A stretch of DNA of 33,964 nucleotides from Oscillibacter sp. (GTDB taxonomy: Bacteria; Bacillota; Clostridia; Oscillospirales; Oscillospiraceae), in the NCBI GenBank assembly GCA_014799915.1, contig JAAVHD010000054.1, forward strand, positions 10,837-44,800. Direction: 5' to 3'. How positions within the stretch are numbered: position 1 is the first letter of the stretch; each line of letters opens with the position of its first letter. Positions 1-33,964 of the stretch are shown in pieces. The notes under the pieces were generated by a model that had not been told where the DNA came from, searched no databases, and worked only from the letters and a program-made list of their open reading frames with translations. The position numbers were made by a program, and so were the translations under genes.

Positions 1-2
1 CC

Positions 3-1010
3 ATCGACTTCCGTGACCCGAAGATCTGGCAGGAGGAGGACGGCGCCTACTACGCCGTTATCGGCAACCGCACAGAGGACGGCAGCGGAGCCATCCTGCT
101 CTACCGCAGCGCCGACGCGATCAACTGGGAGTATGTCCGCACTCTGGACCGCTGTAATAACCAGTACGGCAAGATGTGGGAGTGCCCGGACTTCTTCCCT
201 CTGGACGGAAAGCATGTCCTGCTGACCAGTCCCCAGGAGATGAACCCCGTGGGGCTGGAGTTCCACGCGGGCAACGGCACGGTGTGCCTGATCGGGGACT
301 ATGACCCCGACGGAAAGGGATTTACCCGGCAGTTCGTGCAGGCCATCGACTACGGTCTGGACTTTTACGCCCCCCAGACCCTGCTGACCCCTGACGGGCG
401 GCGGATCATGATCGCCTGGATGCAGAACTGGGGTACCGTAGGGGCAAAGCCCTATCACTGCCGCTGGTTCGGCCAGACAACTCTGCCCCGCGAGCTGTCT
501 GTGAAGGATGGGCGGCTCTATCAGAACCCGGTGCGGGAGCTGGACGCCTATCGGGGGCAGTGCGTCATCCACCGGAATATCCCCGTCAGCGGCGAGATCA
601 ATCTGCCGGGTATCCAGGGACGGACGCTGGACATGACGGTCACCGTCAAGCCCACCGGCACCGATCCCTACCGCTGGTTCCGCATCCGCGTGGCCAAGGA
701 TGGGGAGCATGAGACGATCATCCGCTACCGTCCCAGCGACGGCACGCTGAAGATCGACCGGACACGCAGCGGCCTGCCCCATGACATCGTGCATACCCGG
801 AGCTTCTTTGTGCGCTACCAGGGCGGAGAGATCAAGCTGCGGATCGTTCTGGACCGGTTCAGCCTGGAGGTGTTCGTCAACGACGGCGAGCAGGCCGCCA
901 GTTCTGTGATCTATACCCAGCAGGAGGCGGACGTTATCAGCTTCGAGGCCGGCGGCGCGGTGCTGATGGATGTGGAGAAGTACGACCTGGTTTTTGATGA
1001 GGAGGCGTAA
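3..1010 (+). CDS. scrB: Sucrose-6-phosphate hydrolase / GH32 beta-fructosidase, 5'-truncated
   Basis: This is the C-terminal 335 codons of a glycoside hydrolase family 32 enzyme, which hydrolyses sucrose(-6-phosphate) or short fructans in the cytoplasm. The reading frame is open from the first base of the window, so the start lies outside it. Family members are usually about 480-500 residues, so roughly the first 150, including the WMNDPNG nucleophile motif, are missing. Visible GH32 signatures are FRDPK at the start of the fragment and WECPDFF at about residues 59-65, whose Glu is the acid/base catalyst. The C-terminal beta-sandwich follows, with the typical LEVFVNDGE stretch. No signal peptide can be judged. 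The fructokinase starts two bases after the stop codon, which supports a sucrose-utilisation operon. Whether the substrate is phosphorylated sucrose or a fructan cannot be decided here. Confidence 0.93.
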   Translation: MDFRDPKIWQEEDGAYYAVIGNRTEDGSGAILLYRSADAINWEYVRTLDRCNNQYGKMWECPDFFPLDGKHVLLTSPQEMNPVGLEFHAGNGTVCLIGDYDPDGKGFTRQFVQAIDYGLDFYAPQTLLTPDGRRIMIAWMQNWGTVGAKPYHCRWFGQTTLPRELSVKDGRLYQNPVRELDAYRGQCVIHRNIPVSGEINLPGIQGRTLDMTVTVKPTGTDPYRWFRIRVAKDGEHETIIRYRPSDGTLKIDRTRSGLPHDIVHTRSFFVRYQGGEIKLRIVLDRFSLEVFVNDGEQAASSVIYTQQEADVISFEAGGAVLMDVEKYDLVFDEEA

Positions 1011-1012
1011 AA

Positions 1013-1978
1013 ATGGCGGCGAAACGGTTTGACGTAGTGGCTCTGGGCGAGCTGCTGATCGACTTTACGGAAAACGGCCTCAGCGGCCAGGGCAACACCC
1101 TCTTTGAGGCCAACCCGGGCGGCGCGCCCTGCAACGTGCTGGCGATGCTGAAAAAACTGGACCGGGACTGTGCCTTCGTGGGCAAGGTAGGCGACGACAT
1201 GTTCGGCCAGATGCTGCGGAAGGTGGCAGAGGACGCGGGCATCTGCATGGATCATCTGGTGACGGACAGGGATGTCCGGACCACGCTGGCCTTTGTGAAG
1301 AAGCTGCCCAACGGCGACCGGGATTTCTCCTTCTACCGCAACCCCGGCGCGGACATGATGCTGATGGAGGACGAGATCCCGGAGGATGCCGTCGCGGGCT
1401 GCCGGATCTTCCACTTCGGTACGCTCTCTATGACCCACGAGGGCGTACGGAAAGCCACCTGTAAGGCGATCGATATTGCGAAAAAGGGCGGCGCGCTGCT
1501 CTCCTTTGACCCCAATCTCCGGCCTCCGCTGTGGGCGGATTTGGAGGAGGCGAGGGCGCAGATCGCCTATGGTCTGGCCCAGTGTGATATTTTGAAAATC
1601 GCCGACAATGAGCTGGAGTTCATGACCGGCGAGACGGATTTTGATAAGGGAGCCGCCATCCTGAAAGAAAAATATCCCAACATCCGCCTGCTGAACGTAA
1701 CGGCAGGGCCGGACGGCAGCTATTCCTACTACGGCAGCGAGCGGGTATTCGTATCCGCCATCAACCGGCCCGACACCATTGAGACCACCGGTGCCGGGGA
1801 CACCTTCTGTGCCTGCGTGCTGAACTTCGTGCTGGATCACGGCCTGGAGGGACTGATGGCGGATGATCTGACAGCTATGCTGCGTTTCGCTAACACGGCG
1901 GCCTATCTGGTCACCACAAAGAAGGGTGCCATCCGCTCCATGCCGGAGCGGGAGCAGGTGGAAGCGCTGCTGCACTGA
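1013..1978 (+). CDS. scrK: PfkB-family carbohydrate kinase, probable fructokinase
   Basis: A 321-residue ribokinase/PfkB-family sugar kinase, predicted to phosphorylate the fructose released by the upstream GH32 enzyme to fructose-6-phosphate. The substrate-binding GGAP-x-N motif is at residues 36-41. The C-terminal PfkB signature TTGAGDTFCA begins at residue 258, with Asp263 as the catalytic base after the GAG anion hole. The ATG overlaps nothing but sits only two bases after the hydrolase stop codon, and the end of the hydrolase gene (GAGGAGG) supplies its ribosome-binding site. The two genes are therefore almost certainly cotranscribed and translationally linked. Fructose specificity is inferred from the neighbour; the fold alone would also fit 2-keto-3-deoxygluconate kinase. 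Confidence 0.92.
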   Translation: MAAKRFDVVALGELLIDFTENGLSGQGNTLFEANPGGAPCNVLAMLKKLDRDCAFVGKVGDDMFGQMLRKVAEDAGICMDHLVTDRDVRTTLAFVKKLPNGDRDFSFYRNPGADMMLMEDEIPEDAVAGCRIFHFGTLSMTHEGVRKATCKAIDIAKKGGALLSFDPNLRPPLWADLEEARAQIAYGLAQCDILKIADNELEFMTGETDFDKGAAILKEKYPNIRLLNVTAGPDGSYSYYGSERVFVSAINRPDTIETTGAGDTFCACVLNFVLDHGLEGLMADDLTAMLRFANTAAYLVTTKKGAIRSMPEREQVEALLH

Positions 1979-2039
1979 AGAAACGGTATACAAGGCCGGT
2001 CATCGCAGCCGCTATAGCCACAAAATATATAGTCAAAGA

Positions 2040-2070
2040 GGCGTTAAGGAAGTCGAAATTCCTTAACGCC
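2040..2070 (+). terminator. Terminator of the scrB-scrK operon
   Basis: A perfect 12-bp stem (GGCGTTAAGGAA paired with TTCCTTAACGCC) closes a 7-base loop 61 bases after the fructokinase stop codon. The tail CCTTGCTTTCTTTCG is only moderately T-rich, so termination strength is uncertain. The stem's position at the end of the operon makes the role likely. Confidence 0.75.
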
Positions 2071-2150
2071 CCTTGCTTTCTTTCGCTTCCATTTTGCTGT
2101 TTCTAAAATGCACCGGTTATATCTGAAAAAGGAGCCGAAAAAACTTCCCC

Positions 2151-2179
2151 TTTACGAACGCCGGCTTTTCATGTAGAAT
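2151..2179 (+). promoter_or_regulatory. Sigma-A-type promoter for the dnaD-like/helicase-loader pair
   Basis: TTTACG at 2151-2156 and TAGAAT at 2174-2179 are separated by exactly 17 bases (4/6 and 5/6 matches to consensus). They lie about 30 bases before the GTG at 2211. No competing promoter is obvious in this gap. Confidence 0.6.
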
Positions 2180-2210
2180 AGGAGCAGAAAACAACGAACG
2201 GGAGGGGAAC

Positions 2211-3176
2211 GTGATAAGCGACTTGATTCTCCGCCTGCCGGAGGAGGAGAGCATCGTCCTCTCCGGACCGGCGGCACAGCGTCTGCTCCAGGGCGGCAAT
2301 GGGGACGCGGCCCTGCTCTATATCGCGGCTCTGAAAAATCGCGGCTGCGGCAGCGAGAAGCTCCGGGCCCAGCTGCGGTGGGATCAGGAACGGTTTCAGC
2401 GGGCATCCGCCGCGCTGGCGCAGATGGGACTGGTCTCCCTGCCTGCGGGGGCGGAAAAAACGCCGCCTCCTCCCGTTGAGGAGCGGCGGAATGAATACAC
2501 CCGGGCGGACGTGGTCCGCTCCCTGGAGGAGGATAAGGCCTTCGCCGGGCTCACCAGCGCGGTGGAGGGAACACTGGGGAAGAAGCTGAACACCCCTGAT
2601 CTGATGATCCTGCTGGGACTGTACGACCAGCTGGGGCTGCCTGCGGATGTGATTTTCCTGCTGGTGAACTTCTGCGCCGAGCGGATATCTCAGCGCCACG
2701 GCGCGGGGCGCAGACCCGCCATGCGGCAGATCGAGCAGGAGGGCTACCTCTGGGCGCGGCTGGGGCTGATGGACCAGGAGAGCGCCGCCGCCTACATCAA
2801 GAAATACCAGCAGAGCCGGACGGCCCTGCCCCGGCTGATGCGCCTGTTGGGCCTGGGGGACCGCCTGCCCGCGCCCAGCGAGGAGAAGTATCTGCTGGCC
2901 TGGATCGAGATGGACTTTGAGGATGAGGCCATTTTGCGGGCCTATGACCGGACGGTGGTCAAATGCGGGCAGCTGAAGTGGGCCTATATGAACCGGATCT
3001 TATGCTCCTGGCATGAGAAGGGGCTGCACACCGTGGCCCAGGTGGAGGCAGGGGACCGGCCCGGGCGGCGGCAGAATGGCCCAATCACCAAGGAGAGCGC
3101 CGACACGGTCCTGGAGGATATGGCCCGGATGGCAAAATATTACCAGCAGCTGGGTCAGGAGAAGGAGGAGAAGTAA
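2211..3176 (+). CDS. DnaD-domain replication initiation protein
   Basis: A 321-residue protein of the DnaD/DnaB-like primosome family of Firmicutes, which helps remodel origin DNA and recruit the helicase loader. The N-terminal part is helical and winged-helix-like (residues about 40-80). Two DnaD-like helical segments follow: one around LMILLGLYDQLGLPADVIFLL (middle, slightly split), and one near residues 240-285 ending in the typical YMNRILCSWHEKG stretch. A proline/glutamate-rich linker at about residues 84-95 separates the N-terminal region. The GTG start has a strong GGAGGGG site seven bases upstream. The gene runs directly into the AAA+ helicase-loader gene, an arrangement common in Clostridia and consistent with replication initiation rather than a phage gene. 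Confidence 0.9.
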   Translation: MISDLILRLPEEESIVLSGPAAQRLLQGGNGDAALLYIAALKNRGCGSEKLRAQLRWDQERFQRASAALAQMGLVSLPAGAEKTPPPPVEERRNEYTRADVVRSLEEDKAFAGLTSAVEGTLGKKLNTPDLMILLGLYDQLGLPADVIFLLVNFCAERISQRHGAGRRPAMRQIEQEGYLWARLGLMDQESAAAYIKKYQQSRTALPRLMRLLGLGDRLPAPSEEKYLLAWIEMDFEDEAILRAYDRTVVKCGQLKWAYMNRILCSWHEKGLHTVAQVEAGDRPGRRQNGPITKESADTVLEDMARMAKYYQQLGQEKEEK

Positions 3177-4178
3177 GTGCCGCGGGATGGAAATATCATG
3201 GCTGAGGCCTACCGCCAGTTCCAGGCGGACAAGGCCCGGCGTCAGGCGCAGCTGGACCAGAGGACGGCGGAAGTCTACCTCCGCGTCCCGGCCATTGCGG
3301 CCATTGACCGGCGGCTGCAAAGCACGGCGGCGCAGATCGTGCTGGCGGCCTTCGAGAGCGAGAGTGAGCCGGAGGAGGCGCTGAAAAAGCTGGCGGAGAA
3401 CAACCTGGCGCTCCAGCAGGAGCGGGTGGACTGCCTGGTTGAGGCGGGATATCCCAGGGACTACCTGGACGAGACCCCGGTCTGCGGGGTGTGCGGGGAC
3501 ACGGGGTATCTGCCCGGCGGGAAGCCCTGCAAATGTCTGATGGCGTACTACACCCGGGAGCAGAACCGGCGGCTGAGCAAGCTGATGGATCTGGAGAACC
3601 AGTCTTTTGCCGCCTTTTCGCTGGAGTGGTATCCGGAGAAGGTCTGGCCGGAATACGGGGTCAGCCCCCGGGAGAATATGCGAATGGTCCGGGGGCTCTG
3701 TGAGCGGTATGCCAGGAATTTCCCGCAGGGGAGCTCCAATCTGCTGTTTACCGGTGCGCCGGGACTGGGGAAGACGTTTTTATCCGCTTGCATCGCCCGG
3801 GAGGTCAGCGGACGGGGATTCTCGGTGGTGTATGACACCGCGGCCCATGTGCTCCAGCAGTTTGAGATGCGGAAGTTCGGGCGGGAGGACCCCTATGAGG
3901 AGGACCCGGAGCAGGACGTCAACCGGTATCTCAACTGCGATCTGCTGATGATGGACGACCTGGGGACGGAGATGAACCTGCCCTCCTCCCAGTCGCTGGT
4001 GTACCAGATTGTGAACGACCGGCTGGTCAACGGACGGAAGACGGTGCTCTCCACCAATCTCCGCCTGGACGACATGGGCCGGCGGTATGGAGAGGCGGTG
4101 CTGTCCCGGATCCGGGGGGAGTATCAGATCATCCGGTTCTTCGGGCAGGATATCCGGCAGTTGAAGCGGAACCGGTAA
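3177..4178 (+). CDS. dnaC: Helicase loader, DnaC/DnaI-like AAA+ ATPase
   Basis: A 333-residue AAA+ ATPase that loads the replicative helicase. After an N-terminal helical region comes a zinc-binding motif with Cys103, Cys106, Cys118 and Cys120 (CGVCGDTG...CKC), which is typical of DnaI-type loaders. Then come Walker A (GAPGLGKT, residues 193-200) and Walker B (LLMMDDLG, residues 256-263). Sensor and arginine-finger regions appear in the LSTNLRLDDM and LSRIRGEYQII stretches. I chose the GTG start because AGGAGG lies 8 bases upstream, inside the end of the dnaD-like gene; ATG codons at 3186 and 3198 are alternatives. It starts immediately after the dnaD stop codon, so the two are one transcription unit. 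Confidence 0.92.
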   Translation: MPRDGNIMAEAYRQFQADKARRQAQLDQRTAEVYLRVPAIAAIDRRLQSTAAQIVLAAFESESEPEEALKKLAENNLALQQERVDCLVEAGYPRDYLDETPVCGVCGDTGYLPGGKPCKCLMAYYTREQNRRLSKLMDLENQSFAAFSLEWYPEKVWPEYGVSPRENMRMVRGLCERYARNFPQGSSNLLFTGAPGLGKTFLSACIAREVSGRGFSVVYDTAAHVLQQFEMRKFGREDPYEEDPEQDVNRYLNCDLLMMDDLGTEMNLPSSQSLVYQIVNDRLVNGRKTVLSTNLRLDDMGRRYGEAVLSRIRGEYQIIRFFGQDIRQLKRNR

Positions 4179-4256
4179 TGCTCTTTCTTGATAGAAAAAG
4201 TATCAAAAAGAACTTGTGATTCATAGCTGGGAAATCACCCAAAAAGACACGCCTAA

Positions 4257-4283
4257 AAAGGGACCGGCAATGCCGGTCCCTTT
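4257..4283. terminator. Bidirectional terminator between helicase loader and MATE gene
   Basis: AAAGGGACCGGCA pairs with TGCCGGTCCCTTT around a tiny loop. Read on the minus strand the stem is followed by TTTTTAGG, a good U-tract, and it begins just two bases after the MATE stop codon. On the plus strand the tail (GATTATTCTTTTT) is weaker but still plausible for the convergent loader gene. Confidence 0.85.
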
Positions 4284-4285
4284 GA

Positions 4286-5665
4286 TTATTCTTTTTCCAA
4301 TTCCGCCATAGCGGGTCGGAAGACGAAGAAAAAAGTAATGGCTGACGCGGTGACGGAGATAAAATCGCTGACCGGCTCCGCCAGGAAGACGGCGAAGACC
4401 TTGTTCTCGAAGAAATTCGGCAGGATGAAGATCAGGGGGATCAGCAGTATCACCTTCCGCAGGCAGGCAATGAACAGAGAAGCCTTGGCCTTGCCGATGG
4501 CCATAAAGGTCTGCTGCACCGACATCTGGACGCCGAACAGCCCCAGCACCGCCGTGTATACCCGCAGGGTCCATACCGCCGTGTCCACCAGCGCCGGGTC
4601 ATTGTTGAAGATCCCGATGAACACCCGTGGGAACAGCTGCACCAGCAGCCAGAAGGTCATCATCAGCACGCAGCTCACCTTCAGCAGTGCCCAGAACGCC
4701 TCCTTTACCCGCTTGGCGTTGCGGGCGCCGTAGTTGTAGCTGATGATGGGCTGAGCGCCCTGGCCCAGGCCCTGAGAGGGAATCCACACCATTTGCAGCA
4801 CCGTGCTGGCGATGGTCATGGCACCCACGGCCACGTCACCGCCGTAGCGCTGGAGAGAGGAGTTGAAGGAGATGTTCAGCAGCGCCTCCGTGGTCTGCAT
4901 CACAAAGGGGGAGACGCCCAAAGCCAGCACCGGGGCCATAAGCCGCCAGCTGGGCCGCAGACAGCCCCGCCGCAGCCGCAGGGTGGTCTTTTTCCCCATC
5001 AGGAAATACACCACCCAGATACCGGAGACCGCCTGGGAGATCACCGTGGCCAGTGCCGCGCCCTGGACGCCCATATGGAATCCATAGATAAAAATGGGGT
5101 CCAGGACGATGTTGCACACCGCCCCGATGAGCACCGTGCGCATACTGACGGTAGCAAAGCCCTGGGTGCTGACGAACAGGTTCATCCCCAGCGCCATCAT
5201 CACGAACAGGGACCCGCCGGAGTAAATGCGCATATAGGGCAGGGCGTAGACGATGGTCTCCTCGCTGCACCCGAAGATCCACAGCAGCCGCTCCCCGAAA
5301 ATCCAGAACAGCACGGTCAGCACGACCGCCGCGGCCACCAGGCAGGTGAAGCAGCTGCCCATGATCCTCTCCGCCCGGTCGTTGTCCCCCTCGCCCATGG
5401 CGATGGCGGCGCGGGGCGCGCCGCCCTGGGCCACCAGCATGGTGAAGGCTGTGATGAGGTAGACCACCGGGAAGCACAGGCCGACGCCCGTCAGGGCCAC
5501 CCGGCCCACGTCCGGCATGTGGCCGATGTAGATACGGTCCACGATGTTATATAAGAGATTGACCAGCTGGGCCACCACCGTGGGCGCGGCCAGCTTCAAA
5601 AGCAGTTTCCCTACAGGGGCGGTGCCCAGCTGCTGGGAAACATCCGCGTTGCGTTCGATGCTCAT
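4286..5665 (-). CDS. MATE-family multidrug/Na+ efflux transporter
   Basis: About 459 residues with the hydrophobic profile of a 12-helix MATE (MatE) antiporter, which exports cationic drugs or metabolites using a Na+ or H+ gradient. The opening PVGKLLLKLAAPTVVAQLVNLLYNIVDRIYIGH is split typical MATE helix 1, and LALGVSPFVMQTTEALLN marks the start of the second half-repeat. The ATG at 5665 follows an AGGAAAGGAAG site by about 10 bases; a TTG two codons upstream is possible but too close to that site. The start lies about 20 bases after mnmE's stop codon on the same strand, suggesting cotranscription with mnmE. The substrate cannot be predicted. Confidence 0.92.
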   Translation of the reverse strand: MSIERNADVSQQLGTAPVGKLLLKLAAPTVVAQLVNLLYNIVDRIYIGHMPDVGRVALTGVGLCFPVVYLITAFTMLVAQGGAPRAAIAMGEGDNDRAERIMGSCFTCLVAAAVVLTVLFWIFGERLLWIFGCSEETIVYALPYMRIYSGGSLFVMMALGMNLFVSTQGFATVSMRTVLIGAVCNIVLDPIFIYGFHMGVQGAALATVISQAVSGIWVVYFLMGKKTTLRLRRGCLRPSWRLMAPVLALGVSPFVMQTTEALLNISFNSSLQRYGGDVAVGAMTIASTVLQMVWIPSQGLGQGAQPIISYNYGARNAKRVKEAFWALLKVSCVLMMTFWLLVQLFPRVFIGIFNNDPALVDTAVWTLRVYTAVLGLFGVQMSVQQTFMAIGKAKASLFIACLRKVILLIPLIFILPNFFENKVFAVFLAEPVSDFISVTASAITFFFVFRPAMAELEKE

Positions 5666-5684
5666 GATCAAGGAACTTCCTTTC

Positions 5685-7046
5685 CTATTTTCCCACGCAG
5701 AACCGCTCGAAGATCCGGGCGGTCAGGTCCTCCCGGAGGGTCTGTCCGGTGACCTCACCCAGGGCGTTCATGGCCCGCTCTGCGTCGGAGAGGACCGCGT
5801 CCGGGGTCAGTCCGGTCTCCAGGGCGGCTCTTGCGCCGCGAATGGCCTCCAGTGCCCGGCTGACAGCCTCCGTCTGCCGGACGTTGGTGAGGATCTCACC
5901 GGAGGGAGCGTCCCCATCCGGAAACAGCGCGGCGACCGAGTCCTCCAGCGCGTCCAGACCGGTCCCCTCCACGGCGGACACGGATAGGACCGGCCCCAGT
6001 CCCTCCAGCTCCGCTGTGTCCAACGCCTGCAGCAGATCGCTCTTGTTCCGGAGGACGATCCTGCGTGGGGCCAGCCGTGCGGCCTCCGCCGCGGCCCGGT
6101 CCTCCTCTGTCAGCGGCCGGGAGCCGTCCAGCACCAGCAGGGCCAGCTCCGCTTCCTCCGCCGCCCGCCGGGAGCGCTCCACGCCCAGCCGCTCCACGGC
6201 GTCCCCGGTATCCCGGATGCCGGCGGTGTCAATGAGGCGCAGCAGCACGCCGCCCAGATTGGCTTTTTCCTCCACCGTGTCGCGGGTGGTCCCGGCGACG
6301 TCGGTGACGATGGCCCGGTCGTAGCCCACCAGGGCGTTGAGCAGGGAGCTCTTGCCCACGTTGGGACGGCCCAGGATGGCGGTAGGCACGCCCTGGCGCA
6401 GGATCTGTCCCCGTCCGGCGGTGGCCAGGAGCGTTTGCAGGGTGGTTTCCGCCTGGGTCAGGGTTTGCAGGATATCTTCACGGGTCAGGTCCTCAATGTC
6501 CTCGTCGGGGTAGTCTACCACGGCGTAGAATTGGCTGGCGATGTTGAGGAGGATGTCATAGACCGGCTCGATCCTGCGGCGCAGAGCGCCGCCCAGCTGC
6601 TCCACGGCGTTATGGGCCGCTTGAACAGTCTCGGATTCGATGAGATCGATCACCGCCTCCGCCTGGGTCAGGTCCATGCGGTCATTCAGAAACGCCCGCT
6701 TCGTAAACTCGCCCCGTCCCGCCTGCCGGGCCCCGGCGGCAAAGAGGGCAGTCAGGGCTTCATGGAGCACCACCGGGGAGCCATGGCAGTGAAACTCGGC
6801 GCAGTCCTCACCGGTATAGCTCCCGGGGCCGGGAAACCGGACGGCAAGGCAGGAGTCGATGGCCCGGCCCTCCCGGTCCAGCAGCTGGCCCAGGACCATC
6901 TCCCGGGGTTGGGCGGCGGAGAACAGCCCGCCTTTGGCGGGCTGAAAGACTTTATTGCAGATGTTGAAGCACCCCTCCCCGGATACCCGGACGATGCCGA
7001 TGGCGGAGAGGGCGTTTGCGGTGGAAATGGCGGCAATGACGTCCAT
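5685..7046 (-). CDS. mnmE: tRNA modification GTPase MnmE
   Basis: A 453-residue GTPase that, with MnmG, installs the carboxymethylaminomethyl group on the wobble uridine (U34) of certain tRNAs. The N-terminal folate-binding domain is followed by the helical domain and an inserted G domain: P-loop GRPNVGKSS at 226-234, switch motif TTRDT at 253-257, DTAG at 273-276 and NKSD near 332. The protein ends in the invariant FCVGK, whose Cys is essential in the family. Length is normal. AAAGGAG lies about 10 bases before the ATG. MnmE usually sits in the rpmH-rnpA-yidC-jag-mnmE-mnmG cluster; here it is instead between a GNAT and a MATE gene, so the locus is rearranged. Confidence 0.97.
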   Translation of the reverse strand: MDVIAAISTANALSAIGIVRVSGEGCFNICNKVFQPAKGGLFSAAQPREMVLGQLLDREGRAIDSCLAVRFPGPGSYTGEDCAEFHCHGSPVVLHEALTALFAAGARQAGRGEFTKRAFLNDRMDLTQAEAVIDLIESETVQAAHNAVEQLGGALRRRIEPVYDILLNIASQFYAVVDYPDEDIEDLTREDILQTLTQAETTLQTLLATAGRGQILRQGVPTAILGRPNVGKSSLLNALVGYDRAIVTDVAGTTRDTVEEKANLGGVLLRLIDTAGIRDTGDAVERLGVERSRRAAEEAELALLVLDGSRPLTEEDRAAAEAARLAPRRIVLRNKSDLLQALDTAELEGLGPVLSVSAVEGTGLDALEDSVAALFPDGDAPSGEILTNVRQTEAVSRALEAIRGARAALETGLTPDAVLSDAERAMNALGEVTGQTLREDLTARIFERFCVGK

Positions 7047-7061
7047 TTCAGGTCGCTCCTT

Positions 7062-7553
7062 TCACAGGGGAAGAATATAGCTGTGGCCTTTCGCGGTTTT
7101 CGCTTCCTCCCGGAATCCCAAAGAGGTAAACATACGTCGGGAACCATCGTTGAAATCGTAGACGTCACCCACCCGGACCTTTTCCCAGCCCAGAGCGCGG
7201 GCGCGGTCAATAAGGGCCGACACCACCGCTCTGCCTACGCCTTTCCCACGGAAGTCCTTTTCCCCGATGACGATGGCGAAATCGTCCAGGGAGAGGCACA
7301 CATCCCCGATGGGCTTCCAGCTGTCGTTTTCCCGGAACTCGATGAAATATAATTCCCCATGGGTGTCCTGATGGGTGTACATTTTGTCCAGCAATTCCGG
7401 CGTGTAGATGTCTTTGTCGCCGTCTACCAGCCAGACCGTTTCCGGGTCCAGATACCAGGAGAGGGCGAAATCGTGTTTGCCGTCATATTTCCGCAGGCGG
7501 AGGCTATCGGAAACGGGCAGCACCTCCGGCTGCTCTATGTTCTCAATGGGCAT
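7062..7553 (-). CDS. GNAT-family N-acetyltransferase
   Basis: A 163-residue acetyl-CoA-dependent acyltransferase. The acetyl-CoA-binding motif A is DFRGKGVGRAV (RGKGVG at 102-107), preceded by the beta-4 strand FAIVIGEKD and followed by motif B around YDFNDGSRRMFTSLGF, a normal layout for the family. The acceptor substrate is unknown. The start is supported by a modest AAAGGA site about 8 bases upstream. Its stop codon is 15 bases from mnmE's start codon, so it probably heads a GNAT-mnmE-MATE operon. Copy 1 of the large palindromic element begins only about 30 bases upstream of its start codon, so any promoter must lie in or beyond that element. Confidence 0.88.
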   Translation of the reverse strand: MPIENIEQPEVLPVSDSLRLRKYDGKHDFALSWYLDPETVWLVDGDKDIYTPELLDKMYTHQDTHGELYFIEFRENDSWKPIGDVCLSLDDFAIVIGEKDFRGKGVGRAVVSALIDRARALGWEKVRVGDVYDFNDGSRRMFTSLGFREEAKTAKGHSYILPL

Positions 7554-7583
7554 GGAGGTAGTCCTTTCTGCCCCTGCCGGGGC

Positions 7584-8065
7584 TAACTTTTCGCGCGCGC
7601 GAAAAGTTACAAAAGAGCGCTTAGGAAACTACGTTTCCTAAGAACCTTCCTGAATTACGGGGGATATTATTTACGCTACGACGTAGCTGGTTTGGTTCTA
7701 CCGTGGTGCCTACCCACATGCTCGGTGCTTACTTCTACCCCTTTGTTCTAACGAAGATACAGCATGATCCGCTTCTATTCCTACTACCTGGCCACCGCCA
7801 GGAGGACAAATCTATTTCCCCGCACCCCGGGGAGCTCCCCTCGCGTGATACGGTAGGGACCAAGTCAACATCCTGAAATAGACGCTAAGCAGGTGAAACC
7901 ACACCCGCAGTCCGGTAGACCGGACGGACTACAGGATCAGCGCAAAAACAATTACCCCCGTAATAAATAAGGGATTCTTAAACCGTAGGTTTAAGCACGC
8001 TTTTGCCTACTTTTCCCGTGGGGGAAAAGTAGGCCCGGGGTCCGGGGGCGGGTAGCTCCCGGGCT
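7584..8065. repeat. Large palindrome-capped intergenic element, copy 1
   Basis: A 482-bp non-coding element that recurs at 33439-33941. Layout: outer palindrome 7584-7609 (a perfect 26-bp palindrome), inner palindrome 7620-7642 (10-bp stem, loop TAC), conserved core 7671-7966, inner palindrome 7977-7995 (CTTAAACC-gta-GGTTTAAG), outer palindrome 8005-8034 (13-bp stem) and a GC-rich tail to 8065. The left and right ends are inverted copies of one unit (inner palindrome, GC-rich spacer, CTTTTG, outer palindrome). It fills the gap between pyrI and the GNAT gene, and I find no credible ORF in it. A mobile, MITE-like element carrying a structured RNA is one reading; the family is unknown to me. Confidence 0.85.
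7671..7966. ncRNA. Conserved core of the repeat element, candidate structured RNA (copy 1)
   Basis: The 296-bp core shares long invariant blocks with copy 2: TTACGCTACGACGTA at its start, GGTTTGGTTCTACCG (7689-7703), ACATGCTCGGTGC (7716-7728), a 25-base identical run at 7822-7846 containing GGGGAGCTCCCC, and AGGATCAGCGCAAAAA (7933-7948). Between these blocks the sequence varies, but some stems persist: CCTGGC-cacc-GCCAGG here against CTTGGC-cacc-GCCAGG in copy 2, and TTTGTT/AACGAA here against CCGTT/AACGG. This looks like RNA-level constraint. The transcribed strand is unresolved: these two stems favour plus, whereas the GTCCGGT stem near 7910-7923 would favour minus. Confidence 0.5.
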
Positions 8066-8069
8066 AAAG

Positions 8070-8085
8070 GGCAGAAGAATCTGCC
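8070..8085 (-). terminator. Weak hairpin downstream of pyrI
   Basis: GGCAGA-agaa-TCTGCC forms a 6-bp stem 25-40 bases beyond the pyrI stop codon. On the minus strand it is followed by CTTTAG rather than a true U-tract, so a terminator role is tentative. It may instead belong to the edge of the adjacent repeat element. Confidence 0.35.
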
Positions 8086-8109
8086 GTTTGCCGCCAGAGG
8101 CGACAAAGA

Positions 8110-8529
8110 TCACTTCCCCGCCTGCGTCTCGCAGTACAGGCACCGGTAAACCCTTTTCTCCCGGTTGGTCAGCTTAAACACCTGCGGTAGCTCCTGCTCA
8201 ACGGAAGTAATACACCGGGGGTTCTTGCAGCGGATCACGTTGGTGATACGCTCCGGCAGCTTGAGCAGCCGCTTCTCCACCCGTTCGCCGTCCTTAATGA
8301 TATTAACAGTAATGTTGGGGTCCACGTAGCCGATGATGTCCCAATCCAGATCCAGATTGGTGTCGATCTTGATAATATCCTTCTTCCCCAGCTTGCCGCT
8401 GGTGACGTTTTTCAGAATGGCCACTGAGCAGTCCAGCCTGCCCAGACCCAGGATGTTGTAAAGCTCCATGGCTTTCCCGGCGGCGATGTGGTCGATCACA
8501 ATACCGTTTTTAATGGAATCAATCGTCAT
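8110..8529 (-). CDS. pyrI: Aspartate carbamoyltransferase regulatory subunit
   Basis: A 139-residue regulatory chain of aspartate transcarbamoylase. It binds CTP/ATP through its N-terminal domain (IKNGIVIDHI, GLGRLD) and docks to the catalytic trimer through a zinc domain. The four zinc ligands are visible as Cys101, Cys106, Cys130 and Cys133 (CKNPRC and CLYC). It lies 15 bases downstream of pyrB, preceded by a GGGAGGAA-type site, the standard pyrB-pyrI order. Its presence implies an E. coli-like allosteric holoenzyme rather than the unregulated trimer of Bacillus, so pyrimidine feedback probably acts on enzyme activity here. Confidence 0.96.
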   Translation of the reverse strand: MTIDSIKNGIVIDHIAAGKAMELYNILGLGRLDCSVAILKNVTSGKLGKKDIIKIDTNLDLDWDIIGYVDPNITVNIIKDGERVEKRLLKLPERITNVIRCKNPRCITSVEQELPQVFKLTNREKRVYRCLYCETQAGK

Positions 8530-8544
8530 GTTTTTGTTCCTCCC

Positions 8545-9459
8545 TTACTCAATGCCCAGCAGCTTCATGATGAGGGCCATGCGGATATAGCGGCCATTGC
8601 GGACCTGGCGGAAGTAGGCGGCCCGGGGGTCCTTGTCCACCGCCACGGAAATCTCGTTGACGCGGGGCAGGGGATGCAGGATGCTCAGATCCTCCTTGGC
8701 GTTACGCAGCTTGTCCGGGGTGAGGATATAGCTGTCCTTCAAGCGGAGGTAGTCCTCCTCGTTGAAGAAACGCTCCCGCTGGACGCGGGTCATGTAGAGG
8801 ATATCCAGCTTGGGCATGACCTCCTCCAGGTCGGTGGTCTGCTCGTATGGAATGTCGTTCTTTTTGAGGACTTCCTTCTTCACGTAGCTGGGCAGCTTCA
8901 GCTCGTCCGGGGAGACCAGCACGATCTTTGTCCCCTTGTACCGGCTCATGGCGGAAATCAGGGAGTGGACCGTGCGGCCGAATTTCAGGTCGCCGCAGAA
9001 GCCCACGGTCAGGTCCTCAAAATGGCCCTTCTCATGGTGGATGGTCAGCAGATCGGTGAGGGTCTGGGTGGGATGGTTGTGGCCGCCGTCACCGGCGTTG
9101 ATCACCGGAACCAGAGAGTGCTGACTCGCCACCAGGGGCGCGCCCTCCTTGGGGTGGCGCATGGCGATGATGTCACTGTAACAGGAGACGGTCCGCACGG
9201 TGTCGGCCACGCTCTCGCCCTTGGCGGCGGAGGAGCTGGACGCCTCGGAAAAGCCCAGCACCTGGCCGCCCAGGCTCAGCATGGCGGACTCAAAGCTGAG
9301 GCGGGTGCGGGTGGAGGGCTCAAAAAACAGGGTGGCCAGGATCTTGCCGTCGCACTTGTGGGCGTAGGCGGCGGGATCGGCGATGATCTTCGTCGCCACG
9401 TCCACCAGATCGTTGATCTCTTCGGTGGACAGCTCCAGGATGTCAATCAAACTTCTCAT
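8545..9459 (-). CDS. pyrB: Aspartate carbamoyltransferase catalytic subunit
   Basis: A 304-residue enzyme joining carbamoyl phosphate and aspartate to N-carbamoyl-aspartate, the first committed step of pyrimidine synthesis. The carbamoyl-phosphate site STRTR is at residues 49-53 within [17 protein letters not shown] flexible loop Lys lies in SSAAKGES (about residue 80), HPTQT is at 129-133 and HPLPR at 262-266; all catalytic landmarks are intact. A clear GGAGG site precedes the ATG. It follows pyrE and a small conserved gene and precedes pyrI, forming one minus-strand block. Confidence 0.97.
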
Positions 9460-9498
9460 AAATATCCTCCCATTCGGATGATTCTGCTTGAAAGCAGC

Positions 9499-9708
9499 TT
9501 ATAACATGTGAAAATGTTCAAACGCCTGCCGGATATCACTCTGCTTATCCACCGGGCAGGGGATCTGCCTGCTGTTGGGGTTCCAGCGGTTCGGGGCCTG
9601 CCGGACGGGAAGCCCGCAGACCTCCTTCATATGCGCGATCCAGCAGGTCTTGGGGTTATAGCCGTAGTTATTCCTCACATAGTCCTGAATTTGCTTATAG
9701 GTTGCCAT
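9499..9708 (-). CDS. Small conserved protein of unknown function
   Basis: A 69-residue basic protein opening MATYKQIQDYVRNNYGYNPK, followed by TCWIAHMKEVCGLPVR and the region RQIPCPVDKQ; it ends near AFEHFHML. From memory, small proteins with the same framework (a TYK-IQ-YV--YG start, then TCWIA-KE-CG, then CP) are widespread in Firmicutes and phages without assigned function. It has three Cys residues but no recognisable zinc motif, and no signal peptide or membrane helix. It begins two bases after the pyrE stop codon and ends about 40 bases before pyrB, so it is embedded in the pyrimidine block. A role in that pathway is only an inference from position. Confidence 0.8.
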   Translation of the reverse strand: MATYKQIQDYVRNNYGYNPKTCWIAHMKEVCGLPVRQAPNRWNPNSRQIPCPVDKQSDIRQAFEHFHML

Positions 9709-9711
9709 GTG

Positions 9712-10353
9712 TTACCTCTTGATCCAGCTCTCATCCGACGGATTGTTCCGGAAGGCGATCAGCCGGGCAATATCCTCGGGCTTGATATAGTTTTCATCCG
9801 CTGCTACTTGGGCGATGGTGTCAAAATTGGTGAGGCTGATGTTCTTCACGTCTGCCGCCGCCAGGCGGTCCAGACCCTTCTGCATCCCGTAGGTGAAGAT
9901 GCTGACCACGCCCAGCACTTCCGCGCCCGCTTCCCGCAGGACGTTGACGACTTCGATGACGCTGCCGCCGGTGGAGATCAGATCCTCAACAACGACCACC
10001 TTCTGGCCCTTCTCCAGCCTGCCCTCGATCTGGTTCTGACGGCCGTGATCCTTATTGCCAGAGCGGACATAGCCCATGGGCAGGCCCATGATGTGGCCGG
10101 TGATGGCGGCGTGGGCGATGCCGGCGGTGGAGGTGCCCATGAGGACTTCCGCATCGGGATATTCCCGGCGGATGGTCTCCGCCAGGGCGTTTTCCACGTC
10201 ATTGCGGACTTCCGGGGCGGTGAGGGTCAGGCGGTTGTCGCAGTAGACCGGGCTCTTGATGCCGCTGGCCCAGGTGAAGGGTTCTTCCGGGCGGAAGAAA
10301 ACGGCCTTGATTTTTAATAAATCTTTTGCAATCAGATTAGAAATGTTTTCCAT
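9712..10353 (-). CDS. pyrE: Orotate phosphoribosyltransferase
   Basis: A 213-residue enzyme transferring the phosphoribosyl group of PRPP to orotate to give OMP. The PRPP-binding signature VVVVEDLISTGGS is at residues 119-131, with the usual basic catalytic loop RSGNKDHGRQNQIEG before it. The frame is open 22 codons further upstream, but I chose the ATG at 10353 because AAGGAGG lies a few bases before it and the sequence from MENISNLIAKDLL matches family N-termini. It heads the pyrE-small protein-pyrB-pyrI block. That block is cut off from pyrF by the xre region, so it needs its own promoter; I see only weak candidates near 10370-10400. Confidence 0.96.
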   Translation of the reverse strand: MENISNLIAKDLLKIKAVFFRPEEPFTWASGIKSPVYCDNRLTLTAPEVRNDVENALAETIRREYPDAEVLMGTSTAGIAHAAITGHIMGLPMGYVRSGNKDHGRQNQIEGRLEKGQKVVVVEDLISTGGSVIEVVNVLREAGAEVLGVVSIFTYGMQKGLDRLAAADVKNISLTNFDTIAQVAADENYIKPEDIARLIAFRNNPSDESWIKR

Positions 10354-10421
10354 ATGATCCTCCTTCTTTGTAGAACGCAAAATCTTTTGTCGATAATCAT
10401 CTGTGACCGATGGCCGCACCT

Positions 10422-10503
10422 GTAGGGGCCGATGTCCTCATCGGCCCGTTTCTAACGGGACAGCCAGGGGAGCGAACGGGCCGATGGGGACATCGGCCCC
10501 TAC
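10422..10503. repeat. GTAGGGGC inverted repeat, copy A
   Basis: A 29-base arm (10422-10450) and its inverted partner (10475-10503) pair with a single mismatch around a 24-base centre. Each arm also contains its own palindrome (CCGATG-tcct-CATCGG). The ends GTAGGGGC/GCCCCTAC and the inner CTAACGG are shared with copy B at 11093-11174, so both belong to one family of small palindromic, MITE-like repeats. Confidence 0.88.
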
Positions 10504-10509
10504 GAGTAA

Positions 10510-10731
10510 TCAACGGTTCACCTCCGGGTTATCCGTCCGGCCCAGCAGGTAATCGGTGGATACACCGAAAAAGTCTGCCAGAATCATGAGGTTGCGCACT
10601 TCGGGATAATGTTTTCCCGCTTCATATACAGATATTGAATCTCTTTTGACTCCGATAATTTTTCCCAACGCTTCCTGCGTCATGCCCCGTTCACAGCGCA
10701 ATGCTTTGATTCTTTCTGAAAAATCTGCCAT
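10510..10731 (-). CDS. XRE-family transcriptional regulator
   Basis: A 73-residue single-domain repressor-like protein. The helix-turn-helix spans about residues 17-40 (MTQEALGKIIGVKRDSISVY), followed by a short C-terminal tail (STDYLLGRTDNP) typical of small phage-like XRE regulators. The ATG at 10731 is chosen because GGAGG lies 5 bases upstream; an earlier in-frame ATG (10755) lacks a site. It is transcribed divergently from the small gene at 10818, and two matching palindromes occupy the shared promoter, so it very likely represses that promoter and possibly its own. The pair is flanked by GTAGGGGC repeats and interrupts the pyrimidine genes. Confidence 0.9.
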   Translation of the reverse strand: MADFSERIKALRCERGMTQEALGKIIGVKRDSISVYEAGKHYPEVRNLMILADFFGVSTDYLLGRTDNPEVNR

Positions 10732-10748
10732 GATGCCTCCAACCCCTC

Positions 10749-10777
10749 TTGACATCGCGAATTAAATTCGCTACAAT
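10749..10777 (+). promoter_or_regulatory. Near-consensus promoter for the small gene at 10818
   Basis: TTGACA (10749-10754) and TACAAT (10772-10777) are separated by exactly 17 bases, which predicts a start near 10784. The palindrome GCGAATT-A-AATTCGC fills most of the spacer, so a bound repressor would block RNA polymerase. Confidence 0.85.
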
Positions 10778-10800
10778 AGATCGTGAACTAAATTCACGAT
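10757..10800. promoter_or_regulatory. Twin operators, probable XRE binding sites
   Basis: Two palindromes share the consensus GYGAAYTAAATTCRC. One is GCGAATTAAATTCGC (10757-10771), inside the promoter spacer; the other is GTGAACTAAATTCAC (10783-10797), extended to ATCGTGAA/TTCACGAT at 10780-10800, over the expected start site. Their centres are 26 bases apart, about two and a half helical turns. Assignment to the adjacent XRE protein is inferred. Confidence 0.75.
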
Positions 10801-10817
10801 ACAGGAGTGTTATAAAA

Positions 10818-11066
10818 ATGAACCAACTTATGGAAACCCTGTTTTCAGCCCTTGGACCTTCCCAGCAATCGGAAGCAGAAGCGCAGGCTGTCAAAGCCGC
10901 TAAGGAAGCGGTTCAAACAGCGGAACAGCGCCTGACCCATCAGGAATTTGATCAGCTGTGGAATGCTGTTATGGACATCGGAAATGCCAGCCTGCAGGAC
11001 AGCTTTACCCTAGGTTTTCGTCTTGGCGTCCAGCTGACGTTGGAGGGCCTGCGGCCGGTATCCTGA
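10818..11066 (+). CDS. Small helical protein, DUF6809-like
   Basis: An 82-residue, Ala/Gln/Glu-rich protein. Residues about 17-45 look like an amphipathic helix, and the C-terminal SFTLGFRLGVQLTLEGL resembles the GFKLGVLL-type ending of the DUF6809 family, as far as I can recall it. No membrane segment or catalytic motif is seen, and the function is unknown. The ATG at 10818 follows AGGAG by 10 bases; the frame is open further upstream but that stretch holds the promoter. Transcription comes from the strong, operator-covered promoter shared with the divergent XRE gene, so this is its likely regulatory target. Confidence 0.8.
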   Translation: MNQLMETLFSALGPSQQSEAEAQAVKAAKEAVQTAEQRLTHQEFDQLWNAVMDIGNASLQDSFTLGFRLGVQLTLEGLRPVS

Positions 11067-11092
11067 TGGATTTTTCGATTACCACCAATCCG

Positions 11093-11174
11093 TGTAGGGG
11101 CGCACAGTGTGCGCCCGTTCTAACGGCACGCACAGCAGTCCTTGAGAAGTGGGCGCACACTGTGCGCCCCTACA
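11093..11174. repeat. GTAGGGGC inverted repeat, copy B
   Basis: A perfect 24-bp inverted repeat (11093-11116 against 11151-11174) with ends TGTAGGGGC/GCCCCTACA. Each arm contains the palindrome GCGCACA/TGTGCGC. The centre begins GTTCTAACGG, as in copy A (10422-10503). The internal palindrome differs completely from copy A yet still pairs. Confidence 0.88.
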
Positions 11175-11203
11175 TTGGCCTGGCGGTTGTCAGGCCCTCT
11201 GCG

Positions 11204-11848
11204 TTACCGGTTCAAAAGTAGTTCTCGCAACTGGTCCATATCCTCCGCGATAAACGCCGCCCCGGCTTTCTCCAGCTCCTCCCGGCCTCCATAGCCGTAC
11301 AGGACCCCGATGCAGGGCAGGCCGGTCTCCCTGGCTCCCGCCACATCGTGCCGCCGGTCGCCCACCATGACAGTCTGGGACAGATCCTCCGCCCATTCGA
11401 GGGCCCGGCGGATGATGGAGGACTTCTTCGCCCCCTCCTCGTTATCCGGCGGCGCACCGCAGATGTGGTCAAAATACTGCGCCAGCCCGAAGTGCTTCAA
11501 TATCCGCACCGCCTGCACCTCCGGCTTGGAGGTGGCGACCATGAGCTGCTTCCCCGCCGCCTGCAAATCCCGCAGCAGCTCAGCAACCCCGGGATATGGC
11601 GCGTTCTCGCACCAGCCCTTTTCTACAAAATATTCCCGGAAAACCGTGATGGCCTCCGTCGTCCGCTCCGGGGAAAAGCCGTAAAATTCCGCGAGGGATT
11701 CATTCAAAGGCGGGCCGATGAATTTCAGCAGATTTTCCGGCTCCTCGTGGATGCCAAAGTGGGCCAGCGCATAGGACACCGAGTTGGTGATGCCCGGCGC
11801 GGAATCCGTCAGGGTTCCGTCCAGGTCAAATAAAATCGTCTTCCACAT
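11204..11848 (-). CDS. HAD-family phosphatase (phosphoglycolate phosphatase-like)
   Basis: A 214-residue subfamily IA HAD hydrolase. Motif I is FDLDGT (nucleophile Asp8, acid Asp10), motif II ATSKP at 105-109, then a Lys near 142 and motif IV GDRRHD at 163-168; a helical cap lies between motifs I and II. It probably dephosphorylates a small phosphate ester; phosphoglycolate, pyrophosphate and nucleotide monophosphates are all used by relatives. The ATG at 11848 lies four bases after the pyrF stop codon with only a weak site, suggesting translational coupling to pyrF. Being last in the pyrC-K-D-F run, a nucleotide-related housekeeping role is plausible but unproven. Confidence 0.87.
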   Translation of the reverse strand: MWKTILFDLDGTLTDSAPGITNSVSYALAHFGIHEEPENLLKFIGPPLNESLAEFYGFSPERTTEAITVFREYFVEKGWCENAPYPGVAELLRDLQAAGKQLMVATSKPEVQAVRILKHFGLAQYFDHICGAPPDNEEGAKKSSIIRRALEWAEDLSQTVMVGDRRHDVAGARETGLPCIGVLYGYGGREELEKAGAAFIAEDMDQLRELLLNR

Positions 11849-11852
11849 GATC

Positions 11853-12557
11853 TTAACCCACAAACTCCGCCACGCACCGGCGGTACGCGGCCACCGGGTC
11901 CTCCGCCTGGGTGATGGGACGGCCTACCACAATGTAGTCGGAACCAATTTCCTTCGCTTTCGCCGGGGTAGTTACCCGCACCTGATCACCCACCTCGCCG
12001 TCAGCGAACCGCACGCCAGGGGTGACAGTCAGGAAGTTCTCTCCGCAGGTCTCGTGGACCTTCCCCGCCTCCAGCGGCGAGCAGACCACGCCCGCAAGGC
12101 CAGCGTCTGCCGCGCATTTTGCGTAGTGCAAGACCACCTGATCCAGAGGCTTCTCAATGAGCAGGTCCTGCTCCATCCGCTCCTGGCTGGTAGAGGTCAA
12201 CTGCGTGACCGCAATCAGCAGGGGCCGGGTGCCGTCAGGACGGGTCAGGCCTTCCAGAGCGGCCTCCATCATGGCCTTGGTTCCACCGGCATGGAGGTTG
12301 GTCATGTCCACATCCAGCCCGGAGAGGACAGCCATAGCCTTTTTGACCGTGTTGGGGATGTCGTGGAGCTTCAAATCGAGAAAAATCTTGTGGCCCCGGG
12401 CCTTGATCTCCCGGACGATGGCCGGCCCCTCAGCGTAGTACAGCTCCATGCCGATCTTCACGAAAGGCTTGCGCTCCTCCCCCGCGAAGCGGTCCAGGAA
12501 GGCCAGCGTTTTCTCCCGGCTGTCGAAATCCAGTGCAATGATGACGTCTTTACCCAT
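11853..12557 (-). CDS. pyrF: Orotidine 5'-phosphate decarboxylase
   Basis: A 234-residue TIM-barrel enzyme converting OMP to UMP, the last de novo step. The catalytic signature [10 protein letters not shown] lies at residues 61-70 with its alternating Lys/Asp charges intact; the phosphate-binding end is marked by VTPGVRF and VVGRPIT. The ATG overlaps the last eight bases of pyrD, and the AGGAGG site lies within the pyrD coding end, so translation is coupled. It belongs to the compact group 1 (PyrF) form, about 230-240 residues. Confidence 0.96.
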
Positions 12558-13467
12558 TGTGTGCGCCTCCTATAATATCAGATAATCTGTTGATCCCATA
12601 TTGCTCCATCACCCGTGGCAGGTCCTCGATGATATCCCGGCAGGCGAAGGGGTTCACCAGATTGGCTGCGCCAACCTCCACCGCCGTGGCTCCCGCCAGC
12701 ATCATCTCAATCACATCCTCCGCCGAGCTGACCCCGCCCATACCGATGATGGGAATCTTGACCGCCTCGTATACCTGGTACACCATCCGCACCGCCACCG
12801 GGAACACAGCGGGGCCGGACAGTCCCCCTGTGCCATTAGCCAGCAGAGGTTTTCTGGTTTTCAAGTTGATGCGCATAGCCAGCAGAGTATTGATAAGACT
12901 CACCCCGTCGGCCCCCGCGTCCTCGCAGGCTTTCGCCACAGCGGCGATGTCCGTGACGTTGGGGCTGAGCTTCATATAGACCGGCTTGCCGGTGACGGCC
13001 TTCACAGCCCGCGTCACCTCCGCCGCGGCCTCCGGACTGGACCCGAAAGCCATGCCGCCGCCGTGGACGTTGGGGCAGGAGATGTTGACCTCCAGCCAAC
13101 CCACCTGTTCCTCCCTGTCAAGCCTGGCGCAGGTGTGGGCGTAGTCCTCGATAGAGAACCCGCTGACGTTTGCCATCACCGGCTTGTGGAAAATCTCCCT
13201 CATCCGGGGCAGCTCCTGGGCAATCACGTGCTCCACGCCGGGATTTTGCAGCCCTACGGCGTTGAGCATCCCGCCAGGCGTCTCCGCGATGCGGGGGGTG
13301 GGATTGCCGAAGCGGGGATCTTTCGTAGTGCCCTTGAAGGAGAAGGTCCCCAGGCAGTTGATGTCGTATAACTCCGCGAACTCCTGGCCGTAACCGAAGG
13401 TCCCGCTGGCAGGGATAACGGGGTTGTCCAGCGTGATGCCGGAGAGGGTCACACTTGTATCTACCAT
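12550..13467 (-). CDS. pyrD: Dihydroorotate dehydrogenase B, catalytic subunit
   Basis: A 305-residue class 1B FMN enzyme that oxidises dihydroorotate to orotate and passes electrons to PyrK. The active-site base Cys131 is in [12 protein letters not shown]; the substrate/FMN loops are SGTFGYG near residue 21 and NAVGLQNPG near residue 69, and the barrel ends in [11 protein letters not shown]. The frame is open 25 codons further upstream, but the ATG at 13467 has GGAGG a few bases before it and overlaps the last codons of pyrK by seven bases. Pairing with PyrK identifies the NAD-dependent type 1B enzyme rather than the fumarate- or quinone-linked forms. Confidence 0.96.
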
Positions 13468-14189
13468 ATGATCTCCTCCTTTTCCAGCACCGGGCCATCC
13501 TTGCAGATGCGCTTGTTCCCATATTTTGTCTTGCAGGAGCACCCCATGCAGGCCCCGAACCCGCAGCCCATGCGCTCCTCGAAGCTCATGAGCCCGGAGG
13601 TAGCTGCGGCATTGTAAACCGCCTTCAACATGGGCAGAGGTCCGCAGGCGCAGAAGTAATCATAGCTTTCCGGCAGCGCGTCGGTAACAAAGCCCTTTGT
13701 CCCGTAACTGCCGTCCACCGTGGTGACGGTGGTTTCGATTCCCAGAGCCCGGAACTGCTCCTCATAGAAAATCTCGCTTTTCGTATTGAACCCAAGGATA
13801 GCCGCCGGAGTTTTCCCGGCTTTCAGCAGAGCCTTCGCCAGACCGTACATAGGCGGCGTACCCGCGCCGCCGCCTATAACCAGCGCCTTGTCCCCGCACT
13901 TGGACACATCGAACCCGTTGCCCAAACCGCAGAGGATATCCAGATCCTGCCCCGGCTCCATTCCGGCCAAAGCCTCCGTGCCCCTGCCCACTACCTTATA
14001 TATAATGGTAAGCCCGCGCTCATCCCAGTCACAGATGGAGATAGGACGGCGGAGGAAAAGTCCGTCCAGCCTGATGTTGATAAATTGTCCCGGCGCGGTG
14101 ACGGCGCTGGTATCTCCAGACAGGCGCATTTCCCAGACGTCCGGGGCCAGCTGCCTGTTGTATTCCACTCTGTAAATCCCCTGCATCAT
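13461..14189 (-). CDS. pyrK: Dihydroorotate dehydrogenase B, electron-transfer subunit
   Basis: A 242-residue iron-sulfur flavoprotein that carries electrons from PyrD to NAD+. The FAD-binding RRPIS motif is at 47-51 and the nucleotide-binding glycine-rich loop GGGAGTPP starts at 106. The [2Fe-2S] cluster ligands fit C-x4-C-x2-C-x11-C: Cys209, Cys214, Cys217 and Cys229. The ATG at 14189 follows GGAGG by 7 bases; a second ATG is the next codon. It overlaps the pyrC stop codon by four bases (ATGA) and the pyrD start by seven, so the three genes are tightly coupled. Confidence 0.96.
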   Translation of the reverse strand: MMQGIYRVEYNRQLAPDVWEMRLSGDTSAVTAPGQFINIRLDGLFLRRPISICDWDERGLTIIYKVVGRGTEALAGMEPGQDLDILCGLGNGFDVSKCGDKALVIGGGAGTPPMYGLAKALLKAGKTPAAILGFNTKSEIFYEEQFRALGIETTVTTVDGSYGTKGFVTDALPESYDYFCACGPLPMLKAVYNAAATSGLMSFEERMGCGFGACMGCSCKTKYGNKRICKDGPVLEKEEIIW

Positions 14190-15457
14190 TGCTTTTCCTC
14201 CTGCCAGACGATTTTCCCGTCCACCATAGTCAGTTTACACGTCCCGTACAGTTCCATCCCCGCAAAGGGCGTGGCCCGTCCCATGGTCTGGAATCGTTCC
14301 GGGTCCACGGTGAAGGACTTGTCCAGATCAAACACCGTCAAGTCCGCCGGCTGACCAACCTCCAGCGGAGTACCAAACCCGAAGCGCTTCGCCGCGTTGT
14401 CGTGCAGCAACTCCATCAGCCGCTCCATGGACAGAATACCCGGTTTGACCAGATGTGTATATACCGCCGCAAAGGCCGTCTCCAGCCCTACCACGCCCAT
14501 GGCACTCTTTTCCAGTCCTTTGCCCTTCTCCTCGGCGGAGTGGGGGGCATGGTCGGTGGCGATCATGTCAATGGTGCCGTCCAGCAGACCTTCAATCAAT
14601 GCCGCCCGGTCCTCCCCGGACCGGATGGGGGGATTCATCTTGAACCGCCCGTCCTCCTGCAAATCCCTGTCACAGAATACCAGGTAGTGGGGCCCGGTCT
14701 CACATGTTACATCCACGCCCCGCGCCTTGGCCTTGCGGATCAGATCCACGCTCTCCCTCGTGGAGATGTGGCAGACGTGGTACTTGCACCCCGTCTCCGC
14801 CGCCAGCTCCAGGTCCCGGGCAATCTGTCCCCACTCGCTCTCGGAGCAGATACCCCGGTGGCCGTGGGCGCGGGCGTACTCGCCGTCGTGGATATATCCG
14901 CCGCGCAGCAGACTGTTGTCCTCACAGTGGGCGGCGATGATCTTCCCCAGCCGTTTCGCTTCCAGCATGGCCGCGCGCATGACATCCCCGCTCTGAACGC
15001 CCCGTCCGTCGTCGGAAAACCCGGCCGCATAGGGGGCCATGGCCTCCATATCCGCCAGAGCCTCGCCCTTCTCGCCGCAGGTGATGGCCCCGTAGGGATG
15101 CACATGGACCGCCGCGTCCCGGGCAATGATCTCCCGCTGGACGTTCAGCGCCTCCAGAGAATCCGGCACCGGATCCAGATTGGGCATGGCGCACACATGG
15201 GCGTACCCGCCCCGGGCAGCGGAGAGAGTGCCGGTGCGGATGGTCTCTTTATAAGAAAAACCCGGCTCTCGAAGATGAACGTGGACATCAACGAAACCGG
15301 GAAATATAGCGGCATGATGAAGATCAATGGTAACAGTGCCAGCGGCAGCGTGCAGCTCCCTGGCAATGGAAACAATGCGCCCCTCCGCAATGGAAATATC
15401 AGTGGGGAGGAAACCCTCTTCAGTAAACAGCATTCCGTTTTTCAGCAGGCAGTTCAA
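14186..15457 (-). CDS. pyrC: Dihydroorotase
   Basis: A 423-residue zinc amidohydrolase cyclising carbamoyl-aspartate to dihydroorotate. The metal-binding HVHLREPG is at residues 59-66 (His59, His61); the FSDDG loop near 148-152 supplies a bridging Asp as in type I dihydroorotases, with AHCED near 176-180, HVCHIST near 227-233 and DHAPH at 302-306. I chose a TTG start at 15457 because GAGGAG lies 8 bases upstream and it opens NCLLKNGMLF, matching the family's first beta strand. Starting at the later ATG would lose that strand, and no ATG suits upstream. It is first in the pyrC-K-D-F operon under a consensus promoter. Confidence 0.93.
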   Translation of the reverse strand: MNCLLKNGMLFTEEGFLPTDISIAEGRIVSIARELHAAAGTVTIDLHHAAIFPGFVDVHVHLREPGFSYKETIRTGTLSAARGGYAHVCAMPNLDPVPDSLEALNVQREIIARDAAVHVHPYGAITCGEKGEALADMEAMAPYAAGFSDDGRGVQSGDVMRAAMLEAKRLGKIIAAHCEDNSLLRGGYIHDGEYARAHGHRGICSESEWGQIARDLELAAETGCKYHVCHISTRESVDLIRKAKARGVDVTCETGPHYLVFCDRDLQEDGRFKMNPPIRSGEDRAALIEGLLDGTIDMIATDHAPHSAEEKGKGLEKSAMGVVGLETAFAAVYTHLVKPGILSMERLMELLHDNAAKRFGFGTPLEVGQPADLTVFDLDKSFTVDPERFQTMGRATPFAGMELYGTCKLTMVDGKIVWQEEKQ

Positions 15458-15470
15458 GGAACACGCTCCT

Positions 15471-15486
15471 CTCTCCGGCCCGATAG
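15471..15486 (-). promoter_or_regulatory. Leader hairpin upstream of pyrC
   Basis: In the roughly 45-base leader of the pyr operon, CCGGC and GCCGG form a short stem directly before the sequence GGAGAGAGGAG that holds the ribosome-binding site. The purine-rich GGAGAGAGG is loosely reminiscent of PyrR-binding loops, but there is no attenuator terminator. A role in translational control is only a suggestion. Confidence 0.3.
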
Positions 15487-15509
15487 CCGGTGCAGACTGT
15501 ATCTGGGTT

Positions 15510-15538
15510 ATTATACTTGAAGGGACAGCTGCTGTCAA
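15510..15538 (-). promoter_or_regulatory. Consensus promoter of the pyrC operon
   Basis: On the minus strand a perfect TTGACA (15538-15533) and a perfect TATAAT (15515-15510) are separated by exactly 17 bases. The predicted start is near 15503, leaving a short leader before the TTG start codon at 15457. The match is the best in the window. Confidence 0.93.
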
Positions 15539-15684
15539 TATGGAAATCCTGATTTTGGAATACTAATCTCCAATATTTATACAGGCTATCCAAAAAGAAG
15601 GGGCTATAATTGTCCAATTTTGACAAAATATTTTTTTTGGAAAAAAAGAGGATGAATGGTCTGTTTTTTTGAAATAAGTTATGG

Positions 15685-15690
15685 TATAAT
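15685..15690 (+). promoter_or_regulatory. Extended -10 of the nucleoside uptake operon
   Basis: TATAAT preceded by TG one base upstream (TGGTATAAT) forms an extended -10 element about 100 bases before the BMP gene. The -35 region is a T-run with poor match, which extended -10 promoters tolerate. The stretch 15540-15690 is unusually AT-rich, with another TATAAT at 15605-15610 and a TTGACA at 15620-15625, so the exact start is open. Confidence 0.65.
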
Positions 15691-15791
15691 CATCTGTACG
15701 CTGGCTCTTATTCATATGGAGGAGATAAGGGCCGGATCGCAAATGCAGAAATTCTTAAAAAAGCCGACAATTTGAAGGAGGAAACAGATTT

Positions 15792-16967
15792 ATGAAGAAA
15801 CTCATTGCGATGATCCTCGCATCCCTGATGGTCCTGTCCCTGGCCGCCTGCGGCGGTGGAGGCGGCTCCAGTTCCGGTTCCGGCAGCGGCGATATGAAGG
15901 TCGCCATGATCACCGACTCCGGCGACATCACCGACCAGAGCTTCAACCAGACCACTTACGAGACCGCCAAGGCCTGGAGCGAGGCCAACGGCGCCAGCTT
16001 CACCTACTACAAGCCCGAGAAGGACTCCGACGAGGCCCGCAACGCCGCCGTCGACCTGGCTGCCGCTGACGGCGCCAACATCATCATCATGCCCGGCTAC
16101 ATGTTCGCCGCCACCCTGGTGGCCCAGACCAACAACTATCCCGACGTGAAGTTCATCGCCCTGGACGTGGCCGATGGCGACATCTGCGAGAAGGGCGTTG
16201 GCGAAGGCTACGATTACAACCCCTCCAACTGGAATGTCTCCGACTACTATAACACCGACAACACCTACTGCGCCGTTTATCAGGAGCAGATCTCCGGTTA
16301 CATGGCCGGCTACGCCGCCGTCAAGCTGGGCTACCGTCACCTGGGCTTCCTGGGCGGCATGGCTGTCCCCGCTGTCATGCGTTTCGGCTACGGCTATGTC
16401 CAGGGCGCCAACGCTGCCGCTAAGGACCTGGGCGTTTCCGGCGACGTGACCGTGGAGTACGTCTACGGCGGTCAGTTCTATGGCGACGCGGACATCACCG
16501 CCGCTATGGATACCTGGTACAACACCCTGGGCGTTGAGGTAGTCTTCGCCTGCGGCGGCGGCATCTACACCTCCGCTGCTGAGGCTGCTGCCAAGGTGGG
16601 CGGCAAGGTCATCGGCGTGGACTCCGACCAGTCCTCCAAGATCAACGAGTACGGCGCTGACATGACCGTTACCTCCGCCATGAAGGGCCTGGACGCCACC
16701 GTCAACATGGTCCTCACCGATATCAAGGACGGCAAGTGGTCCGATCACGTGGGCAAGATCGAGAGCCTGGGCCTGATCTCCGACGACCCCGCTGAGAACT
16801 ATGTCCAGCTGCCCCGTGCCACCACCCAGTGGGGCGACGGCTTCTCCGAGGATGACTATCTGAACCTGGTCAAGGACATCCATGCCGGTACGATCAGCAT
16901 TTCTGATGACATCTCCGCCATGCCCTCCGTGGACATCACTGTCAACGAGGCCGGCAGCATCAAGTAA
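15792..16967 (+). CDS. BMP-family nucleoside-binding lipoprotein
   Basis: A 391-residue extracytoplasmic substrate-binding lipoprotein of an ABC importer (Bmp/Med/PnrA family). The signal peptide MKKLIAMILASLMVLSLAAC ends in a lipobox whose lipidated residue is Cys20, followed by a Gly/Ser-rich linker and the periplasmic-binding fold starting KVAMITDSGDITDQSFNQ. Family members bind purine and pyrimidine nucleosides, and the nucleoside-cleaving enzymes downstream agree. AAGGAGG lies about 12 bases before the ATG. An intergenic hairpin (17005-17034) separates it from the ATPase gene, probably allowing more binding protein than transporter. Confidence 0.93.
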   Translation: MKKLIAMILASLMVLSLAACGGGGGSSSGSGSGDMKVAMITDSGDITDQSFNQTTYETAKAWSEANGASFTYYKPEKDSDEARNAAVDLAAADGANIIIMPGYMFAATLVAQTNNYPDVKFIALDVADGDICEKGVGEGYDYNPSNWNVSDYYNTDNTYCAVYQEQISGYMAGYAAVKLGYRHLGFLGGMAVPAVMRFGYGYVQGANAAAKDLGVSGDVTVEYVYGGQFYGDADITAAMDTWYNTLGVEVVFACGGGIYTSAAEAAAKVGGKVIGVDSDQSSKINEYGADMTVTSAMKGLDATVNMVLTDIKDGKWSDHVGKIESLGLISDDPAENYVQLPRATTQWGDGFSEDDYLNLVKDIHAGTISISDDISAMPSVDITVNEAGSIK

Positions 16968-17004
16968 TCCGCCCCAGAGGCAAAACAAAGCAAAAAGCGC
17001 AAAA

Positions 17005-17034
17005 GGCAGCGGGAGCGTGAAAGCTCCCGTTGCC
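17005..17034 (+). terminator. Intra-operon attenuating hairpin after the BMP gene
   Basis: GGCAGCGGGAGC pairs with GCTCCCGTTGCC (12 bp, one G-U) around a 6-base loop. The tail TGTTCCCGG is not a strong U-tract, so partial termination or 3'-end protection of the lipoprotein message is more likely than a full stop. Confidence 0.6.
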
Positions 17035-17096
17035 TGTTCCCGGAGGGATTTTTGCACTATTTCAAACTGAAAAATGGAGAAGGAGGCGTGTAACCT

Positions 17097-18626
17097 ATGG
17101 CCGAGTATGCGGTCGAGATGCTGAACATTACCAAGCGTTTCCCCGGCATTATTGCCAATGACAACATCACCTTGCAGCTGAAAAAAGGCGAGATCCACGC
17201 CCTCCTGGGCGAGAACGGCGCCGGAAAATCCACGCTGATGAGCGTGCTTTTCGGTCTGTACCAGCCGGAGGAGGGCGAGATCCGCAAGGACGGCAAAAAG
17301 GTGACCATCAACGATCCCAATGACGCCAACGATCTGGGCATCGGCATGGTCCACCAGCACTTCAAGCTGGTGGAGTGCTTCAGCGTCCTGGACAACATCA
17401 TCCTGGGCGTGGAGACCACCAAGGGCGGCTTCCTCCAGAAGGACGAGGCCCGGAAGAAGGTCCTGGCCCTGTCGGAGAAGTACGGCCTGGCCGTGGACCC
17501 CGACGCCATCATTGAGGACATCACCGTCGGTATGCAGCAGAGAACGGAGATCCTCAAGATGCTCTACCGCGACAACGAGATCCTGATCTTCGACGAGCCC
17601 ACCGCCGTACTTACCCCCCAGGAGATCCAGGAGCTGATGACCATCATGAAGAACCTGGCCGCCGAGGGCAAGAGCATCCTGTTCATCACCCACAAGCTGG
17701 CGGAGATCATGCAGGTGGCCGACCGGTGCAGCGTGCTGCGCAAGGGCAAGTACATTGGCACTGTGGACATCAAGGACTCCACCCCCGAGAGCCTGTCCGC
17801 CATGATGGTGGGCCGGGACGTGAACTTCGTCGTCGAGAAGGAGCCCGCCAAGCCCGGCGACGTGGTGCTGGACATTAAGGGCATGACCGTGGCCTCCAAG
17901 CGGCACAAGAACAACGCCGTGAACAACGTGTCCTTCCAGGTACACCGGGGCGAGATCGTGTGCATCGCGGGTATCGACGGCAACGGCCAGACCGAGTTCG
18001 TTTACGGCCTGAGCGGTCTGGAGCCCCTCAAGAGCGGCACCATCGCCATGAACGGCGTGGACATCACCCACATGCCCATCCGCAAGCGTCTGACCTCCGG
18101 CATGAGCCATATCCCCGAGGACCGGCACAAGCACGGCCTGGTGCTGGACTACTCCCTGGAGGACAACATCGTGCTCCAGCGGTACTTTGAGCCCCAGTTC
18201 ACCAGCAAGGCGGGCTTCCTGAAGCGGAAGGCCATCCGGGAGTACGCCAACCGGCTTATCGAGCAGTACGACGTGCGCTCCGGCCAGGGTCCCATCACCA
18301 AGGCCCGGTCCATGTCCGGCGGCAACCAGCAGAAGGCCATCATCGCCCGGGAGATCGACAAGGACCCGGAGCTGCTCATCGCCGTGCAGCCCACCCGAGG
18401 CCTGGACGTGGGCGCTATTGAGTACATCCACAAGCAGCTGGTGGCCCAGCGGGACGCCGGGAAGGGCGTGCTGCTGGTGAGCCTGGAGCTGGACGAGGTC
18501 ATGAACGTGTCCGACCGCATCCTGGTGATGTACGAGGGCGAGATCGTGGGCGAGTTTGACCCGAAGACCGTCACGGTGGAGGAACTGGGCCTCTACATGG
18601 CCGGTTCCAAGAGAAAGGAGGCCTGA
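17097..18626 (+). CDS. Nucleoside ABC transporter ATPase, two fused ABC domains
   Basis: A 509-residue ATPase with two tandem ABC domains, the usual form for BMP-linked nucleoside importers (NupO/YufO type). Domain 1: Walker A GENGAGKST (38-46), Walker B ILIFDEPTA (162-170). Its signature loop reads VGMQQR (about 144-149) instead of LSGGQ, as is usual in this family. Domain 2: a degenerate P-loop AGIDGNGQTEF (about 291-301) lacking the Lys, then a canonical signature MSGGNQQK (406-413) and LLIAVQPTRGLD. The composite ATP sites therefore use opposite halves. AGGAGG precedes the ATG. It lies directly upstream of the permease genes and belongs to the salvage operon. Confidence 0.95.
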   Translation: MAEYAVEMLNITKRFPGIIANDNITLQLKKGEIHALLGENGAGKSTLMSVLFGLYQPEEGEIRKDGKKVTINDPNDANDLGIGMVHQHFKLVECFSVLDNIILGVETTKGGFLQKDEARKKVLALSEKYGLAVDPDAIIEDITVGMQQRTEILKMLYRDNEILIFDEPTAVLTPQEIQELMTIMKNLAAEGKSILFITHKLAEIMQVADRCSVLRKGKYIGTVDIKDSTPESLSAMMVGRDVNFVVEKEPAKPGDVVLDIKGMTVASKRHKNNAVNNVSFQVHRGEIVCIAGIDGNGQTEFVYGLSGLEPLKSGTIAMNGVDITHMPIRKRLTSGMSHIPEDRHKHGLVLDYSLEDNIVLQRYFEPQFTSKAGFLKRKAIREYANRLIEQYDVRSGQGPITKARSMSGGNQQKAIIAREIDKDPELLIAVQPTRGLDVGAIEYIHKQLVAQRDAGKGVLLVSLELDEVMNVSDRILVMYEGEIVGEFDPKTVTVEELGLYMAGSKRKEA

Positions 18627-18632
18627 GGTATC

Positions 18633-19760
18633 GTGAGTCAGGATCTGAAGAAGAAAGAGAGCATTCTGCGCAACGCGGGCTTCCAGACCATTCTGGCGTC
18701 CCTGCTGTGCATCGTTCTGGGCCTGCTGATCGGCTTTATCGTGCTGCTGTGCATCAATCCCGGCGGCGCGGTGGGAGCCATCGCGGCCATTTTGAAGAAC
18801 TTCCTCTACTACCCCAGCGCCGCGGCGGCCACAAAGTATTTCGGTACTACCCTGGTCAACGCTTCCGCGCTGCTGATGTGCTCGCTGTCGGTGCTGTTCG
18901 CCTACAAGGTGGGCCTGTTCAACATCGGCGCGGCGGGCCAGTACGTGGTGGGCGCGGGCGCGTGCCTGTACTTCGCCCTGTCGCTGAAGATGCCCTGGAT
19001 CGTGTGCCTGCTCGCGGCGGTGGTGTTCGCGGCCCTGGTGGGCGGCATCTCCGGTGCGCTGAAGGCATACTTCAACGTCAACGAGGTCATCTCCTGCATC
19101 ATGCTCAACTGGATCTCCCTGTACTGCGTGAACATGCTGCTCACCGGCGTCAAGGAGCAATCCACTCCCTACACCACCCCCCTGTCCACCGGCAACAAGG
19201 GCGCGCTGCTGCCCTCTCTGGGACTGGATAAGCTGTTCTCCAACAACGAGTTCGTCACCATCGGCCTGCCGCTGGCGGTCATTATGGCGATCCTGGTGTG
19301 GGTGGTGCTGGAAAAGACCAAGTTCGGCTACGAGCTGAAGGCCACGGGCCTGAACAAGCACGCCGCCAAGTACTGCGGCATGAAGGAGCAGCGTAACATC
19401 ATCCTCACCATGATGATCGCCGGGGGCCTCTCGGGCTTTGCGGCGGGCATCTACTACCTCACCGGTATCGAGCAGTGGATGGTGCAGCAGACCAGCGTGC
19501 CGGCCATGGGCTTCAACGGCATCGCCGCCGCCTTCCTGGGCGGCCTGCACCCCATCGGCACCATCTTCGCTTCCTATTTCATCCAGCATATCACCAGCGG
19601 CGGCACGTACGTGGACAAGAGCATGTACTGTGCCCAGATCTCGGATCTGATCTCCGCGTTCATTATTTACCTGTGCGGCTTCGTCCTGTTCTTCCGGCTG
19701 TGGCTCAACCGCTATCTGGATAAGCGGGACGAGAAGGCGAAGAAAGGAGGCAATGCGTAA
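18633..19760 (+). CDS. Nucleoside ABC transporter permease 1
   Basis: A 375-residue multi-spanning permease of the branched-chain amino acid/BMP type (BPD_transp_2). Repeated hydrophobic helices are visible, beginning TILASLLCIVLGLLIGFIV, and the family loop GLNKHAAKYCGM, which contacts the ATPase, is present. The GTG start follows AAGGAGG, which overlaps the end of the ATPase gene. It overlaps the second permease by a single base (TAATG), so the two subunits are translationally coupled in equal amounts, as expected for a heterodimeric pore. Confidence 0.93.
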   Translation: MSQDLKKKESILRNAGFQTILASLLCIVLGLLIGFIVLLCINPGGAVGAIAAILKNFLYYPSAAAATKYFGTTLVNASALLMCSLSVLFAYKVGLFNIGAAGQYVVGAGACLYFALSLKMPWIVCLLAAVVFAALVGGISGALKAYFNVNEVISCIMLNWISLYCVNMLLTGVKEQSTPYTTPLSTGNKGALLPSLGLDKLFSNNEFVTIGLPLAVIMAILVWVVLEKTKFGYELKATGLNKHAAKYCGMKEQRNIILTMMIAGGLSGFAAGIYYLTGIEQWMVQQTSVPAMGFNGIAAAFLGGLHPIGTIFASYFIQHITSGGTYVDKSMYCAQISDLISAFIIYLCGFVLFFRLWLNRYLDKRDEKAKKGGNA

Positions 19761-20698
19761 TGGTGCTTCTGATCCAATACACCCTGATTTTTGCTTCCGT
19801 GCTGGTGCTGGTGGCACTGGGCGGCTGCTTCTCTGAGCACAGCGGCGTCATCAACATCGGTCTGGAGGGCATCATGGTCATGGGCGCCCTGGGCGGCGCT
19901 CTGGCGATGAAATACGCCACCGGCGTGCCCGCTATCGTGATGATCCTGCTGGTCATCATCGCCTCTGTGGGCGTGGGGATGATCTTCTCCCTGCTGCTGG
20001 GCGTGGCGGCCATCCGCTTCAACGCGGACCAGACTCTGGTCGGCACGGCTTTGAACCTGCTGGGCCCCGCCGCCGCCGTGGTGCTGGTGCGGGCCATCAA
20101 CATGGCCGAGAGCGCCGACAACGTGTCCTCCACCGTGGCTTACGGCCAGGCGAAGAAGGCGTTTTTCCTGAACATCGGCCGGTTTGAGTTCAACTGGTTC
20201 ATGCTCATCGCCCTGCTGGTGCTCATCGCGTCCTATGTGGTGCTGTACAAGACCAAGTTCGGCCTGCGGCTCATGGCCTGCGGCGAGCACCCCCAGGCGG
20301 CGGACTCCGTGGGTATCAATGTGTACAAGATGCGCTACGCGGGCGTGCTGATCTCCGGCGCGCTGGGCGGACTGGGCGGACTGGTGTACATCACCGCCGG
20401 CGTCAGCGAGTGGAAGTTTGAAAACGGCGTGGCCGGCTTTGGCTTCCTGGCCCTGGCGGTCATGATCTTCGGTCAGTGGAAGCCCGTCAACATCGGTCTG
20501 GCGGCGCTGCTGTTCGGTTTGTTCCGGGCGCTGTCCAACGTGTACACCGGCTTCCCCACGCTGCGGGATCTGAACCTGCCCAGTACAGTGTACAACATGC
20601 TCCCCTATATCATCTCCCTGGTGGTGCTGGTGTTTGTCTCCAAGACGTCCAAGGCTCCCAAGGCGGAAGGTATCCCATACGATAAGGGGCAGCGGTAA
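19760..20698 (+). CDS. Nucleoside ABC transporter permease 2
   Basis: A 312-residue second permease subunit of the same importer. It opens in a membrane helix (MVLLIQYTLIFASVLVLVAL), followed by SGVINIGLEGIMVMGALGG, a signature of BMP-system permeases, and the cytoplasmic coupling loop FGLRLMACGEHPQAADSVGI. About eight hydrophobic segments are apparent. Its ATG shares a base with the stop codon of permease 1. An 18-bp hairpin follows before the uridine phosphorylase gene, separating the transport module from the catabolic genes. Confidence 0.93.
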   Translation: MVLLIQYTLIFASVLVLVALGGCFSEHSGVINIGLEGIMVMGALGGALAMKYATGVPAIVMILLVIIASVGVGMIFSLLLGVAAIRFNADQTLVGTALNLLGPAAAVVLVRAINMAESADNVSSTVAYGQAKKAFFLNIGRFEFNWFMLIALLVLIASYVVLYKTKFGLRLMACGEHPQAADSVGINVYKMRYAGVLISGALGGLGGLVYITAGVSEWKFENGVAGFGFLALAVMIFGQWKPVNIGLAALLFGLFRALSNVYTGFPTLRDLNLPSTVYNMLPYIISLVVLVFVSKTSKAPKAEGIPYDKGQR

Positions 20699-20706
20699 AC
20701 CATGGT

Positions 20707-20744
20707 TTATTACAGCGGCAATTAAATAATTGCCGCTGTAATAA
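20707..20744 (+). terminator. Strong intercistronic hairpin between transporter and salvage genes
   Basis: A perfect 18-bp stem (20707-20724 with 20727-20744) surrounds a two-base centre in the 72-base gap before udp. No U-tract follows (CTTCGTAG), so it is probably an mRNA-stability or processing element, or a partial terminator, rather than an operon end. Confidence 0.6.
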
Positions 20745-20770
20745 CTTCGTAGAAGGATGAGTGAAGAACG

Positions 20771-21553
20771 ATGAAAAACTATTCTGAGGACGCCAGCCGC
20801 CTCTATCATATCCAGGTGGCACCCGGCGAGGTGGGACGCTATGTGATCCTGCCCGGCGACCCCAAGCGCTGCGCAAAGATCGCCCAGTATTTTGACGATC
20901 CGGTGATGATCGCCGACAGCCGGGAGTATGTGACCTACACCGGCACCCTGGACGGGGTGAAGGTCAGCGTCACCTCCACAGGTATCGGCGGCCCCTCCGC
21001 CTCCATCGCCATGGAGGAGCTGGTGCGGTGCGGCGCGGATACTTTTCTGCGCGTCGGCACCTGCGGCGGGATGCAGACCCCGGTGAAAAGCGGCGACATC
21101 GTGGTCGCCACCGGCGCCATCCGCATGGAGGGCACCAGCCGGGAGTACGCTCCCATCGAGTTCCCCGCCGTGGCGGACCTGGAGGTCACAAACGCCCTGG
21201 TGGCCGCGGCCAGGAGCAAGGGCTTCGATTTCCACACCGGCGTGGTCCAGTGCAAGGACTCCTTTTATGGGCAGCACGAGCCGGAAGTCAAGCCGGTGAG
21301 TTATGAACTGCTCAATAAGTGGGAAGCATGGAAACGTCTGGGCTGTCTGGCCTCCGAGATGGAGTCGGCGGCGCTGTTCGTGGTGGCCAGCGCGCTGAAG
21401 GTGCGCTGCGGGTCCTGCTTCCTGGTGGTTGCCAACCAGGAGCGGGAGAAGTTAGGACTGGACAACCCCGTGGTCCACGACACCGACGGGGCCATCCAGG
21501 TGGCCGTGGAGGCCATCCGGAACCTGATCCGGGCGGACCAGAAAACCAAATAA
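20771..21553 (+). CDS. udp: Uridine phosphorylase
   Basis: A 260-residue NP-I family nucleoside phosphorylase, closest in pattern to bacterial uridine phosphorylase: it splits uridine with phosphate into uracil and ribose-1-phosphate. Signatures: VILPGDPKR (GDP at 29-31), [14 protein letters not shown] (from 71), LRVGTCGG (from 93), the pyrimidine-specific insert [10 protein letters not shown] (161-170), and EMES at 196-199, where Glu and Met hold the ribose. The start lies after a GATGAGTGAAG stretch with a weak site. It follows the permeases and precedes deoC and cdd, matching a pyrimidine nucleoside salvage operon. Confidence 0.94.
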
Positions 21554-21571
21554 GATGGAGGAGACTTTTCC

Positions 21572-22240
21572 ATGATGGATGTCAAAGAAATTCTCAAGCA
21601 TGTAGACCACACCCTGCTGCTCCAGCCCTCCACCTGGGCGGAGATCAAGCAGATCTGCGACGACGCCGTGAAGTACGGCACCGCCTCCGTGTGCATCCCG
21701 CCCTGCTATGTGAAGGAGGCGGCCGACTATTTGCAGGGCAAAATGGCCGTCTGCACCGTCATCGGCTTCCCCAACGGCAACGTGACCACCGCCGTCAAGG
21801 AGTTCGAGACGAAGGACGCCATTGCCAACGGCGCGTCGGAGATCGACATGGTCATCAACATCGGCTGGCTGCGGGACGGACGTTATGACCTGGTGGAGAA
21901 TGAGATCCGCACGCTGAAGGCGGCCTGCGGGGACAAGATCCTGAAGGTCATTATTGAGACTTGCCTGTTGACCGACGAGGAGAAGGTCAAGATGTGCGAG
22001 CTGGTCACCAACGCCGGTGCGGACTATATCAAGACCTCCACCGGCTTCTCCAAGGCCGGAGCCACCTTCGCGGATGTGGAGCTGTTTGCAAAACACGTAG
22101 GCCCCAACGTGAAGATCAAGGCTGCGGGCGGCATCTCCTCCCTGGACGACGCGGAGAAGTTCCTTGCCCTGGGCGCGGACCGACTGGGCACCAGTCGGAT
22201 CGTCAAGATCGTGAAGAACGAAGAGGCCTCCGGCTATTGA
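21572..22240 (+). CDS. deoC: Deoxyribose-phosphate aldolase
   Basis: A 222-residue class I aldolase cleaving 2-deoxyribose-5-phosphate to acetaldehyde and glyceraldehyde-3-phosphate. The Schiff-base Lys154 is in DYIKTSTGF, the catalytic Lys184 in VKIKAAGGI, and Asp92 is in [12 protein letters not shown]. Length is typical. GGAGGAG lies upstream of the ATG-ATG pair; either could be used, and the first is chosen. In this operon it consumes the deoxyribose phosphate released from deoxynucleosides after DeoB action. Confidence 0.96.
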
Positions 22241-22255
22241 GAGGAGCGGTGCGCA

Positions 22256-22675
22256 GTGGAAAAGGCACTTGTGCAAAAGCTGATCGACACAGCCATTGAG
22301 CAGCTGAACTTCTCCTACACTCCCTATTCCCATTTCAAGGTAGGAGCCGCGCTGCTGGCCAAAAACGGGACGATCTACGGCGGCTGCAACATTGAGAACG
22401 CCGCCTACACGCCCACCAACTGCGCCGAGCGGACTGCCTTCTTCAAGGCTGTCAGCGAGGGCGTGCGGACCTTCGACGCTATCTGCGTCGTGGGCGGCAA
22501 GGATGGCGTGCTGACGGAGTACGCCGCCCCCTGCGGCGTGTGCCGTCAGGTGATGATGGAGTTCTGCGATCCGGACAGCTTCCAGGTCATTCTGGCCACC
22601 AGCCGGGAGCAGTACGACGTCTACACCCTGCGGGAGCTGCTGCCTCTGGGCTTCGGACCGGCAAATCTGGCATAA
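22256..22675 (+). CDS. cdd: Cytidine deaminase
   Basis: A 139-residue homotetrameric-type cytidine deaminase converting (deoxy)cytidine to (deoxy)uridine, which then feeds the uridine phosphorylase. Zinc ligands Cys56 (with the proton-shuttle Glu58 in CAERTAF), Cys93 and Cys96 (PCGVCRQ) are all present. The substrate loop [13 protein letters not shown] and the ribose-binding NIENAAY are normal. It uses a GTG start after GAGAGGAG; the gap from deoC is 15 bases. Confidence 0.96.
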
Positions 22676-22688
22676 TACAAAAAAATTT

Positions 22689-22722
22689 CAGCCCTCCCCG
22701 GTATCCTTGCCGGGGAGGGCTG
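22689..22722. terminator. Stem-loop between cdd and deoB
   Basis: CAGCCCTCCCCGG and CCGGGGAGGGCTG pair perfectly over 13 bp with an 8-base loop. On the minus strand it is followed by AAATTTTTTTG, i.e. the shape of an intrinsic terminator for antisense transcription. On the plus strand it is preceded by the A-run and followed by GAAAGAAAAG, so salvage mRNA would likely read through. Confidence 0.6.
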
Positions 22723-22745
22723 GAAAGAAAAGAGGGAAAACCGAT

Positions 22746-23939
22746 ATGAGCGAGTATAAACGGGTATTCGTCGTTGTTCTGGACTCCCTGGGGATCGGCG
22801 CTATGCCGGACTCCCCCAGCTTCGGCGACAACGGCGTGGATACCTTCGGACATATTCTGGAGCGCATGGGGAAGCTGGATATCCCCAACCTGCAAAAGCT
22901 GGGGATGCTGAACCTGCATCCCGGCGGAGAGATGAAGGGTGTGGAGCGGCCCATGGGGCGCTATATGCGCATCGCCGAGGCCAGCAACGCCAAGGACACC
23001 ATGGCGGGCCACTGGGAGATGATGGGCATCCACACCACCAGCCCCTTCCGCACCTTCACCGACACCGGATTCCCGCCGGAGCTGGTGGCGGAGCTGGAGA
23101 AGCGCTGCGGCAAGCGGGTCATCGGCAACAAGAGCGCCAGCGGCACGGAGATCCTGGAGGAGCTGGCGGAGGAGGAGATCAATACCGGCGCGATGATCGT
23201 CTACACCTCCGCCGACTCGGTGCTGCAGATTTGCGGCAACGAGGAGACCTTTGATCTGCAAAACCTGTACCGCTGCTGCGAGATCGCCCGGGAGATCACC
23301 CTGTCCCGTGACGAGTGGCGGGTGGGCCGCGTCATCGCCCGGCCTTATGTGGGAAAGAAGAAGGGCGAGTTCAAGCGCACCAGCAACCGCCACGACTACG
23401 CCCTCAAGCCCACGGGCCTGACCACGCTGAATGTGATGAAGGACGCGGGCTTGGACGTCATCGGCGTGGGGAAGATCAACGACATCTTCTGCGGCGAGGG
23501 CATCACCGAGACCTACCACTCCAACAGCTCTGTCCACGGCATGGAGCAGACCATTGAGCTGGCCGGAAAGGATTTCCACGGCCTCTGCTTCACCAATCTG
23601 GTGGACTTTGACGCCCTGTGGGGCCACCGCCGGAATGTACAGGGCTACGGCGAGGAGATCGAGAAGTTTGACAAGAACCTGGGCGTGCTGCTGGAGAAGC
23701 TGCGGGAGGACGATCTGCTGATCCTCACAGCGGACCACGGCAACGACCCCACCTACACCGGTACGGACCACACCCGTGAGTATGTGCCCTTTGTAGCCTA
23801 TTCCCGGAAGATGGCAGAGGGCGGCGCGCTGGAGGAAGCGGACACCTTCGCGGTGATCGGCGCTTCCATCGCGGAGAATTTTGGCCTTGCCATGCCGGAG
23901 GGGACCATCGGGCGGTCCATCCTGGATAAGCTGGTCTGA
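22746..23939 (+). CDS. deoB: Phosphopentomutase
   Basis: A 397-residue alkaline-phosphatase-superfamily mutase interconverting (deoxy)ribose-1-phosphate and -5-phosphate, which links the nucleoside phosphorylases to DeoC and the pentose phosphate pathway. The metal-binding Asp13 is in [13 protein letters not shown], and the second metal cluster is [19 protein letters not shown] from residue 330. The phosphorylated Thr region [11 protein letters not shown] is intact. The ATG at 22746 is supported by AGAGGG about 9 bases upstream; in-frame codons further upstream run into the preceding hairpin. Confidence 0.96.
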
Positions 23940-23958
23940 GAAGCGAAAGGAGCAACGG

Positions 23959-24780
23959 ATGAACGATATATACCGCAAGCTGATGACATGCCTGGAGAGC
24001 GTCCGGGCGAAGACAGATTTCAAGCCAGAGGTGGCTTTGATCCTGGGCTCCGGCCTGGGCGACTACGCCGACGGGATCAAAATCGAGCAGACCATTGATT
24101 ACACCGAGATCGAGGGCTTCCCCACCTCCACGGTGGCGGGGCACAAGGGCCGGTTTGTCCTCGGCTATGTGCAGGATGTGCCGGTGGTCATCATGCAGGG
24201 CCGGGTCCACTACTATGAGGGCTACCCCATGTCCGACGTGGTGCTGCCCACCCGGCTGATGGGCCTCATGGGAGCGAAAAAGCTGGTGCTCACCAATGCG
24301 GCGGGGGGCGTGAACACCTCCTTCCACCCCGGCTGCTTCATGCTGCTGACAGACCACATCACCACCGGCATCCCCTCCCCGCTGATCGGGCCGAATCTGG
24401 ATGAGCTGGGTCCCCGCTTCCCCGATATGAGCGAGGTCTACAGTCTGCGGATGCGGGAGATCATCAAGAAAGAGGCGGAGAAGCTGAACATCCCTCTGGA
24501 GGAGGGCGTGTACGTCCAGCTCACCGGCCCCGCCTATGAGACCCCCGCCGAGGTGCGTGTGTGCCGCGTCTGGGGCGGCGACGCGGTGGGCATGAGCACC
24601 GCCTGCGAGGCCTTGGCCGCCAGACACATGGGTCTGGAGGTGTGCGGCATCTCCTGCATCACCAATATGGCCGCGGGCATCTCCAAGCAGCCGCTGGATC
24701 ACAAGGAGGTTCAGGAGACGGCGGACCGGGTGGCGGTACAGTTCAAGCAGCTTGTGACCGCCGTAGTCAGTAATATCTGA
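23959..24780 (+). CDS. Purine nucleoside phosphorylase (trimeric type)
   Basis: A 273-residue trimeric purine nucleoside phosphorylase releasing hypoxanthine or guanine plus (deoxy)ribose-1-phosphate. Phosphate-binding LGSGLGDYAD (from 29) and HKGRFVLG (62-69), then IMQGRVHYYEGYP (78-90), LTNAAGGVN (111-119), GPAYETPAEV (190-199) and the base-binding ITNMAAG (234-240) are all present. The family's GMSTVPE reads GMSTACE here, a mild variation. The ATG at 23959 has AAAGGAG 7 bases before it. It shares one base with the following lactonase gene. Confidence 0.95.
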   Translation: MNDIYRKLMTCLESVRAKTDFKPEVALILGSGLGDYADGIKIEQTIDYTEIEGFPTSTVAGHKGRFVLGYVQDVPVVIMQGRVHYYEGYPMSDVVLPTRLMGLMGAKKLVLTNAAGGVNTSFHPGCFMLLTDHITTGIPSPLIGPNLDELGPRFPDMSEVYSLRMREIIKKEAEKLNIPLEEGVYVQLTGPAYETPAEVRVCRVWGGDAVGMSTACEALAARHMGLEVCGISCITNMAAGISKQPLDHKEVQETADRVAVQFKQLVTAVVSNI

Positions 24781-25835
24781 TGCGGCTGGTCTGGCTGGGT
24801 GGATACACCCAGGATATACCGATGGCCTCCGGCGAAATCGTACCGGGGCGCAGCAAGGGAATCGCCTGCTGCGCTCTGGACGAGGAAACGGGGCGGCTGG
24901 AGCTGTTGAACGTGACGGAAGACGCTGTCAACCCGTCCTATCTGGCGGTGCGGGGGAATGTACTCTGCTGCGCTAACGAGCTGGAAACGGTTGGCGGCGT
25001 ACCGGGGTCCACGGTATCAGCTTACGTCATTGAGGGGACGCAGCTGCGTCTCCTCGGGCGGCGTATGGCCGCCGGGCCGCTGGCCTGCCATGCGGTGTTC
25101 TCGCCTGACGGCAGGCACGTACTGGCCGCCAGCTATAACGGCGGTGTCTGTGTCCTGCCTCTGGGGGAGGAGCTGGAGGATATGTCCTGCTCCTTGCGCT
25201 TTCAGGGGAGCGGGCCGGATTTGAACAGGCAAGAGGGGCCTCATCCCCACCAGATCCTGATTCATCCTAACGGGAAACAGGTGTATGTCTGCGACCTGGG
25301 TGCGGATCGGATACGGCGGTTCCGGGCGGACTGGAAGCGGGGATGGCTTACGCCGGACGGCGAGCTGTGTACCCAGCCGGGTCAGGGGCCACGTCATGGC
25401 ACATTCGACGCTTCCGGGCAGCGGCTCTACGTGTTGACGGAGCTGTCCGGCGAGATAGACGTATTTGACGTGGAAACCGGGACACTGATCCAGGTTCTGC
25501 CCGCTATGCCGGAGGGCTTGCAGGGACCGGCCATGGGCGCGGCGGTACGGATGCACCCCAGCGGGAGATTCCTGTACACCTCCCTGCGGGGCCCCAGTCT
25601 GATTGCCGTCTTCCCGGTCCGGGAGGACGGAGGTCTGGAAACCCCTGCCTTCTATCCCAGCGGCGGAAAGACGCCGCGTGATTTCTGCATCACCCCGGAT
25701 GGCCGGTATCTGCTCTCAGGCGGGCAGGATGACTGCTCCGTCTGCGTCCACGCCGTGAATCCGGAAACCGGCGCACTGCGTCAGGTCTGGCACATGGAAG
25801 ACGCCGGGTCGGTGACGACGGTGGCGGTCCTGTAA
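24780..25835 (+). CDS. Lactonase-family beta-propeller protein (6-phosphogluconolactonase-like)
   Basis: A 351-residue seven-bladed propeller of the YbhE/Pgl lactonase family (PF10282). It opens RLVWLGGYTQDI, typical of the family, and repeated blades each contain a SPDG/HPNG/ITPDGRY-type turn (for example FSPDGRHVLAASYNGG and HPNGKQVYVCDLGADR, where family active-site residues lie). Classical members hydrolyse 6-phosphogluconolactone. No signal peptide is present. The ATG overlaps the PNP stop codon (TGATG), so it is expressed with the nucleoside operon even though no oxidative pentose enzyme is nearby; the true lactone substrate here is uncertain. Confidence 0.88.
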   Translation: MRLVWLGGYTQDIPMASGEIVPGRSKGIACCALDEETGRLELLNVTEDAVNPSYLAVRGNVLCCANELETVGGVPGSTVSAYVIEGTQLRLLGRRMAAGPLACHAVFSPDGRHVLAASYNGGVCVLPLGEELEDMSCSLRFQGSGPDLNRQEGPHPHQILIHPNGKQVYVCDLGADRIRRFRADWKRGWLTPDGELCTQPGQGPRHGTFDASGQRLYVLTELSGEIDVFDVETGTLIQVLPAMPEGLQGPAMGAAVRMHPSGRFLYTSLRGPSLIAVFPVREDGGLETPAFYPSGGKTPRDFCITPDGRYLLSGGQDDCSVCVHAVNPETGALRQVWHMEDAGSVTTVAVL

Positions 25836-25844
25836 GGGAAGCAA

Positions 25845-25901
25845 AAATCCCCGCGCACATCCTGGCGGAAAATTTTCCTGCCAATCCGTGCGCGGGGATT
25901 T
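25845..25901. terminator. Bidirectional terminator between lactonase and TPM-domain genes
   Basis: AAATCCCCGCGCAC (25845-25858) pairs perfectly with GTGCGCGGGGATTT (25888-25901); a second nested stem (TGGC..GGAAAATTTTCC..GCCA) sits in the loop. It is flanked by an A-run and by ATTCATTCTTTCC, and it separates convergent genes, so it can stop transcription from both sides. Confidence 0.85.
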
Positions 25902-25925
25902 ATTCATTCTTTCCTAAAATAGACT

Positions 25926-27095
25926 TTACCGCCGGCCTCCTCCGAAGCCGCCTCCTCTGGAGCCTCCCCCAAAGCTGCCGCCTCCACGGGAACCCCCGCC
26001 GAAGCCTCCGCCCCGGGAACCTCCCCCGAAGCTGCCGCTCCGCGAGTTTCCTCCGAAACCGCCGCCTCTGGAACCGCCTCCAAAGCTGCCGCTGCGCGGC
26101 TGCGAAGGACGGGAGCCGCCGCTCACCGGCGGCTTGATGTTTCCGGGCCGGGAACTTCCACCAACTGGCGGTCTGGAACTCCCACCCATAGGAGGACGGG
26201 GGCTTCCGCCCATTGGGGGTCTGGGACTGCCGCCCACTGGCGGCCTGGGACCTCCGCCTGCCGGGGGGCGGGGACCTCCACCCATAGGAGGCCGGGGACC
26301 GGGCCCGCCGGGCCCTCTGGGCGGGGGCGGGGGAGGCGGCGCATGCCGCCGCCGGAACCACCGGCTGCCGGGCCGGTGCCACCAGAAGACAGGCCGGTAC
26401 ACCACAGGCGGCGCGGCCATCGTGCCATAGCGGCCATACCAGCTGCTGTAGCGGATGCTGTCGATGATGTTGAACAAAACGATCAGCACGACCAGCAGGA
26501 TAATGACCGGGATCAAAGCGGTGATGATCCCGAAAGCACCGCCGCCGGTAAAGAAAGCATCTTCCCCGTAGGAAGCACCAAAGAGCAGATGGATCTGTCC
26601 AAACAGGGACAGCGCCGCCGCGCCGTAATCCCCGGCCTTGATCCCGTCGGCCAAGGCGGCGTCCACGAAGCTGCCGGACTGTGCGGCCAGCCGCTCATAG
26701 AACCGCCCGCTGGCTACCACGCAGCCCTCCTTTGCTCCGGTATCCAGCAAAAGGATGGCGTCGTTCTCTCCCAGCTCCAGGTCATCGGCCCAATCCCAGG
26801 CGGCGTCCTCCAGGTTTCCACCCGCGTCCCGGACGGTGACCACGGCCATGATGCTGCCGGTCAGATCCCAGTTGGCGTTGTAGAGGCTCAAGGATTTTTC
26901 AGCCTTGCCGGAGAGCACGTTCGCGTTGTCGATGATAAAATCCTCGTACTCCGTGGTGGACAGATTTTCATTCAGGGCCGCGCCGCCCTGGGGGACCTCC
27001 ACCTCCGGCTTTTTAGACAGGCCGTAGAGTGAGGAAAGGACAATGGCCGCGATCAGAACGACTGCGGCAAAGCCCCGGTTTTTCAATAATTTCAT
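25926..27095 (-). CDS. TPM-domain membrane protein with Pro/Gly-rich tail
   Basis: A 389-residue protein. It has an N-terminal signal-anchor helix (residues 8-26), a TPM domain (PF04536-like, about 50-172, with VLSGKAEKSLS and ENDAILLLDTG, and a central GDYGAAAL), and a second membrane helix at 187-210. About 150 residues of low complexity follow: a run of seven prolines, then about a dozen RPP-x-GG repeats and finally GGSRGGGF repeats to the end. Some TPM-domain proteins are called phosphatases, but no enzyme activity can be claimed here. The ATG touches the TelA-like stop codon (TAAATG), with AAGGGG upstream, so it is cotranscribed and coupled with it. The tail probably sits on one side of the membrane as a flexible, possibly surface-exposed segment. 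Confidence 0.85.
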   Translation of the reverse strand: MKLLKNRGFAAVVLIAAIVLSSLYGLSKKPEVEVPQGGAALNENLSTTEYEDFIIDNANVLSGKAEKSLSLYNANWDLTGSIMAVVTVRDAGGNLEDAAWDWADDLELGENDAILLLDTGAKEGCVVASGRFYERLAAQSGSFVDAALADGIKAGDYGAAALSLFGQIHLLFGASYGEDAFFTGGGAFGIITALIPVIILLVVLIVLFNIIDSIRYSSWYGRYGTMAAPPVVYRPVFWWHRPGSRWFRRRHAPPPPPPPRGPGGPGPRPPMGGGPRPPAGGGPRPPVGGSPRPPMGGSPRPPMGGSSRPPVGGSSRPGNIKPPVSGGSRPSQPRSGSFGGGSRGGGFGGNSRSGSFGGGSRGGGFGGGSRGGGSFGGGSRGGGFGGGRR

Positions 27096-28265
27096 TTAAC
27101 CCCTTAGCTCCATCAGCTTCTGCTTGAGCTCGCCCTCGATGCGGCCCAGCTCCACCTCGGCCTCCCGGCGCTTCTGCGCGCCGTCGCGCTGGATCTGGAT
27201 CACCTCGTCCAGGGTGGAGATCAGCTGCTGGTTGGTGTGCTGGAGGGTCTCGATGTCGATGATGCTCCGCTCGGCCTCCTTGGCGGTGGCGATGGTGCCC
27301 ATCTTCAGCATGTCGGCGTTCTTCTTGAGCAGCTCGTTGGTGGCGTTGGTCACAGCCGTCTGGGCGGCAGTGGCCCGGCGGCTGTTCTCCAGACCCAGGG
27401 CCATCACCATCTGGCTTTTCCACAGGGGGATGGTATTCACCAGGGAGGACTGGATCTTCTCCACCATCAGCGTGTCGTTGTTTTGCAGCATCCGGGTCTG
27501 GGGCCCCATCTGGATGGACACCATCCGGGTCAGCTCCAGATCGTGGAGCTTCTTGTCAAACCGGTCGCACATCTGCACCAGATCGTTGTACGCCTGGGCG
27601 TCCTCGGGGGCACCGCTGGCCTCGGCCTTCTTGCGCAGCTCCTCCAGCTGGCCGGACCGGACCTCCGCCAGGCGCTTCTTCCCGGCGATGATGTACATGG
27701 TCAGTTCCTTGTAATACTTCAGGTTCAGATCGTACATCTGGTCAAACATGGCGATGTCCTTCATCAGGGTCCGCTGGTGCTCCTCCAGCTCCCGGACGAT
27801 CTTGTCCACGTTGGCCTCGGCCTTGCTGTACTGGGCCTTCATGGTCTCCATCCGGTTGCCGGCCTTCTTGAAGATGCCAAAGAGCCCCTTCTCCTCTTCC
27901 TCCTGGCCAATGGAGCGGACCTCCGTCACCAGGTTGGTCAGCGTATCGCCGACCGCACCCAGGTCCTTGGTGCGCACGCTGCTCAGGGCGCTCTCGGAGA
28001 ACTGGGCAACCCCCTTCTGGGCGGCCACGCCGTATTGCAGGATCATCTGGGAGTCGTTGAGGTCGATCTTCTTGGCGAAGTCGTCCACCACCTTCTTCTC
28101 CGCCTCGGTGAGCATACTGTCGTCGATGACGACGGGCTTCACCTCCGGCTTGGCGGGCTCAGGAGCGGGCTCAGGGTCCGTGCTCAGCGTCAGGGTGGGG
28201 GTCTCCACCCTGGCGGCGTCGGCGTTCAGGGTCAGCTCGGGCATCATGCCCTCCATATCACTCAT
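27096..28265 (-). CDS. TelA-like toxic anion resistance protein
   Basis: A 389-residue, charged, largely helical cytoplasmic protein of the TelA/YaaN family (PF05816). Long coiled-coil-like stretches (AEANVDKIVRELEEHQRTLM and the C-terminal QRDGAQKRREAEVELGRIEG) and the family core NTIPLWKSQMVMALGLE are visible. Members are linked to tellurite and cell-envelope stress resistance, with no defined biochemistry. GGAGGAG lies 8 bases before the ATG. It is third in an XpaC-small protein-TelA-TPM operon; XpaC and TelA genes are also paired in Bacillus, supporting a shared function. Confidence 0.93.
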   Translation of the reverse strand: MSDMEGMMPELTLNADAARVETPTLTLSTDPEPAPEPAKPEVKPVVIDDSMLTEAEKKVVDDFAKKIDLNDSQMILQYGVAAQKGVAQFSESALSSVRTKDLGAVGDTLTNLVTEVRSIGQEEEEKGLFGIFKKAGNRMETMKAQYSKAEANVDKIVRELEEHQRTLMKDIAMFDQMYDLNLKYYKELTMYIIAGKKRLAEVRSGQLEELRKKAEASGAPEDAQAYNDLVQMCDRFDKKLHDLELTRMVSIQMGPQTRMLQNNDTLMVEKIQSSLVNTIPLWKSQMVMALGLENSRRATAAQTAVTNATNELLKKNADMLKMGTIATAKEAERSIIDIETLQHTNQQLISTLDEVIQIQRDGAQKRREAEVELGRIEGELKQKLMELRG

Positions 28266-28288
28266 TGTTATCTCCTCCGTTTTGTTAT

Positions 28289-28540
28289 TCAGTCAGTTAT
28301 CTCGTCAGGGTTCCAGAACTCCGGCGCTTCGTCCTCGCCGGCCTTCTCCCGTCCGGCGGCTTTCAGCGCTCTGGCGCCCTCTACGCCGTCCAGCACCGAG
28401 AGGATGAACCAGGCGGCGCTGGCGATATACATGAGCACCTTGCACTTCTTGTCCTTCTCCTGTCCCGCGTAATAGAAAATCGCGCCGGACAGTCCTCCCT
28501 CCAGAATGGAGAGCACAAAGGATAAAATCACGTCTGCCAT
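28289..28540 (-). CDS. Small two-helix membrane protein, unknown function
   Basis: An 83-residue protein with two predicted membrane helices (about 4-25 and 33-52) linked by a short charged loop (GQEKDKKCK), and an acidic C-terminal tail (EKAGEDEAPEFWNPDEITD). I do not recognise a family. AAAGGAAGG lies about 8 bases before the ATG. It sits between the XpaC-like and TelA-like genes in one transcription unit and could be their membrane partner; that is inferred only from position. Confidence 0.75.
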   Translation of the reverse strand: MADVILSFVLSILEGGLSGAIFYYAGQEKDKKCKVLMYIASAAWFILSVLDGVEGARALKAAGREKAGEDEAPEFWNPDEITD

Positions 28541-28561
28541 AAAAAACCTTCCTTTCTCCTC

Positions 28562-29269
28562 TTAAAACTCCAGTTTTATATCCGTACCGTCAGCGTTCTT
28601 GATGGTCTGGGCCTCCATCTGATTCCCTGCCAGACCCTCCCGGGCCAGCAGATTTTCCATCACGGCGATGTCGGTGGAGATATCCATGGCATACTCCCCA
28701 AACAGGCCGTCCAGCTGCTTCTCAAAGGCGGTGACGATGGTGTCCATCATACTCTCCACCTTCTCCTTGGTCCCGGTGATGTTGTCCCCGGCCACGCCGG
28801 TGGAGTCCATGCGGTCATAGGCGTTGAGGAGCTTCAGCGTGGTGGGCAGGTAGTAGTCCATGAATTGCCGGATCTGGGGCAGCTTACTGGGATCGGCCTT
28901 CACGTTGTCGAAAATCTGCTGAGACACCGTCTCCAGGCGGCGGATGTCCTGGGAGATCTTCTCGTCCTCGATCGCGTCATCCAGGCGCTTCATCTCAGCG
29001 ATGGCCTTCTGTCCATCAGAGATCATCTTGTCCAGCTCCGCGTTGCCGGTGGGCTTCTCCGTCTCCTTGGGGGGATCGGGGACCACGGTCTCGATGACCT
29101 CGTCCTTGCACACCGCTCGCAGCAGCAGGAACACCCCCGCCGACAGCACCGCCACAAAGGCAAACTGCCCCGGCTTGTACAGGTCCCGCAGTGCCGCCCA
29201 GGCGACCCACACCGCCGCCGCCGCGTAGTAGGGGACGGCGGACTTCCTCGTCTTCTTCACAGTTGCCAT
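28562..29269 (-). CDS. XpaC-like membrane protein
   Basis: A 235-residue protein of the XpaC family (PF10112; named for hydrolysis of 5-bromo-4-chloroindolyl phosphate, although real activity is doubtful). Two membrane helices lie near residues 12-29 and 35-52, followed by a Pro-rich linker and a helical cytoplasmic domain (KMISDGQKAIAEMKRLDDAI, YYLPTTLKLLNAYDRM). The ATG at 29269 follows AGGAGGG; an in-frame start 10 codons upstream lacks a site. It heads the TelA-type operon under a strong promoter at 29317-29345. Confidence 0.9.
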   Translation of the reverse strand: MATVKKTRKSAVPYYAAAAVWVAWAALRDLYKPGQFAFVAVLSAGVFLLLRAVCKDEVIETVVPDPPKETEKPTGNAELDKMISDGQKAIAEMKRLDDAIEDEKISQDIRRLETVSQQIFDNVKADPSKLPQIRQFMDYYLPTTLKLLNAYDRMDSTGVAGDNITGTKEKVESMMDTIVTAFEKQLDGLFGEYAMDISTDIAVMENLLAREGLAGNQMEAQTIKNADGTDIKLEF

Positions 29270-29316
29270 TGATGGCCCTCCTATACCGTGATACAGCATC
29301 TAATGCCACAACATAA

Positions 29317-29345
29317 AGTATACCGCGAAATATCCGCCAGGTCAA
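29317..29345 (-). promoter_or_regulatory. Promoter of the xpaC-telA-TPM operon
   Basis: On the minus strand TTGACC (29345-29340) and TATACT (29322-29317) are separated by 17 bases, 5/6 matches each. The start would fall near 29310, about 40 bases before the ATG. Confidence 0.85.
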
Positions 29346-29443
29346 GAGAAACCGCTCCGCATTTTCCGCCGGGAAAAGAAGATATCATACAAGAAATCCG
29401 GGAGAGAATCTGATAGAATGATGGAAGACAAGGAGGGCTTGCC

Positions 29444-30262
29444 GTGAAAAACGAACTGCGTACCCTTTGCCACGATGGGGATCTCGGTCTGGACGCCTGC
29501 CAGTTTCAGGGGATGGAGCAGCCCTTCCCCCACCACTTCCACGATTACTATGTCCTGGGCCTCATGGAGGCGGGACACCGGCGGCTGTTCTGCAAAAATG
29601 TGGACTATATCATCGGGCCGGGGGACATTCTCCTTTTTCAGCCGGGGGACAGCCACGGGTGCGCTTCCTCCGGCGGAGAAAAACTGGACTACCGCTCCCT
29701 GCATATCCCCCAGGAGACCATGCTGGCCCTGGCGGAGGAGGTGACAGGGGTAAGGGAGCCGCCGGTCTTTTCCGAGAACGTGATCCGGGACCAGGAAATG
29801 GCGGAAAATCTTCTCCGGCTCCACCGGATGGTGATGGAGGGCTCCCGGGAGTTTGAGAAGGAAGAAGTCCTGCTCCTCCTGGCTGCCCGTCTGGTGGAGA
29901 GGTATGGCCGCACGGTCAGTCCCCCGGCCTGTGCCGGGGATGAAGTGGCGCGGGCCTGCGCCTATATGGAGGCGCACTTCAGTGAGCGCGTCACACTGGA
30001 TCAGCTCTGCCGGGAGAGCGGCCTGAGCAAGTCCGCTCTGCTCCGCGCCTTTACCGGCAGCAGGGGCGTCACGCCCTACCGGTATCTCCAGGCCCTCCGC
30101 ATCGGACAGGCCAAAATTTTGCTGGAGCAGGGCGTTCCCCCGGCGGAGGCGGGACTGCGGACGGGCTTTTCGGATCAGAGCCACTTCTCCCGGTTCTTTA
30201 CCCAGTTCATCGGCCTGCCCCCTGCCGCCTATGCCAGAATGTATCAGGAGGATAAGAAATGA
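29444..30262 (+). CDS. AraC-family transcriptional regulator
   Basis: A 272-residue regulator with an N-terminal cupin sensor domain (HHFHDYYVLGLMEAGHRR, then GPGDILLFQPGDSH) and a C-terminal AraC double helix-turn-helix at about 180-265 (LDQLCRESGLSKSALLRAF, then GFSDQSHFSRFFTQFIGLPP). GTG is the start, with AAGGAGG 8 bases upstream. The gene overlaps the DUF2000 gene by four bases (ATGA), so the ligand may relate to that protein. A small palindrome TTTTCC-gccg-GGAAAA (29362-29377) in its upstream region could be a binding site. The inducer is unknown. Confidence 0.92.
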   Translation: MKNELRTLCHDGDLGLDACQFQGMEQPFPHHFHDYYVLGLMEAGHRRLFCKNVDYIIGPGDILLFQPGDSHGCASSGGEKLDYRSLHIPQETMLALAEEVTGVREPPVFSENVIRDQEMAENLLRLHRMVMEGSREFEKEEVLLLLAARLVERYGRTVSPPACAGDEVARACAYMEAHFSERVTLDQLCRESGLSKSALLRAFTGSRGVTPYRYLQALRIGQAKILLEQGVPPAEAGLRTGFSDQSHFSRFFTQFIGLPPAAYARMYQEDKK

Positions 30263-30675
30263 ATCAGGAAAAATGTGTGATCGTCTTGGACGGTTCCCTG
30301 CCCACCGGAGTGGCCGCCAACACGGCCGCCATTCTAGGGATCACCATGGGACAGAGGAGGCCTGACGTGGTGGGCGGTGATGTGTGCGACGGCGGAGGGC
30401 GGACACATTCGGGGGTCATCCGTTTTCCGGTGCCGGTCCTCCGGGGAACACCGGAGATTTTGGGAGAGATTCGTGCCAAACTCTCCGAGCCTGCATTCTC
30501 CGGCCTGACAGCGGTGGACTTCACCGACCTGGCCCAGGGCTGCCGGACCTACGAGGAGTTCATTGAGAAAATGGCCGTCACGCCGCCAGAGGCCCTGAGA
30601 TACCTGGGTCTCGCCCTCTGCGGCGAGGGGAAGCTGGTCAGCCGCCTGACCGGCAGTCTGCCCCTCCTGCGCTAA
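30259..30675 (+). CDS. DUF2000 family protein
   Basis: A 138-residue protein of the DUF2000 family, recognised by CVIVLDGSLPTGVAANTAAILGITMG split near the start, where the SLPTGVAANTAA stretch resembles a peptidyl-tRNA hydrolase 2-like fold entrance. The family is small, cytosolic and without a known substrate. Translational overlap (ATGA) with the AraC-type regulator upstream suggests a two-gene unit. A separate promoter for the following GNAT gene begins a few bases after its stop codon. No catalytic assignment is possible from sequence alone. Confidence 0.85.
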   Translation: MNQEKCVIVLDGSLPTGVAANTAAILGITMGQRRPDVVGGDVCDGGGRTHSGVIRFPVPVLRGTPEILGEIRAKLSEPAFSGLTAVDFTDLAQGCRTYEEFIEKMAVTPPEALRYLGLALCGEGKLVSRLTGSLPLLR

Positions 30676-30680
30676 AAAAG

Positions 30681-30709
30681 TTGCAAGCTCTCTCCCGCTG
30701 TGATAGAAT
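30681..30709 (+). promoter_or_regulatory. Promoter of the GNAT gene at 30745
   Basis: TTGCAA (30681-30686) and TAGAAT (30704-30709) lie exactly 17 bases apart, within the short gap after the DUF2000 gene, giving a start near 30716. Confidence 0.75.
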
Positions 30710-30744
30710 ACGCTCATTCTATCAAAAACAGGAGGGATAAGCCC

Positions 30745-31218
30745 ATGGTGCGTTTTGCGGAAGAAAAGGACCTCCCCCGGGTCAATGAACTGCGGAAACA
30801 GGTCAGCGAGCTCCATGTCAACGGACGGCCCGACATCTTCAAGCCCGGATTCTGTCAGGAATTACAGGAGCGTGTATATGAGATGTACCGGAGCGAGGAC
30901 AGCGACGTGATCGTAGCGGAGCGGGACGGCGTGATCTACGGCATGGCTGGCGTGGAGTATCTCAACAAGCAGGAGTCCCCCTATAGCCGGGAGAGGAAAA
31001 TCTATTATGTCACAGAGTTCGGCGTGGACACGGCCTTCCAGCGCCAGGGTGTGGGCCGGGAGCTGATGGCGTTCATGGGGGAGGACGCCAGGGCCAAGGG
31101 CTTCACCCGGATCGAGCTGGACATGTGGACTTTCAACGAAGGGGCTTTACAGTTCTATGAAGCCGTCGGCTTCCGGACCTTCCGCCGGTTTATGGAGTGG
31201 GATCTAAACGAGGAATAG
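30745..31218 (+). CDS. GNAT-family N-acetyltransferase
   Basis: A 157-residue acetyltransferase. The acetyl-CoA motif A is TAFQRQGVGRELMAF (QRQGVG at 99-104), the preceding strand is IYYVTEFGVD, and motif B is FNEGALQFYEAVGF (130-143). This pattern is common in RimI-like GNATs acting on amino groups of small molecules or proteins; the substrate is unknown. The ATG at 30745 follows AGGAGGG by 9 bases and has its own promoter; an earlier in-frame ATG (30700) lies inside the -10 box and is excluded. A strong terminator follows 2 bases after the stop codon. Confidence 0.9.
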   Translation: MVRFAEEKDLPRVNELRKQVSELHVNGRPDIFKPGFCQELQERVYEMYRSEDSDVIVAERDGVIYGMAGVEYLNKQESPYSRERKIYYVTEFGVDTAFQRQGVGRELMAFMGEDARAKGFTRIELDMWTFNEGALQFYEAVGFRTFRRFMEWDLNEE

Positions 31219-31220
31219 AA

Positions 31221-31259
31221 AAAGCGGTCCCGCGTTGGAGTGCAACGCGGGACCGCTTT
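31221..31259. terminator. Bidirectional terminator between GNAT and lepA regions
   Basis: A perfect 16-bp stem (31221-31236 with 31244-31259) around a 7-base loop, A-rich on the left and T-rich on the right. It ends the GNAT gene and, on the minus strand, lies 19 bases beyond the stop codon of the displaced lepA tail, where lepA's original terminator would be expected. Confidence 0.9.
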
Positions 31260-31277
31260 CTATGATACGATCTCTCT

Positions 31278-31359
31278 TTTATTCATCCAGTTTCAAAACC
31301 GCCATAAATGCCTCCGTCGGCAACTGTACGGTGCCCAAATTCCGCATCTTCTTCTTGCC
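31278..31359 (-). pseudogene. Displaced duplicate of the 3' end of lepA
   Basis: 82 bp nearly identical to 31522-31603, the last 26 codons of lepA plus its stop codon, in the same orientation and offset by 244 bases. Only three bases differ; on the minus strand they fall at third codon positions and leave Lys, Thr and Arg unchanged. The copy has no usable start (an in-frame TGA lies just upstream), so it is a gene fragment. It keeps the proper distance to the terminator at 31221-31259, suggesting that this is the ancestral tail and that new sequence was inserted between it and lepA. Confidence 0.88.
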
Positions 31360-31521
31360 CGCCCCATAAAATCATTGATTTTATGGGGACCTCCTTTATT
31401 TTGAAATGCTCGGGCGGAGTGAATCCGCCCTCCGCCAAGGTTTTGCTTCGCAAAACGCTTGTACGCCGCTTCCGCGGCGGCTCGCTTGCGCTCGCGGAAG
31501 GCAAGAAGATGCTCCTTCTCC
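31360..31521. other. Palindrome-rich spacer between the two lepA tails
   Basis: This 162-bp stretch holds four stems: CCCCATAAAAT-cattg-ATTTTATGGGG (31362-31388), GGGCGGA-gtgaa-TCCGCCC (31412-31430), GTTTTGC-ttc-GCAAAAC (31440-31456) and GCCGC-ttcc-GCGGC (31465-31478). A textbook AAAGGAGGT lies on the minus strand at 31397-31389, but no convincing gene follows it. Together with the second lepA tail it forms a 244-bp insertion-like unit. Confidence 0.7.
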
Positions 31522-31522
31522 T

Positions 31523-33325
31523 TTATTCATCCAGCTTCAAAACCGCCATAAATGCCTCTGTCGGCAACTGTACGGTGCCCAAATTTCGCATCTTCTTCTT
31601 GCCTTCCTTCTGCTTCTCCAGCAGCTTCTTCTTCCGGGTGATATCGCCGCCGTAGCACTTGGCAAGGACGTCCTTGCGCATGGCCTTCACCGTCTCACGG
31701 GCAATGATCCGTCCGCCAATGGCCGCTTGGATAGGCACCTCAAAGAGCTGGCGGGGGATGTTTTCCTTCAGCTTCTCACACAGCCGCCGGGCGCGGGGGT
31801 ACGCCTTGTCCCGGTGGGCAATGAAGCTGAGGGCGTCCACCTGATCCCCGTTGAGCAGCAGGTCCACCTTCACCAGATCGCTCTCCCGGTAGTCGGAAAG
31901 CTCGTAATCCAGGGAGGCGTAGCCCTTGGTGTGGGCCTTCAGCGTATCGAAGAAGTCGTAGATGATCTCGTTGAGCGGCATCTGATAATGCAGTTCAACC
32001 AGATGGGTGTCCAGATACTGCATATCCTTGAACTCGCCCCGGCGGTCCTGGCACAGGGGCATGATGTTGCCCACGTACTCGTTGGGGGAGATGATGGAGA
32101 CCTTGACATAAGGCTCCTCCGAGGAGGTGATGACGCTGGGATCAGGGTAGTTGTGGGGGTTGTCCACGTTGACCACCGTGCCGTCGGTCTTGGTGACCTT
32201 GTAGATAACGGAGGGCAGGGTGGTGATCAGATCAAGATCAAACTCCCGCTCCAGACGCTCCTGGATGACCTCCATGTGGAGCATCCCCAAAAATCCGCAC
32301 CGGAAGCCAAAACCCAGGGCCACCGAGCTCTCCGGCTCGAAGGTCAGGGAGGCGTCGTTGAGCTGCAATTTCTCCAGCGCGTCCCGCAGATCGGGATACT
32401 TACTGCCGTCCTCGGTGTAAACGCCGCAGTAGACCATAGACTGGGCCTTCCGGTAGCCGGGCAGGGGCTCGCTGGCGGGGTTTTCCTGACCAGTGATGGT
32501 GTCGCCCACCTCGGTGTCCCGGACGTTTTTGATGGAGGCGGTGATATAGCCCACCTGGCCTGCCTGGAGCTGGTCGCAGGGCTCGTAGCCCAGAGGACGA
32601 AGAAGACCGCACTCCAGCACCTGATACTGGGCCCCGGAGGCCATCATTCTGATAGGCATACCCTTTTTTACGGTGCCATCCACGATCCGGAAGTAGACGA
32701 TCACGCCCTTATAGGCGTCGTAGTAGCTGTCGAAGATCAGCGCCCGCAGGGGAGCGTTGGGGTCGCCCTCGGGGGCGGGGATGTTCTGCACCACGTCCTC
32801 CAGTACGGCGGGGATATTGATGCCGACTTTCGCAGAGATCTCCGGCGCATCCAGCGCCGGAATGCCAATAATATCCTCGATCTCGTGCTTGACCCGCTCC
32901 GGGTCGGCGGCGGGGAGGTCGATCTTGTTGATGACGGGGCGGATCTCCAGATCATTGTCCAGGGCCAGGTAGGTGTTGGCCAGAGTCTGGGCCTCGATGC
33001 CCTGACTGGCGTCCACCACCAGGACAGCGCCCTCGCAGGCCGCCAAGGAGCGGCTGACCTCGTAGTTGAAGTCCACATGGCCCGGGGTGTCAATGAGATT
33101 AAGGGTGTAAGTTTCCCCATCCTGAGCTTCATAGCTCAGGGTGACTGCCCGTGCCTTGATAGTAATGCCTCTTTCTCTCTCCAGGTCCATGTTGTCGAGG
33201 AGCTGGCTCTCCATCTCACGCTCGGAGACGGCTCCGCAGACCTCTAACAGACGGTCGGCAAGTGTGGACTTGCCGTGGTCAATGTGGGCGATAATCGAAA
33301 AATTTCTGATTTTCTTCTGATCCAT
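31523..33325 (-). CDS. lepA: Elongation factor 4 (LepA), ribosome back-translocase
   Basis: A 600-residue translational GTPase of full family length, acting on stalled or mistranslocated ribosomes. G domain: P-loop AHIDHGKST at 13-21, DTPGH at 79-83, NKID at 133-136. EF-G-like domains follow, and the LepA-specific C-terminal domain ends in [18 protein letters not shown]. The ATG is preceded by AAAGAGGTAAG. Its last 82 bp are duplicated at 31278-31359, and the leader upstream carries two GC-rich hairpins next to the ribosome-binding site. No partner such as hemW lies in the window; the usual lepA-hemW pairing is not seen downstream. Confidence 0.97.
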
Positions 33326-33342
33326 CGTAACTTACCTCTTTT

Positions 33343-33391
33343 GCCGCCGCGCAGCGGCGGCACCAGTTTAATCTGCGGCCCTGCGGGCCGC
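33343..33391 (-). promoter_or_regulatory. Two GC-rich hairpins in the lepA leader
   Basis: GCCGCCGC-gca-GCGGCGGC (33343-33361) abuts the lepA ribosome-binding site, and GCGGCCC-tgc-GGGCCGC (33375-33391) lies just upstream of it. On the minus strand a TATAAT (33412-33407) precedes them without a convincing -35. The stems could slow lepA translation or shield the message. Confidence 0.5.
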
Positions 33392-33438
33392 GGTCGATTT
33401 TTCTTTATTATAGATTCGCGCCTCGCCGGCGCGGGGGC

Positions 33439-33941
33439 CTTCTTTTCCCTTGTGGGAAAAGAAGCAAAAGCACCCTCAAGGGGGCTCCGCCACCCTTGAG
33501 AATCCCCTAATGTATTTGTCTAGTTACGCTACGACGTAACGGGTTTGGTTCTACCGGGGGGCTTACCTACATGCTCGGTGCCTTGCATCTACCCGTTCGC
33601 CCTAACGGAGCCAGCAGCAAAATCTGTTTCTACTCCTACTACTTGGCCACCGCCAGGAGTACCATCTATTTCCTAGCACCCCGGGGAGCTCCCCTCGCGT
33701 AATACGGTAGGGACTAAGATAACATCCTAAAATAGCACCACCGCAGCAGAAACCGCTAAAAATCCGATTTAGACCGGACGGACTAGAGGATCAGCGCAAA
33801 AAACAATTACTCCCGTAATAAGGTGTCGCCGCCAGGCGATGCCCGAGGGAGTCTTGAACCGTAGGTTCAAGCGCGTTTTTGCCTTCTTTTGTCGCGCGAC
33901 AAAAGAAGGCGCGGAGTCCGGGGCCGCGTAGGTCCCGGGCT
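33439..33941. repeat. Large palindrome-capped intergenic element, copy 2
   Basis: A 503-bp second copy of the element at 7584-8065, same orientation. Outer palindrome 33439-33464 (11-bp stem), inner palindrome 33475-33500 (8 bp), core 33524-33821, inner palindrome 33853-33871 (CTTGAACC-gta-GGTTCAAG), outer palindrome 33881-33910 (a perfect 30-bp palindrome), then a tail related to copy 1 and ending CCCGGGCT. An extra hairpin TCGCC-gcca-GGCGA (33825-33838) is absent from copy 1. It lies upstream of lepA; nothing protein-coding is visible from here to the window end. Confidence 0.85.
33524..33821. ncRNA. Conserved core of the repeat element, candidate structured RNA (copy 2)
   Basis: The 298-bp counterpart of 7671-7966. 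Invariant blocks include GGTTTGGTTCTACCG (33542-33556), ACATGCTCGGTGC (33569-33581) and a 25-base run at 33676-33700 followed, after one change, by ATACGGTAGGGAC (33702-33714). The start forms GTTACG-ctacga-CGTAAC here, where copy 1 has TTACG/CGTAG. Length is kept within two bases of copy 1 although intervening sequence differs, as expected for a folded RNA. The transcribed strand is not settled. Confidence 0.5.
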
Positions 33942-33964
33942 GACGGAAGAAAAAAGTCCCGTTC

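Follow-up and report, generated by a model that had tools for sequence, protein, structure and literature searches.

Candidate triple-helix pseudoknots at the paired, outward-facing ends of a dispersed element in Oscillibacter and other Clostridia

The window analysed here, a stretch of 33,964 nucleotides from an Oscillibacter sp. contig (JAAVHD010000054.1), holds two copies of a repeat, at 7579-8063 (copy 1) and 33434-33941 (copy 2), and both were found to be members of an element of ~450-500 bp composed of two outward-facing arms. Copy 2, which sits upstream of lepA (31523-33325, minus strand), consists of two arms that face outward and are joined in the middle, without a gene inside. Arms are ~240 nt long and include a ~180-nt core, and the end module reads outward as GGGATTC, an inner hairpin (H4), a linker, a pyrimidine spacer and an outer hairpin (H3). 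A covariance model built from 28 modules matched exactly four ends in the window, all strongly (7579-7649 and 33434-33507 on the minus strand, 7970-8037 and 33846-33913 on the plus strand; E 4e-17 to 4e-12). RNAalifold on the whole arm returned H4 and H3 only, and the ~180-nt arm core showed no convincing local helix in a mixed alignment. The window also encodes an XRE-type HTH gene (MADFSERIK.., 10510-10755, minus strand) and, divergent from it, a DUF6809-family gene (10818-11066, plus strand), which are of the same kind and family as genes enclosed by some copies of the element elsewhere and lack flanking end modules here. This pair is flanked by GTAG-footed, REP-like inverted pairs (GTAGGGGCCGATG.., GTAGGGGCGCACA..) at 10422-10503 and 11091-11173, and such pairs are also nested centrally in several element copies of the same genome.

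The left end of copy 2, on the minus strand, comprises H3 at 33439-33464 (outward CTTCTTTTCCC(ACAA)GGGAAAAGAAG), a third-strand spacer at 33465-33470 (outward CTTTTG, its first C matching the C of the stem), a linker at 33471-33474 (outward GGTG, with partial pairing only to the loop ACAA) and H4 at 33475-33500 (CTCAAGGG..CCCTTGAG). Its right end, on the plus strand, comprises H4 at 33853-33871 (CTTGAACC GTA GGTTCAAG), the linker CGCG at 33872-33875, predicted to pair with GCG of the H3 loop as a pseudoknot, a third-strand spacer at 33876-33881 (TTTTT plus a bridging G) and H3 at 33881-33910 (GCCTTCTTTTGTC(GCGC)GACAAAAGAAGGC), and beyond these lies a distal G+C-rich stem, H2, at 33916-33941 (GTCCGGGGC..GTCCCGGGC), which is present in most copies. 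In copy 1, the left end (7584-7642, minus strand) is divided into H3 at 7584-7609, spacer at 7610-7615, linker at 7616-7619 and H4 at 7620-7642. The inner part of its right end (7977-8004, plus strand) consists of H4 at 7977-7995, the linker CACG at 7996-7999 and the spacer CTTTT at 8000-8004, and the outer part (8005-8034, plus strand) is H3 with the loop GTGG.

An earlier note on this DNA had described the ends of both copies as double palindromes whose stems change sequence yet keep pairing, and every stem that it quoted was found: the right inner stems CTTAAACC/GGTTTAAG and CTTGAACC/GGTTCAAG, the right outer stems CCTACTTTT/AAAAGTAGG and CCTTCTTTT/AAAAGAAGG, and the differing left outer stems TAACTTTT.. 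and CTTCTTTT... Its view of the left end as the inverted form of the right was borne out, the left arm being recognisable as an inverted, diverged counterpart of the right one (profile E about 1e-16). The spacer CTTTTG that it gave for every end is present, read outward, at three of the window ends, but the right end of copy 2 has TTTTTG, and this difference is meaningful. The compensatory change in the stems is real, with 99.0% of cells paired across 28 distinct modules compared to 35-54% when slid by 1-3 columns, although the percentage is somewhat flattered because the ends in this set were found partly via their stems. Both-side changes occurred in 15 of 22 pairs, and 123 cells had changed on both sides in the 28 modules, against 31.5 in shuffles. 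The earlier observation is right but incomplete, as the decisive covariation is found outside the stems, in the loop-linker pairing and the spacer, and the tests of these two features are free of the stem-selection bias.

The four nucleotides of the H3 loop complement those of the linker, which separates H4 from the spacer, and loop and linker co-vary. Among 241 ends, which were chosen by stem and invariant T tracts and not by loop-linker pairing, Watson-Crick pairs were found at the three loop-linker positions in 228, 234 and 225 ends, with GC, CG, AT and TA all used. When the 42 distinct linker/loop combinations were considered, 111 of 126 cells paired, compared to 73.4 (SD 3.8, maximum 89) in 5000 shuffles. 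Pairing reached 88% at one offset and ≤38% at any other, and both-side changes were seen in all three pseudoknot pairs.

The pyrimidine spacer in turn mirrors the pyrimidine arm of the H3 stem, as CTTTTG or TTTTTG in the window and as TCTCTTT, TTCTTT or CCTTT elsewhere. With respect to the stem base above the CTTTT tract, a first spacer base C occurred with C in 75/75 cases, and a T occurred with G or T in 166/166. No other pair of columns had mutual information as strong as this one (normalised 1.00 over 125 distinct modules), and the match was tracked within 13 linker/loop backgrounds that held both states. In other genera the mirror pairs are TCTCTTT with TTTCTCT, TTCTTT with TTTCTT and CCTTT with TTTCC, and 195 of 197 pyrimidine cells agreed in register versus 69-78% off register. 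Across further families of the order and class, in modules chosen without the third strand, all 93 of 93 pyrimidine cells agreed; most of these are T over T, and it is the C positions that carry information. The spacer thus matches the H3 pairs in parallel register, with C over C-G, T over T-A and mostly T over G-C, and both the parallel orientation and this code correspond to a triple helix of the pyrimidine motif. An antiparallel arrangement was set aside, since the first spacer base would then not depend on that stem base.

Based upon the loop-linker covariation and the parallel third-strand match, the module is very probably an H-type pseudoknot with a major-groove triple helix, a reading drawn from comparison of sequences. 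Selection on single-strand structure, as the earlier note proposed, is strongly supported. Its other suggestion, that one arm is copied from the other, may account for the stems, but not for the loop-linker pairing or the third-strand covariation. The same applies to template switching, in which quasi-palindrome correction would keep the stems without any structural selection. Almost perfect stems with few wobble intermediates would suit such a process, yet it cannot yield loop-linker complementarity or a parallel third-strand match, both of which were tested independently of the stems; it is already contradicted by the third-strand covariation and we consider it highly improbable.

Triple-helix pseudoknots are known from a small number of RNAs, such as telomerase RNA, some riboswitches and stability elements, and telomerase RNA contains an H-type pseudoknot with a U-rich major-groove triple helix. 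The module resembles telomerase RNA in its strand order, in a pyrimidine third strand parallel to the purine arm and in the U.A-U and C+.G-C code, but differs in occurring as many repeats per bacterial genome, at the ends of a small element, with no telomerase and no Rfam family match. Rfam scans of the window and further loci found no family at gathering score, and the matches below threshold were to unrelated hairpin families only. One of these, Clostridiales-2 (RF02937), covered one end module (L100); it was set aside, as it scored far under the family cut-off and had no match in the Oscillibacter genome of the window. In G450 its match lies inside the arm, beside the module, and the printed consensus is without a pyrimidine third strand. 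A literature search, the scope of which left outside a 2017 survey of 224 RNA motifs, found no description of the structure or the element.

With the covariance model, the module was detected in all but one of the 25 genus genomes (24 of 25), and copy number ranged from 0 (G021, the one genome without it) to at least 150 ends, reached in three genomes. Wider samples, which overlap, were positive in 54 of 201 genomes at family level, 37 of 295 at order level and 20 of 391 at class level, the search being less sensitive with more than 40 genomes. Named matches were Oscillibacter and related gut genomes. No module was found in 83 kb of shuffled sequence, an unfiltered two-hairpin scan was too noisy for use, phage and plasmid collections gave no match, and a strict pattern was matched by one viral contig out of 2.9 million. 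The genome from which the window comes contains dozens of copies (62 matching pieces, many of them at contig ends), and many contigs of this draft (G000) terminate within element copies; the assembly often breaks at the repeat, which thus restricts assembly from short reads, and the copy counts are minimal. The ends faced outward in 127 of 127 adjacent pairs, and in other genera inverted outward pairs 420-490 bp apart recur, with 24 of 32 close pairs outward. The sequence of the element itself is species-specific.

Our study also examined whether copies come and go. Empty sites in relatives, for which the earlier note had suggested a test, do exist: the response-regulator/kinase junction measures ≤114 bp in most of the genus and holds the element in G008, G018 and G006 (gaps of 567-708 bp), as it does in the genome of the window, in which the contig ends on the kinase side. 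At occupied orthologous sites, orientation was kept in 15 of 16 comparisons over five loci. Together, these observations indicate that some places hold old, inherited copies and others none; target-site duplications are not readable at the divergence of the species compared. Decayed copies are rare, as 398 kb of loci contained ~92 intact ends and a handful of weak ones, where each locus was chosen for one intact end and partner ends were not so chosen. A selfish repeat should leave more such remnants, so this rarity suggests selection on each copy or rapid exchange between copies.

These data bear on whether the element is a host-selected chromosomal repeat of the REP/BIME type, serving as a protein-binding site or mRNA stabiliser and kept by purifying selection at each site together with homogenisation by recombination, its mobility being ancient or absent. 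The near absence of decayed copies, the conserved orientation at orthologous junctions and the chromosomal location favour such a repeat, and the element shares with REP/BIME sequences an intergenic position, inverted pairs of palindromic units and high copy number. However, most relatives lack the element at the response-regulator/kinase junction, its sequence is species-specific and the number of ends varies widely within one genus. Unlike REP/BIME sequences, it has two hairpins joined by a pseudoknot and third strand, arms of ~240 nt and no tie to Y1 transposases, and we regard this origin as improbable. The GTAG-type REP pairs that adjoin and lie within elements are a separate family, and a GTAG-type foot was absent beside the element hairpins in the sequences examined.

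The Y1 connection was addressed directly, as the earlier note had pointed to a Y1/TnpA-REP transposase. PF01797 was found in only 5 of 25 genus genomes and does not track the module. Hairpins at both ends and the single Y1 gene in the genome of the window would fit transposition by an IS200/IS605 or TnpA-REP enzyme, but PF01797 is missing from the heavy carriers G012, G018, G009 and G015, and from G006, and is present in the sole module-free genome (these being incomplete drafts), and the element has inverted ends instead of an asymmetric pair on a single strand. No Y1 gene was found inside the element, or as a full-length partner, in the elements examined, and Y1 transposition is scarcely credible as an explanation. 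The element does have traits of bacterial MITEs, being ~0.5 kb, gene-less and of high copy number, with inverted ends, nested insertions and larger gene-bearing relatives. Unlike MITEs, it shows no simple terminal inverted repeat, and its gene-bearing version carries XRE and DUF6809 genes instead of a transposase; a partner transposase with the same ends was not found. A dispersed element with cis-acting ends is likely.

The gene-bearing versions were approached through 40 DUF6809 loci in the genus, of which 14 are bracketed by two end modules and 11 have a module on one side only. The 14 two-sided elements measure 974-1207 bp and all have DUF6809 inside, with an XRE gene recognised in 13 of them, always divergent from DUF6809. 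In these ~1 kb versions, the stop codons lie ~170-375 bp from the outer end of their own module, so that each arm occupies the position of a 3' UTR for one gene, with the folding outward strand as the sense strand. The gene-bearing versions are a minority, and gene-less copies have the length of two arms alone. None of the elements examined contained a recognisable transposase, and the gene-bearing versions found carry XRE and DUF6809 only. A comparison of the predicted DUF6809 structure (pLDDT 77, pTM 0.44) gave nothing informative.

We somewhat favour an explanation in which the triple-helix module works as RNA at the ends of a dispersed element. Two outward modules bound a gene-less chromosomal element of ~450-500 bp. 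Each module may function in single-stranded RNA, on the 3' side of transcripts that run outward, and there it could cap or stabilise these transcripts or provide a handle for a protein. The gene-less copies would be arms without genes, spread or homogenised in trans, and copies that fold poorly would be lost if both ends must remain foldable. Several observations count against this. There are almost no G-U intermediates, and G-T mismatches in H4 are no commoner than A-C, so wobble pairing gives no positive sign of RNA and does not favour RNA over DNA. Gene-less copies are placed without preference as to how the adjacent genes run (17 tandem, 10 divergent and 9 convergent, with a background of 124:65:54 from rough ORF calls). 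Of 20 carrier genomes outside the genus, 8 gave no detectable DUF6809, 15 of the 40 genus loci are without end modules, and loop and linker match only in part at the left end of copy 2. Whether the module acts as RNA rather than single-stranded DNA is, in our judgement, evenly balanced.

The alternative in single-stranded DNA dispenses with RNA and takes each module for the transferred strand of a transposable element, folded at both of its ends with the 3' side outward and recognised by a putative recombinase. It draws upon several of the same data. The constant inverted pairing of ends, the dominance of gene-less copies with intact ends, the empty sites in relatives, the equal rarity of G-T and A-C mismatches and the indifference to gene direction are all consistent with it. 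However, the failure to recognise a transposase, the lack of phage or plasmid matches and the persistence of orthologous copies in the same orientation argue against it, as do C+.G-C triples, which are unfavourable in DNA at neutral pH, and we consider it unlikely. The most far-reaching reading would be a class of dispersed element in Clostridia that has escaped description, in which every end is a telomerase-like triple-helix pseudoknot needed for spread or for transcripts and a fuller version carries the two-gene XRE/DUF6809 unit, moving without a known transposase; this could equally prove right or wrong. Some single bacterial genomes contain at least 150 candidate triple-helix pseudoknots as ends of an unannotated element spanning several families of a common gut class. 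Natural variation gives a near-complete third-strand pairing code, which makes fold and function directly testable, and DUF6809, a protein of unknown function, is a candidate for the protein accompanying the module.

Further repeats were also observed. In the window, an 87-bp repeat of the lepA end (31273-31359 and 31517-31603, 95% identical) flanks a 157-bp insert with palindromes, and this has the appearance of an insertion accompanied by a long duplication. A small palindromic repeat (..GGTCATGAAGAAT / ATTCTGCACGGCC..) is inserted within element copies at L005, L006 and L101, and in L005 it lies inside the CAAAAG spacer. A solo long hairpin family (AAAGTTCYTTTTGSTTACTTTTTCTTTCAAGAAAAAG..) at L011:160-189, L146, L206 and L240 has the look of a YTTTTG-hairpin without the loop-linker match. 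Finally, an element in another family (L449:490-970, G756) contains an AT-rich insert with internal inverted repeats of ~29 bp (GAGCGCTGAGCTAACAGTGTTGTAGAGAA).
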